DNA of 64,000 nucleotides from Candidatus Poribacteria bacterium (lineage in GTDB: Bacteria; Poribacteria; WGA-4E; WGA-3G): NCBI GenBank assembly GCA_007571305.1, contig RKRR01000131.1:1-64000 (forward strand). The letters are read 5' to 3'. Both the position numbers and the translations under genes were made by a program. The notes under the pieces are model-generated. The model had not been told where the DNA came from. It made no database searches and worked only from the letters and a program-made list of their open reading frames with translations. Positions 1 through 64,000 of the stretch are shown one piece after another. Numbering within the stretch: the first letter of the stretch is position 1; every line of letters starts with the position of its first letter.

Positions 1-1
1 A

Positions 2-718
2 TCAGTATCTGAACCGACGCAGAAATTCTATGATTATGTTGAAGCACTTCCTGCTGGGTCAACGATCATGGTTGCCTTTGATTATGGTCCCTCCTCTTTA
101 GCTGAACTGAATCCTATGGCAAAAGCGTTACTAAAACAGTGTTTCGATAGAGACATACGGGTCATCGGTATTACACTTGTTGTAGATGCCCCTACCTTAG
201 CAGGTACCCTTATACAAGAAGTCGCTGCAGAGAAAGGAGCTGTGGAAGGTGAAGATTATGTCTTTTTAGGATTCCGTCCTGGAGCTGTGCAAGTGATTCT
301 TGGCATGGGAACAGACATCGCCAGTGTATATGATACGGATTACAACGGGACGGCTATCGGTGAGATCCCGATGATGCAAAACATTACGAACTATGACCAA
401 ATTGATCTGCTGGTTGATTTTGCCTCCAGCGATACGGTAGAGTCCTGGATTATCTACGCGAACGTCCAGTACAACCAAAAGATCGCTGCTGGGGTCACAG
501 GTGTTATTATTGCACAGATGTTTCCATATCTGCAGACAGGACAGTTAGTTGGCTTACTCTCTGGCATTTTGGGAGCGGCTGAGTACGAGAACCTCGTAGG
601 GGTCCCTGACAAAGGGATACAATGGATAAATGTAGAATCGTTTGTCCATCTGTTGATTGTTGGATTGGTGATCATTGGCAACATAACTTACTTTATTCAT
701 AGGACACGGGAGGAATAG
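2..718 (+). CDS. Hypothetical membrane-anchored protein, 5' truncated by window edge
   Basis: The frame is already open at base 2 and closes with TAG at 716-718, so the start lies outside the window. The visible 238 residues have a soluble N-terminal part followed by two hydrophobic stretches: a G/A-rich one about 80 residues before the end and a strong transmembrane helix close to the C-terminus, ending in a basic HRTREE tail. It looks like a C-terminally anchored protein. The next gene starts 4 bases downstream and is also a membrane protein, so the two are probably one operon and perhaps one complex. I do not recognise the family and assign no function. Confidence 0.75.
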   Translation, partial: SVSEPTQKFYDYVEALPAGSTIMVAFDYGPSSLAELNPMAKALLKQCFDRDIRVIGITLVVDAPTLAGTLIQEVAAEKGAVEGEDYVFLGFRPGAVQVILGMGTDIASVYDTDYNGTAIGEIPMMQNITNYDQIDLLVDFASSDTVESWIIYANVQYNQKIAAGVTGVIIAQMFPYLQTGQLVGLLSGILGAAEYENLVGVPDKGIQWINVESFVHLLIVGLVIIGNITYFIHRTREE

Positions 719-722
719 TTCC

Positions 723-1379
723 ATGAATTGGAGTTTAATTGGAATTTGGGTTGCAGCGTTTCTGACTCTCTCCATCTACAGCGTTCTTTACCGAGACAAT
801 CCGTTCTACCGATTTGCCGAACACCTTTTTGTAGGCGTATCTGTCGGATATGGCATTGTGCTTTCTATCTATCAGGGATTTATACCTTTTGCGTGGAAAC
901 CTTTTACAGCTGCAATAACTGGGGAATCGATGATCGGTTTCATTAAATTAATTCCGATCTGTATCGGTCTGCTATTTTTTGCCCGTTTATCGCCCCGGCA
1001 TACGTGGTTAATCCGCTACCCGATTGCGATTCTTATTGGATTTGGTTCAGGTATTGCAATTCCGAATGTGCTACGTGCAAACATATTTGAACAGACGCGC
1101 GGAACGATTGCCCCGTTTGCAGAGATTGCCGCAGGAACGCTCTCTGCCGGTGAAATTTTCGGTGCAATCCTCATGGTTATCGGCGTTATATGTACACTCA
1201 CTTACTTCTTCTTTTCCTTAGAACATCGGGGAGCCGTCGGCGGTCTATCGAAAGTTGGTATTGCCTTCCTCATGATTGGATTCGGTTCCGCCTTTGGGAA
1301 CACTGTTATGGGACGTGTTGCCCTGCTTATTCAACGCGCCGATTTTCTATTAGGGGATTGGCTCAGGATAATTTCTTGA
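723..1379 (+). CDS. Hypothetical polytopic membrane protein
   Basis: This 218-residue protein has about six hydrophobic segments (near residues 5-22, 33-55, 70-90, 95-115, 130-165 and 175-200) with short basic loops, so it should sit in the inner membrane. The ATG at 723 is preceded by a strong GGGAGGA at 708-714, which overlaps the end of the upstream gene and implies translational coupling. A motif near residues 25-35 reads NPFYRFAEHLF. The pairing with the upstream tail-anchored protein suggests a two-part membrane complex. The family is not recognised. Confidence 0.8.
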   Translation: MNWSLIGIWVAAFLTLSIYSVLYRDNPFYRFAEHLFVGVSVGYGIVLSIYQGFIPFAWKPFTAAITGESMIGFIKLIPICIGLLFFARLSPRHTWLIRYPIAILIGFGSGIAIPNVLRANIFEQTRGTIAPFAEIAAGTLSAGEIFGAILMVIGVICTLTYFFFSLEHRGAVGGLSKVGIAFLMIGFGSAFGNTVMGRVALLIQRADFLLGDWLRIIS

Positions 1380-1506
1380 CGCGTTGTAGGCGCGAGTTGC
1401 CGATCGCGATCCATATCTCTGATTAGAATTAATTAGAAACATGCCCGAAATGAAATGGAAGGGTTTGCTTGGGCGTTTCTTTAATCCAGGAGACCATAAT
1501 TAAAAA

Positions 1507-2349
1507 ATGAAACTCGGATATAGCACATGGGGGATGCCCACAGTACCTATTGATACCGCCATTTCTCATTTAGCGAAACTCGGATATGATGGCGTTGAAC
1601 TTACCATTATCCCGCGCTTTACAACTGAACTCAGCACGCTCGACGCTGCGGAACGAAAACGGATTGCATTTCTGTTGAAACGGCATAACTTGGCATTACC
1701 AGCAATCGCAGCACATTCCAGTCTACTCGAAACAGATCCTGATGCACATGCGAAGAATATGTGGCGACTGAAAGGCGGCGTTGATCTCGCAATGGAACTC
1801 GCACAAGGGGACGAACCGCCTGCTGTCAATACGACCCCAGGTGGAAAGCCAGAAGAGTGGGAGATCAAAAAAGATTTCCTTGCAGAACGGGTCGGCGAAC
1901 TCGTGAATTACGGGGCATCGCGTGGCGTTACCATCGCTATGGAACCACACGTTGGGGCCATTATTGATACGCCGGAGAAGGTGCTGGAACTCCTTGAAAT
2001 CGTCAATTCGCCATATCTCAAAGTTAACTTTGACATCAGTCACTTTGATATTGTCGGTATGACAACGGAAGAGACGGTGGCGGCGTTAGCACCCGTATCA
2101 ATACATACACATGTCAAAGACCAGCGCGGCACTGCCCCTGACCACGAATTCCTCATCCCCGGTGAAGGTCCTTTTGATTACGTAGACTATCTCAAGCGGA
2201 TGCAAGTCCACGGCTATGACGGATTCATCACCGCTGAGGTAAGTTTCATGGTGCAAGCACGGGAAGACTACGATCCTCTCGCCGCAGCGACGCTCTCTTA
2301 TGAGACACTGGCAAACGCTTTTAAAGAAGCCGGAATTGAACGAGGGTAG
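1507..2349 (+). CDS. Sugar phosphate isomerase/epimerase (xylose isomerase-like TIM barrel)
   Basis: The 280 residues fit the AP-endonuclease-2/xylose isomerase-like TIM-barrel family, cytosolic enzymes that isomerise or epimerise sugars using a divalent metal. The usual metal ligands are visible in order: E146 (MEPH), D176 and H179 (FDISH), H200/H202 (HTH) and E244 (TAEV). The gene ends 2 bases before the start of a sulfatase, so both are probably one transcript acting on a (sulfated) sugar; that link is inferred from context. The RBS-like AGGAGA lies rather far (about 13 bases) from the ATG. The exact substrate cannot be told. Confidence 0.88.
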   Translation: MKLGYSTWGMPTVPIDTAISHLAKLGYDGVELTIIPRFTTELSTLDAAERKRIAFLLKRHNLALPAIAAHSSLLETDPDAHAKNMWRLKGGVDLAMELAQGDEPPAVNTTPGGKPEEWEIKKDFLAERVGELVNYGASRGVTIAMEPHVGAIIDTPEKVLELLEIVNSPYLKVNFDISHFDIVGMTTEETVAALAPVSIHTHVKDQRGTAPDHEFLIPGEGPFDYVDYLKRMQVHGYDGFITAEVSFMVQAREDYDPLAAATLSYETLANAFKEAGIERG

Positions 2350-2351
2350 AA

Positions 2352-3737
2352 ATGGAGACCACCCCGAATATCCTTTTCCTCATGACAGACCAACAACGTT
2401 GGGATGCAATGGGTTGCAGTGGTGATTGGATCCAGACCCCAAATTTGGATCGGATTGCCAGTGAAGGTATCCGATTCACAAACTGCGTCACCACATCGCC
2501 GGTCTGTATCCCGACGCGACTCAGTTTGGCGACTGGGTTATATCCCCATAACACCCATGTCTGGAACAACATGAATCACCAGATGCCTGCCGAAACTCCG
2601 ACATGGATGCAAGCCGTGCGTGATGCGGGATATCGGACAAGCCTTTTCGGGAAAACACACCTCCATCCGCACAGCGGTGATCTGCGCGAACGCGAAGGCT
2701 TAATGAACGCCTATGGATTGGATGATGTGAACGAAATCGGTGGACCACGGGCAAGCGCGAAGGTTCTATCCCACATGACTGCTATGTGGGAGGAAAAGGG
2801 CTTATGGGATGCCTACCGCGCCGATTATCGCGAGCGGTTCAGCACGAAACCCCATCTCGTCCGTCCATCGACGTTAGGACTCGAAAATTACGCAGATGTC
2901 TACGTCGGACAACAAGCGAAGCAATACCTCCAAAACTATGAACGGGATGAACCTTGGTGCTGTTGGGTGAGTTTTGGTGGTCCGCACGAGCCGTGGGATA
3001 CACCCGAACCTTACTCCAGTATGTACGATCCAAAGAACATGCCGCCAGCAATCCCGCGTCCATTTACAGAAAAACGTCCCCGCGGACATTTAGACAGAGC
3101 TATGCAACGGATGAACCCCGCTTTTGAACCTGGTGAAATCGGAAAACTCCGGGCGAATTACGCAGGTAATGTGACACTCATTGATGATCAGATCGGCGAA
3201 ATTCTCGATACAATTGAGGCGCGCGGCGAACTTGGAAACACTGTCATTGTTCATACCTCCGACCACGGTGAAATGAACGGGGATTATGGACTCATCTATA
3301 AGAGTAATTTTTTGAACAGCGCAGTTCGGATTCCGCTACTCGTCCGAACCCCTGACAGCACAAACGCGGGGCGTGTTTGTGAAAGTCCCGTGGAATGGAT
3401 CGACATCGGTCCGACACTTGTTGAGATAGCGGGTGGTGAGTTAGAGCATCGTCAGTTCGGAAAATCGTTGTGTCCAGTGTTGGCGCAACCTGAAGCGACA
3501 CACCGGGACTTCGCAATTTCTGAGATAGAAGGCGAGATTATGCTTTTAAATCAGGAGTGGAAGATGGCACTCAATACAAACGGCGAGGTTTATCTTTTAT
3601 TTCACCTGCAAAACGACCCGAATGAGATACAGAACCTCGCCGGTAGATCTGAAGTTGCGGATATTGAAACGGTGTTGCGCCTGCAAATTTTGGAGTGGCT
3701 TATGCAGACGCAACTGAATAAGCCATTTCGTCAATAA
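2352..3737 (+). CDS. Sulfatase (formylglycine-dependent, alkaline phosphatase superfamily)
   Basis: A type I sulfatase of 461 residues that would hydrolyse sulfate esters, probably on sugars. The N-terminal NILFLMTDQQ supplies the first metal-binding Asp (D13). The sulfatase signature CIPTR starts at C52, the residue converted to formylglycine in this family (C-x-P-x-R). A later TSDHGEMNGDYGL segment matches the second metal-binding region. There is no signal peptide, so it looks cytoplasmic, unlike many periplasmic sulfatases. It is 2 bases downstream of the sugar isomerase gene. No anaerobic sulfatase-maturating or FGE gene lies in the window. Confidence 0.93.
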   Translation: METTPNILFLMTDQQRWDAMGCSGDWIQTPNLDRIASEGIRFTNCVTTSPVCIPTRLSLATGLYPHNTHVWNNMNHQMPAETPTWMQAVRDAGYRTSLFGKTHLHPHSGDLREREGLMNAYGLDDVNEIGGPRASAKVLSHMTAMWEEKGLWDAYRADYRERFSTKPHLVRPSTLGLENYADVYVGQQAKQYLQNYERDEPWCCWVSFGGPHEPWDTPEPYSSMYDPKNMPPAIPRPFTEKRPRGHLDRAMQRMNPAFEPGEIGKLRANYAGNVTLIDDQIGEILDTIEARGELGNTVIVHTSDHGEMNGDYGLIYKSNFLNSAVRIPLLVRTPDSTNAGRVCESPVEWIDIGPTLVEIAGGELEHRQFGKSLCPVLAQPEATHRDFAISEIEGEIMLLNQEWKMALNTNGEVYLLFHLQNDPNEIQNLAGRSEVADIETVLRLQILEWLMQTQLNKPFRQ

Positions 3738-3774
3738 AAGCACTTACACACTTCACTTTGCATGTTTCATAGTA

Positions 3775-4488
3775 TTACGCTCTGCCGTAAACGGGAATAG
3801 CCGCACCGTTGATGATAGTTGCATCATCGGAGGTCAGGAAGCATATCACTTTCGCGACATCAGCAGGTGCTACCCACCGGTCATGCTCCTCGTCCGGCAT
3901 AGATTCACGGTTAGCAGGAGTATCCATAATGCTTGGCATAATCGCATTGACATTTACCCCTGAATCCATCACCTCAGCCGCCAACGACTCAGTCAAGGTG
4001 CGGACACCCCCTTTAGAGACACAATAAGCACTCAATTCCGCTTCACCTTTTAATCCAGCCCGTGCAGAAACGTTAAGGATCTTACCGTAGCCACGTTCCG
4101 TCATCTGTGGAATTACTGTTTTACAACATAGGAAAACCGATTTGAGATTAAGGTTCATCATGAAGTCCCATCTGCTCTCTTCAAGCTCGGCAGTTGGAAT
4201 CCCTCCGACAAACCCACCAACAATGTTCACCAATACGTCCAGCGAACCGAATTTGGATAAGAATTCCTCGACGGTTTTCTGAACCTCGGTTTCCTCGGTG
4301 ACATTCGCAAAGAGGAAGGTGACATCCTCAAAGATGCCTGGATTGAACTTTTTGAACCGTTCAACTTCATCATCAAACAGATACGTCACAGCCACGTTAT
4401 CGCCTTGGGCAAGATAGGCTTTGGTGACGGCACTCCCTAATATACCTGTGCCGCCGGTAATGAGGACATTGCGGCTCTGTTTCGTCAT
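3775..4488 (-). CDS. SDR family NAD(P)-dependent oxidoreductase
   Basis: A classical short-chain dehydrogenase/reductase of 237 residues. The Rossmann motif TGGTGILG spans residues 11-18, and the catalytic set N114, S141, Y155 and K159 (YCVSK) is complete. It ends without a membrane segment and should be a soluble oxidoreductase on a sugar or hydroxy-acid substrate. On the minus strand it starts 2 bases after the stop of the dipeptide epimerase gene, so the two form an operon. It converges with the sulfatase gene, with only 37 bases between the two stops and no clear terminator. Confidence 0.92.
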   Translation of the reverse strand: MTKQSRNVLITGGTGILGSAVTKAYLAQGDNVAVTYLFDDEVERFKKFNPGIFEDVTFLFANVTEETEVQKTVEEFLSKFGSLDVLVNIVGGFVGGIPTAELEESRWDFMMNLNLKSVFLCCKTVIPQMTERGYGKILNVSARAGLKGEAELSAYCVSKGGVRTLTESLAAEVMDSGVNVNAIMPSIMDTPANRESMPDEEHDRWVAPADVAKVICFLTSDDATIINGAAIPVYGRA

Positions 4489-4490
4489 TT

Positions 4491-5519
4491 TTAAATTTCT
4501 CCATTTGGTTTCGTAGTTGTGTGTATAACCCCAATACCAGGGCGATTTGGTAGTATCAATTTACCCTTATCAAGGCTAACACCCGTATATGGATCGTTTG
4601 CAATGAGCAGATGCCCATCCAGATCGGCATAATCTACGAGAGGTGTCAGGTGTGCAGCCGCAGTGATGCCGAGCGAACTCTCTATCATACAACCCAGCAT
4701 AACGCTCAAACCGTGTGCGCGAGCAGTGCTGATCATTCGGTGTGCCTCAAGCAGGCCGCCACACTTGACGAGTTTGATATTGATCCCATCAACGCATTCA
4801 GCGAGAACCGGAATATCGCTTGCACGCTTGACACTTTCATCAGCAATAATCGGTAGTTCTGAGTGTTCACGGACAAACTTGAGTCCCGCGAAATCATAGG
4901 GTTTTGTGGGTTGCTCCACCAATTCAATACCATACCGAGCGAGTTCATGAATCTTACGAACCGCTTCTTTTGGTGTCCACGCTGTGTTTGCATCGACATA
5001 GATCGGTTTATCTGTGACCTCGCGGAGTTTCTGGATTATCTCAATATCCTGCTGTGTGCCGAGCTTGACTTTCAAGATCGGATACGCTTCAGCATGCCGA
5101 GTTTTCTCTGCCATCACCTCAGGTTCATCCAATCCAATGGTAAATGATGTACAGGGGGTCTTATGAGGGTTGAGTCCCCAGAGTTGATAGAGTGGAATGC
5201 CGAGTTTTTTACCGAGTCGATCGTGTAGTGCCATATCAATGGCAGACTTTACTGCGTAATTGCCACCAAGCGTCGCTTCGACGACCTCCATAACATCATG
5301 GATTGAATCAAGATCTCTCCGAAGTGCTGGTGCAATCGTTTCCAATGCTACACGCACCGTCTGGACAGTTTCACCATAAAACCGAGCAGGTGCTGTCTCA
5401 CCGATGCCACCATCAATCTCTACGGAGATCACTTGTCGGAGCTCATCTGTCGAGCGGCGCGCAATCTTGAAGGGATGCCGAAGTTGTAAATCTATGATTT
5501 GAGTTTTCATTAAATCCAT
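4491..5519 (-). CDS. Dipeptide epimerase (enolase superfamily, L-Ala-D/L-Glu epimerase-like)
   Basis: An enolase-superfamily enzyme of 342 residues in the MLE/dipeptide epimerase group. Key residues: KVK at 150-152, metal ligands D176 (DANTAW), E202 (EQP) and D227 (ADES), and K249/K252 in INIKLVK, which supplies the second-face general base. This K-x-K plus D/E/D plus K-x-x-K pattern is that of L-Ala-D/L-Glu epimerases, which help recycle murein peptides; the exact dipeptide is not determinable. Two ATGs are possible (5519 and 5510) and neither has a strong RBS. First gene of an operon with the SDR gene. Confidence 0.87.
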   Translation of the reverse strand: MDLMKTQIIDLQLRHPFKIARRSTDELRQVISVEIDGGIGETAPARFYGETVQTVRVALETIAPALRRDLDSIHDVMEVVEATLGGNYAVKSAIDMALHDRLGKKLGIPLYQLWGLNPHKTPCTSFTIGLDEPEVMAEKTRHAEAYPILKVKLGTQQDIEIIQKLREVTDKPIYVDANTAWTPKEAVRKIHELARYGIELVEQPTKPYDFAGLKFVREHSELPIIADESVKRASDIPVLAECVDGINIKLVKCGGLLEAHRMISTARAHGLSVMLGCMIESSLGITAAAHLTPLVDYADLDGHLLIANDPYTGVSLDKGKLILPNRPGIGVIHTTTKPNGEI

Positions 5520-5547
5520 CCATCATTACATTACCGACTACAATTAC

Positions 5548-5659
5548 GACTTACACCTACTGCTCTTTTGTCACATCACCTGTGAGGGTGTGCCACGAGA
5601 ACATCTGTATTTTTCGGGGTATCCCTTTCACAAAGCGTCTTGTGGTCACAGTTGCGTCC
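5548..5659 (+). repeat. Dispersed repeat, family A, copy 1 (divergent)
   Basis: This intergenic stretch between the epimerase start and the amidase end matches the other family A copies, from a left end GACTTAC to a right end TTGCGTCC. The central hairpin is kept at 5573-5593 (arms ACATCACCT and AGGGTGTGC around GTG). It is the most worn family A copy: the terminal inverted repeats no longer match well. Confidence 0.7.
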
Positions 5660-5688
5660 ATCCTGTCCAATTACGACTGACAACCCTT

Positions 5689-7824
5689 CTACTGCCTCTC
5701 TTTTAAGTACACCATAAATCGCTTCCGTTTTTCTACCGCAATTTCTTCAGCCGCCTTCAGGAATGTCCATGCACCGAAGAAAACAGCAGAAGCCTCCCGC
5801 GCAGCAGAAGCGTTCGGGTGATTTAAAGATTGAATTTGAAGTATCATCGCCATCTTGTTCGTCTGTTGGATTTCAGGGGTCGTTCTGTCTTGAACGGTGA
5901 CAATCGGGGTTTCATAAAGTGTGCTGTTGAACTGTTCAAGTATCCGCTTTAGAAAAGTTTCTGTCCCTTGATTGCCTCGGTAGTGTGTCGAAATCACAGC
6001 GGGTTGATCCTTACGCCATTCCGCGTGATTAATTTGCAAATAATACCCGCTGTCCTTGATTGCATTGACCCTCTCTATCCGTTTTTCCACAGACATTTTT
6101 ATCCCAGAGGTGTAAATATTATAGACCTTTGCTCCAGCGAGTTTTAACATGCCTTCCAATCTTGTGATAAGTTCCTGTGTTTCAGCCGTATCGGTCTGTG
6201 AATCGAGAATAAGGACTGTTGATGCAAACGCACCATCGGCAATCGGATGAAGTCCCACCTCAACGACCGTTGCTTGATTCGCTTGAATATGAATCTTACG
6301 TTTGTCGGGATAGTAGCCCCTCTTAGAAATGTGCAGCCTCGTTTCGCCGAAATTCTTCGATTCGGAATCGGTTGTGATGAAAAAGTGTCCCTCGGCATCT
6401 GTAGATGCAGTCAAGCCCGAATCGGTTTGTAAATGTGCGTCTTGAAGCAATTCCTCGGAGTCTGCATCAGAAATGCGTCCTTGCACAATCGCGTAGTCAA
6501 TGTTTGAGAAGCGAATCGTCAAGGATTGGCATGTCTGTCCATAAGAGGCTTCCACTGTCGCTGTACCCGGCGCATCAGAGGCGTACAGATAAAACTGGGC
6601 AGAACCGTTCTTTGAGAGCCGACTCGTTTCTCCAAGTGTCCCGTGCGATGTGTATGCGTAGATCGGTTCATCATCAGCAATTGGCATTCCCTCAGCATCA
6701 CGTGCAGTCACAGAGATACCGACGTAACTTTTCCCATCAGCGGGAAGTGTGTCTGTCCATGCGCTGGTATCTAACGCTACTGCAGGGGGTGCCACCTTAA
6801 ACCACTGCGGTGAAGATAGACTGTGATTACCATAATAGTTCACCAATTCAGTCAGGACGACATGTACACCGTTCGATAAGGGTTTATCAATGGAGACAGT
6901 AATCCGATCTGTCCCGCGATCGTAGTGGTAGGGAACATCCACGTTATCGACCTTAACTCGGATGGAGTCGGTAAAAATCTGTTGGCGTTTGAGCATCCAC
7001 GCCCCTCGCTCATGGAGTCCATCTATCACCTGAATCTGGAGGATCGGCATCTTCGTTTGGATAACAGAGGCGTGTTGAGGCTCTATCAGAACACCTTTCG
7101 GAAACCCGCCTTCAACGTAACGAGCAATACCCAGAAAATAACCCAACGCCTCCTTTCTCAGATAGCCGTCCGCCTTCAGTCTTGTCTCTTCCTCTGGATT
7201 TGAGAGAAAAGATGCTTCGCACAAGACGGCTGGACATTCGGTCAATCGCAGCACGCCAAAACCGGAAGCCGTTATTAATTTATCTGAATACAGTCCCGAT
7301 GCCGGAGAGGTGGGCAACTGTAGCGCGTCCGAGACTCCTTGTTGGATATACCGTGCGAGATCCAGACTTTGGCGTGAGTCGTCTGCATCGCCGTGATACC
7401 AAGTAGAGGTGTAGTTAACTTTCGGATTATCAATCCCGTTATGGTGCAACGAGATAAAGAAATCAGCACTACTTTCATTGGCAATTTGACTGCGCATCGG
7501 CAGGCTCACATAGGAATCATCAACACGGGTCATAACTACGGTAGCCCCGACCTCCTGTAACATCTCGCGTAGGTGAAAAGCTACGCGTAAATTAACTTCA
7601 GCCTCCCGAACACCTGTTGGACCCCGTTTGTAATCTGGTACATGACCTTGTCCACCGTGTCCGGGATCCAGACAAATTTTGAAGCCTTTGAGGTGCCGAG
7701 TGTAAGGTGGAAACTTAGAGTGGGAGGGGGTTTGCTGCTCTATAAGTTTTTGGCGTTGAGAACAACCTATGAGCAGCAGAAAAATCAGAAGCGGGACAGA
7801 AATTTTCTGAAAAAGGCGAGCCAT
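5689..7824 (-). CDS. N-acetylmuramoyl-L-alanine amidase, lipoprotein, multidomain
   Basis: A 711-residue murein hydrolase precursor that should cut the amide between MurNAc and L-Ala. A signal peptide with lipobox LLIGC (C21) predicts an envelope-anchored lipoprotein. Residues about 48-235 form an Amidase_3 domain with the zinc ligands: H in LDPGHGG, E in REAEVN, H in LHHNG, and a late catalytic E in CEASFLSN. Next come an Ig/invasin-like region (about 340-450) and a carboxypeptidase-regulatory-like beta domain (about 455-530). The last 170 residues resemble a second, degenerate amidase fold (see findings). Minus-strand neighbours are envelope proteins. Confidence 0.92.
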   Translation of the reverse strand: MARLFQKISVPLLIFLLLIGCSQRQKLIEQQTPSHSKFPPYTRHLKGFKICLDPGHGGQGHVPDYKRGPTGVREAEVNLRVAFHLREMLQEVGATVVMTRVDDSYVSLPMRSQIANESSADFFISLHHNGIDNPKVNYTSTWYHGDADDSRQSLDLARYIQQGVSDALQLPTSPASGLYSDKLITASGFGVLRLTECPAVLCEASFLSNPEEETRLKADGYLRKEALGYFLGIARYVEGGFPKGVLIEPQHASVIQTKMPILQIQVIDGLHERGAWMLKRQQIFTDSIRVKVDNVDVPYHYDRGTDRITVSIDKPLSNGVHVVLTELVNYYGNHSLSSPQWFKVAPPAVALDTSAWTDTLPADGKSYVGISVTARDAEGMPIADDEPIYAYTSHGTLGETSRLSKNGSAQFYLYASDAPGTATVEASYGQTCQSLTIRFSNIDYAIVQGRISDADSEELLQDAHLQTDSGLTASTDAEGHFFITTDSESKNFGETRLHISKRGYYPDKRKIHIQANQATVVEVGLHPIADGAFASTVLILDSQTDTAETQELITRLEGMLKLAGAKVYNIYTSGIKMSVEKRIERVNAIKDSGYYLQINHAEWRKDQPAVISTHYRGNQGTETFLKRILEQFNSTLYETPIVTVQDRTTPEIQQTNKMAMILQIQSLNHPNASAAREASAVFFGAWTFLKAAEEIAVEKRKRFMVYLKERQ

Positions 7825-7887
7825 CTTTTTAATTCTTCCTTGCGATTCGATCGGATAGGTCTTGGCATCTGAGGTGCCTCATAGTTT

Positions 7888-8352
7888 TTACTGACGCGCG
7901 GTAGATGACTGCTGCCTTGTTCGGAGTGATTTGGGACGACCAAGGATTTCGGAAAGAATGATGCCTTGGCGAAAAGTTTGCGGCGATAAATTCAGCAGTG
8001 ATGTTGCTGGGACAGATCGCGTTCTGGTTGGAGAGTCTACAGGCACCGGAGGTGGTTCCGGTCGCGGTGTCTCAACAATCGGATCGGGACTCTCCGCCTC
8101 AGGAGGTGTCTGTTCTTCGACAACCGGCACCTCCTCTTTTTCATCCTGTTGCAGGATCATCTGTTCCAGTTGCGTCTCGAACGGAAAATCTTCCAGGAAA
8201 GGAGGCGGTGCCTCGTCGCTTTCCGACATCGCACGTTCATCTTCTTTTCTTTCCACATTCCGTTGTTCTGCTTTCCGCCGGCGTGAGTTGCTCAAGATGG
8301 AAATCAAAATCACGATGAGCAGCGGTGCCAACATCTGAATGATATTTTCCAT
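7888..8352 (-). CDS. Small membrane-anchored Pro/Glu-rich protein
   Basis: A 154-residue protein with one N-terminal transmembrane helix (about residues 5-22), then a basic cluster SRRRK, a charged E/D-rich segment, and a proline/glutamate-rich central region. The profile suggests a single-pass inner-membrane protein with a disordered cytoplasmic tail. No enzyme motif is visible. It sits between the flotillin-like genes and the amidase on the same strand. Its leader carries the AAGGAAG-AATTAAAAA pattern also seen before the amidase gene. Function unknown. Confidence 0.72.
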   Translation of the reverse strand: MENIIQMLAPLLIVILISILSNSRRRKAEQRNVERKEDERAMSESDEAPPPFLEDFPFETQLEQMILQQDEKEEVPVVEEQTPPEAESPDPIVETPRPEPPPVPVDSPTRTRSVPATSLLNLSPQTFRQGIILSEILGRPKSLRTRQQSSTARQ

Positions 8353-8519
8353 TTTTTAATTCTTCCTTACGGATACTAAAATTTGGACGACTTTTTGTAG
8401 CATAGGAAACCTTTGGTATCCTGTGCCGAGCACTGAGCACCACCGTTATTTTCTGCGAAGTGCTGTATAGAATGTGATACGAATTGTCCAAACTATTGTA
8501 CGGATAAGTAACGTATATT

Positions 8520-8675
8520 AACCTAAGTTACCAATTTTGCAGCATCACCTGTTAGGTTGTGCCTCTTCACACCGAAAATCACACGAAATACACCAAACTT
8601 TTCCCAAAAATGAAGGAGTCTTACTGAAAACGGGTGTTCGTGTATCTGAAATCACATAGGTAGCAAGTTGGATTA
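8520..8675 (+). repeat. Dispersed repeat, family B, copy 1
   Basis: This element fills most of the 333-base gap between the small membrane protein and the flotillin-like gene. Its ends are imperfect inverted repeats (AACCTAAGTTACC at the left, GGTAGCAAGTTGGATT at the right). It carries the shared hairpin core at 8542-8562 (arms GCATCACCT and AGGTTGTGC, loop GTT). The rest of the gap (8353-8519) shows nothing further. Confidence 0.75.
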
Positions 8676-8685
8676 AATTAAAAAT

Positions 8686-9717
8686 CTATGCAAGTCCGAG
8701 CGAGTGTGCAGACCGGGTTGTATCCATTTCCTGTGTACCACCAGGTGAAGCGATAGACTGACGCATTTCTGTATCTGCAAGGATATTACGAAGTTCGTAA
8801 TAAGTCATCACACTCATCCGCTGGGAATCAAAGGTGTCTGAGATAGCAAGCGGCACCTCCGCTTCTGCCTCAATCAGTTTAACGGTCATTTCTTCCACCA
8901 ATGCCTTGTTCTCTTCTTCTTCGGCTTCAGCGCGTGCGCGCCGTTCTTCTGCTTTCGCACGTGCTATCTTGAGCTCAGCTTGCGCTTGATCGGTCTGTAA
9001 TTTTGCACCGACATTTTCACCAACATTTATATCGGCAATGTCAATGGACAAAATTTCAAAGGCAGTTCCGGCAGCCAAACCCTTTGCGAGTACTGTTTCC
9101 GAGATCCGAACTGGGTTTTCCAAAACTTGTTTGTGACTCCCTGATGAGCCGATCGTTGTGATAATCCCCTCACCGACTCTTGCACGGATAGTGTCCTCAG
9201 TAGCACCACCGACGAGGCGATCTATGTCGGCTCTCACTGTAACACGTGCCTTTACAATCAACTGGATACCATCGCGAGCAACGGCTGTGATACCGCCACT
9301 GGGATCGTCTCTGCTGGGGATGTCAATAATCTCAGGCGTAACGCTGACTTGAACGGCTTGTAAGACATCTCGACCTGCGAGGTCTATTGCGGCAGCTTGT
9401 GCGAAACCGAGATCAATGTTGGCTTTATCCGCGGCAATCAATGCCGATACGACACTCGAAACACGTCCCCCAGCAAGGAAATGCGCCTCGAGATCGTCAA
9501 GGGATAGACTTAATCCTGCTTTCGTCGCATTGATTTGGGGTTCTACAATCGAAGCGGGCGGGACGCGCCGCAACCGCATCGCGACAAGATCAAATATCCC
9601 AACCTTCACACCTGCCGCAATAGCGGTAATCCATAGACCGATTGGAACCAGCCAGGTAATAATAATTATGAACAGGATAAGCAGGACAGCAATAATTGCA
9701 ATCATTGTTGGTGCCAT
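8686..9717 (-). CDS. floA: Flotillin-like protein FloA (UPF0365/YqfA), paralog 1
   Basis: A 343-residue flotillin-like protein. A long N-terminal hydrophobic hairpin (about residues 3-40) anchors it in the inner membrane. The SPFH-like domain follows, with [14 protein letters not shown] near residue 115. The last third is Ala/Glu-rich coiled coil ([15 protein letters not shown]) that drives oligomerisation in this family. FloA proteins organise membrane microdomains and usually sit beside NfeD proteins; here two NfeD genes and a second FloA lie directly upstream on the same strand. It differs from paralog 2 mainly in a longer C-terminus. Confidence 0.93.
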
Positions 9718-9736
9718 GTCTACTATTCTCCATTTT

Positions 9737-9775
9737 AATGGTTATCAGTTATCGGTTATCGATAGTCAGTGAAAA
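9737..9775. repeat. Short AT-rich 'TTATCAGTTATCGGTTATC'-type repeat
   Basis: The gap between the two flotillin-like genes contains reiterated TTATC/AGTTATCGG words. Similar words recur at 10757-10790, 25461-25558 and at both ends of 46657-46862, so this looks like one end or remnant of a dispersed repeat family. Boundaries are approximate. Confidence 0.45.
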
Positions 9776-9833
9776 GAGATAGGGGATACACTGAAAATCG
9801 AAAGCCTGTGCAGCAGGCAAACCGACATCTATT

Positions 9834-10739
9834 CTATTGTTGCTCTGTATCAGTGTTCAAATTGCCTTCACGGAACGCATTTGCCAAAGAACGCGGGACC
9901 TGCGCCTCCGCTTCAACGACTTTCGCACGCATCTCTTGGACGTTTGCAGTCATCTCCTGCTTCTGGGCGACCGCCATAGCACGACGCTCTTCTGCCTTCG
10001 CTTGTGCAACGACCAAGTCTGCCTCGGCTTGCTCCGCTTGGAGTTCCGCACCGATATTTTTCCCGACGTTGACATCAGCAATATCAATAGAAAGGATTTC
10101 AAAAGCAGTTCCGGCATCAAGTCCGCGGTCAAGCACCGTTTTCGAGATAATGTCCGGATTTTCAAGCACGTCTTCATAGGTTTCAGAGGCACCGATTGCA
10201 CTGATAATACCTTCACCGACGCGCGCGATGATCGTCTCTTCACCCGCACCGCCGACGAGTCTATTGATATTCGTACGCACCGTAATACGGACGGTAGCTA
10301 TCAATTCAACGCCATCTAAAGCCAGCGCACTGATTTTCGGTGTTGTAATCACCCGCGGGTTAACGCTAACTTGAACTGCTTCAAAGACATCGCGTCCAGC
10401 CAAGTCAATCGCAGCAGAACGTTGAAAATTCAGCTCAATTCTCGCCTTATCTGCGGCGATAAGCGCACTGACGACATTAAGTACATTACCGCCAGCAAGG
10501 TAATGCGCCTCTAATTCGGCAGTCACTACCTTCAAACCAGCTTTATGCGCACTGATTAACCCCTTCACGATAACATTTGGGTTCACCCGTCTGAGACGCA
10601 TCCCGATCAAGTCAAAAATCCGGAGAGGAACTCCCGCTGCTACAGCGGCAATCCAAAGTCCAACGGGAACGAACCAAAAAAACGCAATGATAAATATTAG
10701 GACAACAAGGGCTATTCCCCCTGTAAATAGATCCACCAT
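9834..10739 (-). CDS. floA: Flotillin-like protein FloA (UPF0365/YqfA), paralog 2
   Basis: A 301-residue paralog of the neighbouring flotillin-like protein, with the same architecture: N-terminal membrane hairpin (about residues 8-40), SPFH-like core with [14 protein letters not shown], and a C-terminal Ala/Glu/Gln coiled coil. It is about 40 residues shorter at the C-terminus. It lies between the short NfeD gene (upstream) and FloA paralog 1 (downstream), which is the standard NfeD-FloA pairing but with both partners duplicated. The two paralogs may form mixed oligomers; that is inference. Confidence 0.93.
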
Positions 10740-10756
10740 ATCTCTCTCCTACGAAT

Positions 10757-10790
10757 AGTTTTTAGTTTTCAGTTATCGGTTTTCAGATAT
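10757..10790. repeat. Short 'AGTTATCGGTTTTCAG'-type repeat
   Basis: This is a second occurrence of the TTTTCAGTTATCGGTTTTCAG-like words, in the gap just upstream of FloA paralog 2. It is probably the same dispersed family as 9737-9775. Confidence 0.4.
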
Positions 10791-10857
10791 TTGCTGTGGT
10801 ATTCAGTTTCATTCTCACCACAGGGAACTTTAACACCGCCGACAACGAATAACCCTC

Positions 10858-11343
10858 CTACTGTAAACTACGGACGACAACACGACTGCCCTCTACAAAA
10901 ATTACTTCGACCTCGGTATCAGCAGGGACAAATTCACCCTGTGTGACAATATCAACGCGATGTCCACTGATAAGCGCAGCTCCTGCAGGTCGTAGTGGTG
11001 TCAGGGCCTTACCTGACTTCCCAACTAAACTCGCCAATTCCGACGGAGGCGCATGGAATCCCTCTGCTTTATCTTGCGTTGTCCTCAGGATAAAGGCTTT
11101 ACCTGCAGGTGTCGCACGCATGACCGATAGCCCCACAATTGCCAGTGGAATGACTCCTACCAGTGTTGCCCCCGTATAAATCAAAGCCTGCTGGAAGCCA
11201 AATTTCCACCAAGCCGTCCCGATACCGGCTAATATAAGGAGGCACCCTGGGACACCTGCTGCTCCAAAGCCCGGAAGGATGAGCAACTCAATAAATACTA
11301 ACAGAATTCCAATGCCTATCAGGAAGATTAGAAACCACATCAT
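10858..11343 (-). CDS. NfeD-like protein, short form
   Basis: A 161-residue short NfeD protein: two or three transmembrane helices (about residues 3-25, 28-50 and 55-75) followed by a C-terminal OB-fold (about 100-160) with the typical GKSGKALTPLRPAG stretch. The short form lacks the protease domain and is normally paired with a flotillin. The OB domain is thought to bind partners at the membrane. It lies between the long NfeD gene upstream and FloA paralog 2 downstream. A clear AAGGAAAG RBS precedes the start. Confidence 0.9.
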   Translation of the reverse strand: MMWFLIFLIGIGILLVFIELLILPGFGAAGVPGCLLILAGIGTAWWKFGFQQALIYTGATLVGVIPLAIVGLSVMRATPAGKAFILRTTQDKAEGFHAPPSELASLVGKSGKALTPLRPAGAALISGHRVDIVTQGEFVPADTEVEVIFVEGSRVVVRSLQ

Positions 11344-11428
11344 TTTTTCATCTTTCCTTGCGATTAAACGACGTGCGGGCTACCTATCACATGCATTCCT
11401 TTACAGGACATATTAACTGAGCAAACAA

Positions 11429-12961
11429 TTAATCATCCTCAACAGTTTCTACGAAAACCTTAGAGCCTTCAACGCTCACAACCTTGATGTTGCTATCTTG
11501 CGCGATAAAATCGCCGAGGGTGACGACATCCACCCTGTTATTCGCGATTCGAACTGTTCCAGAGGGGCGCAAAGGCGTTAAGGCTGTCCCAACTTTTCCG
11601 AGATACGCCTGAAAATCCTCGGGGCTCGACGAGTGGTATCCGCTCTCAGTATCCATCACTGTTGACAAAGCGAGCCTCCGAAAGAGCTGCGTCTCAGGCA
11701 GGTAAAAGGCAGCGAGGATAACCAGTCCGGCACTCATAATCACAGAGATTGAGAGCCACATAACCGCTGTACGGAATTCATAAGCCTTGTCGAAAACGAA
11801 GAAAATACTTCCTATCATCAACGTAATACCAAGGATTCCAGCGACACCGAACCCGGGGATCACAAAGACCTCCAATGCGATGAGTCCCAGTCCGATGAGG
11901 AAAAGTAGGAATGCCCATTCCGCACCGATTTTCGTCAGCATGTGCCCACCGAAGAAAAGTCCTACACACAGTAAACCGAGGAATCCAGGGATACCGAAAC
12001 CGGGTGTGCGAATCTCTATAAAGATACCGAGGATCCCTAACGAGAGGAGAAGCGAACTGATGAGGGGGTTTGTGATAAAGAAAACGATCCGATCCGCAAG
12101 TGTCGCCTCAACCTCGGTAATACGTGCGTCAGCTAACGTTTTCAGGCGATTGATTTCTGAAACACCAAAATCCTGCTCTCGTAGCGCGATGCCGTCTTCT
12201 GTGAGAGGTAGTTTCGTTCCATCAATCTCAACAATCTCGTATTGTGCCAATAGTTCTGTGAGGGTTTCAGCTTGTGCGTCTGCGAACCCGTATTCTAACG
12301 CTTGTTGCGTGGATAAGGTGAGCAGTTTTCCTTGGGCACAGAGGATTTCCATCTCTTCGCCTTCTTCTTCACGCTCAACGTACTCTTCAGGTAGAAGTTT
12401 AATAATCTGACCATCTGCGAGTTTAACGAGGACAAGTTCTTTGTCTACCATCGCCTCAGCAATATCAGGGTTTCGGTTCTCGCGTTCTGCCGTCGCACGA
12501 ATAGTTCCCTGAATATAAGAGACTGCCTTTTCCCCGACCTCCTGCCCTTGAATATTAACAGGAGCAGAATCACCGATTGTCCCTCCCGAAGTCATAACGA
12601 TCTGATTGCAAGCGATAGAAATCATCGCACCCGCAGATATAGCCTGTCGATTGACAAAAGCGATTGTGGGAACTTGTGTCCGCTGAATAGATCGGATGAT
12701 ATTTACGGCAGAATCTACCCTACCCCCTGGTGTATCCACATCAAAGACAATAGCATCGGCACCCGCCTCCTCTGCTGTCTGAATGCCATCGCTGATGTAG
12801 GTGCCGAGTCCACTTCCGATCTCGTTCCGAATGTCAATCACGTAAACCAAAGCCGTGTCCTGCGCGGACAGATCGCCATTCATGAAGAGAAACCCAATAA
12901 AAAGGAACACATAACCCAGTTTTTTAATTGTCCTTGCCGCTTGGTTAAGTGAGTTGTACAT
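11429..12961 (-). CDS. NfeD long form: membrane-bound ClpP-class serine protease
   Basis: A 510-residue long-form NfeD protein. Residues 1-33 form a signal peptide/anchor. A ClpP-like protease domain follows (about 35-240), with oxyanion segment DTPGGRVDSA (76-85), nucleophile S109 in AISAGAM, and K145 placed to be the general base, as in the Ser-Lys dyad of archaeal 1510-N. Several transmembrane helices span about 300-430, then an OB-fold ends the protein (GKVGTALTPLRPSG). It probably trims membrane proteins in concert with flotillins. First gene of the minus-strand nfeD-nfeD-floA-floA cluster. Confidence 0.92.
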   Translation of the reverse strand: MYNSLNQAARTIKKLGYVFLFIGFLFMNGDLSAQDTALVYVIDIRNEIGSGLGTYISDGIQTAEEAGADAIVFDVDTPGGRVDSAVNIIRSIQRTQVPTIAFVNRQAISAGAMISIACNQIVMTSGGTIGDSAPVNIQGQEVGEKAVSYIQGTIRATAERENRNPDIAEAMVDKELVLVKLADGQIIKLLPEEYVEREEEGEEMEILCAQGKLLTLSTQQALEYGFADAQAETLTELLAQYEIVEIDGTKLPLTEDGIALREQDFGVSEINRLKTLADARITEVEATLADRIVFFITNPLISSLLLSLGILGIFIEIRTPGFGIPGFLGLLCVGLFFGGHMLTKIGAEWAFLLFLIGLGLIALEVFVIPGFGVAGILGITLMIGSIFFVFDKAYEFRTAVMWLSISVIMSAGLVILAAFYLPETQLFRRLALSTVMDTESGYHSSSPEDFQAYLGKVGTALTPLRPSGTVRIANNRVDVVTLGDFIAQDSNIKVVSVEGSKVFVETVEDD

Positions 12962-12984
12962 GGGGAGTGCCTTTCCGTATATCT

Positions 12985-13105
12985 TAGGACTTACGCAGGC
13001 TGTGCTTCTGTAGCATAACCTGTTAGGTTGTGTCAGGGAACCGTGTGTTTTTTCTGGGTTCGCCCGTTCAGAGACCGTGTGATTGTCAGAAGTGCGTAAG
13101 TCCTA
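12985..13105 (+). repeat. Dispersed repeat, family A, copy 2
   Basis: This 121-base element has perfect 13-base terminal inverted repeats (TAGGACTTACGCA / TGCGTAAGTCCTA). It carries the hairpin core at 13013-13033 (arms GCATAACCT and AGGTTGTGT). It lies about 25 bases upstream of the long NfeD gene, inside the 12962-13262 gap. The rest of that gap holds an AT-rich stretch that may contain the nfeD promoter, but I cannot place a convincing one. Confidence 0.85.
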
Positions 13106-13262
13106 TATCTGAGAAAACACCGTAGCAAAACCCTTTCACTTCGGGCTCGGTCTTCGGTGTCAATCAGAAAAGAAAAAATCTTTCTTGTGTAATTGTTTAA
13201 ACGATTGATAACTGATTCAATTATACCCTAAGACACCCACAAACGTCAAGACCGATTGTAAT

Positions 13263-13826
13263 TCAACTCGACGTGAGCTCTTCTTGGATCCATGCATGGA
13301 GGACATGGTTCAGGATAAGATGGACATCCTCAACGGGACCGTAGCGGTCGCTATCCACAACGACGTTCACATCACAAATCGTTGCCAAGGTGCCGCCACC
13401 GAAGCCACTCCATCCGATTGTTCGGCATCCAACCTCTTTCGCGTGTTGCATTGCCCGAAGTACATTCTCTGAATTGCCGCTTGCACTGATACCGATAACG
13501 ACATCGCCCAGGTTCACAAGGTTTTTCAACTGTTCAACGAAAACATCCTCATAAGATACATCGTTTGACCATGCCGTCATTGTCGCGACGTTATCTGTCA
13601 AACTAATGACACGAAAACGGGGCTTACCGGGAATGCTCGTCCCTTTTCCTAAGTCACAGGCAATATGTGATGCTGTAGAAGCACTCCCACCGTTCCCAAT
13701 CACAAAAATTTGCTTTTCGGTGTAATACGCTTCCATGATTACATCTATAGAACGCCGGACATCTGCCAGTGTGAGTCGCTCTAAAGCACCTTGCAAGTGG
13801 GAAATATAACTCTGAATTCTCTCCAT
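13263..13826 (-). CDS. SIS-domain phosphosugar isomerase (GmhA/DiaA-like)
   Basis: A 187-residue single SIS-domain protein with the phosphosugar-binding signature GNGGSAS (about residues 44-50), a GISASGNSENVL loop, and the C-terminal HLILNHVLH helix typical of GmhA-type sedoheptulose-7-phosphate isomerases. DiaA and other SIS proteins look alike, so the substrate is not fixed. It is the last of three minus-strand sugar genes (FGGY kinase, ROK kinase, this gene), which suggests a pathway that phosphorylates and isomerises one sugar. An AGATTGGAAA RBS-like stretch precedes the ATG. Confidence 0.85.
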   Translation of the reverse strand: MERIQSYISHLQGALERLTLADVRRSIDVIMEAYYTEKQIFVIGNGGSASTASHIACDLGKGTSIPGKPRFRVISLTDNVATMTAWSNDVSYEDVFVEQLKNLVNLGDVVIGISASGNSENVLRAMQHAKEVGCRTIGWSGFGGGTLATICDVNVVVDSDRYGPVEDVHLILNHVLHAWIQEELTSS

Positions 13827-13873
13827 TTATTTTTTTCCAATCTAATATAAGTGAAGTAGATGATAAGCAATTT

Positions 13874-14842
13874 TCAGACGACTAATGCAACAGCGGCGAG
13901 GTCTCCCAAGGCATCACCTAATTGGGCAGGCGCGATATTAACCGCTTCCGCGGGACGGGTCATAGCAAACTTTGAAACTGTCTCGCGAATTGGGTCAAGC
14001 AAGAGATCGCCAGCGGCAACTGCGATGGTTCCAAGTAAAACGATGTCCGGGTTCAAAATGTTGACCAAATTTGCGATACCCCAACCCATGTAATATGCTG
14101 TCTCCTGAACAATCTCTAAAGCTAAAGCATCACCCGTGCGTGCTGCGGCGAGTACATGCTCAGACTTAACATCTTCAATACCTCCATCAGCAAGGGTTAA
14201 CATCGCCGATGATGGCTTTTCTTCCTCAAGTTGCTTTTGTATCGCGGCTTTTGCGCGGCGCGCGATAGCAGGACCGGAGCAAAGTGCCTCAAGACATCCT
14301 CGCTTTCCGCAACCACAGTGGGGACCATTCGGCAGAAGTATCTGATGTCCTACCTCACCAGCACTGTCGTTGGCTCCGTGGTAGACCTTGCCGTCGATAA
14401 CAATACCCCCCCCGATTCCTGTGCTCATCGTCATATAGAGGACAGCATTGTAGCCGCGTCCACCGCCGAATCTGAACTCTGCCAGGGCACTGGCATTCGC
14501 ATCGTTCTCAATCGTCACCGGCACCTGAAATTCGGATTCCAGCCTTGCCTTAAGCGGTAGCGCGTCCCATCCGGGTAAATTCGGAGGCGAATAGACAATC
14601 CCGGTCTTTGTATCCAACGGGCCACCGCAACTCACGCCTATTGCTGAAATAGCTTTCTGTTCCAGATCGGCTTGACGAACAACCTCGCGAACCATATCCA
14701 ACAACAAGCCAATCGCGTATTCCGGTCCCTTTTCTGATAGTGTCGGTTTACGTACCTTGCCCAGAATATGTCCAGTCTTATCAGCGACAACAGTAGCGAG
14801 TTTCGTTCCACCGATGTCAATACCTACAATATATTCCTTCAT
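13874..14842 (-). CDS. ROK family sugar kinase (glucokinase-like)
   Basis: A ROK-family kinase or regulator. The ATP-binding DIGGTKLA lies at the N-terminus, the ROK zinc motif CGCGKRGCLE in the middle, and GTGIGGG plus the ENDAN sugar-binding residues are present. There is no N-terminal helix-turn-helix, so it reads as a sugar kinase rather than a repressor. I prefer the ATG at 14842 (MKEYIVGIDIGG), because the longer start at 14875 adds 11 residues unlike the family. It follows the FGGY kinase on the same strand and precedes the SIS gene. A small perfect palindrome (GCGGTTT-G-AAACCGC) lies just upstream. Confidence 0.9.
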   Translation of the reverse strand: MKEYIVGIDIGGTKLATVVADKTGHILGKVRKPTLSEKGPEYAIGLLLDMVREVVRQADLEQKAISAIGVSCGGPLDTKTGIVYSPPNLPGWDALPLKARLESEFQVPVTIENDANASALAEFRFGGGRGYNAVLYMTMSTGIGGGIVIDGKVYHGANDSAGEVGHQILLPNGPHCGCGKRGCLEALCSGPAIARRAKAAIQKQLEEEKPSSAMLTLADGGIEDVKSEHVLAAARTGDALALEIVQETAYYMGWGIANLVNILNPDIVLLGTIAVAAGDLLLDPIRETVSKFAMTRPAEAVNIAPAQLGDALGDLAAVALVV

Positions 14843-14882
14843 CGGTCTATCTTTCTGAGCATAGTGCGGTTTCAAACCGCTA

Positions 14883-16388
14883 TTACAATTGATAATTCAG
14901 GGCGCGCAGTGCTGGATATATCTGTTCGTACGCTTTCAATTTCTCATCGTAACGCTGCGCGTGTTCGGCACGTGGATAATATACGTTCCGCGGCGTGACC
15001 AACTGATCGACCGCCGTTTCGATGGAATCGTATCTACCTATTGCTGTGCCAGAAAGGATGGCAGTGCCGAGACAAACCCCTTCTGAAATATCAAGTGCAA
15101 TCACCTTTTTCCCAAACATATCCGCTTTGAGTTGCAACCATTTTTCAGATTTTGCACCGCCACCGATAGCGCGTACCTCGTTTATCACAACTCCTGCGTC
15201 TTGAAGCATAGCGAGATTCTGTTTAATTTCGTAACTAATACCTTCCAGAATCCCTTTGATGAGTTCGCCTTTCGTCGTCGAAAGCGTCAGCCCGACAATT
15301 GCTCCCTTCGATTCCAGATCGAGATAAGGAGTTCCCGAACCTGTGAGATGTGGTAGCACCATAGCTGTCCCTGGAGAATCAGGAAGCTCCTCCATCAGTA
15401 CATCGTAGACATCGCGTCCTTCTGCGTCTGCTTGTGCGACCTCTGCTTGTGCGAGCGTATCTCTAAACCACCGCAGCACAACGCCGCCACTGGATACAAA
15501 CCCCAATGTAACATATAAACCATCAACAACATGCGGATAACAGGCGAAATTCCCATCTATCATGTCTTGGTTAATGACGGGTTCTGTGAAAGCAGGTGCG
15601 ATACATTCAACAGTACCGGTTGCGTCCATTACCTCACCGCTCCGAATAATACCGGCACCTAAGGCACCACACGGTTGATCATGTCCACCTGTAACGCATA
15701 CCACGTCTTGGGGTAGACCGAGCTCATCTGCGACCTTCCTGCTAACCTCACCTATCGGCGTGCCAGATGGCGCGGTGTCTGGCAAAAGTGCCGCATCTAC
15801 ATCTCCCAAACCCAGCATTTTTTCTGACCAGGCCTTGGTGATGATATCAAACGCCATCGTGCGTGCAGCGAGAGAGTAGTCCACTACGGGCGGGACACCG
15901 AGTTTGAAATAGACGAAATCCTCAAAGCCGAGAAATTTCCATACCTGTCCATACAGGTCAGATTGATTCTGCTGCATCCAGATGAGCTTCGCCAGGGTAT
16001 GAATGTCGCTCATCGGCATCCCGGTGATTTGCATCACCTCTAAAGGCGTTATCTGTTGCTTCAACACATCACAGATGCCGGTTGTTCGAGCATCGAAAGT
16101 GGTAATCGCGTTTGCTAAAACCTGCCCATCTACGGACACTGGGGTTACCGCTTCACCTTGTGAAGCGACACTGATGGCTTCAATCGGATCGGATTTCGTT
16201 TGTGATGCAACCTGCTGAATACCGGCCGCTATGTTTTCCCAGACGACATTCGCGTCCAGTTCCGACCAGCCGGGTTGCGGGTGGATCAACGGATACTCGC
16301 CGTATGCCTCTGCGAGAGTTGCTCCGTCTTCACGAAAGGCGATAACCTTACAGCCCGTTGTTCCAACATCTATACCCAAAAGACTCAT
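14883..16388 (-). CDS. xylB: FGGY family carbohydrate kinase (xylulokinase-like)
   Basis: A two-domain FGGY sugar kinase of about 501 residues from the preferred ATG at 16388 (MSLLGIDVGTTGCK), which has an AGGAAG-type RBS. The N-terminal phosphate loop GIDVGTTGCK, the central VTGGHDQPCGALG, and the C-terminal AIGGGAKSEKWLQLKADMFG and LGTAIL segments are all family hallmarks. The overall pattern is closest to xylulokinases, though other pentulose or hexulose substrates are possible. First gene in the sugar cluster with the ROK kinase and the SIS isomerase. No transporter or isomerase of the XylA type is next to it. Confidence 0.85.
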   Translation of the reverse strand: MSLLGIDVGTTGCKVIAFREDGATLAEAYGEYPLIHPQPGWSELDANVVWENIAAGIQQVASQTKSDPIEAISVASQGEAVTPVSVDGQVLANAITTFDARTTGICDVLKQQITPLEVMQITGMPMSDIHTLAKLIWMQQNQSDLYGQVWKFLGFEDFVYFKLGVPPVVDYSLAARTMAFDIITKAWSEKMLGLGDVDAALLPDTAPSGTPIGEVSRKVADELGLPQDVVCVTGGHDQPCGALGAGIIRSGEVMDATGTVECIAPAFTEPVINQDMIDGNFACYPHVVDGLYVTLGFVSSGGVVLRWFRDTLAQAEVAQADAEGRDVYDVLMEELPDSPGTAMVLPHLTGSGTPYLDLESKGAIVGLTLSTTKGELIKGILEGISYEIKQNLAMLQDAGVVINEVRAIGGGAKSEKWLQLKADMFGKKVIALDISEGVCLGTAILSGTAIGRYDSIETAVDQLVTPRNVYYPRAEHAQRYDEKLKAYEQIYPALRALNYQL

Positions 16389-17044
16389 TGCTTCCTTTTC
16401 TCCTTGATACGGGATGCAACTATCATATAATTGATTGCACATTAAATCAAGAATTTGTTTTTCCGAATTGCGGATTTTTCGGTTTCTGTGTATCCAGGGG
16501 TCATTTTTTGAGCATTGAGTCTCCTTGCTTATCGTCTGAATCAGGATTTACAGGATTATGAAGCCTTCTTGATTAAAAACTATCCTTTATAGGATTGCCC
16601 AAATATTTTATTAAACTTCATTTTACAGAAAACTGAGAGATTCCGAATTCTCGTTAAAGAAAAACTTGGCTTTTCCCAACTATCAGGTCCCATAGTACAG
16701 CAAGTAGTTGACAACCTACCTTCTAAGCGTGTACAATTCAACGTATAGGTAAGTCTTTGCTTCGCTGAAGTTCATGAAAGTTCAATGAGGGTTGATCTCC
16801 GAGAGTTTCAGCAAGTCAGCGATTTACCCTTGCTTTTCTAAAAACTAAACTTTTTCAAACTCACGTTATAATACTTCATTTTCTCTTCTGCAGATTTTTT
16901 GTGAAAGGCAACTTTTTTGATATGTAGAAAGGTTAGTTTCAGAGTATCAACTGTCTTTTTTCGGTTTTTCCGGTTTTATCCTACAATTTTGGGGACGCGC
17001 CTCCTAGGCGGACATACGCAAACGGTTATAGCAAGGGTTTTTAT
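16389..17044. other. AT-rich intergenic gap (656 bases) upstream of the nuclease gene
   Basis: No gene is visible here. The only clear signal is a plus-strand sigma70-like promoter at 16708-16737 (TTGACA, 18-base spacer, TACAAT), about 300 bases ahead of the nuclease gene. A TATAAT at 16867-16872 lacks a good -35. The shared word TCAAACTCACGTTA (around 16856) also occurs just before hsdR (around 41478). Confidence 0.5.
16708..16737 (+). promoter_or_regulatory. Putative sigma70-type promoter
   Basis: The -35 is TTGACA at 16708-16713 and the -10 is TACAAT at 16732-16737, with an 18-base spacer. It could drive the nuclease gene at 17045 with a long leader, or an unrecognised small transcript. 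Confidence 0.4.
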
Positions 17045-17842
17045 ATGAGAAAAATACTATCGACGGGCTCATTTCTGGTATTTGGTTTATTCGGGCTGTA
17101 TTACATATTTGCATTTTTCGGTGTCCCGCCCGATGCCCCGACTTCTGAGACACATCTTGATAAAGCACCTTCTGAGGTAGGTATTGTTATAGCTCAAACA
17201 GTCTCGACACCGCCGGGGTCCTACCCTGTTGAAGATTTCTCTGGGGACATCGCCTATAAAGTCATCCGTGTTATTGATGGCGACACCGTCAATATCGACT
17301 ACAACGGTAATGCCACGAACGTTCGACTGATTGGCGTTAATACACCGGAAACGGTGCATCCGAGCAAATCTGTCGAGGCGTATGGCAAAGAGGCATCCAA
17401 TTTTATCAAGAATCTGCTACAGGGTGAATCTGTCTATCTGCGGTTTGATACGGATCGGAGGGATAACTTCGACAGACTGATGGCGTATCTGTACCGGGCT
17501 CCGGACGGACTTTTTGTGAATTTAGAGATTGTGCGTCAGGGATATGGGCACGTCTATACGGAAGCCCCTTTTAAGCATCTGGAGTTGTTCCGATATTATG
17601 AAAATCGGGCGCGGACTGCTGGAAAAGGTGTCTATGGATCGTCTCAGCCGAATGGAGAGGCAGGAGAAATATCGCCTGCGACGGAATCAGATGGGACAGA
17701 TAAAATTTTTGTTACACGCACTGGGAAAAAGTATCATCGCGAAGGATGCAGCTCGTTGAGTAGGAGCAAGCTCCCAATTTCATTGGAAGAAGCGAAGAAA
17801 CGGAATTTTGTACCCTGTGGTCGATGTAATCCGCCGCGGTAG
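17045..17842 (+). CDS. Thermonuclease (SNase-like) family protein, exported
   Basis: A 265-residue secreted or membrane-anchored nuclease. The N-terminal hydrophobic segment (about residues 7-25) is a signal anchor. The SNase domain (about 70-200) has the metal site and catalytic pattern VIDGDTV...VRLIGVNTPE, then YGKEA and RFDTDRRDNFDRLMAYLY. The last 40 residues hold a small Cys/His motif (HREGC...CGRC), an Ada-like metal-binding tail often appended to such nucleases. It probably degrades extracellular nucleic acid. It stands alone between a long AT-rich upstream gap and a repeat-bearing downstream gap. Confidence 0.93.
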   Translation: MRKILSTGSFLVFGLFGLYYIFAFFGVPPDAPTSETHLDKAPSEVGIVIAQTVSTPPGSYPVEDFSGDIAYKVIRVIDGDTVNIDYNGNATNVRLIGVNTPETVHPSKSVEAYGKEASNFIKNLLQGESVYLRFDTDRRDNFDRLMAYLYRAPDGLFVNLEIVRQGYGHVYTEAPFKHLELFRYYENRARTAGKGVYGSSQPNGEAGEISPATESDGTDKIFVTRTGKKYHREGCSSLSRSKLPISLEEAKKRNFVPCGRCNPPR

Positions 17843-18171
17843 TAAGGTTTAGGTGTCCGATCAGAGGTTTGCGGTGTCGGAAACTATGTAGGACTATGAG
17901 GACGAGTTAACATCGTCAGATGAAATACCTGTCTCAACCTTTTGTGAGCGACTTCGGGTAGCCACTCCGTTTTAGCGGAATGTGGACAGGTCATGAGGGC
18001 CCCCTCGCTTTCAGCTGTTTTTTCTCCTATGCTTATTGGCACTGGCACGCATTTTCCTGAGTTTCTACTATTGGATTTCGTGTTGACCGTAACTTAGATA
18101 AAAAAAGTAAAGGCCGACCCTAAACCGTCCCTTACTTATGCTAAGTGATGTTGGTTACTTAGATAATGTTG

Positions 18172-18300
18172 ATTATAGTAAAATCCGGAAATGAGTTCAC
18201 ACTTGTAGCAGAGCCTGTTAGGCGGTGCCAGTCATAACAGATAACTCCATAGTTCGCACTACGATATGAGTGTCCAAGTAATTACGGAATCTACTATAAT
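18172..18300 (+). repeat. Dispersed repeat, family C
   Basis: This 129-base element has 19-base terminal inverted repeats matching at 16 positions (left end ATTATAGTAAAATCCGGAA). The hairpin core at 18208-18228 has arms GCAGAGCCT and AGGCGGTGC around GTT. Its right end touches the stop codon of the TonB-like gene. The rest of the 17843-18171 gap holds nothing I recognise. Its ends resemble the IS630 ends at 57221 and 58127. Confidence 0.75.
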
Positions 18301-19175
18301 TAATTCGTCAACTCGAAAATAATCGGGAGTTCAAGCCGCAGACTGTTCCCCTCTTGTCCCTCAGGGAAAGGGGGATAAGGTACAGCGTTTTGGACGGCAG
18401 CGATCGCCGCATTGTCCAATGCCTTTGAGCCAGAAGAATCTGTGACCCTTGGGTTCCGAATCGTGCCATCTTTGAAAAGCGTAAATCGGACGGTTGTGCT
18501 GGAATCGTCTTCTAAATTCCGAACACGGGGCGGAAACCGTTGAACCTGTTTGATTCGGTCCCGAACCGCTTTTAAGAATTCGTTAAACGACTGCTTCGCA
18601 TCGCCTAAGTTGACAGAGGCGAGTTCAAGATTGCCCGCATCATTGAATTCCGTTTGTGCAAGGCTTGTTCCCATATCCATTCTTGCGACTAAGCTTGTGC
18701 TCTCAAACTTTGGCACTTCAAACTTCGGCATCATTGTAACAATATTTGCCTGTTGTCGAGTTGCTCTGAACAGATTTTTGCCGATCCCTATTGTGCTCGG
18801 TGCCATGATGGGGCGTGTCGAAACGTCGCTCGCCGGTAACGTGAATCGTGCGTTGCCCACCGGAATTTTAGCACTCGTCGTAACAGCCTGTCCCTTGGGG
18901 GATCGGATCTTAGAGAACTTCGGTTTTTTGGGTTGTCGCTTTGTACGAGGCGGTGTACGGCGTTTCGCTTGTGGTTTCTCGGCTTCCAGAACGACACTCT
19001 CTACTTTATCAGCGTTCATCTCCAACACGGTTTTCCGAACAAAGTAGATAGCCCCAACAATAATCCCGACTACATGCAGTCCGATTGCGAAACTACTTGC
19101 GATTCGAATTGCTTTCTTTTTTCGTTGTTGGGCGGCTTCTCGGTGCTGCCGTTGAACATCGGTAATCGTCCTCAT
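18300..19175 (-). CDS. TonB-family energy transducer protein
   Basis: A TonB-like protein of about 291 residues from the preferred ATG at 19175, which has a GGGAGAAG RBS. It has a cytoplasmic basic N-terminus, a single transmembrane helix (about residues 22-44), a proline/lysine/arginine-rich periplasmic linker, and a C-terminal TonB domain (about 200-290). The C-terminal domain shows FKDGTIRNPRV and DNAAIAAVQNA-YPPFP, the standard TonB_C pattern. It should pass energy to outer-membrane receptors; a TonB-dependent receptor lies 2.3 kb upstream on the same strand. No exbB/exbD genes are in the window. Confidence 0.88.
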   Translation of the reverse strand: MRTITDVQRQHREAAQQRKKKAIRIASSFAIGLHVVGIIVGAIYFVRKTVLEMNADKVESVVLEAEKPQAKRRTPPRTKRQPKKPKFSKIRSPKGQAVTTSAKIPVGNARFTLPASDVSTRPIMAPSTIGIGKNLFRATRQQANIVTMMPKFEVPKFESTSLVARMDMGTSLAQTEFNDAGNLELASVNLGDAKQSFNEFLKAVRDRIKQVQRFPPRVRNLEDDSSTTVRFTLFKDGTIRNPRVTDSSGSKALDNAAIAAVQNAVPYPPFPEGQEGNSLRLELPIIFELTN

Positions 19176-19227
19176 ATTTTCTTCTCCCATTTCCTTCTAG
19201 CACTTTGTGAATGTGCCATATCAATCA

Positions 19228-19746
19228 TTAGTCTTCATAACTCAGTAACTTATATCTATCGTTTTTAACAACTACCGAGCCGAGAATCTTCAATTCCCGT
19301 TTTTCTCCAGCGACCTTCTGTAACGTCAAAACGGTTCCACGCAAAAGTTCGAACCCTTCATAAGTCTCCGAGGGGCGATCGAAGCGGATATCAATAAACT
19401 TCAGATTGTGCCCTCCGAAGTGAACGATCCACTTTTTCATGCCTCTATTACACTTTTTATTTAGATTTGACCAGGCAAAATCGCCCGGAAAATTGTTCGG
19501 CGGACGACTTGCAGGGAACGCGGGCCAAACCCAATCGAGATACTCCTCGCGTTGCACACGCAGGTGGTCTAACTGCTCAATATCTTTCCGGTTGAGTGCG
19601 TCAACGACTGACAGACCGAGTTGGTCTGGCGAGTCGAGACTATTTTTCCAAGCAGATTTTTCACACCCTACGAAACCACTGTAGGCAAACAAAACGATGA
19701 GAAGGATATAAGATGTGTGAACAGTGCGTTCACTACTTCTGTTCAC
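19228..19746 (-). CDS. Hypothetical lipoprotein
   Basis: A 172-residue predicted lipoprotein with an N-terminal hydrophobic segment ending in the lipobox SGFVGC. The mature part is mixed alpha/beta, with FGGHNLKFIDIRFDRPSETYEGFELLRGTV near the middle; it resembles small ligand-binding or NTF2-like lipoproteins, but I cannot name a family. Its start overlaps the end of the beta-helix lipoprotein gene by 14 bases, so the two are translationally coupled. The TonB-like gene follows on the same strand, so it is probably part of the same outer-membrane uptake system. Confidence 0.75.
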   Translation of the reverse strand: MNRSSERTVHTSYILLIVLFAYSGFVGCEKSAWKNSLDSPDQLGLSVVDALNRKDIEQLDHLRVQREEYLDWVWPAFPASRPPNNFPGDFAWSNLNKKCNRGMKKWIVHFGGHNLKFIDIRFDRPSETYEGFELLRGTVLTLQKVAGEKRELKILGSVVVKNDRYKLLSYED

Positions 19747-21103
19747 TCGTGGTCCATCCTGTGGTCCAATTGTTGGTTGGGCTCACACCACCGATGAAGT
19801 TCACCTGTTCAAAGAAACCATCATTCGGAGGATTCGCAGGCGTTACTGCATTTGCACCCGTACCAGGTGTAAAGTTCGGTGCGGACTTATTGAAGGGTGC
19901 TGCCAAACCTGGGTCAACCTCTTTATTCCCGTTGGAAGCGGCAAAACCGGCTTCATCGAATCCGTCGTCGTCTTTCTCATCGCCGAAATTGCCTTTTCTA
20001 TTTTCAAAGAAGATGCTGTTCTTTACGACCAGTTTCCCGCTACCCGCTTGCGCGTGGGTTGCCTCGTTATTGATATCGAGTCCAACTTTATTGAATCCCG
20101 TAACAATGAAGTTAGCGAACATACCAGCGGCACCTTCACGAATCAGCATACCGTTATCGCTTTCCGGACCGGCAGGATCACCGACGAGCGTCGCGTTGTA
20201 GATCGTCGCGGCAGAACGGGGTTGTGCTTCGTTGTCTTTACTGCTATTGTCAACTTCAAAACCGTTATCAGCGTCGTCGCCATACTGCTGTACGACAAGG
20301 AACTGTGCTTTACCTGTCCATCCATCTGTCCAGTCGAAGGAATCGTCGCGGGCACCCGTAACCATGACATATTTGAGGTTGACGGTGCCACCGAACATCT
20401 CAACGCCATCGTCCTGGTTCATGTGTACTTGGACATGACTCACGACAGTGCCTGATCCAACCCCTTGGAACGCAATACCGTTCAACTCGTTGTCGGGGCT
20501 GAATTCGATACCTGCGTACTCGACACGGACATAGCGGAGTACGCCGCTGCTGTCAGTCGGATTGTTTCCACCGAAGGCCCCTGTGTCACCTTCACCGAAA
20601 GTTACGCCTTGGTTTGTGGGCGCGCTACCGTTAATAATCAAACCACCCCATTGTCCACGTGCCCGGGAACCTTCAAAGGCATCACTCGACATAACGATAG
20701 GGGCAGATTCTGTTCCTTCTGCCATAATCTTAGAGCCTTGGGTAATGATAAGCGTGCCATTGGTTGCCTGCTCGCCGTAAATTTTGACACCCGGCTCAAT
20801 GGTTAGTGTTGCGCCCCCTTCAACAAATACTGCACCTCGGAGGAGGTAATCGTAAGCCGCAGTGAGCGTTTTATCGGCGTTCAATCTGCCTTCAAGGACA
20901 ACTATTTGCTGTCCATCAATATCGATAACAGTTTCTTCTGCTAACGCTTCTTCAGTTTCTTCAGTCTCTTCCGCATCGTCGGTATCACAACCGACAAAAG
21001 CCACCGTTAAGCCGACCGCGAAAACGGCTATCAGTTGGAACAGCCACTTCTGGTATAGAATTTTCGTCTTTGTGGATGCAGAGGCGGACCCAATATTCAA
21101 CAT
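19733..21103 (-). CDS. Parallel beta-helix lipoprotein, probable TonB-receptor partner
   Basis: A 456-residue predicted lipoprotein (lipobox AFVGC near residue 39) followed by a very acidic linker rich in Glu and Thr. The rest shows a repeated beta-helix pattern: GATLTIEPGVKI, GTLIITQGSKI, WGGLIINGSAP, HMNQDDGVEMFGGTVNLKYV, DSFDWTDGWTGKAQFLVV. Proteins of this type are commonly encoded next to TonB-dependent receptors and are probably surface-exposed partners. Here the receptor gene is directly upstream on the same strand and a second lipoprotein gene overlaps its end. The ligand is unknown. Confidence 0.82.
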   Translation of the reverse strand: MLNIGSASASTKTKILYQKWLFQLIAVFAVGLTVAFVGCDTDDAEETEETEEALAEETVIDIDGQQIVVLEGRLNADKTLTAAYDYLLRGAVFVEGGATLTIEPGVKIYGEQATNGTLIITQGSKIMAEGTESAPIVMSSDAFEGSRARGQWGGLIINGSAPTNQGVTFGEGDTGAFGGNNPTDSSGVLRYVRVEYAGIEFSPDNELNGIAFQGVGSGTVVSHVQVHMNQDDGVEMFGGTVNLKYVMVTGARDDSFDWTDGWTGKAQFLVVQQYGDDADNGFEVDNSSKDNEAQPRSAATIYNATLVGDPAGPESDNGMLIREGAAGMFANFIVTGFNKVGLDINNEATHAQAGSGKLVVKNSIFFENRKGNFGDEKDDDGFDEAGFAASNGNKEVDPGLAAPFNKSAPNFTPGTGANAVTPANPPNDGFFEQVNFIGGVSPTNNWTTGWTTSEQK

Positions 21104-21230
21104 GAGTTAACTAAACTCCTTTTTATTTTATTTGTACCTGACCAATCCTACGGAGAGACACCGATGGTTGCGACCCGACGGTACACATCGTCGTCAACGA
21201 TAAGTCGCTATTGTAAATTTCCTTTTTTTT

Positions 21231-21352
21231 AGGACTCACGCATGTTGTTCTTTTGTAGCATAACCTGTTCGGGTGTGCCATGAGGACACCTGTGTTTTTT
21301 TACGGGTTCTCGCTCTCATCAAACGTCCTATGGTCAAAATTGCGTAAGTCCT
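21231..21352 (+). repeat. Dispersed repeat, family A, copy 3
   Basis: This element lies between the TonB-dependent receptor and the beta-helix lipoprotein gene. The ends are AGGACTCACGCA and TGCGTAAGTCCT (one mismatch), and the hairpin core is at 21258-21278. The remainder of the 21104-21507 gap is AT-rich with no gene. Confidence 0.85.
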
Positions 21353-21507
21353 GTTTTTTAAGGATACCAATCAATTGTTACAAAAAGATTACAGTGATAT
21401 GATTTTTTTACTTTGGAAATGACTACTGGAAACCATCGACTTTCAATTGTCAGCGAAAGTGTCAGGAATCGGAGTTCTCTCCTACCGGGGAACCGATGTC
21501 CCGTCCG

Positions 21508-24387
21508 TTACAAATTGTAACTTACTCCGAACGAAAACGCTCTGCCGAGTTTATACTGGACGTAGACTTGTTCGCCCTGTTTGAAGTGAACATAAGGGTC
21601 TAGCAAGTTTTTCGCCGAAACACTAAATTTGAAATAATTCGCGACCGTCCGACTGAAACTCACATCCAGCTGTCCACGCGGTTGCTCATACACATCTGGT
21701 ACTCCGTGGTTTCCCACTTCAGAGAGTCTACGTCCGAAAATGTTATAAGCAATCGCGCTGGAGATACCCCAGTTGGGATCTTCAAAACCGATGGAGATAT
21801 TGACGATGTAAGGACACTGTCCCTGTAGTGGACGTTCGGAGGAGGTCTGAATACCGATGTCCTCTGGTAACACCACTTGTGAAGAAATCAGTGCCGCGTT
21901 TGTGTTGATAGAGAATTTACTCAGTGCCTCTGCGAGAACGCCTAAATTCTGACGGGCTTCTAACTCCAAGCCGTAGTTGTTAGCACCTTCGGCGTTTTCA
22001 TAGGTGATCCGGACTTCCGCCTGCGGTTGAACGATCTGTTCAATCGGTTTCTGGAACCGTTTATAGAACGCACTTACCGCCACAACGCCACCAATCTGTG
22101 GAAAGGTTTCCCAACGGAAATCGAAATTGTTTATCTGGGTCCGCTCCAACTCTGGATTACCGAGAATCGTTCTACCACCGACGAAGTCTGTGAACTCAAA
22201 GGGGGCAAGTTCCCGGAAATCCGGACGCGTAATTGTTCGAGATGCAGCGAGACGCAGATTCATCCGTTCCGTGAGACGATACGCTATATTCAGACCCGGC
22301 AACCAGTCAAGTGTTGTTAGATTCGCTTCAATCGCTTTTTGGGAGGCAGAGAACGGATCGTAGGTGGTAACCGTTTGGTCCGAGGACTCCAATCGTACCC
22401 CGGTCATGACCTGCCATTTTGCGGTAATCGGTAAATCAAGCATCAGGTAACTGGAGTAGATATTGTGGTTTGCCAAGTAATTATCCGTAGAACGTGTGGA
22501 TTCTCGCAACTCAAAAACACGAGGAGCGATGTTCTGAGTCCGAAAGAGTATTTCGGGAGGATCGGATAGATTGACGGTAGTGTCAACTTGATCAGAAGGC
22601 AAGAACCTAAATCTGCGTACATCAAATGTCCGTGCCCTGTCTCGTAGGAGTCCTCCGAATTTGAAGAGACCTTTGGCACCAAGCGGTATTTTCCAATCAA
22701 GACGTGCGTTATATTCATCGTCCTCAAGATTAAAGAAAAACCTGCTACCGCTATGTGTGACATCGCGGAATGTGAACGTTCCATCGCCTCGGTCTTCGTA
22801 AATGTTCTCACGGGTATCGGGTTCAGCGCGCGAGGCACGCGAATAGGTGAGCCGCCATTCCATAGAAACATCGGGTGGTTCTGGACCTCCTTCTGGAACT
22901 TCTAATGCGGGTTCTCCGAAATTGAAGTCATGCAGCCCCGCCACCTGCCCAGAGAAGAGTTGGCGTTCGACGTAACGAAGCCGTGTGCTTCGCATATCGG
23001 TATTTCTATCGGAGTTGAATCCTTCCCATGTGCGGGTCTCATCTTCAGCGGTATGTGTAAAAAGTGTTTTCACACTGATCAGGTGTTGTGGTGAGAAACG
23101 GAGGCTGGTATTCAGCACGCTACCCCAATCCACCTCGTTCCCACTTCGTTCAACGTTATACGAGGTTACCGGAGAAAGCGTCTCGTTTAAACCGAGTCGG
23201 AAAGCATTGCGAACTTGCATGCCGTAATTATGGCTGTTGCCGTAGGAGATGACACCTAAGTAGCCGAACTCTTTGCCGAAAATTTCGTTGCTATTACCGA
23301 GACTGAATTTATAGCCTTGATTGATTGGGACCTGTCGTCGTTCTGGGGACCAGACGTTGGAAAACGATTGTCCAAACTCCTGAATTTCTGCGGGAGTGAA
23401 TCCTAAGGATGTAAAGCGTCCGCGCTCTCGAATCGGTAAATCGGCAGCCTGACTTTGGACAATGCTCGGCAACTCACGCGAACCGTCATCGAAACCTAAA
23501 AAATCCAGACCACCGCCCGGATACGTCAAGCCATCTTCTCCTGTCGCCTGTGTGTTAAAACCACTTGACATTGAGAGGGACATCGTCAATTCTTCTGGGA
23601 AGTCTTTGGTGAACACTTGGACAGAGCCGCCAGCAAAACCCCCGGGTTGGTCGGGGGAAAACGTTTTGACTGTCTGGAGGCTTGCGAGAAGACTTGCCGG
23701 GAAGATGTCCATCGGCACGACTCGACGATTTGGTTCAGGACTCGGAATCTCAACGTTATTAAGGAGTGTGTTACTGTAGCGTTCTCCCAGCCCGCGGACA
23801 AATACGTAACGTCCGCCTACAATGCTGACACCTGTCACCCGTTTAATAGCGTCGCCGGCAGATGAGGCGGGGAGTCGGCTAATCTCTTCTGTGCTAATAC
23901 TATCTTCAATCCGTGAACTACGCATCCGTTTTTCGAGGAGACCCCTCTCACTGGATTGGCTCAACCGGACGGGTAACTTGATCGCATCGAGTTTTACGAC
24001 TTGCGGTGTCAGTTTGATTTGAAGCGGGATCGGTGCCTCGTCCGTGCTCACTTGGAGGTCGGTAATGACAAAAGTGTTATAAAACGGTGTATTGACATGA
24101 ATTTTATAAGTACCGCTCGGCAATTCCAGGGAAAATGCACCTATTTCATCCGTTTTTACCCGAACTTGGGTGTCAACGACCCGAATAGATACCTCTTCTA
24201 TCGGCATTTCAGTGTCGTTATCTACAACAGTCCCTGTTATCTTGATGACCTGTTGCGTTTCGTGGTTATCAGCACCTACCTCCCCGAGGCCGAGTCCTAT
24301 GCCGAGCACCAGAAGCAACAGGTTTCCGATGCAAGACCAGTTCATGAGGGGTGGAACTCGCAAGAGCATATTAAGAAATCTTCTCAT
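21508..24387 (-). CDS. TonB-dependent outer-membrane receptor with carboxypeptidase-regulatory-like N-domain
   Basis: A 959-residue TonB-dependent receptor. After the N-terminal signal region (hydrophobic about 18-37) comes a carboxypeptidase-regulatory-like beta domain (about 47-130). The plug follows (about 160-270), with ISRLPASSAGDAIKRVTGVSIVGGRYVFVRGLGERYS. The remaining ~650 residues form a 22-strand-type barrel ending in FSFGVSYNL. Such receptors import large or scarce ligands across the outer membrane. The adjacent beta-helix lipoprotein, second lipoprotein and TonB-like gene on the same strand make up a compact uptake locus. The ligand cannot be told from sequence. Confidence 0.93.
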   Translation of the reverse strand: MRRFLNMLLRVPPLMNWSCIGNLLLLVLGIGLGLGEVGADNHETQQVIKITGTVVDNDTEMPIEEVSIRVVDTQVRVKTDEIGAFSLELPSGTYKIHVNTPFYNTFVITDLQVSTDEAPIPLQIKLTPQVVKLDAIKLPVRLSQSSERGLLEKRMRSSRIEDSISTEEISRLPASSAGDAIKRVTGVSIVGGRYVFVRGLGERYSNTLLNNVEIPSPEPNRRVVPMDIFPASLLASLQTVKTFSPDQPGGFAGGSVQVFTKDFPEELTMSLSMSSGFNTQATGEDGLTYPGGGLDFLGFDDGSRELPSIVQSQAADLPIRERGRFTSLGFTPAEIQEFGQSFSNVWSPERRQVPINQGYKFSLGNSNEIFGKEFGYLGVISYGNSHNYGMQVRNAFRLGLNETLSPVTSYNVERSGNEVDWGSVLNTSLRFSPQHLISVKTLFTHTAEDETRTWEGFNSDRNTDMRSTRLRYVERQLFSGQVAGLHDFNFGEPALEVPEGGPEPPDVSMEWRLTYSRASRAEPDTRENIYEDRGDGTFTFRDVTHSGSRFFFNLEDDEYNARLDWKIPLGAKGLFKFGGLLRDRARTFDVRRFRFLPSDQVDTTVNLSDPPEILFRTQNIAPRVFELRESTRSTDNYLANHNIYSSYLMLDLPITAKWQVMTGVRLESSDQTVTTYDPFSASQKAIEANLTTLDWLPGLNIAYRLTERMNLRLAASRTITRPDFRELAPFEFTDFVGGRTILGNPELERTQINNFDFRWETFPQIGGVVAVSAFYKRFQKPIEQIVQPQAEVRITYENAEGANNYGLELEARQNLGVLAEALSKFSINTNAALISSQVVLPEDIGIQTSSERPLQGQCPYIVNISIGFEDPNWGISSAIAYNIFGRRLSEVGNHGVPDVYEQPRGQLDVSFSRTVANYFKFSVSAKNLLDPYVHFKQGEQVYVQYKLGRAFSFGVSYNL

Positions 24388-24895
24388 TTTGTGCTACTAT
24401 TCCTTTAGGCAAACTTAAAATCCTTTCGTGGTTGTATAGATAGAGCGGTTTCCCATGCGCGCACGGACAGATTGATAATCCATCCTGACTATAAAAAATC
24501 ATTTAAGGGTGCGCGAAGGAGCCTCTGTCAACATCTCTGTTCTCAACACTATCCCAATGAAAAAGAAATTATAATCTCCAAATGCAACAAAAATGTGTAA
24601 TTTTTTTGTTAAAAAACAGAAAATTCTCACAAATATCATTCCCGCTGGGTTGGGATAGAAAAATCGTCGCACCTTTTACACAAATTACTTTGCAGTGAGA
24701 ACTCTATAGGGTTGAAAATGATGCTGACACCGGTATCGCGAGTATGGAGAAATCCGAAGAAACATTCGCTTCTACACAAACATACCCACTGCCCGCTGAT
24801 TACTGACGGCTATTTGGCTTTTCACTTGATATTTTCTCATGTAAATCCTATAATAATTAAAATAGGCTGTTATCGTTGGATGAAAGGTGAACTTA
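24388..24895. other. Intergenic gap (508 bases) between divergent genes
   Basis: This AT-rich region separates the receptor gene (-) from the polyprenol kinase-like gene (+). The plus-strand promoter at 24826-24854 is the only signal I can place with confidence. An inverted CGCGCAC/GTGCGCG pair occurs near 24457-24517. No small gene is evident. Confidence 0.45.
24826..24854 (+). promoter_or_regulatory. Sigma70-type promoter for the polyprenol kinase-like gene
   Basis: The -35 is TTGATA at 24826-24831 and the -10 is TATAAT at 24849-24854, with an ideal 17-base spacer. It lies about 40 bases before the start codon. Confidence 0.65.
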
Positions 24896-25456
24896 ATGTT
24901 AGGCGAGTTGCTTCGGAAAAGCATTCATCTGTCAGGATTTGTCCTGCCGGTTATCTATCTCTTCTTGGATAAACCGACGATGTTAATCCTCATCGGAGTG
25001 CTGACCGGATTTGCACTTACCGCGGAATTGATGAAGTGGCTCTCCCCGCGTTTCGGCGAGTTTTTTTTCAAAATTTTCGCTTCCCTCCTCCGCACACACG
25101 AGCGTAAAGGCGCAATGACAGGTGCGACCTACTATCTCATCAGTGCTTTCTTGTGTATTTTCTTTTTCGCTAAGACGCTCGCGATTGTGTGCATTTTTTT
25201 TATGATATTGGGAGATCTGGCAGCGGCGTTGGTGGGTAAAAAGTGGGGTAGAACGAAACTCCTGGGGAAAAAGAGTTTGGAAGGGAGTGCCGCCTGTTTC
25301 GTTGTTTGTACTTTAATTGCTTTGGTCGAATTAAATCCTGTTACAGCGGTCATTGGTGCTTTCGTCGCTACAATCGTAGAACTCATTCCATTCCCGATTG
25401 ACGATAACCTCACGGTGCCGCTCGTTTCAGGCGCAGTCATGCACTTTCTAATGTAA
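24896..25456 (+). CDS. Diacylglycerol/polyprenol kinase family membrane protein
   Basis: A 186-residue polytopic membrane protein with about six helices. The hallmark pair of the Sec59/dolichol-kinase-like family is present: GDLAAALVGKKWGRTKL...GKKSLEGS in the middle and VELIPFPIDDNLTVPLVSG near the end. Such enzymes phosphorylate polyprenol, diacylglycerol or phytol-like lipids using CTP or ATP. I chose the ATG at 24896, since a GAAAGG RBS (24882-24887) is well spaced; a GTG at 24887 would overlap it. A strong promoter lies just upstream. Confidence 0.87.
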   Translation: MLGELLRKSIHLSGFVLPVIYLFLDKPTMLILIGVLTGFALTAELMKWLSPRFGEFFFKIFASLLRTHERKGAMTGATYYLISAFLCIFFFAKTLAIVCIFFMILGDLAAALVGKKWGRTKLLGKKSLEGSAACFVVCTLIALVELNPVTAVIGAFVATIVELIPFPIDDNLTVPLVSGAVMHFLM

Positions 25457-25460
25457 GATG

Positions 25461-25558
25461 GCAGTCAGTTATCAGTTCGGTTTTTCTGCGAAAAACCTTT
25501 CAGTCTTCAGTTAAGGGGTTTTCGTTTCGCAAAGTCCTCTTGTAACCGATAACTAATA
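25461..25558. repeat. Dispersed 'AGTTATCAGTTCGG...AACCGATAACT' repeat
   Basis: The whole gap between the kinase-like gene and the ABC ATPase gene is one repeat. It begins with CAGTTATCAGTTCGG and ends with the partly complementary AACCGATAACT, and has an internal TTTTTCTGCGAAAAA hairpin. Related words occur at 9737, 10757 and 46657. Confidence 0.55.
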
Positions 25559-25560
25559 TT

Positions 25561-26685
25561 ATGGCACATATCAAACTTGAGAATATTGTCAAACGCTTCG
25601 GTGATGTTGTCGCAGTTAAGGATTTCAATCTGGAGGTTAAGGATAAGGAATTCGTCGTTTTTCTGGGGCCTTCCGGGTGCGGCAAAACCACAACGCTTCG
25701 CCTCATCGCAGGTTTAGAAAATCCTGAAGAGGGCGATATCTTCATTGATGGACAACGTGTCAACGATCTCTCCCCCGCCGACCGCGATATCGCCTTTGTC
25801 TTTCAATTCTATGCTCTCTACCCACATCTGAGTGTCTACGATAACATCGCGTTTCCGCTCAAGGCGGTGAAAGTTTCGAAATCGGAGATTGATGCCCAAG
25901 TGAAACGGGTTGCGGAAATCTTGCAAATATCTGGTATGCTCAATCGGAAACCGAGCGTTCTGAGTGGTGGCGAGATGCAACGCGTTGCGCTCGGACGCGC
26001 GATGGTGCGTCAGCCGAAGGTGTATCTCCTTGATGAGCCTATGGCGAATTTAGATGCGAAGATTCGTGTGGACACCCGCGCAGAGATTAAGCGACTTCAA
26101 CACGAAATCGGCGCGACGACCATCTTTGTGACGCATGATCAGGTTGAAGCCATGTCCCTCGCCGATAGGATCGCCGTTATCCATGAAGGGGTACTGCAGC
26201 AAATTGGGACACCGTATGAAATCTATAACAAACCGGAAAGCTTCTTTGTGGCGGGATTTATGGGAATGCCCACGATGAACCTCCTTGATGCGGAAGTAAC
26301 CGTGCAGGGAGGGGAGTCCGTTCTACATTTGAGTCACACCGATGTCTGTTTTCGTCTCTCTCCAGAGCGACAAGCAAATATCACTCCAGATGCCCTGGAA
26401 CATGGTTTGGTGTTCGGCATTCGTCCTGAACATATCATTGCAGCAAGTCAGTCGGGGGGAGACCAAATTTCCGCGGATGTGCATCTTGTTGAACCGCTCG
26501 GGCCCGTAAATATTCTTGACATCCGTCTCGGTACGCATTCAGAGACCCAAGATCCTATTCTGCTTCGGGTTAGGACCCATCCAACGTTTCGGGTTACAGT
26601 TGGGGATACTGTCTGGTTAAATTTTGACGAAGCGGAGATGCATCTCTTTGACCGAGAAACAGAACGAGCCGTCTGGCGGGAATAG
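25561..26685 (+). CDS. ugpC: ABC transporter ATP-binding protein (MalK/UgpC/MsmK-type)
   Basis: A 374-residue ABC ATPase of the sugar (CUT1) type. It shows Walker A GPSGCGKTT (about residues 37-45), the Q-loop in FVFQFYALYPH, signature LSGGEMQRVALGRA (about 134-147), Walker B YLLDEP, and the switch His in FVTHDQ. A C-terminal TOBE/regulatory domain (about 240-370) follows. The ATPase would energise sugar or glycerol-phosphate importers. No permease or binding-protein gene is adjacent, so it may serve several importers encoded elsewhere, as MsmK does; that is inference. No clear RBS precedes the ATG. Confidence 0.92.
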   Translation: MAHIKLENIVKRFGDVVAVKDFNLEVKDKEFVVFLGPSGCGKTTTLRLIAGLENPEEGDIFIDGQRVNDLSPADRDIAFVFQFYALYPHLSVYDNIAFPLKAVKVSKSEIDAQVKRVAEILQISGMLNRKPSVLSGGEMQRVALGRAMVRQPKVYLLDEPMANLDAKIRVDTRAEIKRLQHEIGATTIFVTHDQVEAMSLADRIAVIHEGVLQQIGTPYEIYNKPESFFVAGFMGMPTMNLLDAEVTVQGGESVLHLSHTDVCFRLSPERQANITPDALEHGLVFGIRPEHIIAASQSGGDQISADVHLVEPLGPVNILDIRLGTHSETQDPILLRVRTHPTFRVTVGDTVWLNFDEAEMHLFDRETERAVWRE

Positions 26686-26800
26686 TTATCAATAGAACCT
26701 CCTCAATTTCAAGAACCGCACCCATAGAGGCACCATGTCTATAGAAGTGCGTTAAAAATAAAGAAAATGGAGGAAAAGATACGTGGAAGGAGAAGATTTA

Positions 26801-27601
26801 ATGAGGATACCCTGTCGTTTGGCGGCTTTCGATTTGGATGGAACACTTCTCAATAGTGAACACGCATTGTCAGAAAAAAACCGCGATGCGCTTCGGGCAC
26901 TCGCGGTAGAAGATATTCTTGTGGTATTAGTATCAGGGAGGATGCACCGCTCTATCAAACCTGTCAGTGATGAGATCGGACTCGAAAACCCGATTATCTC
27001 TTACAATGGTGGGATGGTACAACATGCTACGACGGGTGAGGTGTATCATCATACGCCACTTCCAGCGGATTATGCAATGGAGGTCGTCGGGGACTGCGTT
27101 GAGCAGAATCTACATCTCAATTTCTGTTTGAATGACGAACTGTATGTCGCTGAACGGAACGCATGGAGCGATCTCTACGAGGAACGAACAGGTGTTCCCG
27201 CGACACCTGTAGGTGACTTACGCGAGTTAACCGGAGAAACCCCCACAAAATTACTCATCATCCACAGACCCGAAGAATTAAAACCGCTCTTAGACAATTT
27301 TCAAACCAATTATGCAGAGAAACTTTACGTCACGCAGACCCAGGCAGAATATATTGAATTTATGAATCCGGCAGTCGCTAAGGGACACGCGCTGACAGCC
27401 CTCGCCAATCGATGTGACATTTCGATGGAGACAGTTGTTGCTTTTGGTGATAGTTACAACGATGAGAGTCTACTCAAGACAGCGGGTTTCGGCATAGCAA
27501 TGGCAAACGCAGTACCACCGATCCGTGCTTGTGCCGATCATATTACGACAACAAACGACAATGACGGTGTTGCAAAAGCCATTTGGGAATTAATTCTCTG
27601 A
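26801..27601 (+). CDS. HAD superfamily phosphatase, Cof-like subfamily IIB
   Basis: A HAD phosphatase of 266 residues from the ATG at 26801, which has an AAGGAGA RBS at 26787-26793. Motif I is FDLDGTLL (DxDGT) near the N-terminus, motif II VSGRM, a conserved Lys near residue 195 in AKGHALTAL, and motif IV GDSYNDESLL. The Cof/IIB cap lies between motifs II and III. Members dephosphorylate sugar phosphates, FMN or pyridoxal phosphate; the substrate here is unknown. It converges with minE, with 54 bases between the genes. Confidence 0.92.
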   Translation: MRIPCRLAAFDLDGTLLNSEHALSEKNRDALRALAVEDILVVLVSGRMHRSIKPVSDEIGLENPIISYNGGMVQHATTGEVYHHTPLPADYAMEVVGDCVEQNLHLNFCLNDELYVAERNAWSDLYEERTGVPATPVGDLRELTGETPTKLLIIHRPEELKPLLDNFQTNYAEKLYVTQTQAEYIEFMNPAVAKGHALTALANRCDISMETVVAFGDSYNDESLLKTAGFGIAMANAVPPIRACADHITTTNDNDGVAKAIWELIL

Positions 27602-27655
27602 AGCATTGGATGGTGTTTCCTCCTGTTGGGTGACCACTTTACGGACAATTAGCAA

Positions 27656-27928
27656 TTATCTTCTGGGGTTGGTATCGTGAAACTTTTTGTAAGGAATATC
27701 CGCTACGAGTACGTAAGAGTTCCCTTCCTGTTTCAATGACATCTGAACGGAGTTAACGGAAAATTCGAAATACTTTGCCAGAACTTCTGCTAACTCGTGA
27801 TGCAACCTTGTCATAAAGCGGTCGTCTACATCCAATCTATCTTGTGTGATGACAAGTTTCAGGCGCTGCTTGGCGATGTTACTCGACTTCGGCTTGCGCC
27901 CGAATAATCGTTTTATGCTAATGTTCAT
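27656..27928 (-). CDS. minE: Cell division topological specificity factor MinE
   Basis: A 90-residue MinE. The N-terminal amphipathic membrane-binding and anti-MinCD segment contains AKQRLKLVITQDR (about residues 19-31), the highly conserved MinD-binding strand. The C-terminal topological specificity domain follows. MinE stimulates MinD ATPase and confines MinCD to the poles so that FtsZ assembles at mid-cell. It is the last gene of a tight minC-minD-minE operon, 11 bases after minD. Confidence 0.93.
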   Translation of the reverse strand: MNISIKRLFGRKPKSSNIAKQRLKLVITQDRLDVDDRFMTRLHHELAEVLAKYFEFSVNSVQMSLKQEGNSYVLVADIPYKKFHDTNPRR

Positions 27929-27939
27929 AGGAAGCCTCC

Positions 27940-28734
27940 TTATCTATTTCTGGTGAACCAATTGACAATATTTGAAAGAAAGCCTCTCTGCTCTAACTCA
28001 GGTATCGGGATCCGCTGCCCGGTAACTCGGCGTGCAATGCGCATATAAGCCTGGGAGCCGGGGGAAGCGTCTTCGTACACTAAAGGAATCCCGCGATTCG
28101 TAGAAGTAATCACACCGGGGTCTTCAGGAACAATACCCAATAGGTCGATATTGAGGATGTCTAATACATCGTCTTGGTCCATCATGCTACCACTTCCTAC
28201 GAGTTGCGGCGAGAAACGATTTAGGATGAGATTGATCGGTTCGATACCAGCGTGTTGCAACAACCCTATAATCCGGTCGGCATCCCGAATTGCGGAAACG
28301 TCCGGTGTCGTGACAACGATGGCTTCGTCAGCCCCTGCGGAAGCGTTGCTGAAACCACGTTCAATCCCTGCTGGCGAATCTACCAACACGTAATCGTGGG
28401 TCTCCCCTAGCTTTTCACAAATTGCTTTCATTTCTTCTGGTTGCATGTCGTCCTTGTTATTTTTTTGGGATGCTGCTAACAGCGTTAGCCCATCAACGCG
28501 TCGATCTTTCACGAGAGCTTTGCTGAGTTCGCATTGCTTTTCGATGACATCCATTGAGGTGTAGACGATCCGGCTCTCAAGTCCCATCACGATATCGAGA
28601 TTCCGAAGCCCGACATCTGCATCAACAACTACGACTGTTTTACCGAGAAGTGCGAGTGCTGTTCCTAAATTGGCAGTAGAGGTCGTTTTTCCAACGCCTC
28701 CCTTTCCTGACGTTACGACGATTATTTTTCCCAT
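27940..28734 (-). CDS. minD: Septum site-determining protein MinD
   Basis: A 264-residue ParA/MinD ATPase. The deviant Walker A GKGGVGKT lies at residues 10-17. VVVDADVGLRNLDIVMGLE and LVDSPAGIE are the MinD-specific switch regions. A C-terminal amphipathic helix with WFTRN ends the protein and serves as the membrane-targeting sequence. It binds the membrane when ATP-bound, recruits MinC and is released by MinE. It lies between minC (17 bases upstream) and minE (11 bases downstream). Confidence 0.96.
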   Translation of the reverse strand: MGKIIVVTSGKGGVGKTTSTANLGTALALLGKTVVVVDADVGLRNLDIVMGLESRIVYTSMDVIEKQCELSKALVKDRRVDGLTLLAASQKNNKDDMQPEEMKAICEKLGETHDYVLVDSPAGIERGFSNASAGADEAIVVTTPDVSAIRDADRIIGLLQHAGIEPINLILNRFSPQLVGSGSMMDQDDVLDILNIDLLGIVPEDPGVITSTNRGIPLVYEDASPGSQAYMRIARRVTGQRIPIPELEQRGFLSNIVNWFTRNR

Positions 28735-28751
28735 AACTCGAACCTCCTCTG

Positions 28752-29423
28752 TTAAAACTTAACAAATTTTTCAACGATAATTACATCTTCTACCCCAAGG
28801 CGCGCGATTTCTGGATAACCTCGGGGTTTTTGGTTAATGGCTCGTCGATTTATGAAGTTACCGATTTGGAGTTGTACAGGCACTAAATCCATAGCGATGA
28901 TCACAGCGGAAAGCCTACCATTGAGGCCGGCGTGTGCGTTCCCGCGTAATGCACCAAGGACAACAATATCTCCACCGGCTCGGACTTCCGCACCCGAATT
29001 GACATCGCCATAGATAATGAGACTTCCTTGGGGGAACCCTTCTGCCTGTCCCGAGCGGATTGTATAGGGTATAATTCTTGAAGGTTCACTATCACGACCG
29101 TTCTGCGTGTTTGCTGTTTGCGCAATCTCGTGCGTCGTTGGTGCGGCAGCAATAGGTGAAGGTGCCTGTTCATCAAAGGTTTCAATACTACGAACTGTCA
29201 GATTGTAAGTCTCCTGAAGTTTGGACTTTAAATACGTCATTTCCTCCTCCTCCAAGAGTGGACACTTCAGATCAATCTGCACAGATGCCCCAACTAAGGT
29301 TTGATTCATCCTGGACATTTCCTGTTGAATCGCTTCTTCAACTTCCGCTATGGAAAGATGGGGCCTGATAATCAGGTGCAAACCATCTCTATATGCTCTG
29401 AGAGCCACAATAGAATTCGCCAT
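28752..29423 (-). CDS. minC: Septum site-determining protein MinC
   Basis: A 223-residue MinC, the inhibitor of FtsZ polymerisation. The N-terminal domain (about residues 1-85) matches MinC_N. A variable Ala/Pro-rich linker follows, then a C-terminal right-handed beta-helix (about 118-205) with the diagnostic GSLIIYGDVNSGAEVRAGGDIVVLG-type repeats, which binds MinD. First gene of the minus-strand minCDE operon. Confidence 0.93.
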   Translation of the reverse strand: MANSIVALRAYRDGLHLIIRPHLSIAEVEEAIQQEMSRMNQTLVGASVQIDLKCPLLEEEEMTYLKSKLQETYNLTVRSIETFDEQAPSPIAAAPTTHEIAQTANTQNGRDSEPSRIIPYTIRSGQAEGFPQGSLIIYGDVNSGAEVRAGGDIVVLGALRGNAHAGLNGRLSAVIIAMDLVPVQLQIGNFINRRAINQKPRGYPEIARLGVEDVIIVEKFVKF

Positions 29424-29472
29424 TTTTCTACTTTCGTCCCAGTTTGACCTTATTGAGGGTGTTATCGGTAGG

Positions 29473-30750
29473 CTAAATCTCTTCCAACTGCGCTAAAACA
29501 TAAGGTCCCTCGGGAATCACTGCAATTTGAGCATCTGTCCCGTATCGGGTTAAAATTTCTTCAATACCTTCCTGTGCCTTTTTCAAAGGATGCACGAACA
29601 ACTTTACACGTTGATGATAGGGGATTCCGTCGGTGTAGAAATAGATATCTGCCTTTCTCGCAACCTTTGCTAACTCTTCTAATTGCCACTGATCGATGAC
29701 AAAATTTGCTGGGTTGTAAAGCCCTTGCACAAAGGCGGTTAAATCATCGGTTTTGAAAATCAGGTCTGTAAATGGCTTGCTCCCAATACCTTCGCTGCAT
29801 GCGGCAACGAGCAAGATGCTGCCCCCCTGCTTCACAACTTCAACGGCGGTCAACAAGCCTTTGATTGCTTGGTAGAACGTTGCGTCTAAAGGGTAACCCG
29901 CACTGGAAACAATGACAGCATCTGCCGCAGCAGGTAATGTAACCTTGGCGTGTTTTTCGACAAATGCTGCTCCGAGACGGTGCGATTCAACCATGTCGCC
30001 TGCGAAGACACCTGTGATTTGGCGGTGTTTGTCGATAGCAACGTTCAGATTAAAGTCAACACCAGCCGTCAGTGCAATTTCTGTGGCTTCTAAGTGAAAT
30101 GGGTTTCCTTCCAAGATACCCACGGCAGATTTTGGGTGTTCCATCAGTTCGGGACCGTGCATTACCTTCATTGTCTCAATTGAGGCGATTCCTGGGCAGA
30201 TAGCCTTCCTACCGCCAGAGTAACCCGCCATCAGGTGTGGTTCAATCAGTCCTGTGGTAATTTTCAAATCCGCTTCAAGATAGGTTTTATCGATGTAAAT
30301 AGGGGTACCGTTCTGTGTTGTGCCTAAATATGTGTGGGTCTCTGGTTGCTGCGAAAAATGGCTGACAATTCGATACTTCTCCATCAGATCGCGTCCAACC
30401 ATTATTTCGAGTTCTTCCGCGTTATTTGGGCGGTGGATACCAGTCGCAATGAGGATCGTAATTTTCTCGCGTGGGATGCCTGCTTGTTCGAGTGTTTCCA
30501 GTATTGGAGGGAGAATCACTTTATTAGGCACCGGGCGAGTTATGTCAGAGATGACAATACATGCCGACTCACGTCCTTCTACCAACTCATCCAAGGGCGG
30601 CGAGGCGATAGGCTGAGCGAGTGCCTCTTGTACGGCTTTATCTCCATCTGACAGCGGAACGCTTTCCGCGATTTCAAGAACCCCGGCTACATTTTTGTCG
30701 GGAATCTCAATCGGTAGTGTCCCGGTCCCATATCTCATTTCGACTTGCAT
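29473..30750 (-). CDS. larA: Nickel-dependent lactate racemase family protein (LarA)
   Basis: A 425-residue LarA-type protein (DUF2088). The residues that hold the nickel-pincer cofactor and act in catalysis can be placed: H106 (GIHRPN), H172 (EPHLMAGYSGGRK), K182 (GGRK) and H198 (MHGPE). These fit LarA H108, H174, K184 and H200. The family racemises lactate or related 2-hydroxy acids; many homologs act on other hydroxy acids. No larB, larC or larE cofactor genes are nearby. A strong minus-strand promoter lies upstream. Confidence 0.9.
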   Translation of the reverse strand: MQVEMRYGTGTLPIEIPDKNVAGVLEIAESVPLSDGDKAVQEALAQPIASPPLDELVEGRESACIVISDITRPVPNKVILPPILETLEQAGIPREKITILIATGIHRPNNAEELEIMVGRDLMEKYRIVSHFSQQPETHTYLGTTQNGTPIYIDKTYLEADLKITTGLIEPHLMAGYSGGRKAICPGIASIETMKVMHGPELMEHPKSAVGILEGNPFHLEATEIALTAGVDFNLNVAIDKHRQITGVFAGDMVESHRLGAAFVEKHAKVTLPAAADAVIVSSAGYPLDATFYQAIKGLLTAVEVVKQGGSILLVAACSEGIGSKPFTDLIFKTDDLTAFVQGLYNPANFVIDQWQLEELAKVARKADIYFYTDGIPYHQRVKLFVHPLKKAQEGIEEILTRYGTDAQIAVIPEGPYVLAQLEEI

Positions 30751-30809
30751 CTTGAAGTTTCCCTTCAGGTCGGCACATCATTATGGTGAAAAAACTAACC
30801 CATGTATGT

Positions 30810-30838
30810 ATCATAACCTTTTTTCGTAAAAAATGCAA
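30810..30838 (-). promoter_or_regulatory. Sigma70-type promoter for larA
   Basis: Read on the minus strand, the -35 is TTGCAT (30838-30833) and the -10 is TATGAT (30815-30810), with a 17-base spacer. It lies 60 bases ahead of the larA start. Confidence 0.6.
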
Positions 30839-30883
30839 TTTTTTTCTGGTTGTTATAATTTGCCTATGATTGCTATAAGGCAT

Positions 30884-30912
30884 TTGACTTTTTTCAAGCG
30901 ATATGTTAAAAT
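30884..30912 (+). promoter_or_regulatory. Sigma70-type promoter for the 126-residue orphan gene
   Basis: The -35 is TTGACT at 30884-30889 and the -10 is TAAAAT at 30907-30912, with a 17-base spacer. It lies about 85 bases upstream of the gene at 30998 and diverges from the larA promoter. Confidence 0.6.
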
Positions 30913-30997
30913 CTATAGATAAGCCTTGTAGTTAACCGGTGGAGTACTCCAATCGGATTGCGGGCAAAATCTACAAATAGAACGGAGTGAGACTGAC

Positions 30998-31378
30998 ATG
31001 CATCGCATCGAAGTTACCACCAAACCCAACGGCGCAGGACGTAATTGGCTGGAAGTTGGACATTTTGAAACAGATGCGCTGGGTCGCAAACAGTGGATGA
31101 AAAAGAACGTGCCGCATCAGGAATCAAAGTTGACCGTTGATAGGCAATACTCCGCCCGCGGTGAAACGATTGATTGGATAGTCATTATTCCTGATAACTA
31201 TCCGTTCGCGCTTGTCAAAGTCAATTATGATCGGCTCAACCCCAAGGAGTTTGAAGTGCTCTGGGATCCGGATGGAATACCACAATCCGATACTGCCCGT
31301 GAAGAGAAAATTAAGCGCATCTACGAACTCGCTGCTGGCAATGATGAACTCACCGAGTTGCTACGAGAAATTCTCTAA
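30998..31378 (+). CDS. Hypothetical protein, 126 residues
   Basis: I do not recognise this small soluble protein. It is highly charged, with aromatic-rich strands (WLEVGHFETD, IDWIVIIPDNYPFALV) in the first 85 residues and a short helical C-terminus (EEKIKRIYELAAGNDELTELLREIL). An alpha/beta single-domain fold is likely. The ATG is preceded by a GGAG-type RBS and a strong promoter. It is divergent from larA and convergent with the nucleotidyltransferase gene, so it is probably its own transcript. Confidence 0.7.
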   Translation: MHRIEVTTKPNGAGRNWLEVGHFETDALGRKQWMKKNVPHQESKLTVDRQYSARGETIDWIVIIPDNYPFALVKVNYDRLNPKEFEVLWDPDGIPQSDTAREEKIKRIYELAAGNDELTELLREIL

Positions 31379-31431
31379 TCCTCTCTCCTTCCTAAGTTTA
31401 GCGAGCAGCGAAAAAAAATGGTTTCTGGCAG

Positions 31432-32832
31432 TTACCATCCATATCGCTCCGGTCCCCAAGGTTTCGATACTAATTCCTGTTTTGCCATTAGCATCGTTTT
31501 GCTCGGTACATCGTCGTAGAGGATAACGCCCGGGCCTACCACACTGTAAGATCCGATGCGTCTCCCTGGCATGATAATCGCATTGACACCGGTACGACAG
31601 TAGTCGCCCATATATGTTGCGTTTGCTCCGTAAGGCGGTACTTCGTAACGTCCTTCCACCCGTATCGGCGTATCACCGTCGTCAAAACGGAGGGTTCCGC
31701 ACACCGTCGCGGCCCCTATATCAGTGGCACATCCAAAAACACCAGACATCTCGCAATAGTGATAGAGATAAACTTTATCGAACAGGACCCCCGCCATCTC
31801 AGCACCATGCCCGATGATACACCGATTCCCGATGGTAGTGCTACCAACATCGCAGTAATCGCTAATCCTACACTGATCTCCGACAAAGATATTCCCGTGT
31901 AGAATCGCACCGTTCGTGATGTTGTTGTTTGCTCCTGCGATGAGGGTTCCGTTGATAACGACGCGCGGTCCGATAACTGAGTTTTTCCCGAGAACGACGT
32001 GTCCGTTGATTTCAGCGGCATCTGAGATTTTGGCACCCGTCGCAATTTGGTCTTCCGTGACTTGTGTTGCGAGGTAAGCGACCAACCGGTTGTTTGCTTC
32101 CAGTACGTGCCACGGTTTATCGACATCGACGAGAAATCCCTCTGTTTGAACTGCTAACACTTCTCTACCGTCGTCCACCATGAGTTGTATGGATTGCGCA
32201 ATCTCAGATTCGGGTGGCGGCATCCCCCCAACTGGCACGCTTGTGACGATTCCGGGGTTCCTTAAAAGGTAAGGTTTCGCTGTGGGACCAAAAGCATAAG
32301 CACCACAGAGTCGATATGAACCCCCGCGTGGATGTCCCTCGATACCGGTAAGTTTTGTGACGCTATTGCCTTCTATCTCTTTTGTGTCGATACTGCCGCA
32401 AAGCCAATCGCTTGCGTCTTCGTTGCCCATCGGTTGCACCAATGCCGCTGCTTCGGCGTTGCGGAGTGAAAAATCCTCAATTACACTACGGAGATTGTCA
32501 GGAACGGTTACAATATCCCCATAAACAACAAGATAGGGTTCATCTTCGACATGTTCGAGTGCGCTCAGCAAGGCACTTGCGGTGCCGTCAATTGGGTGCT
32601 GTGTAACAAAGGTAATATTGGATATATCGGCGAGGACACCGCGTACCTGTTGCGCGTAGTGTCCCACGACAACGACGATCCGTTCGCATCCGACTTCAAT
32701 CAAATTCTCTATGACTCGTCGAACGATTGGGGTGTTGGCAACGGGGATTGTGCATTTCTGTCGAAATTCCCCATAGGGCCACACTTTTCGACCTAACCCT
32801 GCGGCGAGTACAATTGCCGTTTTTATCTCCAT
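31432..32832 (-). CDS. Bifunctional-type sugar nucleotidyltransferase with left-handed beta-helix
   Basis: A 466-residue protein with an N-terminal NDP-sugar pyrophosphorylase domain (about residues 1-235: VLAAGLGRKVWPYGEFRQK, then VYGDIV) and a C-terminal left-handed hexapeptide beta-helix (about 260-450: NGHVVLGKNSVIGPRVVINGTL, NRCIIGHGAEMAGV). This is the architecture of GlmU-like and sugar-1-phosphate transferases that make activated sugars. The exact sugar and nucleotide are not clear. Its start abuts the stop of bioD with no gap, so the pair is co-translated. Confidence 0.87.
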   Translation of the reverse strand: MEIKTAIVLAAGLGRKVWPYGEFRQKCTIPVANTPIVRRVIENLIEVGCERIVVVVGHYAQQVRGVLADISNITFVTQHPIDGTASALLSALEHVEDEPYLVVYGDIVTVPDNLRSVIEDFSLRNAEAAALVQPMGNEDASDWLCGSIDTKEIEGNSVTKLTGIEGHPRGGSYRLCGAYAFGPTAKPYLLRNPGIVTSVPVGGMPPPESEIAQSIQLMVDDGREVLAVQTEGFLVDVDKPWHVLEANNRLVAYLATQVTEDQIATGAKISDAAEINGHVVLGKNSVIGPRVVINGTLIAGANNNITNGAILHGNIFVGDQCRISDYCDVGSTTIGNRCIIGHGAEMAGVLFDKVYLYHYCEMSGVFGCATDIGAATVCGTLRFDDGDTPIRVEGRYEVPPYGANATYMGDYCRTGVNAIIMPGRRIGSYSVVGPGVILYDDVPSKTMLMAKQELVSKPWGPERYGW

Positions 32833-33698
<866 letters not shown>

Positions 33699-33799
33699 AT
33701 TGTATATCAAAATGTGTTTTTGTTCAAGAAATATCTGGATTGGTTTTAGGTGTTTATCGATGTTCGGAGTTCCCTCCTACAGAAGAATTGAATCTTATG

Positions 33800-33915
33800 G
33801 GACTTACGCTGCTGCTCTTTTGTAGCATAACCTGTTAAGTTGTGCCACAAGAACACGTGTGTTTTTAGGTTCTCCCTCTCACAAGGCATTCTATGGTCAA
33901 AATTGCGTAAGTCCT
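33800..33915 (+). repeat. Dispersed repeat, family A, copy 4
   Basis: The ends are GGACTTACGC / GCGTAAGTCC and the hairpin core is at 33825-33845. Together with family B copy 2 it fills most of the 33526-34168 gap between bioD and hsdM, at the left edge of the restriction island. Confidence 0.85.
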
Positions 33916-34168
33916 GTCTTACTCTCATGAGGATGACGCATTTTCACGGAAGTTTGGACAGACGTAGGTGTGATATGGGTTGCCAAGATGCAATATGCCA
34001 TCTCTCCGTGAAAAAACGAATGTGACAACAGAATTAACTCATGGCAAAATGACAATGGATTTGATCATCTAATTTTCTACCTGGTTTGATGTTTTGACTT
34101 GCTTTTTTAAAAAAATCTGTTATGATTTTAGCCTGTCCCTGAATGGCATGATAGAGAGAAGGAGACGT

Positions 34169-35901
34169 ATGGCGAATTATCAAGAACTGGCGAATCTGGT
34201 TTGGAATGTGGCGGATGATGTTCTCAGATGCCTGTTCAAACAGCATGAATACGGCGACATCACGCTCCCGTTTTTGGTGATGCGCCGATTGGACTGCATC
34301 TTGGACGAGAATGAACGAAAAGAGAAAGCCATCAATGCCTATAATCAGTTTAAGGACAAAGTGTCCGAAGATACCCTGCCTCCGATTATTCGCAGAGCGA
34401 TAAATACCAGTTTTTACAATACTTCACAGTACGATCTGTCGCGGCTGAAAGCCGACCCGAACAATATCCGCCTCAACTTTGAGAACTACCTCGCCGGATT
34501 CAGCAAAGATGTTCGGGACATCATCGAAAACTTCAACCTTGAGGGATTTATCGAACGGTTACACAAAAACAACCGCCTTTTCATTTTTTGTGATAAGTTC
34601 ACTGAAGTCGACCTCCACCCCAATAAAGTAGACAATCACACGATGGGGCAGATCTTTGAGGAGCTCCTGCGCCGATTCTCGGAGATGTCCAACGAAACCA
34701 GTGGTGAACACTACACGCCGCGGGATGTCGTGAGGTTGTTAGTGTCCTTGCTGTTTGCTGAGCACCGTGAAGATTTGCGCGGGCAGGGAGTTATCCGTAG
34801 TATCTTCGATCCGTGCTGTGGGACAGGTGGCATGCTGACGATTGGCAAGGAATACTTTCGTGAGCAGATTAATCCGGATGCCGATATTCGACTGTTGGGT
34901 CAGGAACTCAACGCGCAGACCTACGCGATTTGCAAGTCGGATATGCTTATCACTGGAGAGGAGCCCGACAATGTTCGGCATGGTTCCAGCCTCTCTGATG
35001 ACCAATTTCAAGGGCAACGTTTCGATTATATGATCACCAATCCCCCTTTCGGTGTCAGTTGGAAATCTGACGAAAGCGTTGTAAAAGCGGAAGCCCAAAC
35101 CGCCAATGGCAGGTTCTCAGCAGGAACGCCTCGAACTTCTGATGGATCGTTGTTATTCCTGCAACACATGCTATCTAAGATGGAGAACCGCGGCAGCCGC
35201 ATCGGAATTGTGTTTAATGGGTCGCCTCTCTTTACGGGTGATGCCGGGAGCGGTAAGAGTGAAATCCGACGCTGGATCATCGAAAAGGATTGATTGGAGT
35301 GCATTATCGCACTGCCTGAAAAGTTGTTCTTTAACACCAGTATCGCTACCTATATTTGGATATTAACCAATCGGAAATCAGAAGCACGACAAGGTAAAGT
35401 CCAATTGATCAATGCCGTTGACTTCTTTGAAAAGATGAAAAGGAATCTTGGGGACAAGAATGCTTTTATCTCCGAGAGTCATGTTCGTCAAATAATTGAA
35501 TTATATACCAACTTTGAAGAGACAGAATACGTCAGAATCTATCCAAACGATTTTTTCGGCTATACACCGTCGAGAGACCACTCATTGACGAAGAGACAGG
35601 AGATCTCGTCCGAGATACGAGAGGCAATCAGAAACCGAATACCCAGCTGCGAGATCAGGAACGGGTGCCGCTCACAGAAGATATTGATGATTACTACCAA
35701 CGCGAGGTGAAACCGCATCTGCCTGATAGTTGGATAGACAGAAAGAAGGATAAAGTGGGCTACGAAATCAACTTCAATAAGTATTTCTATCAGTATACGC
35801 CCCTGCGGTCCCTGAAGGAAATTTCGGACGAATTGTTGGCACTGGAGCGGAAAAGTAAAGGTGTGTTGAATGAGGTTTTGGCGGGTATAAGAGATTATTG
35901 A
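34169..35901 (+). pseudogene. hsdM: Type I restriction-modification methyltransferase HsdM, disrupted
   Basis: This is the N6-adenine methyltransferase subunit of a type I system, normally about 575 residues. The ATG at 34169 has a GAGAAGGAGA RBS. The N-terminal helical domain (LANLVWNVADDVLR), the SAM motif FDPCCGTGGML and the catalytic ITNPPFG (NPPF) are intact. The frame then meets TGA at 35291-35293, exactly where the family has Trp (D-W-LEC). The same frame resumes at 35294 (LECIIALPEKLFF). A second lesion near 35564 shifts the frame: about 7 bases are missing between FGY and TVERPL. The tail continues to 35901 (GYEINFNKYFYQYTPLR). Probably non-functional. Confidence 0.9.
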
Positions 35902-36046
35902 TGTGATGGTATACCATCAGGGATTCAGTTGTACAGGATTGCAGATTGAGTCTCAACTTAATTCGTATTCCAACATACTAATGTGTTAGAATTCAAGTTT
36001 AAGGGTTAACCCACCCAGCAGAGAATCTTGAATATGGAGATTGCGG

Positions 36047-36418
36047 ATGAATAACACGCCTAAACTGGCGGTAGACACATACCATACTTCAAGTGGGAAA
36101 GAGCCCTTCACGGAATGGTTGGATTCAATTAGAGATAAAACTACGCGAGGTAGAATTGAAAGGAGAATGGACCGAATAGAGAATGGGAATATAGGTGATT
36201 ATAGACGTTTGGGGACTAATATCTATAAGTTACGGCTTGATTTTGGTCCTGGTTCCCGTATCTACTTTAGCATCTATTTTGACGAATCAGATAGCATGAC
36301 CATTCTGCTTCTGTGTGCTGGTGATAAGTCATCACAAACAGGTGATATTGAACGTGCGAAAGAATATTCGTTGGATACTGAACAAAGATATAAGGGATAT
36401 AATGATGGAACGATTTAG
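36047..36418 (+). CDS. Type II toxin, RelE/HigB-like (phage Gp49-like, PF05973 type)
   Basis: A 123-residue toxin from the ATG at 36047, with GGAGA 6 bases upstream. The pattern KEPFTEWLDSIRDKTTRGRIERRMDRIENGNIGDYRRLG and IYKLRLDFGPGSRIYF...ILLLCAGDKSSQTGDIERAKEY fits the 'addiction module killer protein' branch of RelE/HigB ribosome-dependent mRNases. The last 16 bases overlap the next gene, the usual toxin-first order with a downstream antitoxin. It lies inside the hsd locus between hsdM and hsdS. Confidence 0.88.
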   Translation: MNNTPKLAVDTYHTSSGKEPFTEWLDSIRDKTTRGRIERRMDRIENGNIGDYRRLGTNIYKLRLDFGPGSRIYFSIYFDESDSMTILLLCAGDKSSQTGDIERAKEYSLDTEQRYKGYNDGTI

Positions 36419-37175
36419 AACATGGCATGAAATTTTAATGGAACGTCTTTCTGATCCAGAAGATGTTATCGGCTACCTTGAAGTTTCGCTTGAAGAATAT
36501 TTGGATGATGGCGACAAGGCATTTTTTCTTAAGGGAATAAAAAATGTAATAGAAGCACAAGGTGGGATACTTAGCGTTTCAGAACAAGTTGGCATTGATC
36601 CAAAATTTCTTTCAACCGTTGTGAACAATGAGGCCATGCCACCTTTTCACATCCTTAGTTCCATTTTTACATCTTTTGGAGCGGAGGCTTCCATTAATCT
36701 GCCACCGAAAATGGTATCTGAACACGTTATAACTGAAAGACAATTACAGAATATTAAATACTGGACAGGACTGTGTGAGCATTTAGACCGGCGAGACAGT
36801 CGGCTACAACGACCAACGGCTAATGCATCTTATTACCAAGATTTGCAGATTGGAATAAAAGGTTTTTCATTAAGAGCGAGACAGACTATTAAACATAAGG
36901 AAATCAGTGCTGCATTAGTCATGAGGGGTGCAAATGCGATAGGGCACTTTTACGCTTTAAGGGTGCAAGAAGAAGAGATTGAGGAAGACTTTGGTGACAA
37001 ATTGGAATGGTGGGCAAGGACAAAATCTGAGAAGCGCGTGGCTTTCAGGAATCAAGATGCGGATCCTACCGATGAGAACGATTGGCATAATCAACACAAA
37101 TGGTTGGTTGATATGCTTGAAAAATTCTATGCAGTATTTCATCCGCGGCTTGAGAAACTAAGTGTGGGGACTTAG
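36402..37175 (+). CDS. HigA-like antitoxin with long C-terminal extension
   Basis: A 257-residue protein that starts inside the toxin gene. Residues 1-95 match the antidote partner of HigB-type toxins: LMERLSDPEDVIGYLEVSLEEYLDDG then an XRE-like helix-turn-helix in GILSVSEQVGIDPKFLSTVVNNEAMPPFHILSSIFTSFG. Normal antitoxins stop there, at about 95-110 residues. Here about 155 more residues follow, helical and rich in Arg/Glu/Trp, with no motif I recognise. Two adjacent ATGs (36402, 36405) are possible starts. It may be a fusion to an effector or sensor domain. Confidence 0.82.
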   Translation: MMERFRTWHEILMERLSDPEDVIGYLEVSLEEYLDDGDKAFFLKGIKNVIEAQGGILSVSEQVGIDPKFLSTVVNNEAMPPFHILSSIFTSFGAEASINLPPKMVSEHVITERQLQNIKYWTGLCEHLDRRDSRLQRPTANASYYQDLQIGIKGFSLRARQTIKHKEISAALVMRGANAIGHFYALRVQEEEIEEDFGDKLEWWARTKSEKRVAFRNQDADPTDENDWHNQHKWLVDMLEKFYAVFHPRLEKLSVGT

Positions 37176-37478
37176 GTATCAGCGTTCAGCGAGCAATTGA
37201 AACGCAAATCCTGTATGTAATTTTTTTCAACAAATAGTTTCGGCTCATGTGCAGACTTTGTGCTAATGAAGATGTCAAACCCGCATGGTGACTGTCTTCA
37301 CTCGAAACAAGCGCACATACTTTTTACATGAGCGATAGTTTTATGTGGTTTATTAAACACAGGTGACCCCTTTACAGATATTAAGTATTGAAAATACTAT
37401 GAGTGGAATTATATCACAAAAAGCCCTGAAAGTCAAACAACTTTCAGGGCATAACCGTTAAATTAGAAGGAATACAAT
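37176..37478. other. AT-rich gap before hsdS
   Basis: This 303-base stretch between the antitoxin and the half-size hsdS shows no trace of the missing N-terminal half of HsdS. A weak promoter-like pair (TTGAAA near 37388 and TATATC near 37410) and a perfect hairpin at 37423-37450 are the only structures visible. Confidence 0.5.
37423..37450 (-). terminator. Rho-independent-like hairpin, minus-strand orientation
   Basis: A perfect stem of GCCCTGAAAG with CTTTCAGGGC encloses a short loop, extendable by one T-A pair. On the minus strand it is followed by TTTTTGTGATAT, the form of an intrinsic terminator. All known genes around it are on the plus strand. Confidence 0.5.
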
Positions 37479-38168
37479 ATGTCTAAAAAACTTGATAAAC
37501 TGATAAATCAAGTTGTGACTAAGGGACTTGACCCGAATGTGGAAATGAAACCCTCAGGCGTGGAATGGATTGGGGAGATACCAGCGCATTGGAAAGTGAA
37601 ACACTTGAAATATGTTGCAAACATTAATATGGGACAATCTCCACCTTCTGAAGAATACAATAGCGATCAAGTTGGAACACCCTTCCTTCAGGGAAATGCC
37701 GAGTTTGGTTCACACCATCCTACACCGAAAATCTATTGTCCAACTGCAAAAAAATACGCGGCACCCGGAGATATTTTACTATCAGTCCGCGCACCTGTAG
37801 GAGCAATCAACATTGCAAATCAAGAATACGGGATTGGTCGTGGTCTCTGTGCAATACACCCTCAAACGAATCAACTTGAACACCGCTATGCTAAGTATTT
37901 ACTTGAGGTTGTCCGTCCTGAACTATATGCTGTTGCCACCGGAAGCACCTATGATGCTGTTACAGTAAATGAGGTTTCTAACATCACTTGTGTTGTGCCT
38001 CCATTTTCTGAACAAACGCAAATCGCCGACTTCCTGGACCGCAAAACCGAACAGATCGACAAATTGATCGACGCAGAACGGCGAAAGATTGAACTTCTCA
38101 AGGAATACCGGCAATCCCTCATCTCCGAAGCAGTGACCGGCAAGGTAGATGTCCGAAATGATGTATAG
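37479..38168 (+). CDS. hsdS: Type I restriction specificity subunit HsdS, half-length
   Basis: A 229-residue protein with one target-recognition domain, about half the usual 400-450. It starts directly in the segment LINQVVTKGLDPNVEMKPSGVEWIGEIPAHW, which in full HsdS lies in the middle, as the end of conserved region 1 and the start of TRD2. It then has one TRD (about residues 45-180) and the closing coiled coil and tail IADFLDRKTEQIDKL...LISEAVTGKVDVR. The RBS AGAAGGA is good. A half-HsdS can dimerise to recognise a palindrome in some systems, but its matching HsdM here is broken. Confidence 0.88.
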   Translation: MSKKLDKLINQVVTKGLDPNVEMKPSGVEWIGEIPAHWKVKHLKYVANINMGQSPPSEEYNSDQVGTPFLQGNAEFGSHHPTPKIYCPTAKKYAAPGDILLSVRAPVGAINIANQEYGIGRGLCAIHPQTNQLEHRYAKYLLEVVRPELYAVATGSTYDAVTVNEVSNITCVVPPFSEQTQIADFLDRKTEQIDKLIDAERRKIELLKEYRQSLISEAVTGKVDVRNDV

Positions 38169-38206
38169 ACCCTATTTTTTCGATTCGGTGTACTCTACAT
38201 ATCGCG

Positions 38207-38236
38207 TTGATTTTTCGGGATTTTCTATGCTATACT
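38207..38236 (+). promoter_or_regulatory. Promoter of the AAA-PIN operon
   Basis: The -35 is TTGATT at 38207-38212 and the -10 is TATACT at 38231-38236 (18-base spacer), about 58 bases before the ATPase start. The stretch from -35 to -10 closely resembles the promoter of the Rpn-family gene at 40104-40132. Confidence 0.6.
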
Positions 38237-38293
38237 TTACAAAACGTTTTTCTTTAAAGTTAACGACACAATGACGATTGTGGAGATGGCACC

Positions 38294-39637
38294 ATGAACA
38301 TTACCCAATTCACAATGGAAGATGTCCGCTGCTTCAGGGAACGGCAAACGCTTGAAATCCGCCCGCTCACTTTTTTGGTCGGTGAAAACAGCACCGGTAA
38401 AACGACAGCCTTGGCATGTTTCCAAGTATTAGCAAATTATTTGGGAGGCGAAAGGGTAGACTTTAATGCAGCCCCCTACTCAATGGGAATCTTTAAGGAT
38501 ATTGTCAGGAACAGTAGACCGAAAAAAGAGACTTTTAAACTGGGGTTTACCGCTGCGCCTATTGAATGGGTAATTGAAGTTTCCAAAAAAACACAGAGCA
38601 TGGAACCTACAATAAATTCGGTTCGTCTGAAAGGCTCTGATGGCGAAATTAATTTTAAAATTGTTAATTTCAAAATTGGAGGTGATACCGAGGAAAAACT
38701 AGCGTATTTAGCCTCATTTGATGGAACGCCAGCGCATTTAGCCTCTTTTAATGAAAACGACAATTACTATGAAATAAATTGTGCGCCTAACTTTTTAGAC
38801 ATGTTTCCGTTTTTCCACCTCTTACCTTTTCAACCCGATGTCTATTTGAGCGGCAGTGCTGAAGGGAAAAAGGCTTTGGCAAACTATGTGGAAACGTTCC
38901 GAAACCCGCAGACAAGTCGATACAACCTTTGGGGTATTGGGCCCTATCTATCTACATTTAGCACGTCTCCGATTCGCTCACGCCCTAAACGCACTTACGA
39001 TCCAACTCGAGAATTTAACGATCCGGAGGGAAGCGATGTGCCGATGCTGCTGCTGCGAATAAAAGAGACGCAGCGAAAGCAGTGGGAGGCACTCAAAACC
39101 CAGTTGATCGAATTCGGCAAGAGTTCTGGTTTATTTCAGAATATAGAAGTAAAGAACCTTGGGCGTTCTTTGGGGGCTCCGTTTCAACTCAAGTTTAAGG
39201 TGAGGGGCCCTAATGCCAATATTATTGATGTTGGGTATGGTGTGAGTCAAATTTTACCAATTTTGGTGCATGTTTTAGGTGTGCCCCCTGGTTTGCAAAA
39301 GGACACCTACTTCTTACTCCAACAGCCTGAGGTCCATCTGCATCCCAGAGCGCAGGCAGAATTGTCTTCCTTATTGACGACACTGGCAAGCCAAGAAAAC
39401 CGGGCCTTCATTATTGAAACGCATAGTGATTATATGATTGACCGCGCACGCATTGAGATCAGAAAGGGCAATATCTCTCCAGAAGATGTGTCTCTCATAT
39501 ATTTTGAGCCAAAGGGAAATAACGTCAGGGTACATAATATCCGTTTTGACGAAATGGCTAATATGATTGATGTCCCTCCGCATTACAGGCAATTTTTCCT
39601 GAAAGAGTCTGATCGACTGATGGGGTTTGAGGATTAA
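38294..39637 (+). CDS. AAA-type ATPase (AAA_15/21, DUF3696-like, OLD-related)
   Basis: A 447-residue SMC/OLD-like ATPase. The N-terminal ITQFTMEDVRCF...LTFLVGENSTGKTT gives Walker A at residues 30-38. A long middle insertion follows. Near 340-380 come LLQQPEVHLHP (Walker B region) and ETHSDYMIDR (D/H-loop). The first acidic Walker B position, usually Glu or Asp (EEPE/EQPE), is Gln here, while the second Glu is kept. Such ATPases act as sensors in several two-gene defence systems, each with a nuclease partner. The next gene, 4 bases downstream, is a PIN-like nuclease. Confidence 0.87.
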   Translation: MNITQFTMEDVRCFRERQTLEIRPLTFLVGENSTGKTTALACFQVLANYLGGERVDFNAAPYSMGIFKDIVRNSRPKKETFKLGFTAAPIEWVIEVSKKTQSMEPTINSVRLKGSDGEINFKIVNFKIGGDTEEKLAYLASFDGTPAHLASFNENDNYYEINCAPNFLDMFPFFHLLPFQPDVYLSGSAEGKKALANYVETFRNPQTSRYNLWGIGPYLSTFSTSPIRSRPKRTYDPTREFNDPEGSDVPMLLLRIKETQRKQWEALKTQLIEFGKSSGLFQNIEVKNLGRSLGAPFQLKFKVRGPNANIIDVGYGVSQILPILVHVLGVPPGLQKDTYFLLQQPEVHLHPRAQAELSSLLTTLASQENRAFIIETHSDYMIDRARIEIRKGNISPEDVSLIYFEPKGNNVRVHNIRFDEMANMIDVPPHYRQFFLKESDRLMGFED

Positions 39638-39641
39638 GTGA

Positions 39642-40064
39642 ATGTGTGTGATCTTAGATGCGAATACTTTCGGTAAATTTAGAGACCCAGACGATGAAGA
39701 TATGGAACCCGTCCGGAGATGGTTACAGAAAGGAAGCGGCAAAATCGTCTACACCAATACGGAAACATTTAAAGCTGAATGGGAGTTAGGAGGAATGAAA
39801 CATCGGAGAGATCAGATGATGCGGGCAGGTCAACTCAAATTGGTAGCTGAAGGTGTGCAGGAAAAGGCAGATGAATTAGAAGGTGAAATAGAATCAAACG
39901 ACGAACATATTATCGCGTTGGCTCTGATAGCCGATGTAAAAGTCTTGGTGTCCTATAAGGAAGGCGACAAAGATTTGTTCAAAGACTTTAAACATTTAGT
40001 TAGGGGCAAAGTCTATACAAGAAAAACGCAGAAACATCTGCTTACGAAAGACACTTGTCCTTAA
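39642..40064 (+). CDS. PIN-like domain nuclease
   Basis: A 140-residue PIN-like protein. MCVILDANTFG gives the first acidic residue D6. E46 or nearby in FKAEWELGG, D87 (SNDEHIIALA) and D109/D111 (YKEGDKDLFKDF) complete the expected acidic set, and the final strand is GKVYTRKTQKHLL. PIN domains cut RNA. It starts 4 bases after the AAA ATPase stop, so the two are translationally coupled. The pair is not a standard vapBC module and is treated here as a candidate ATPase-nuclease defence unit. Confidence 0.78.
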   Translation: MCVILDANTFGKFRDPDDEDMEPVRRWLQKGSGKIVYTNTETFKAEWELGGMKHRRDQMMRAGQLKLVAEGVQEKADELEGEIESNDEHIIALALIADVKVLVSYKEGDKDLFKDFKHLVRGKVYTRKTQKHLLTKDTCP

Positions 40065-40103
40065 ATTCAGTAGATTTTGAAAATATTTGGACACTTTATC
40101 GGG

Positions 40104-40132
40104 TTGACTTTTCGGTATTGCTACGCTATACT
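40104..40132 (+). promoter_or_regulatory. Promoter of the Rpn-family gene
   Basis: The -35 is TTGACT at 40104-40109 and the -10 is TATACT at 40127-40132 (17-base spacer). It lies 36 bases before the preferred ATG at 40169 and shares the motif TTTTCGG...GCTATACTT with the AAA-PIN promoter. Confidence 0.6.
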
Positions 40133-40168
40133 TCTCAAAAATTTTTAACTATCGAAAAATATGCATCC

Positions 40169-41260
40169 ATGCACGAAACACGAGAGACCCGCATAGAACA
40201 CTTCCCAGACCGGAGCCTCAGACAGCTCCTTCAAGACAGGGAATATGTGCGCGGGTTAGTCCAAATCGTTGCTCCTGAAATAGCGGGATTTCTCGATTTC
40301 AGCGGTATCACATATCAGAAAAGAAGCTTTATCTCTCAGGCACTCCAGGAACGAGAGTCAGATGTCCTGCTCCGTATTCCCTTTCAAGAAGAAACAGATG
40401 CTACAGATGCCGGGTCACTCCTCATCTATATCCTCATTGAACATCAATCCACAGTGGATAAAACGATGGGGTTTCGCTTGTTATCTTACATGGTGCACAT
40501 CTGGGAGTCGCAACGGCGGGAATGGGAGACGGCGAAGGTGCCAGAAAATGAAAGACGTTTACAACCGATTCTCCCAATCCTGCTTTATACGGGTGAGCGT
40601 CCGTGGAGCGTTCCGGTGTCCGTTGCGACGCTCATGGATGTTCCTGAAATGTTGGAGCGTTTCGTTCCAAGTTTCGACACCCTGTTTTTAGGTGTCAAGG
40701 CGGCTCCATCAGAGGCGTTAACACAGTCCGGTCATCCGTTAGGGTGGTTGCTGCGGGTTCTTCAGAAGGAGCATTCGGATGAGTCGGAGCTCAGCGAAGC
40801 TTTAGCAGAAGCCGTATTGCATTTAGGGGCGATAGATAAAGCCTTTGCTCCACAGGTATCGGAGGCATTTCGGTATTTCGTGCGGTTGATATTCCATAGG
40901 CGTTCCGTTGAGGAGCGCGATGGGTTAGTAGATATTATCAGAGTTCGTATTCAAGACGATAAGGAGTTAGATGCCATGGCACAGACGACGGCTGAGTATC
41001 TCATAGAGCAAGGTATCCAACGCGGTATTGAACAAGGAAAAGCGGAAGGAAAAGCAGAAGGGAAGGCAGAAGGGAAACAGGATGCAGTCCTGAAACTCCT
41101 ACACTTCCGATTTCAGACCGTGCCAGAAGTGCTCTCCCGTGAAATCAGAAACATCCAGAATCTACCGCTTCTTGATACCCTCTTAGAGCAAACAATGACC
41201 GCGCAAAGTTTAGAAGAGATAGATACTTATCTTTCTTTTAAGCCAACCGCAAACGATTGA
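40169..41260 (+). CDS. Rpn family recombination-promoting nuclease / putative transposase-like protein
   Basis: A 363-residue protein of the Rpn/YhgA-like PD-(D/E)XK group. LLRIPFQEETDATDAGSLLIYILIEHQSTVDKTMGFRLLSYMVHIWE carries the expected E...hhhEHQS catalytic strand of this family. A helical middle and a low-complexity EGKAEGKAEGK repeat (encoded by near-identical 12-base units around 41035-41078) come before the C-terminus. The ATG at 40169 is preferred because the promoter at 40104-40132 lies inside any longer reading. Rpn proteins cut DNA and are often spread with repeats and defence genes. Confidence 0.82.
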   Translation: MHETRETRIEHFPDRSLRQLLQDREYVRGLVQIVAPEIAGFLDFSGITYQKRSFISQALQERESDVLLRIPFQEETDATDAGSLLIYILIEHQSTVDKTMGFRLLSYMVHIWESQRREWETAKVPENERRLQPILPILLYTGERPWSVPVSVATLMDVPEMLERFVPSFDTLFLGVKAAPSEALTQSGHPLGWLLRVLQKEHSDESELSEALAEAVLHLGAIDKAFAPQVSEAFRYFVRLIFHRRSVEERDGLVDIIRVRIQDDKELDAMAQTTAEYLIEQGIQRGIEQGKAEGKAEGKAEGKQDAVLKLLHFRFQTVPEVLSREIRNIQNLPLLDTLLEQTMTAQSLEEIDTYLSFKPTAND

Positions 41261-41292
41261 TCGTATGACGACTCGGAGTTACGGATATTTAT

Positions 41293-41311
41293 GATGAGGT
41301 ACCGCCTCATC
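41293..41311 (+). other. Hairpin downstream of the Rpn-family gene
   Basis: GATGAGG and CCTCATC form a perfect 7-base stem around TACCG, 33 bases after the Rpn stop. No T-run follows, so a terminator role is uncertain. The rest of the 41261-41507 gap includes a CCCCCTAAAT word also seen at 58737 and a weak promoter (TTGAAT 41466-41471, TACTTA 41489-41494) before hsdR. Confidence 0.4.
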
Positions 41312-41507
41312 TACTTAACGCCAGTTTGAGAAAAAATATTAGAGGTCCAAAGCGGACGCAAATCGAGCAAAAAAGCAGGACATTCACTCAAAAAGAGGCG
41401 ATTTTTAGGAATATAACCCCCTAAATTCCGTTATCAAGAGGACTTTAATTGGCAATGCACCCACCTTGAATATTTATCAAACTCACGTTACTTATGGAAA
41501 TTAGACT

Positions 41508-44471
41508 GTGCCAACCTATACAGAACAAAATTTTGAGGAACATATAGAACACCACTTGAATCAGTCTGGCTATCAGTCGTTGCAACCTGCTAACTATGAT
41601 AAATCCTTCTGCCTGATACCCGATGAGGTCTTGCAGTTTATTCAGGTCACACAGCCTGAAATGCATCAGCGGCTGGAACGCCAATACGGCGCGCGGACAC
41701 CCGTTAAACTCCTTGAACGTGTCAGCAGAACAGTACAAAATCGCGGAGTGCTGGACGTATTACGGAACGGCTTTAAAGATAGAGGGTGCTACTTTCACCT
41801 GACCTACTTCCAACCTGCAAGCGGGATGAATCCTGACCATCAATGGCTCTACGCACAGAGTCGATTCTCCCTCATTTGGCAGTTGAAGTATTCACAGAAG
41901 AACGAAAAATCGGTGGATATGACGTTGTTCCTCAACGGTCTGCCACTGGTGACAATGGAGCTCAAGAACAGCCTCACTGGGCAGACGGTGACGGATGCGG
42001 AGAAACAGTATCGGAAGGATCGGGATCCGAGAGAGCCGTTGTTCCAATTCAGGCGGTGCCTGGTTCACTTTGCCGTTGGAAACGAGAAGGTTTCCATGAC
42101 GACTCAGTTACAAGGGAACGGGACCCGTTTCTTTTCATTTAACAAGGGCATCGAAAACCCGGTGAACCCGAAGGGGCACAAGACCGCCTATTTGTGGGAG
42201 GACATCCTACATCCCGATAACCTCATGGAACTCATCAATAACTTTATCCACGAGCAAGAGACCACAGAAAAGGCCTACGATCCCAAAATTGAGGCGGTAA
42301 GAGATGTAAAACACCGTGTCCTCGTTTTTCCGCGATACCATCAACTTGATGTCATTCGTCAATTGAAAGCGGCTATTGTCGAGGAGGGTGTCGGACATAG
42401 ATACCTTATCCAACATACCACCGGGAGCGGGAAGTCAAACTCCATCGCCTGGCTTGCACATCTACTCACACATCTGTACCGTTCTCCAACCGATATACAT
42501 CGAGTCTTCGACTCCATTATCGTCGTAACGGATCGGCGGGTGCTTGACAAGCAGCTGCAGGACACAATCAAGCAGATGGAACAGGTCGAGGGTGTGGTAC
42601 ATGCCGTCGATCAGACTTCAGCCCAACTCAGACATTTCCTTGAAAGAAGCAAAGACATCATCATCTCAACGATTCAGAAGTTCAGTGTGATTGCCGAGGA
42701 GATTGGCAAACTTAAAAGCAAGACCTTCGCCGTGATTGTTGATGAGGCACACTCCTCACAGAGCGGTGAATCTGCAAAGAATCTCAGGGTTTCGCTCTCG
42801 CAAGGGATTGCGTTAGACGGAACAGAAGATGATGCAGCGGAAGCATCGGATATAGATACTCGGATTATTGAGCAGATGGAACAGCAGAGAATGCAGGCGC
42901 ATATCTCCTATTTTGGTTTCAGCGGCACACCGAAAAACAAGACCTTAGAACTCTTCGGACGAAAGGACGATCAAGGAAAATTCGTCCCCTTCCACGTCTA
43001 TTCCATGCGTCAGAGCATCAACGAAGGTTGGACACTGGACGTGCTGCAAAACTACACTACCTTTAAGCGGTATTTCCAACTCGTCAAAAGTGTGCCGGAG
43101 GATAAGGCGTACGAGAAGGCGCGGACGCTACGGACACTGACCAATTACGTTGACCTACAACATCACAGCATTGAGACCAAAACTCGGATTATCTTGGAAC
43201 ATTTCACCGATAGGACCGCAAAGACGATTGAGGGGCAGGGACGGGCGATGCTGGTCACGCCGTCGAGGCTGCACTGCGTTCGGTACAAGCAGGAGTTTGA
43301 TCGGCAGATGCCGGAAATGGGGCTTTCCTACGGGTGTCTGGTCGCGTTCAGCGGCACCGTTCACGATAGAGATAACGCTCAGGATTACACGGAAAATGGG
43401 ATGAATGCGTTGCCACCGGGCGTTTCAATTGCGGACAGCTTCAAAAACCCTGAGTACCGTATTCTGATCGTTGCCAATAAGTTCCAGACGGGTTTCGATG
43501 AGCCGCTCCTACAGACGATGTACGTCGATAAGCAATTGGACGGCCTGCAATGTGTCCAGACTTTGAGCCGTCTGAACTGCGTCACCACCGGTAAAACCGA
43601 TGCGTTGGTGCTTGACTTCGTGAACGAACCTGAGCAGGTGCAGGAGGCCTTCCAACAATACTATCAGACCACGATGCTCGCGGAGGAGACCGATCCGAAT
43701 CGGTTGTATGACCTCCAGCACGAACTGATGGGGTTTGACCTCTACGATGTGGATACCGTTGACAAATTCTGCCGGACCTTTTATATTCCCAATCAATCGG
43801 TTGAATTGCTACAAGGTATCCTCGATACCGTGCTTGCGAAGTGGTCAACACTTGAGACGAATGATCGGGAAGAATTCCGTTCTACCTTACAAAGTTATAT
43901 TCGCTTCTACGGATACATCTCACAGTTGATTACCTTCACCGATATAGCATTAGAAAAGTTATATGTCTTCGTGCGCAGCCTCAACAAGAAGCTGCCGAAA
44001 CGGGATCACCCTGATGGACAAGAGGTTCTCGAGGCTGTGGACTTGGATTCGTTTCGTGTGCAGAAAACGCATGAGAGTCTACAACTCTCCCTTGAAGCAC
44101 AGGATAGCGAGGTCGAAGGGATCGGCAGCAATGTCGCTATCATTCGGGATTCTGAGCAGGCTTTCCTCTCTAATATCATTCAAGCGTTGAACGATGCCTA
44201 TCAGACAGATTTTACAATGGAAGATAAAGTTGACATTGAGGGGATTTACGAGAAAGTTCGTCAGCATGAAGAGCTGCGGCAGGTGATTGATGGAGATAAT
44301 ACGGAGACCAACAAAAGGTATAAGTTCGATCGGGTGATTGATGACCTTTTATTCCATTTCGTTAATTGCAAGTTGGAACTTTATACGAAGTTATCCAAGC
44401 CAGAGATTAATGCCGACCTCAAGCAACGTCTCTATCGAGCCTATCTGACGCAACTGTCCCCTGCTGTGTGA
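41508..44471 (+). CDS. hsdR: Type I restriction endonuclease subunit R (HsdR)
   Basis: A full-length HsdR of 987 residues, the DNA-translocating and cutting subunit. The N-terminal nuclease region includes LPLVTMELKNSLTG (PD-(D/E)XK E-x-K). The SF2 motor follows with Walker A TTGSGKSNS (about residue 305), the DEAH box VIVDEAHSSQ (about 410), the SAT-like motif FSGTP and motif VI NKFQTGFDEP. A C-terminal helical domain ends the protein. The start is GTG with no clear RBS; a possible promoter ends only 14 bases upstream. It looks intact although hsdM is broken and hsdS is half-size. Confidence 0.95.
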   Translation: MPTYTEQNFEEHIEHHLNQSGYQSLQPANYDKSFCLIPDEVLQFIQVTQPEMHQRLERQYGARTPVKLLERVSRTVQNRGVLDVLRNGFKDRGCYFHLTYFQPASGMNPDHQWLYAQSRFSLIWQLKYSQKNEKSVDMTLFLNGLPLVTMELKNSLTGQTVTDAEKQYRKDRDPREPLFQFRRCLVHFAVGNEKVSMTTQLQGNGTRFFSFNKGIENPVNPKGHKTAYLWEDILHPDNLMELINNFIHEQETTEKAYDPKIEAVRDVKHRVLVFPRYHQLDVIRQLKAAIVEEGVGHRYLIQHTTGSGKSNSIAWLAHLLTHLYRSPTDIHRVFDSIIVVTDRRVLDKQLQDTIKQMEQVEGVVHAVDQTSAQLRHFLERSKDIIISTIQKFSVIAEEIGKLKSKTFAVIVDEAHSSQSGESAKNLRVSLSQGIALDGTEDDAAEASDIDTRIIEQMEQQRMQAHISYFGFSGTPKNKTLELFGRKDDQGKFVPFHVYSMRQSINEGWTLDVLQNYTTFKRYFQLVKSVPEDKAYEKARTLRTLTNYVDLQHHSIETKTRIILEHFTDRTAKTIEGQGRAMLVTPSRLHCVRYKQEFDRQMPEMGLSYGCLVAFSGTVHDRDNAQDYTENGMNALPPGVSIADSFKNPEYRILIVANKFQTGFDEPLLQTMYVDKQLDGLQCVQTLSRLNCVTTGKTDALVLDFVNEPEQVQEAFQQYYQTTMLAEETDPNRLYDLQHELMGFDLYDVDTVDKFCRTFYIPNQSVELLQGILDTVLAKWSTLETNDREEFRSTLQSYIRFYGYISQLITFTDIALEKLYVFVRSLNKKLPKRDHPDGQEVLEAVDLDSFRVQKTHESLQLSLEAQDSEVEGIGSNVAIIRDSEQAFLSNIIQALNDAYQTDFTMEDKVDIEGIYEKVRQHEELRQVIDGDNTETNKRYKFDRVIDDLLFHFVNCKLELYTKLSKPEINADLKQRLYRAYLTQLSPAV

Positions 44472-44576
44472 AGGGGCAATATATTTTCGATTCTACTATA
44501 GTGAAGGAGAGAGTCAGTTCGTCTTTGGACTATCGTCCAAAAAAAGTGTTAAAAACAAAAAAAGGAGGTAATCCTC

Positions 44577-45545
44577 GTGCAAGACCTGCAGGAATTGATT
44601 ACACAGCAACCCTACACGCATCTCATCACCCCGAAAAGGGTTTTGTTTGTGATTCTCGGTTTGATCGTCTTAGGGTGCTTAGCGACAAGTTTTTATACGG
44701 TGGAAGCAGACGAAATCGCGGTCGTGCTGATGTTTGGTAAATCTGTCCGACAAGCCGAACCGGGACTCCACTTCAAGTTACCCCTCGGTATTGAGAGAGC
44801 CGTTAGCGTGCCAGTTCGAAAAGTCTTTAAAGAAGAATTCGGTTTTCGGACACTGAGAGCCGGGGTTCGGACACAGTATGACACCCGTGATTATGCCGAC
44901 GAATCGTTGCTGCTGACAGGGGACTTGAGCATCGCCGATGTCGAATGGGTCGTTCAGTATAAGATTAAAGACCCGAAAAATTTTCTGTTTTCTGTGAGGA
45001 ATCCAAGGCAGGCTTTACGCGACCTCTCAGAATCCGTAGTGAGCCGGATTATTGGAGACAGAACTGTCACCGAAGTGCTCACCGTCGGACGGATTGAGAT
45101 CGCTGCGGAAGTTGAAGAACACCTCCAGCAACTGCTGGATCTCTACCAGACTGGATTAGACGTAGCCACGGTGACTTTGCAGGATGTGAACCCACCAGAA
45201 GCGGTGAAGTCCGCCTTTAACGCCGTTAACGAGGCGAAACAGGAGAAAGAGCGGCTCATCAATGAGGCCTGGCGCGATTACAACCAATCTGTCCCAAAAT
45301 CGAAAGGGTTAGCGGCACAGCAGATTTCGGAAGCGCAGGGTTACGCCCTCAAACGCGTCAACCAGGCACAAGGTGATGCAGATCGATTCACGGCAATTCG
45401 CACAGAATATCAAAAAGCGAAAGCCGTTACCCGCCGCCGACTCTATCTGGAAGCGATGCGAGAAGTATTGCCACAGGTGAAAGAGATTTATGTCATTGAC
45501 GGTAAAGCCAATGCACCTATCCCAATTCTGCAACTCAAGGAGTAA
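44577..45545 (+). CDS. hflK: HflK, FtsH protease modulator (SPFH/prohibitin family)
   Basis: A 322-residue HflK-type SPFH protein with one N-terminal transmembrane helix (about residues 22-42) and a periplasmic band-7 domain (VEADEIAVVLMFGKSVRQAEPGLHFKLP). A long helical C-terminus includes AFNAVNEAKQEKERLINEA. With HflC it forms a cage around FtsH and limits its protease activity. The start is GTG at 44577 with an excellent AAAGGAGG RBS. hflC follows 117 bases downstream. Confidence 0.92.
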   Translation: MQDLQELITQQPYTHLITPKRVLFVILGLIVLGCLATSFYTVEADEIAVVLMFGKSVRQAEPGLHFKLPLGIERAVSVPVRKVFKEEFGFRTLRAGVRTQYDTRDYADESLLLTGDLSIADVEWVVQYKIKDPKNFLFSVRNPRQALRDLSESVVSRIIGDRTVTEVLTVGRIEIAAEVEEHLQQLLDLYQTGLDVATVTLQDVNPPEAVKSAFNAVNEAKQEKERLINEAWRDYNQSVPKSKGLAAQQISEAQGYALKRVNQAQGDADRFTAIRTEYQKAKAVTRRRLYLEAMREVLPQVKEIYVIDGKANAPIPILQLKE

Positions 45546-45662
45546 GAATCGTAAGGTAAGTGAGGCGCGAAAACGAAGCCTGCAACAACGGAGCAGGTGA
45601 CTCGAACACGGGAAGCGTCAAACCACATATTCCGTTGATTATCCGTAAGGTAAAATTAAAAA

Positions 45663-46625
45663 ATGACATCGAAAACAATTCTCATACCCTTGATTGCTAT
45701 TGTCGTTCTGGTGTTACCAGTTGTTGCGGGTGTGTTCTATACCGTCCATGAAGGTGAACAGGTCGTAATTACCGAGTTCGGTCGTCCTGTGGGGCAACCG
45801 ATCATCACAGCCGGGTTGAAAGTAAAAACACCCTTTATCCAGCAGGTCCACCGCTTTGAGAAACGGGTGCTTGAATGGGACGGGTCCGCTAACCAGATTC
45901 CGACAAAGGACAAACGATTCATCTGGTTGGATACCACGGCACGGTGGCGTATTAAAGACGCTCTTAAATTCTATCAGGCACTCGGAACAGAGGAATTCGC
46001 GCAGTCCCGTTTGGATGACATTATCGATTCCGCGGCGCGTGATTTAGTGACAGCACAACTCTTGATTGAAGTCGTACGGGACTCAAATCGGGTCTTAAGT
46101 CTGGATCTGGAAGTCCTTGAAGGAGAGGAGGGACAGACAGGTGAACCGTTGGAAGAGATTCAGATGGGAAGGGAACGGATTACACGTATGATCCTTGAGA
46201 AAGTGCAGGAGACTGTTCCACAATTCGGCATTGAACTTGTCGATGTTCAGATAAAACGAATTAACTACGTGGATGAAGTCCGTAAGAAAGTCTTTGACCA
46301 AATGATTTCGGAGCGGCAACGGATATCTGAAAAGTATAAATCGGAGGGTGAAGGCGAAGCCGCTGACATCATGGGGCAGAAGCAGAAGGAGTTAGAACGG
46401 ATCCAGTCCGAAGCGTATAAGGAGGCAGAGCAGATTAAAGGGGATGCCGATGCTCAAGCCATTCAAATCTACGCCGAAGCCCACGGTCAGGACCCAGAGT
46501 TTTTCGCCTTTATCCAGACCCTTGAAACCTATCGTCAAACGACTAACGAGAGTACGAAACTTATCTTGACGACGGATAGCGACCTCTATCGGTATCTCAA
46601 GAGCAGTGAATTACTCAAACGTTGA
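45663..46625 (+). CDS. hflC: HflC, FtsH protease modulator (SPFH/prohibitin family)
   Basis: A 320-residue HflC with an N-terminal transmembrane helix (about residues 5-26) and a band-7 domain (TVHEGEQVVITEFGRPVGQPI, then LDTTARWRIKDALKFYQAL). The conserved helical region VQIKRINYVDEVRKKVFDQMISERQRISEKYKSEGEGEA matches HflC closely. It is the partner of the upstream hflK product in the FtsH-HflKC inner-membrane complex. Confidence 0.94.
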   Translation: MTSKTILIPLIAIVVLVLPVVAGVFYTVHEGEQVVITEFGRPVGQPIITAGLKVKTPFIQQVHRFEKRVLEWDGSANQIPTKDKRFIWLDTTARWRIKDALKFYQALGTEEFAQSRLDDIIDSAARDLVTAQLLIEVVRDSNRVLSLDLEVLEGEEGQTGEPLEEIQMGRERITRMILEKVQETVPQFGIELVDVQIKRINYVDEVRKKVFDQMISERQRISEKYKSEGEGEAADIMGQKQKELERIQSEAYKEAEQIKGDADAQAIQIYAEAHGQDPEFFAFIQTLETYRQTTNESTKLILTTDSDLYRYLKSSELLKR

Positions 46626-46656
46626 GTGTCCTGAATTTGCTCTGAGAGGTTTTGTG

Positions 46657-46862
46657 TTTTCAGTCATCGGTAAAAAATTGCCTGTTTGATAACTGGTAGG
46701 TGTGGTTGGACGGCGGACTCGCCCGCCGAGTGCCACACGCTCATTGGGGTTGGTTTATGCGATCTGCATTCCGAACCGCACCGCAGCACGCAAAAAATTC
46801 CACCTATCGCTGATGAAGTTAAAAATTTAATTGGGTTGCTCTCTAACAACTGACGACTGAAT
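46657..46862. repeat. Repeat-like intergenic stretch with 'TTTCAGTCATCGGT' and 'AACTGACGACTGAA' ends
   Basis: The gap after hflC begins with TTTTCAGTCATCGGT and ends with CAACTGACGACTGAA, like the families at 9737 and 25461. A GGCGGACTCGCCCGCC palindrome lies inside. It is probably a dispersed repeat with cargo; the boundaries are uncertain. Confidence 0.4.
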
Positions 46863-46879
46863 ACCGACACCTATTTTTC

Positions 46880-48769
46880 GTGAAGCGTCAATTCTCGCCT
46901 CTTAGTTTAAAAGCCGTTTGCATCGGACTGCTGCTGATTCCAGCGAATGCGATGTGGCAGATGATGGGGTTACGCTGGGACATCGCGCACATGTCGATGA
47001 TCTCACTACTCTATAATACAATCACGCTGCTGTTCGTACTGACAATACTAAACCGATTCACGAAAAAGGTCTCACCCCAGTTATCCCTTTCCACTGCTGA
47101 ACTCCTAACAATCTATGTGATGTTGTGCCTCTCGACGGCTATCGGTGGGCACATGTGTGTGCAGATTCTCCTCCCGATTATTAGTTATGCATTCGCTTAT
47201 GCCACACCGGAGAACGATTGGCAATCTCTGTTTTGGCACTATATTCCGTCATGGACATCCGTCACGGATAAACGTGGACTCGCCAATTTTTTTGATGGTG
47301 GCTCTACGTTCTATCCACACTTCGATGTGTGGAGCACTCCCTTGTTGTGGTGGGGACTTTTTCTCGCGGCACTGTTTTCGGTGATGCTCAGCATCAACTT
47401 CATTTTCCGAAGGCAGTGGACAGAGAACGAGAAATTGAGTTATCCACTGATCCAGTTGCCACTGGCGATGGCAAATCCGAGAAGCCGATTCTTCCGGAGC
47501 AAGGCGATGTGGGTCGGCTTCGCGGTTGCAGCTGGTATTGATCTTCTCAATGGTATTAATTATCTGTTCCCGCAAGTGCCGCGACTCAGCGGTATCCGTG
47601 CGTATGACATCGCTGATTTCTTTACCGTCCGTCCATGGAACGCTATTACGTGGTTCCCAATCGGCATCTACCCATTTGCCGTTGGATTGGCGTTTTTTAT
47701 GCCATTGGAGTTGTCGTTTTCCTGTTGGTTCTTTTACCTATATTGGCAAGCCCTCCGTGTATTAGGAAGTACGGTCGGTTTGTCGACCCCGTTTCCTTAT
47801 GCGGAGGAGCAGTCTTTCGGAGCGTATCTCGGCATTGGTATGATTGCGGTGTGGAGTGCACGCCGCTACTTGACACAAGTACTCAGGAGGCTGTTTGGCA
47901 TGAGATCTATGCCCACCGATCAGGATGAGCCGATCTCCTACCGGGCGGCGGTGGTTTGGATGCTATTGAGTTTGGTGTTCCTGATTGGGTTCTGCTACAA
48001 ACTGGGGATGTCGTTGTGGGTGATCGCGACCTTTTTTGGGTTGTTCTTCGGGTTAGCGACGGGGATCACACGGATGCGCGCCGAACTCGGCTCGCCGGTT
48101 CACGACCAGCATTATGCAGGTCCCGACAGGATGATGTATTCGATTTTCGGGGCGAAACGGCTCGGTGCAAGCAATCTGACAGGGTTAGCGTACCTCTACT
48201 TTTTCAATCGCGCGTATGATTGCCTGTTGATGCCGCACCACCTTGAAGGTTTGAAGATAGCGGAACGCGCCGACATCGAAAACAAGACCTTCGCGAGAGC
48301 GGTCATCGTTGCTATCGGTGTGAGTATCGTTGCGACGATCTGGGCATATCTGCATGTCTCATATCAAGACGGGGTCTATACAGCATGGGCAGGCAGAGAG
48401 ACCTTTAGTCGACTCGGTAGGCGGCTCGTCCAGCCGGCGGGGCCCGACACCGCAGTGCTGAGTGCAGTCAGTATCGGGACGGTTGTTGCAATTCTCTTGG
48501 CTTTTCTACGGGGGCGGTGGATGTGGATGCCATTTCATCCTGCGGGTTATGCCGTCACCAGCACTTTCACGATGAATTTCTTCTGGTTTTCTTTGTTTGT
48601 GAGTTTCATTCTGAAATGGATTATTACAAAACATGGAGGTATCGGCGGCTTTCGGAGAGCGGCACCTTTCTTTCTCGGTCTTGTGTTAGGTGAGTTCGTC
48701 GTGACGACCTTCTGGGGCACAGTGGCGATTCTATTTCGTGTGGAGACCTATATTACGATTAATTTGTAA
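46880..48769 (+). CDS. Large polytopic membrane protein (DUF6785-like)
   Basis: A 629-residue integral membrane protein with about 12-14 transmembrane helices. Recognisable segments include NEKLSYPLIQLPLAM near residue 195 and ELGSPVHDQHYAGPDRMM near 410. The general look, including a YPL-QLP stretch and a late G-rich helix pair, recalls oligopeptide-transporter-like families annotated as DUF6785/6784; I am not certain of that. The start is GTG at 46880 with no clear RBS. It converges with the Gfo/Idh gene across a GCGAGGTT...AACCTCGC palindrome (48797-48815). The substrate is unknown. Confidence 0.78.
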   Translation: MKRQFSPLSLKAVCIGLLLIPANAMWQMMGLRWDIAHMSMISLLYNTITLLFVLTILNRFTKKVSPQLSLSTAELLTIYVMLCLSTAIGGHMCVQILLPIISYAFAYATPENDWQSLFWHYIPSWTSVTDKRGLANFFDGGSTFYPHFDVWSTPLLWWGLFLAALFSVMLSINFIFRRQWTENEKLSYPLIQLPLAMANPRSRFFRSKAMWVGFAVAAGIDLLNGINYLFPQVPRLSGIRAYDIADFFTVRPWNAITWFPIGIYPFAVGLAFFMPLELSFSCWFFYLYWQALRVLGSTVGLSTPFPYAEEQSFGAYLGIGMIAVWSARRYLTQVLRRLFGMRSMPTDQDEPISYRAAVVWMLLSLVFLIGFCYKLGMSLWVIATFFGLFFGLATGITRMRAELGSPVHDQHYAGPDRMMYSIFGAKRLGASNLTGLAYLYFFNRAYDCLLMPHHLEGLKIAERADIENKTFARAVIVAIGVSIVATIWAYLHVSYQDGVYTAWAGRETFSRLGRRLVQPAGPDTAVLSAVSIGTVVAILLAFLRGRWMWMPFHPAGYAVTSTFTMNFFWFSLFVSFILKWIITKHGGIGGFRRAAPFFLGLVLGEFVVTTFWGTVAILFRVETYITINL

Positions 48770-48796
48770 GGCAGAAAATCGCAATAATAAAGGGAA

Positions 48797-48815
48797 GCGA
48801 GGTTTGTAACCTCGC
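48797..48815. other. Palindrome between convergent genes
   Basis: GCGAGGTT and AACCTCGC form a perfect 8-base stem around TGT between two convergent genes. It could help end transcription in both directions, but there is no T-run. Confidence 0.45.
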
Positions 48816-48827
48816 CTATGGGCTCGT

Positions 48828-49907
48828 CTAATCTATTTCCCATTCTTCCAGACCGAAGGGAACTGGATCAGGGCGTTCTGCTATGCTTTCGATGAGAACA
48901 TGTTCGCCAGTTTCAGAGGATTTGTCGAAGGCACACATCACCTCAAGCACATGATATGCTAACGCCCCGTTTGCACGGTGCATGCGTCCTGAACGGATTG
49001 CTGACACCATGTCGATGACCCCAATCATTCTCGCATTGTTCGGGAAACGAATCTCCTCTTCTTCCCAATCGCCGCCTGCTGGACAAACATTTACGGCCCC
49101 CCCAAATCCATTCGGATCCGGAACCGTCATTGAGCCGGTTTCACCGTAAATTTCAATGCAGGGGAGGCTGTGCCGCCACATATCGAAACTCATAATCATT
49201 GTGATAATCGCGCCGTTTTGGAATTCGATGGTGCCAGCGAGGTGCGTTGTAATTTTGACAGGGATACGCAAACCGCGCACGGCTTGACTCGTTGCGACGC
49301 GTTCTTCAAAGGCTTTCGTCGTGATCGCTGCAACGCGTTTGACAGGCCCGAGGATATTGACGAGCGCAGTTACATAATAGGGTCCCATATCGAGCATTGG
49401 CCCGCCGCCGATGTCGTAGTAGAAAGCAGGGCTCGGATGCCAACTTTCATGTCCGTGTCCACACATGAACGCCGTTCCGGCGATAGGTCTGCCGATTTTC
49501 CCTGCGTCCAGGGTCCGCCGCGAGGTTTGGATACCAGCACCAAGAAAGGTATCGGGGGCCGACCCGACGCGGAGCCCTTTTTCAGAGGCACGATCAATCA
49601 GTTGCTTTCCGCTTTCGGTGTCCACACCGAGCGGTTTTTCGCTGTAGACGTGTTTGCCTGCTTCTAAGACTTGCAAACCAATTTCCACATGTGCCCTCGG
49701 AATTGTGAGGTTCACGACGAGTTCTATTTCATCATCTGCAAGCAATTCATCGACGGTGCATGCGTGGGAGTTATACTTTTCGGCTTGTGCCTGCGCCGCT
49801 TCCATTCGGAGGTCAGCACAGGCTTTAATCTCTAATATATCGGTTTTTCGTGCGCCTTCAAAATAGGCACTGCTGATCGTTCCACAGCCAATAATTCCAA
49901 TGTTCAT
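48828..49907 (-). CDS. Gfo/Idh/MocA family oxidoreductase
   Basis: A 359-residue NAD(P)-dependent oxidoreductase of the Gfo/Idh/MocA family. The Rossmann motif GIIGCGTIS lies at residues 4-12, and the catalytic EKP (SEKPLGVD) near residue 95. The C-terminal alpha/beta domain has YYDIGGGPMLDMGPYYV, with the conserved GG-x-x-D-x-G-x-Y pattern near 175. Members act on free or phosphorylated sugars and inositols; the substrate is open. It is followed on the same strand by no close partner; thiC lies upstream after 76 bases. Confidence 0.93.
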   Translation of the reverse strand: MNIGIIGCGTISSAYFEGARKTDILEIKACADLRMEAAQAQAEKYNSHACTVDELLADDEIELVVNLTIPRAHVEIGLQVLEAGKHVYSEKPLGVDTESGKQLIDRASEKGLRVGSAPDTFLGAGIQTSRRTLDAGKIGRPIAGTAFMCGHGHESWHPSPAFYYDIGGGPMLDMGPYYVTALVNILGPVKRVAAITTKAFEERVATSQAVRGLRIPVKITTHLAGTIEFQNGAIITMIMSFDMWRHSLPCIEIYGETGSMTVPDPNGFGGAVNVCPAGGDWEEEEIRFPNNARMIGVIDMVSAIRSGRMHRANGALAYHVLEVMCAFDKSSETGEHVLIESIAERPDPVPFGLEEWEID

Positions 49908-49983
49908 GTATTATACTTGCCTTTCAACCCAACCTACATAGATGTTCAGTGCGATTAGGAACGGTAGGATTGTGTCCACGGTA

Positions 49984-52298
<2,315 letters not shown>

Positions 52299-54482
52299 AT
52301 GGGAAACCGGATTGAAATCGGTAATCTCAGGATAGATGAAGATTTGTATGCATTGGTAAGAGATGAGATCGCACCCGGCACGGGGGTAGAGGCAGATACG
52401 TTCTGGAAAGCATTGGGCGATATCGTCGAGGCCTTTGCACCAGAAAACAAAGCACTCTTGGAGAAACGGGATACACTCCAATCGCAGATTGACGAGTGGC
52501 ATCTAGCACATAAAGGTGAATCGATCGACAGTGAGGCGTATAAGGCGTTTCTCACCGAGATCGGCTATCTGCTCCCTGAAGGGCGGGATTTTACTGTGAT
52601 TACCGAAGACGTTGACACAGAGATTTCGCTCATCTCAGGTCCGCAATTGGTCGTCCCGACCGATAATGCCCGCTATGCCCTAAACGCTGCAAATGCCCGC
52701 TGGGGCAGCCTCTATGACGCACTCTACGGCACCGATGTCATCGATGAATCGGATGGGGCGACACGCGGGACTACCTATAACCCGATCCGAGGTGCGAAAG
52801 TCATTGCGTATACTGAAAAGTTTTTAGATGAAATGACTCAACTTGAGACGGGAAGTTTCTCTGACATTACGGGGTTTTCGCTCATAACCGTTCGTGGCGA
52901 GCAGCAGTTACGCGCAACACTTAGCGATGGGAGTGAGGTCGGCTTAGCGGATCCGACTAAGTTTGTAGGTTTTACGCAAAACGATGGTGAACTCAGTGCG
53001 ATTCTCCTACGGAACCATGGGTTGCACATTGAAATACAAGTAGATCGGGAACACCCAGTTGGGAAGGCACATCCTGCGGGTGTTGTAGATGTTATCCTTG
53101 AGTCAGCAATCACGACAATTCAGGATTGTGAGGATTCCGTCTCCGCAGTGGATGCCGCGGATAAGATGCGCGTCTATAGCAATTGGAACGGTATCATGAA
53201 GGGGACACTGGAGGCAACATTTGAGAAAAACGGAGAAATGATTACCCGTCGCCTGGCACCAGATAAGACCTTTGCTGCCCCCGACGGTGGTTCGGTGACG
53301 TTGCCGGGCAGGAGCCTCCTCTTGATTCGGAACGTTGGACTCCACATGTACACGGATGCCGTGCTGACAGCAGAAGGTGAGGATATCCCAGAAGGCATTC
53401 TTGATGCCATGGTAACGAGTTTCGCCGCAATGCATGATCTGCAAGGCAAAAGTCCCCGCACCAATAGTAAAACAGGGAGTATCTACATCGTCAAGCCGAA
53501 ATTTCATGGTCCTGAAGAGGTCGACATGACGATTCGGCTGTTTGAGTGGATTGAATCGGCACTTGGGCTTCCGACGAATACTATTAAGATTGGGATTATG
53601 GATGAGGAACGACGGACGACCGTCAATCTCAAAGAAGCGATCCGAATTGCACAGGAACGGCTTGTCTTTATTAACACTGGATTTTTGGATAGAACCGGCG
53701 ATGAAATCCATACGAGCATGGAAGCGGGCCCCGTGATCCCGAAGATGGACATCCGTAACGAGCCGTGGATGATCGCTTATGAGGATTGGAATGTTGATAT
53801 CGGGATTGAAACCGCGTTGCTCGGCACTGCACAGATTGGGAAGGGGATGTGGACAAAGCCTGACCAGATGGCAGAGATGGTTGAAACGAAGGTGAATCAT
53901 CCGTTGGCGGGTGCGACAACAGCGTGGGTGCCATCACCGACAGCAGCAACACTTCATGCAATGCACTATCACCGGGTTGACGTTGCGAACTGGATAAAGG
54001 AATTGTCGGCGCGGCAACGTGCGAGTTTGGCGGATCTGCTAACACCGCCGCTGTTGAAGGATCGCGAGTTGCAACCCGATGAGATCCAACGTGAATTGGA
54101 TAACAACGCTCAGGGAATCTTGGGATATGTTGTCCGGTGGGTGGATCAAGGCATCGGCTGTTCGAAGATACCCGATATTAACAACGTCGGTTTGATGGAG
54201 GATCGGGCAACATTGCGAATTTCGAGTCAACACATCGCGAATTGGCTACACCACGGGATCGTTACGAAAGAACAGGTAACAGAGACGTTCCAGCGGATGG
54301 CGAAGATCGTTGACGAGCAGAACGCCTGTGATCCGAATTATCGGGACATGTCGCCCAATTATGATCAGAGCATCGCATTCCAAGCGGCGTTGGACCTCGT
54401 GTTCAAGGGGTGTGAACTACCCAACGGGTATACCGAGTTTGTGCTGCATCCGCGTCGGCGAAAGGTGAAAGCGGGTGGGTAA
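52299..54482 (+). CDS. glcB: Malate synthase G
   Basis: A 727-residue malate synthase G, which condenses glyoxylate and acetyl-CoA to malate. The length and sequence match the monomeric G isoform rather than the ~530-residue A form. Motifs include [62 protein letters not shown] and the catalytic-site [21 protein letters not shown] chose the ATG at 52299 with a GGAGAAAG RBS. No isocitrate lyase is in the window, so the source of glyoxylate may be glycolate or purine catabolism; that is inference. Confidence 0.96.
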
Positions 54483-54577
54483 GTCTGTTTAACACTGGTA
54501 GGCTCGGTTTCTAATCGCTCCGAGTCGGATAAATGCTTATTGGAACTCAGGTTCCTATAAAATCACGAGAGAATAAA

Positions 54578-54617
54578 AAAGGGAAAGATGAATAACACAT
54601 CCTTCCCTTTCTTTTTT
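54578..54617. terminator. Bidirectional Rho-independent terminator
   Basis: AAAGGGAAAGATG (54578-54590) pairs with CATCCTTCCCTTT (54598-54610) over 13 positions with one mismatch, around a 7-base loop. It is flanked by an A-run on the left and CTTTTTT on the right. It sits between the convergent glcB and amidohydrolase genes. Confidence 0.8.
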
Positions 54618-54627
54618 GGAATTGCTT

Positions 54628-55485
54628 CTATGAATCCAATCTATAGAATTTAATCGCGTTATCTCGGAAGAGGTTGTTTAACTCTTTAGGTGAGCAGCCG
54701 GATACTGCCTCTTCTAATGTCTGTACCCATCGGGAATAACCACTTGCTTGTGTAGAGACGGGCCAATCGCTACCGTATAGAACGCGCTCGAAGCCAAAAC
54801 AGGTAATAATGTGTTCAATATACGGTTGTAGATCGGCAGGTGTCCATGCCTCGAAGTCAGCCTCTGTTACCAAGCCAGATATTTTACAGTGGACGTTAGG
54901 GAACGCCGCAAGCGTCTGGATTTCTTGTTTCCACGGATCGAAAAGTTGGTTTTTGATGTCGGGCTTGCCGATATGGTCCAAAATAAATTGAACATGCGGG
55001 CACTGTTCCACGAGCCGAATGGCATTGGCGAGTTGCGGGTGAAAAATACAAATATCGAAACTCAATCCATAGTGGGAGAGTGTTTTAACGCCGTTCACGA
55101 AGTTGGGTTGGACACAGAAATCCACGGTTTCGGATTGGATGAGGCGACGGATACCTTTGACGAGTGGATTCTCTGCCAATTTTTCGACGAAAGGTGCAAC
55201 GTGCTCACCTTCTTCAAGTGGTGCCCAGGCAACGATGCCCTGAATCCGTGGTTCTACCCTCGTTGCGAGATCGGTAACCCACGTTGTTTCTTTTAAGCCA
55301 TCATCGGGATGTGTATCGCACTGGACAAACACGATGGCTTCGATGTCCAGTTCGCCGGACGCGTCGTTATAATCTTTTAGGAGATAAGGTCTGTTTAGAG
55401 CCGGGACTTCCGTAAGCCACGGGTATCTCAACTGGTCTGGGTGCCATAAATGAACGTGTGTATCAACTATTGGGAGTCTCTCCAT
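54628..55485 (-). CDS. Amidohydrolase family 2 (lactonase-like) protein
   Basis: A 285-residue TIM-barrel amidohydrolase of the Amidohydro_2 group, which includes fuconolactonase and 2-pyrone-4,6-dicarboxylate lactonase. The metal motif DTHVHLWHP lies near the N-terminus, FILDHIGKPDI in the middle, and LYGSDWPVS near the end supplies the catalytic Asp. A lactonase acting in sugar-acid breakdown is likely but not proven. I prefer the ATG at 55485 (MERLPIVDTHVH), which has an AGGAG RBS, over the longer start at 55512. Confidence 0.9.
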   Translation of the reverse strand: MERLPIVDTHVHLWHPDQLRYPWLTEVPALNRPYLLKDYNDASGELDIEAIVFVQCDTHPDDGLKETTWVTDLATRVEPRIQGIVAWAPLEEGEHVAPFVEKLAENPLVKGIRRLIQSETVDFCVQPNFVNGVKTLSHYGLSFDICIFHPQLANAIRLVEQCPHVQFILDHIGKPDIKNQLFDPWKQEIQTLAAFPNVHCKISGLVTEADFEAWTPADLQPYIEHIITCFGFERVLYGSDWPVSTQASGYSRWVQTLEEAVSGCSPKELNNLFRDNAIKFYRLDS

Positions 55486-55564
55486 TGCACGGCTCCTGTT
55501 TTTTGATTCCATTTGCGTCTATTTTAACGTCTCTGTATAGGGTTGTCAAGAAATTAAAAGACGT

Positions 55565-55593
55565 TTGATAAAAGTAACGTTAACGTGTATAAT
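55565..55593 (+). promoter_or_regulatory. Sigma70-type promoter for the DUF932-like gene
   Basis: The -35 is TTGATA at 55565-55570 and the -10 is a consensus TATAAT at 55588-55593, with a 17-base spacer. It lies about 58 bases before the start codon. Confidence 0.65.
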
Positions 55594-55650
55594 TTTTAAC
55601 AAGCATATTGCAGTGCCTGAAATGAACCAAAATAGGTGAGAGGAGACATG

Positions 55651-56931
55651 ATGCCACTAGCAAAAACTGATTTAATATGGTTGCAGCGGAAGACATTAGA
55701 GGGTGAAGGGATTATTAGCGATTTACTACGAGAAATTCCTACATTTGAAAGTGAACCTTTTAGGATAGGTAACAAAACGAATGAATATTTGCGCCTCATT
55801 GCGCGGAAGCCCTTAGATTCGGATCCCCTCCCGGATAGAGAGTTTGTGCCGGTTGCTGCAGTTTCAAAGGGGTACTCTCTCGTCCAACATAAAAATTTAC
55901 TTAAAGAGGTGTTAAAAGGATTGGCTAAATTTGAGAAATTTGTCTCTGATCCACATACTCTCCGGGCAAGGTTACGACTGTCCAAATACGGGGCACGCAT
56001 GTGGGTTACTTTTCTTTTTCCTAATTGCCAATTCGATCCGGGGGACGGATATCCTGTGGTGTTGACTCTGAATTGCTTCAACTCGACGGATAAAAGCGTG
56101 GCAGTTCGGATAGAATTCGCATGGCATCGTAATATTTCCGATACGGAGATGGTAAGCCGGTCATTCAAGAAAATCCACTTTAAACTCTCTATAAAGAAGG
56201 ATATAGATGAGGATATTCGAGTATTCTTCGCTCTTCAACTTAAGCGGCTTCAGAATGAACAGAATTTATATCGAAAATGGTACGAAACAAAAATTGATTG
56301 GACCTCCGTCGTCAGTTGGCTTAATAAGGTTGTGGCTCCAAAATGGGGAACGCTTGCAGCTTTGCGGGCACATCAGATTATTAAAACAGGGCATGACATT
56401 GAATTTGAAAATGCTTGCCAGATTGCCAAGACAGAGGAGGGCATTGAGATTGAAAATGTTAAATCCATTTCCAAACCGTTGCAGCTGGAGAATTTTGATT
56501 TCATAACAGAATACAGGTTGCAAAATCAGGGAGAAATTGATGTTAAACGGATACAGCATTTCTTATCTCGCATGGCCCCGGATAATTTAAGTGACCAGGA
56601 TCAGTTGTTCTTTCAAGGCAAAGGCGACCAGCAGAATTGGATTGAGTTTGTTTCAGACTCCGTGTTACGGAACAACAAAGTCCGTTTTATAAACATTAAG
56701 ACAGGTGATGAAGTCCCTGGCTTATTTACACCTGTAGATAACGTATACCACATTAGCCAAGTGCTGAGTTGGCTTGCTACTGAGCGAAAAACGATAATAG
56801 GCAAAGATCGAACGATAGAAGACCAATTGGAACGGTTACGGCAGATTCCCCCCTTGATGGATGATTTGCTGAAACAAGCGAAATTACCGGTTACGCTGCG
56901 AATTGGACGAGAATATAAGAAGTCTAAATAG
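55651..56931 (+). CDS. DUF932-like (phage/plasmid-type) protein
   Basis: A 426-residue soluble protein from the ATG at 55651 with an AGGAG RBS 5 bases upstream. Three blocks recall DUF932/phage-plasmid-like proteins: PVAAVSKGYSLVQHKNLL near residue 70, LRLSKYGARMWVTFLFPN near 110 and FDPGDGYPVVLTLNCFNSTDKSVA near 135. The C-terminal half is helical and charged, with no further motif. DUF932 proteins occur on phages, plasmids and integrated elements; their role is not settled. It has its own strong promoter and is followed by a gene fragment and an IS630 element. Confidence 0.72.
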   Translation: MPLAKTDLIWLQRKTLEGEGIISDLLREIPTFESEPFRIGNKTNEYLRLIARKPLDSDPLPDREFVPVAAVSKGYSLVQHKNLLKEVLKGLAKFEKFVSDPHTLRARLRLSKYGARMWVTFLFPNCQFDPGDGYPVVLTLNCFNSTDKSVAVRIEFAWHRNISDTEMVSRSFKKIHFKLSIKKDIDEDIRVFFALQLKRLQNEQNLYRKWYETKIDWTSVVSWLNKVVAPKWGTLAALRAHQIIKTGHDIEFENACQIAKTEEGIEIENVKSISKPLQLENFDFITEYRLQNQGEIDVKRIQHFLSRMAPDNLSDQDQLFFQGKGDQQNWIEFVSDSVLRNNKVRFINIKTGDEVPGLFTPVDNVYHISQVLSWLATERKTIIGKDRTIEDQLERLRQIPPLMDDLLKQAKLPVTLRIGREYKKSK

Positions 56932-56994
56932 GGGTAGTAGCAGTTTCTGAAAAAGCGGTAAGAGTATAAGAACGGCTGGTGGGGAGAATTAACG

Positions 56995-57144
56995 ATGGAA
57001 GAGGTATTTGAACTGACACCCAAACTTGCAAAATGGATCGACTGGATGAAGACTATTGAGTCGGATATCCGAATCCCGACCTCTTTCTGTAGGAGCGAAT
57101 TATGCTCGCGACTTTTGGACTCTCTGCCCTTGATATTTCTTTGA
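56995..57144 (+). pseudogene. Short fragment (49 residues) related to the AbiU2-like gene at 61331
   Basis: A small frame with a GGGGAGA RBS. Residues 10-25 (KLAKWIDWMKTIESDI) match the start of the 61331 protein (KIKKWLKWMKVIHDEV) at 7 of 16 positions, with several similar residues. After SDIRIP the similarity stops and the sequence runs into a CTGTAGGAGCGAATTATGC word, which looks like an unrelated repeat. It is probably the stump of a second copy of that gene. Confidence 0.5.
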
Positions 57145-57161
57145 AATGAGTTTCAAGGAAA
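57136..57161 (+). other. Hairpin left of the IS630 element
   Basis: TTTCTTTGAAA and TTTCAAGGAAA form an 11-base stem (one G-T pair) around TGAG, overlapping the end of the gene fragment. It stands beside the larger palindrome at 57177-57216. Confidence 0.5.
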
Positions 57162-57176
57162 TGTATAATTTAAAAG

Positions 57177-57216
57177 GGAATTAGTCGTTTTTTACAAGTC
57201 CAAAACGACTAATTCC
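57177..57216. repeat. Perfect 15-base inverted repeat beside the IS630 end
   Basis: GGAATTAGTCGTTTT (57177-57191) and AAAACGACTAATTCC (57202-57216) are exact complements with a 10-base spacer, 5 bases before the IS end. It may be an insertion hotspot, the end of another element, or a transcription stop. Confidence 0.65.
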
Positions 57217-57220
57217 GATT

Positions 57221-58127
57221 TATAGTAAAGTTTAGAATTAAAGGTACATATTTATAAGATTGTCTATGGATACATCAGCATTGTATTCTCGGAGGCGTTT
57301 GATATTTGCGAAGTCGTGTTCAATCGGATTATAGTCAGGTGAATAAGGGGGTAAGAACAATATCTCTGCCCCTGTGGCTTGTATCAACTCTCGGGTCCGG
57401 TGCGTTTGATGGAGCCTCGCATTGTCCAAGACAACGACAGCTGTCTGAGAAAGCCGCGGACATAAGTAAGTTTCAACCCAGGCATTGAAACACACAGCAT
57501 CGCAGCTCCCCTCAAACAAACAGGGCACCGTAAAAGTTGAACCGATGCGTGCGGCCACTAAGGTCGTTGTCCGAGTTCTTTTTCCTGAGATCATCCCGAA
57601 AACAGGTTCACCTTTCGGAGTATACCCAGGAGGCCTATAACTTTCGGCACGAAACCCACATTCATCGACGTAAATGATCGTTTTGCCTGCGGCGTGTTTC
57701 TCGGCAAGGGCTTGACGATAGGTGGCACGTTGCGTATCGCACCGCTCCTTAGAGCCGAGTGTTTTTTTTTCGGGTGATGCCGAGTTTGCGGCACCCATAA
57801 CCGATAGAAGACACGGAAACACCAAAATGCGTCGCACGTTCATTCTGTGTAAGGTCTGGAAAATCGTCAACATGTTTTTTGAGGGCGGTCTCGTCAAGAC
57901 ACCTCATCTGCTTCGGCCCCGGTTTTTCGGTCGCGAGTGGGTCTTGAGCTTCTAACCACCTGTAAATCGTTGAACGGTTTACGGAGAAACGGCGCGAGGC
58001 TTCGGATTTCTTCCCCCCGGTTTGAATAAAAGCTAAGATGCGTTTGCGCAAATCTGTTGAATAGGTCATAAGAAACATATTTTACCATAAACAGAAAAAT
58101 GTCTCTTTAATTCTAAAGGTCACTATA
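57221..58127 (-). mobile_element. IS630 family insertion sequence
   Basis: The element is about 907 bases. The 28-base terminal inverted repeats (57221-57248 and 58100-58127) match at about 24 positions; they begin TATAGT and share an exact inner TTTAGAATTAAAG. The outer TA on both sides fits the TA target of IS630/Tc1 elements. It carries a two-frame transposase and lies about 50 bases upstream of hicA. Confidence 0.88.
57238..58078 (-). CDS. IS630 transposase, two frames joined at an A9 tract
   Basis: The upstream frame (58078 or 58069 to 57749) encodes the helix-turn-helix domain KSEASRRFSVNRSTIYRWLEAQ. The second frame, ending at 57238, encodes the DDE domain: D in YVDECGF, D in VVVLDNARLH, and E in PPYSPDYNPIEHDF, all present. 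The two frames meet at a run of nine A (plus-strand T, 57762-57770), where a +1 (or -2) slip joins RKK to TLGSKERCDTQ. Joined, they give about 280 residues, close to the normal size. This may be programmed frameshifting rather than decay. The apparent longer second frame upstream of the A-run is not coding. Confidence 0.85.
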
Positions 58128-58179
58128 AAAAGAAGTTTTAAACCTAAAAAGAAAAATCCCAAACTAATAAACCCTTGTA

Positions 58180-58365
58180 ATGAAGGTTAGACAACTCGTA
58201 AAATTGATTCAAGATGATGGGTGGTATCTGGTCCGTACACGTGGCAGTCATAGACAATTTAAATACCCAACTAAACCTGGAACCGTGACGGTTTCTGGAA
58301 AAACAGGCTTGGATGTTCCCAAGGGAAGACTTAATAGCGTCCTGAGGCAAGCCGGTCTCAAGTAA
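58180..58365 (+). CDS. hicA: HicA toxin (mRNA interferase)
   Basis: A 61-residue HicA. The dsRBD-like fold carries the catalytic His in RTRGSHRQF, with the preceding GWYLV strand and the following VTVSGKTG and VPKGRLNSVLRQAGL segments. HicA cuts mRNA and is held by HicB, the next gene, 16 bases downstream. The toxin-first order is typical. The IS630 element ends about 50 bases upstream and may have replaced the native promoter. Confidence 0.9.
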   Translation: MKVRQLVKLIQDDGWYLVRTRGSHRQFKYPTKPGTVTVSGKTGLDVPKGRLNSVLRQAGLK

Positions 58366-58381
58366 TGGGTTGGAGGGACTT

Positions 58382-58624
58382 ATGGAATACGTTGTTGTTT
58401 TTGAAAAGGGCGAGAACAGTTACGGTGCTTCTGTCCCTGATCTTCCCGGATGCATTGCTGTAGGTCAGACAATGAAGGAAGTCAGAACATTGATCGCTGA
58501 AGCCATTGAATTTCATATTGAAGGACTGCAGGAAGATGGGAAGGTTGTTCCACTGCCTACCTCAATATTACCAGTTCAAAGCGAGCCAGGGATATTGTCT
58601 GCATTGGTTACAGTGCATGTTTAA
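58382..58624 (+). CDS. hicB: HicB antitoxin
   Basis: An 80-residue HicB from the ATG at 58382, with GGAGGG 4-9 bases upstream. The partial RNase H-like fold is clear: YVVVFEKGENSYGASVPDLPGCIAVGQTMKEVRTLIAEAIEFHIEGL. It lacks a C-terminal DNA-binding domain, as many short HicB proteins do. It neutralises the upstream HicA toxin. Confidence 0.9.
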   Translation: MEYVVVFEKGENSYGASVPDLPGCIAVGQTMKEVRTLIAEAIEFHIEGLQEDGKVVPLPTSILPVQSEPGILSALVTVHV

Positions 58625-58671
58625 ATCGCTTATAATTCACACCAGGACAACCAGCCTATCCTAAAAAAATG

Positions 58672-58687
58672 GGACTTACGCAAATTG
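58672..58687 (+). repeat. Solo end of a family A repeat
   Basis: GGACTTACGCAAATTG matches a family A end (TTGCGTAAGTCC reversed) without the rest of the element. The 58625-59119 gap otherwise holds a CCCCCTAAAT word (near 58737) and the full family A copy at 58844. Confidence 0.5.
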
Positions 58688-58843
58688 AACAGAGAATCGG
58701 TATATTTTGCTGAAAAGTTGTTATTTTGTTGTATTTACCCCCTAAATCCGCCTTATCGGGCGGAGATGCGTAGGTTGTAAAATAATATTATGACACGAGA
58801 GAATCGTCACCTTCCTGAGTTGGCCTTTCTCTTTCTCTTTATT

Positions 58844-58961
58844 AGGACTTACGCATGCTGCTTTTTTGTAGCATAACCTGTTGGGTTGTGCCACAAAGAC
58901 ATCTGTGTTTTTTGGGTTTCCTTTTCACAAAACGTCCCATGGTCAAAATTGCGTAAGTCCT
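58844..58961 (+). repeat. Dispersed repeat, family A, copy 5
   Basis: The ends are AGGACTTACGCA / TGCGTAAGTCCT (perfect). The hairpin core is at 58871-58891 (arms GCATAACCT and GGGTTGTGC). It lies between hicB and the ThuA-like gene. Confidence 0.87.
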
Positions 58962-59119
58962 GTTTAGAATATATTGAATTACGGTCCGTAGACATTTCAT
59001 TAGGCTGCAGACGCGTATACCTTCCTCTACTTAGCCAATTGATGTTTCTCAAAAAGTTTGGCAAAAAGACACGTGATGTGCTAAACTGATGGATATTCCC
59101 AACGGAGGATCCAAAAAAT

Positions 59120-59926
59120 ATGGCAAAGAAATCTCGAATTGTTATGGTCGCAGGAAGTGGGAGTAGTCATGGCAGTGGAGCGCATGAACATCCCGCTGGG
59201 TGTGCCTTTCTCTCTGAGCAGTTAAACAAAAATGTGGAGGGTGTAACGGCAGCGGTCTCTCAGGGTTGGCCCGAAGATCCAGCGATTTTCACCGATACAG
59301 ATGCCATTATTGTTTATTCAGGCGGTGGTGAAAAACATCTTAGCATTCCGCATCTTGATCAGATCGGGGAATTGATGGCGCAGGGCATAGGGCTTGCAAT
59401 GTTGCACTTTGCAGTCGAGGTGCCCAAGGGTAAGCCGGGTAATTGTTTCTTAGACTGGATCGGTGGTTACTTTGAACCAGGGCTTTCAGTGAATCCCTAT
59501 TGGGTAGCAACGTTTGCTGAATTTCCTGAACACCCGATAACACGTGGGATGGAGCCGTTTTCATTGGAAGACGAGTGGTATTACCACATGCGGTTTCGTG
59601 AAAATATGCAGGGCGTAAAACCCGTGTTAAGCACGATCGCGCCTGCGTCAACGCTCGAAAGACCTGATGGGCCTCATAGCGGTAACCCGCATGTCCGTGC
59701 TTCGGTTGCGAAGGGTGAACCACAGCACTTGGGTTGGTGTGTGGAACGCCCAGATGGTGGTCGTGGGTTCGGATTTACCGGTGGGCATTACCACCAGAAT
59801 TGGAGGAATGATCAATTCCGTAAGTTAGTTCTTAACGGGATTGTGTGGACAGCAAAGATGGAAGTCCCTGAAGAGGGTATCTCTACACCGACACCGACCG
59901 AGACGGAATTGGATGCGTATCTGTAG
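59120..59926 (+). CDS. ThuA-like domain protein
   Basis: A 268-residue ThuA-like protein with a glutamine-amidotransferase-like fold. The N-terminal strand RIVMVAGSGSSHGSGAHEH, the MLHFAVEVP region near residue 97, and the C-terminal RGFGFTGGHYHQNW...LVLNGIVWTA are typical. The family is linked to trehalose and other sugar use, but its chemistry is not settled. A strong GGAGGA RBS precedes the ATG. The PhyH gene follows on the same strand after 60 bases, so the two may be one operon. Confidence 0.9.
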   Translation: MAKKSRIVMVAGSGSSHGSGAHEHPAGCAFLSEQLNKNVEGVTAAVSQGWPEDPAIFTDTDAIIVYSGGGEKHLSIPHLDQIGELMAQGIGLAMLHFAVEVPKGKPGNCFLDWIGGYFEPGLSVNPYWVATFAEFPEHPITRGMEPFSLEDEWYYHMRFRENMQGVKPVLSTIAPASTLERPDGPHSGNPHVRASVAKGEPQHLGWCVERPDGGRGFGFTGGHYHQNWRNDQFRKLVLNGIVWTAKMEVPEEGISTPTPTETELDAYL

Positions 59927-59986
59927 TTGCGAAATTCATTCTATAGGGGAATTGAAAACCGCACCTACTGGCTAAGGAGATAGGAC

Positions 59987-60841
59987 ATGGACCAAGAAAT
60001 ACAGGATTATCTGTTCGACCTACAAGGCTATTTGGTTTTGGAAAATGCGATCTCGACATCCGATCTGGATGAAATGAACGAGTGGATAGATGCACATTGG
60101 GAGTACGTTGAGAATCCTTGGGAGGAAGAAACCGAGGACAGACGAATTCCACGTTGGATCGGGAACATCGAAACGCATACCTACAACATCGAGAACGGTG
60201 TGAATTTCCAGAATATCATTGAAGGTGGTGATGTCTTTCGGAAGTTGATTGATCATCCCTCATGGATCGGTCTGGTACGGAAATACGTCCATGAAGTCAA
60301 TGGACTTTCTATCCACGAAAATTTCCTAAACGTCCGCGGGCCCGGCGGTTTTATTCATATCCATTGTGGTGGACATGTCCCGCTGAGTTATTTGACCTTC
60401 CGACAGGAGAACACCGGCGAATGGATGGTAGGACAGATTAACGTCCTGATGGCGTTGAACGATATTGGACCCGGAGATGGCGCACCCGTGCTGGTACCGA
60501 GTAGCCATAAATGCACAGAGATTCATCCGCGTTTGAAGGTTGATGGGAAAGGCTTAGTCTACGACGGTGTGAGCGGGAAAGCCGCAGGAACAGCCTTTGC
60601 GACGAAAGAAATCTATCTCAAAGCTGGTGATGTCGTCATGTTCACAGACGCTATTACGCACGGGTCGGCGGAGCGGACGAATGAAGGGTATCGCCGGTCG
60701 ATCGTCTACCGCTATTCTCCGAGATATGTCCGTGAACGTTTTGATTATCCGCATTCCAAAGAGTTGTTGGCACGTTTGACCCCCGATCAGCACAAGATTA
60801 TCCAACCGACATCCGTACGTCGCCCCCCGCAGATAGTGTAA
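59987..60841 (+). CDS. Phytanoyl-CoA dioxygenase (PhyH) family protein
   Basis: A 284-residue Fe(II)/2-oxoglutarate dioxygenase of the PhyH type. The cupin core includes FIHIHCGGHVP (first ligand region), a PVLVPSSHK strand, and the distal His in FTDAITHGSAERT followed by RRSIVYRY, whose Arg would hold 2-oxoglutarate. The first ligand triad reads H-x-H/C-G-G rather than the textbook H-x-D, so metal binding should be checked. The AAGGAGA RBS is good. It is paired with the ThuA-like gene. The substrate is unknown. Confidence 0.88.
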   Translation: MDQEIQDYLFDLQGYLVLENAISTSDLDEMNEWIDAHWEYVENPWEEETEDRRIPRWIGNIETHTYNIENGVNFQNIIEGGDVFRKLIDHPSWIGLVRKYVHEVNGLSIHENFLNVRGPGGFIHIHCGGHVPLSYLTFRQENTGEWMVGQINVLMALNDIGPGDGAPVLVPSSHKCTEIHPRLKVDGKGLVYDGVSGKAAGTAFATKEIYLKAGDVVMFTDAITHGSAERTNEGYRRSIVYRYSPRYVRERFDYPHSKELLARLTPDQHKIIQPTSVRRPPQIV

Positions 60842-60957
60842 CGCGTGAGGTCTCTGTCTTAGACGTTTTATTGATAGAAGTTTTGACGAGTTCTGTTTCT
60901 ACCTATAAAAACCTAATATGTAATTCTATCCAGACGTGCTTTGTGGGGTATTTACAC

Positions 60958-61182
60958 ATGAGTACAATTCAAGAAATATCGGAAGCCTTGTCAAACCTAA
61001 GTACTGACGAACTGCAACACATTGAGCGGGTTATTCTCGATTTATATCGGGCTCGTCAGGAAACGATTATTTTTCATGATGGCTACGGAATTTGGACAGA
61101 ACAAGATCAGATTTCAGTGGCAGCGGAGGTTTTTCAACTGTTTGAGAAGGAGGAGAATTTAGAAGACGATGTCGATGCCTAA
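60958..61182 (+). CDS. Probable antitoxin paired with a MazF-type toxin
   Basis: A 74-residue acidic protein (MSTIQEISEALSNLSTDELQHIERVILDLYRA...EDDVDA) with helical N- and C-terminal parts. Its last bases overlap the start of a MazF-like frame, the normal antitoxin-toxin arrangement. The sequence is not a classic MazE, so the antitoxin call rests on context. The toxin is truncated, so the module is probably a relic. Confidence 0.6.
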   Translation: MSTIQEISEALSNLSTDELQHIERVILDLYRARQETIIFHDGYGIWTEQDQISVAAEVFQLFEKEENLEDDVDA

Positions 61183-61306
61183 ACGGGGTGAGATCTGGTT
61201 AGCCGACCTTGGATTAGCAGCAAGGACTCGACCCGTTCTGATTTTAAGTGTGCCTTTTTCAGATGCAGGGTGGAACTTGAGATATCTTCACGCTTTTGAG
61301 ATTTAA
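61169..61306 (+). pseudogene. mazF: Truncated MazF/PemK-type toxin
   Basis: This 45-residue frame begins MSMPKRGEIWLADLGLAARTRPVLILSVPFSDA, the standard MazF N-terminus with its RNA-binding loop. It then departs from the family (GWNLRYLHAFEI, stop) where about 80 more residues are expected. It overlaps the antitoxin gene by 14 bases. The break lies directly before the AbiU2-like gene, as if a later insertion removed the rest. Confidence 0.75.
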
Positions 61307-61330
61307 AATATTGATTGAGGAGTACTTAAG

Positions 61331-62002
61331 ATGAATCACGAATTTGTGAAGAGTCAGAAAATAAAAAAATGGCTCAAATGGATGAAAGTTATTCATGATG
61401 AGGTTCAATTGCTTGTTTGGGAGGCAAAGATGTTTTGGGAAGTTCAAGACATCATCCGGGCGAATCCTCGCATCAACAAACCTAATGTTTTCTATCGTTA
61501 TCTTGGACGCTCATATCTTTCTCATGCGCTAACAGGACTGCGTCGTCAAATTAAACCGCAGAAGGATAGCATCTCCTTCGCAGGATTGCTTGAGGATATT
61601 GCTGAAAATCCTGCAGAGTTATCACGTTGTTATTTTGAATCCCTCCACCTTGATTCTGCATCCAGAAATATTATGAAAGTGGTGGATGACTTTAAGCGAT
61701 ACGCAGATCCTAACAATACATATGTTTCCCCACAGATGGTGAAAATTGACTTAGATGAACTCAAGAAGGTTGTAAAAGCCTGTGAGGATTTTGCTGATAG
61801 ACGCATTGCTCACCATGATAGGCGTGAACCAGAAACTGTGCCAACATTCAAAGAACTTGATGAATGCATCAAATTGCTAGGTAAAACGTATGTAAAGTAC
61901 CACCTACTGTTTTATAATGTAGGAATAGGCGAGTTAGTGCCTCCCTTTCCGTATGGCTGGAAATCCATTTTCGGTGAGGCGTGGTTAATTGAGGAGAGGT
62001 AA
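61331..62002 (+). CDS. AbiU2/HEPN-like protein
   Basis: A 223-residue all-helical protein that recalls the HEPN AbiU2 family. Residues 1-45 form amphipathic helices (KKWLKWMKVIHDEVQLLVWEAKMFWEVQDI), and ACEDFADRRIAHHDRREPE near residue 158 has the R-x3-H motif of HEPN RNases, preceded by the conserved Asp. AbiU2 proteins are tied to abortive infection. A GAGGAG RBS precedes the ATG. The next frame starts 1 base after this stop, so the two are coupled. A fragment of a second copy lies at 56995. The HEPN call is from motif and shape only. Confidence 0.65.
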   Translation: MNHEFVKSQKIKKWLKWMKVIHDEVQLLVWEAKMFWEVQDIIRANPRINKPNVFYRYLGRSYLSHALTGLRRQIKPQKDSISFAGLLEDIAENPAELSRCYFESLHLDSASRNIMKVVDDFKRYADPNNTYVSPQMVKIDLDELKKVVKACEDFADRRIAHHDRREPETVPTFKELDECIKLLGKTYVKYHLLFYNVGIGELVPPFPYGWKSIFGEAWLIEER

Positions 62003-62003
62003 G

Positions 62004-62741
62004 GTGAAAGATCAAAAACAACTTCTAATAGGAAAGGAAAGACCTTATTGGAGGGCGATAGAAGGGGTGAAACAAGAGATGTCTATGAATCCAGAAGAAC
62101 TTCAGGTTCATAGGCGGAAAACAGGACACGCACGTTTCCATCCTGTGTTAGCAAGATTAATTCGGGAAGGAATAGAGCTCGGATATACGGACGATCGTCT
62201 AGACCGCTACCTCAAAAGGGGTATGATGGAAATGTACGATCGAAGACAAGAGGGACATAACCTATGGAAAAGTGAACGACAGAAGGTAGTAAAAAAATTG
62301 AACGAACATCCACTAAATCAACAAGCTAAGAAGCTTCTGATAGCATCAAAGAAGGCGGGGCTTGCATGGGACCAGCTGCACGTAATGACGCTAACGTGGG
62401 AATACCCGCTTGGAATAGAGTCCCAGACTGCAGAATTTGATGAATACAGTCCTATAGTATCGTTGATAAGTGATATGATGTACTGTTGGATGCCCCAGGA
62501 GGTAATGGCGGTGTTAATGCTGTCACTTGAACCGCCCCATGAAGTGGTTTTAGATGCCTCAGATCTCATGGGAATGAAAACGTTAAAAGGAGGAGCGGGC
62601 ATTTTAATAGATGTGCTTCAGAATTATATGGAGTATATGGAAAGCGATTGGGATGCTATATCAAAAGAAGAATTAGCTAGAAAATGGTTATTGATGGAAC
62701 GTAATCCGTCACAGATCCTAATATATACACAACATGAAAAT
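62004..62741 (+). CDS. Unknown protein whose frame runs without a stop into argH
   Basis: GTG at 62004 has an excellent GAGGAGAGG RBS and lies 1 base after the AbiU2-like stop. The 246 codons contain no stop and are in the same frame as argH at 62742. The product is mostly helical and charged (HPVLARLIREGIELGYTDDRLDRYLKRGMMEMYDRRQ, then hydrophobic PQEVMAVLMLSLEPP), with no motif I recognise. It is probably the partner of the AbiU2-like gene. As written, it makes an N-terminal fusion to ArgH. Confidence 0.65.
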
Positions 62742-64000
62742 ATGCAAACACCAGAAAAAACCCTCTGGGGTGGCCGTTTCAGCACAAGCCTCACTACAGA
62801 GACAATAGCCTTTACACACTCCATTGAAACCGACACCCGACTCATCGGATACGATATTTGGGGGAGCCAAGCGCATGCGATTATGCTCGCTCGGCAAGAG
62901 ATTATCTCCGATGCCGATTTGCGTGAGATCTTACGATGGCTCCAGAAAGCAGAAACAGATTTTCAGAACGGCAATTTTATCCTAGATCCCAATAAAGAAG
63001 ACGTACACATGAACGTCGAATCGTACCTGATTGAGAACGCCGGACGCGAGTTCGGTGGTAGACTCCACACTGCCCGCTCCCGGAACGATCAGGTACTCGT
63101 AGATGCCCACCTCTACATTCGGGATGAGATCCTCAACGTCCAACGTGGTCTCTCTGAACTCTGCGAGGCATTTCTACACATTGCAAAAGTCCATGCCGAC
63201 ACTGTCATGCCCGGTTATACGCATACTCAACACGCACAGCCCATTAGTCTCGGTTTCTGGGCGACGGCTTACGTGAGTATGTTCCTACGGGACCAGAAAC
63301 GACTACAATCTGCATACACGCTCGCCAATATGAACCCGCTTGGGGCAGGTGCTTTGGCTGGTACGACATTCCCAATTGATCGGCACCTGACGACAAAGCT
63401 GCTCGGTTTCGATGCGCCGCATGAACACGCACTTGATGTTATCAGCAGTCGAGATTTTATCGCAGAGACGCTCTTTGCATTGTCGCTTGTGATGGCGAAC
63501 CTCTCTCGGATTAGCGAAGAAATTGTCTATTGGACGACCTATGAATTTCGGATGGCGGTGCTCGACGATGCCTATAGCTTCGGGAGTTCCATCATGCCGC
63601 AAAAGAAGAATCCCGACATTGCGGAACTCACACGAGGGCGCACAGGGCGCGTCTATGGCGCGTTATTAGATTTATTGACGAACCTTAAGGGTTTGCCAAT
63701 GGGCTATAACCGCGACTTTCAAGAGGATAAACCGCCGCTCTGGGAAGCGTTTGATATTGTGAAAGCGTGCCTCGGTCTACTGCCGGAACTCCTCAGAACA
63801 ATAGATTTCAAAACGGAACGGATGGCTGAATTGGCGAATGCGAACTTCGCAACAGCGACAGAGTTAGCAAATTATCTCGTTAAGGAACATCATATCAGTT
63901 TTCGGGAGTGCCACGAGATTGTGGGTTGGCTTGTCGGGGAATTGGTGCAGCAGGAAAAGAGGTTCGCCGATTGGGAACTAACGCAAAAACTTCTGAAACA
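62742..64000 (+). CDS. argH: Argininosuccinate lyase ArgH, 3' end outside the window
   Basis: ArgH, the last enzyme of arginine synthesis, splits argininosuccinate into arginine and fumarate. The visible 420 residues begin MQTPEKTLWGGRFS. They include the conserved TARSRNDQV, TVMPGYTHTQHAQPIS and the fumarase/aspartase signature GSSIMPQKKNPD with its catalytic Ser. The normal length is about 460, so the window ends near the C-terminus. No RBS lies ahead of the ATG at 62742, and the frame is continuous with the preceding unknown gene from 62004. Either ArgH is made as a fusion or initiation relies on signals not visible here. Confidence 0.95.
   Translation, partial: MQTPEKTLWGGRFSTSLTTETIAFTHSIETDTRLIGYDIWGSQAHAIMLARQEIISDADLREILRWLQKAETDFQNGNFILDPNKEDVHMNVESYLIENAGREFGGRLHTARSRNDQVLVDAHLYIRDEILNVQRGLSELCEAFLHIAKVHADTVMPGYTHTQHAQPISLGFWATAYVSMFLRDQKRLQSAYTLANMNPLGAGALAGTTFPIDRHLTTKLLGFDAPHEHALDVISSRDFIAETLFALSLVMANLSRISEEIVYWTTYEFRMAVLDDAYSFGSSIMPQKKNPDIAELTRGRTGRVYGALLDLLTNLKGLPMGYNRDFQEDKPPLWEAFDIVKACLGLLPELLRTIDFKTERMAELANANFATATELANYLVKEHHISFRECHEIVGWLVGELVQQEKRFADWELTQKLLK

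Follow-up and report, generated by a model that had tools for sequence, protein, structure and literature searches.

An OLD-like ABC ATPase and a PIN-domain protein form a mobile two-gene unit in Poribacteria and other bacterial phyla

A gene for an OLD/Rad50-type ABC ATPase and a gene for a PIN-domain protein that lie side by side in a Candidatus Poribacteria genome form a single, obligately paired unit; the pairing is not due to chance, because the same two-gene unit recurs in every relative found. The copy described here lies in the window, a stretch of 64,000 nucleotides (contig RKRR01000131.1 of GenBank assembly GCA_007571305.1), and is the only one in its 4.8-Mb genome. The pair is horizontally mobile and spread across phyla, and our analysis suggests that it is probably a conflict module, putatively a PARIS-like abortive-infection phage defense in which a PIN nuclease replaces TOPRIM.

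Results

After removal of duplicates, our non-redundant set held 78 intact pairs, drawn from nine phyla and one viral contig, and in every one of them the PIN gene lies immediately downstream of the ATPase gene, at most 41 bases from the ATPase match. The ATPase is directly upstream on the same strand in 30 of 30 Poribacteria loci and in 54 of 54 loci of a search of genome contigs, and each strong PIN match in four wider group surveys had the ATPase directly upstream, with none lacking it. Weak PIN matches in other phyla (E of about 1e-4), which were left out of the pair counts, proved to be ordinary PIN proteins with no such ATPase and serve as a negative control. The distances of the two proteins are correlated across the 78 pairs (r = 0.92; 0 of 999 permutations); within Poribacteria the correlation is 0.51 and some reshuffling is visible, as at locus L033, where the ATPase is 75% and the PIN protein 54% identical to that of the window. 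The concern raised in a first-pass annotation of this DNA, that co-occurrence might not extend beyond close relatives, is thus not borne out.

That annotation had described the window pair as two open reading frames (ORFs) separated by 4 bases, with their own promoter, nested between hsdS and hsdR of a type I restriction locus (Table 1). The coordinates and spacing are as claimed (the gap reads gtga) and the position is right, but the same interval also holds an Rpn-like ORF, and the hsdS-like ORF, at half length, covers only positions 207 to 440 of the PADLOC Specificity_I profile. The locus looks degenerate and apparently non-functional, because an in-frame stop interrupts hsdM and its frame is then lost, though hsdR remains open over 987 codons. 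The claim of a dedicated promoter is unproven: a promoter-like sequence is present, but the region has 8 such matches, no excess over the 7.4 ± 2.7 expected from shuffled sequence. Immediately upstream of the Shine-Dalgarno sequence there is an inverted repeat of six pairs, in which cells changed on both sides number 8 versus 2.7 in shuffles (1 in 500) and the covariation score is 0.286 versus 0.203 in shuffles (1 in 500); it is possibly an operator or an RNA hairpin.

Table 1. Features of the pair and the surrounding restriction locus, in window positions
Feature	Position	Strand	Length	Remarks
hsdM, interrupted	34166..35710	+		In-frame stop ~375 codons in; no open frame beyond 35710
hsdS-like ORF	37479..38168	+		Half length, one specificity domain; Pfam Methylase_S 1e-15
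Promoter-like TTGATT-18-TATACT	38207..38236	+		Matches of this kind no more frequent than by chance
Inverted repeat CACAAT-GACG-ATTGTG	38267..38282	+		Immediately 5' of Shine-Dalgarno GGAG; in Poribacteria copies
OLD/Rad50-type ABC ATPase gene, first of pair	38294..39637	+	447 aa	Conserved in 78/78 pairs
Walker A GENSTGKT, residues 30-37, with Lys36	38381..38404	+		G30, S33, G35 and K36 invariant (78/78)
Hypervariable ATPase middle, residues ~121-220	38654..38953	+		Candidate sensor region
ABC-signature-like VGYGVSQ, residues 313-319	39230..39250	+		Both Gly in 78/78
Walker B LLQQPE, residues 341-346	39314..39331	+		Both canonical acids Gln; Glu346 retained
PIN-domain gene, second of pair	39642..40064	+	140 aa	Candidate RNase effector
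Transposase_31 (YhgA/Rpn-like) ORF	40109..41260	+		Pfam 1e-28; between pair and hsdR, not a pair member
hsdR	41508..44471	+	987 aa	Pfam HSDR_N, SWI2_SNF2, T1R_D3-like

Other small genes are embedded in the same locus. Between hsdM and hsdS, upstream of the pair, positions 36041 to 37175 hold a RelE/HigB-like ORF (recognized by eye and without a Pfam match) and code for a protein with HI1420-type antidote and DUF4268 domains; together these resemble another embedded toxin-antitoxin-like pair. The Rpn/YhgA-like gene has a promoter-like box similar to the one before the pair. A promoter box common to both was considered and rejected, as the likeness was by eye and the box was not seen upstream of other copies.

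The first protein was called an OLD/AAA_15-like ATPase in the first-pass annotation, and this agrees with its Pfam matches (AAA_15, 2e-19; AAA_21, 4e-17) and with profile searches that found the OLD protein TsOLD (6p74; best match, 3.5e-15), PtuA, and GajA, while a structure model matched the heads of Rad50, SMC, and PtuA. The Walker A (GxxSxGK), signature glycines, and H-loop of an OLD-type ABC ATPase are all intact, but the acidic Walker B is not. A glutamine in place of the first Walker B acid (LLQQPEVHLHP) had been pointed out before and is real, with QQPE in 77 of 78 pairs; it had been overlooked that the second acid is likewise glutamine. Across the pairs, Q343 is conserved in 77 of 78 and Q344, P345, and E346 in all 78. 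Because the canonical acidic residues are gone in nearly the whole family, we regard the protein, from its sequence, as a diverged relative that keeps an OLD-like core. By analogy with classical E-to-Q mutants of ABC proteins, ATP hydrolysis may be lost or slow. A Pfam scan found no TOPRIM domain in the ATPase, whose C terminus lies some 70 residues past the H-loop, and conservation per 20 residues falls to 0.12 to 0.48 across residues ~121 to 220, compared with mostly 0.7 to 0.99 elsewhere.

The second protein had been described as PIN-like, and it is a genuine PIN domain, an assignment that is solid for the family and weak for the single sequence. Alone, the window protein matches Pfam PIN at an E value of 0.052, below the cut-off, while among 24 relatives PIN was recovered in 9 (best, 1.1e-8), DUF4411 in 3, and PIN_3 in 1. 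An AlphaFold (AF2) model of high confidence (pLDDT 90.9, pTM 0.84) has VapC2, VapC4, FitB, and other VapC proteins as its best solved neighbors in Foldseek (probability 0.92 to 0.99, TM score 0.45 to 0.62, best E value 6.6e-3). Family profile and fold search thus both give PIN, which answers the earlier doubt as to whether the protein has this fold. Four acidic residues, D6 (77 of 78 pairs), E46 (78 of 78), D87 (78 of 78), and D109 (77 of 78), fit the four PIN acids, so that both hallmarks of the superfamily, the fold and the conserved catalytic acids, are found; the PIN of genome G034 carries D6G. The protein is therefore a candidate nuclease, predicted to be metal dependent from its family. 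The family also has a cysteine at position 2 (window 39645; 78 of 78) and another near the C terminus, Cys139 (window 40056; 72 of 78), possibly forming a disulfide, a metal site, or a contact with the ATPase.

The relatives of the window's genome belong to Candidatus Poribacteria, and judging by what is known of this phylum many are probably MAGs from sponges. Among 85 of its genomes, the PIN gene was found in 50 and the ATPase gene in 53, in the same genomes except for three with the ATPase only, two of which hold fragments and one a weak match. Counting strong matches only and including the seed genome of each group, the pair is present in about 1 to 2% of genomes elsewhere: 5 of 369 Gammaproteobacteria (class of L111), 6 of 395 Bacteroidota (phylum of L122), 3 of 247 Acidobacteriota (phylum of L119), and 4 of 251 Chloroflexota (phylum of L101). 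The tree of the pair does not follow phyla, at least six changes being forced for Bacteroidota, four for Gammaproteobacteria, and three for Acidobacteriota (starred branches). In one Poribacteria genus the pair usually adjoins a gene for a thiamine pyrophosphate (TPP) enzyme, and it is missing in about a quarter of the genomes of this genus, some of them near-complete. The genus-typical site is empty in the window's own genome, where homology to the flanks stops by 10631 and restarts at 10761 of L184. The pair also diverges faster than its surroundings, with a median identity of 67% for each pair protein versus 93% for the flanking TPP enzyme.

Two viral contigs carry the pair. In L125 it lies between portal-like and terminase-like genes (named by eye) on the strand opposite to both, and L202 (42 kb) holds a second viral copy. 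A broad PIN profile had no match among the viral contigs, and L125 was found with a narrower one. Plasmids and GenBank phages searched with the window and L118 proteins gave no PIN match, and the ATPase matches there were all distant, either DUF3696-type proteins or other AAA ATPases. The ATPases of viral contigs L204 to L208 were considered as family members and rejected as a sister family with an IEQPE Walker B and a different partner; these contigs encode another two-gene module, in which an ATPase of ~530 amino acids is followed by a partner of 350 to 360 amino acids.

The neighborhoods of the pair only partly bear out a link to defense. Most Poribacteria copies have metabolic neighbors, including the TPP enzyme, phytanoyl-CoA dioxygenase, lipoate ligase, and cupin, though in two Poribacteria of another family (L067 and L038) an HsdS-like protein is encoded upstream. 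Six loci from Rhodothermota, Bacteroidota, and one gammaproteobacterium (L118, L120, L122, L186, L188, and L189) have the pair nested between HmaB and HmaC, sometimes in two tandem copies; in L118 the Hma genes were identified by profile scores (DUF1156 methylase HmaB, 2.5e-104; DUF499 ATPase HmaC, 6e-91; upstream helicase HmaA, 4e-91), and in the other five by closely similar protein starts. The tandem copies of L120 and L189 are nearly identical in the two genomes, which came from different sampled groups. The pair adjoins type III mod-res genes in L113 and AbiEi/AbiEii in L199, and the remaining loci, from Chloroflexota, Latescibacteria, and Caldilineaceae, have no obvious defense genes nearby.

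Where the pair decays, the PIN gene goes first: six copies have lesions in the PIN gene only, none in the ATPase gene only, and two in both. The PIN-only lesions are a stop (G046), a frameshift (G057), a missing 5' part (G083), an insertion (L112), stops and shifts (L155), and the exchange of the C-terminal half for an apparent RelB/RelE-type cassette (G028); both genes are damaged in G030 (the same copy as L124, with a stop in the ATPase) and in G036. Six of six single-gene lesions in PIN would have a probability of ~2e-4 if lesions scaled with gene length, the ATPase making up 76% of the pair, a count possibly inflated because frameshifts in MAGs may be assembly errors. The pattern is that of an effector costly to the cell, suggesting self-toxicity of PIN, with a partner harmless alone or needed as restraint. 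In the G028 copy (L040), what stands in place of the C-terminal half looks like the tail of a RelB antitoxin and, after it, a frame resembling RelE.

Discussion

A 2026 study (PMC12839542) reports 594 taxa with OLD-ABC ATPases that lie in BREX loci, in BREX-related (DUF499, "Hma") loci, or next to either, and that are paired with HNH, PD-(D/E)XK, or PIN nucleases that replace TOPRIM, and notes that such couplings had been reported earlier in ABC-ATPase-anchored systems (citing Krishnan et al. 2020). Those OLD-ABC/PIN dyads resemble the present pair in that a separate PIN gene accompanies an OLD-type ABC ATPase in a restriction-modification (R-M)-like locus, and that study counts among its BREX-related systems the DUF499/DUF1156 (Hma) type, where the pair occurs here. 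An adjacent OLD-ABC ATPase and PIN gene within or beside an R-M-like locus is what our Hma loci contain, as does the window by position. The dyads are described there for BREX and related loci only, whereas most copies here lie outside such loci, and the main text of that study is without residue-level description or test. The first-pass annotation had held that a PIN effector would be an arrangement other than the TOPRIM pairs, and the partner is indeed PIN in all pairs. The novelty of the pairing was overstated, because PMC12839542 already lists OLD-ABC ATPases with PIN endoRNases in or beside R-M-like loci. In the literature searched we found no description of the QQPE/PIN family defined here, of how frequent it is in Poribacteria, or of the way it decays, and no experimental test of the OLD-ABC/PIN pairing.

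Other known systems share parts of this make-up. In PARIS, AriA senses Ocr and then activates the nuclease AriB, as related in PMC12839542; the likeness lies in two genes for an OLD-type ABC ATPase and a nuclease, and the AriA profile matches our ATPase at 7e-21, but here the effector is PIN and not an AriB-type TOPRIM, and Walker B is QQPE. Gabija and class 1 OLD share the ATPase core, as the best sequence match to TsOLD illustrates, but their Walker B is EEPE in OLD and GajA, and the pair has neither TOPRIM nor a GajB helicase. The PtuA-PtuB genes of Septu and retron Ec78 likewise join an ABC ATPase to a small nuclease encoded by a second gene, and retron PtuA (Walker B DQIE) has glutamine at the second acid like our ATPase; the first acid is kept in PtuA, however, and PtuB is an HNH and not a PIN nuclease. 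The viral sister family has EQPE where the pair has QQPE. The PADLOC models NsnB, PDC-M55A, and HEC-03B were the top ATPase models in 20 of 20 members scanned, but are only distant ones with moderate scores (best, 7.5e-52), and none of the PADLOC models recognizes the PIN family well; PDC-M55B (315 positions), tried as the PIN counterpart, had no match in the window's own genome, in relatives, or in controls. Our search found no literature on NsnA/NsnB or PDC-M55. Validated PIN defense systems of other make-up exist (DS-3 and DS-5; PMC13092281), and defense genes embedded in R-M operons are known from TgvAB (PMC11411939) and DarTG2 (PMC12255303).

Obligate pairing, intact PIN acids, carriage on viral contigs, nesting in restriction operons, and PIN-first decay all support a conflict module. 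Against a role in defense, the pair in most Poribacteria occurs once per genome, is carried by more than half of the genomes of the main genera, and has metabolic neighbors, an unusual setting for a defense gene; no copies were found on the plasmids or GenBank phages searched. PIN-only decay, moreover, would be just as likely in a toxin-antitoxin system, and the pair could instead be a plain addiction module that needs no phage pressure, with a VapC-like PIN toxin and the ATPase as an unusual antitoxin. Such a module would account for the loss of PIN ahead of the ATPase, for VapC and FitB as nearest folds, and for insertions among many non-defense genes, and the small inverted repeat ahead of the ATPase gene could allow the module to regulate itself. 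VapBC indeed shares the PIN fold and catalytic acids, but in all pairs the partner is an ABC ATPase encoded upstream, of 447 amino acids in the window and with no recognized DNA-binding antitoxin domain, rather than a small DNA-binding antitoxin; nesting in Hma and restriction operons and the hypervariable middle are also better explained by phage sensing. We consider an addiction module unlikely, though the likeliest of the alternatives.

That most genomes of the main Poribacteria genera hold a single copy, and that in one genus this copy has a conserved site next to metabolic genes such as those for the TPP enzyme and cupin, could also point to a housekeeping module for RNA or DNA processing that Poribacteria have domesticated and that acts in conflict elsewhere. 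The absence of the pair from around a quarter of same-genus genomes, some near-complete, the empty site in the window genome, divergence much faster than that of the flanks, and repeated pseudogenes make this rather improbable. Least probable by our estimate is direct, non-abortive restriction, in which a Rad50-like ATPase loads PIN to cut invading or structured DNA: the fold matches to the Rad50, SMC, and PtuA heads, which act on DNA, and the copies in R-M operons are in keeping with it, but for single-domain PINs as small as this one the best matches are VapC RNases, and PIN-first decay suggests self-toxicity.

If the pair is an abortive-infection defense, as we favor, the ATPase would bind ATP and hydrolyze it slowly or not at all, and the ATP-bound assembly would keep PIN inactive. 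The hypervariable middle region would sense a product of the phage, which might be an inhibitor of host restriction; given the nesting in restriction operons, anti-restriction proteins are a plausible trigger for some copies. PIN would then be freed, activated, or dimerized and would cut RNA, with tRNA the likeliest target for a VapC-like PIN judging from what is known of VapC, and growth would stop before the phage cycle completes. More tentatively, and with doubts of our own, the pair may represent a distinct conflict class, in which the double-Gln QQPE ATPase is an ATP-binding, non-hydrolyzing latch on a PIN RNase, found in at least nine phyla and, away from any defense island, common among the Poribacteria that live in sponges, with phage sensed via the hypervariable center.

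A pairing that so far amounted to one line in the literature found is now a sharply defined, testable family of two genes, marked by QQPE and PIN. The loss of both Walker B acids family-wide, with Walker A intact, raises the question of ATP binding versus hydrolysis as the signal. For the uncultured sponge symbionts among the Poribacteria the module is common equipment, placed mostly outside the defense islands where current tools look.
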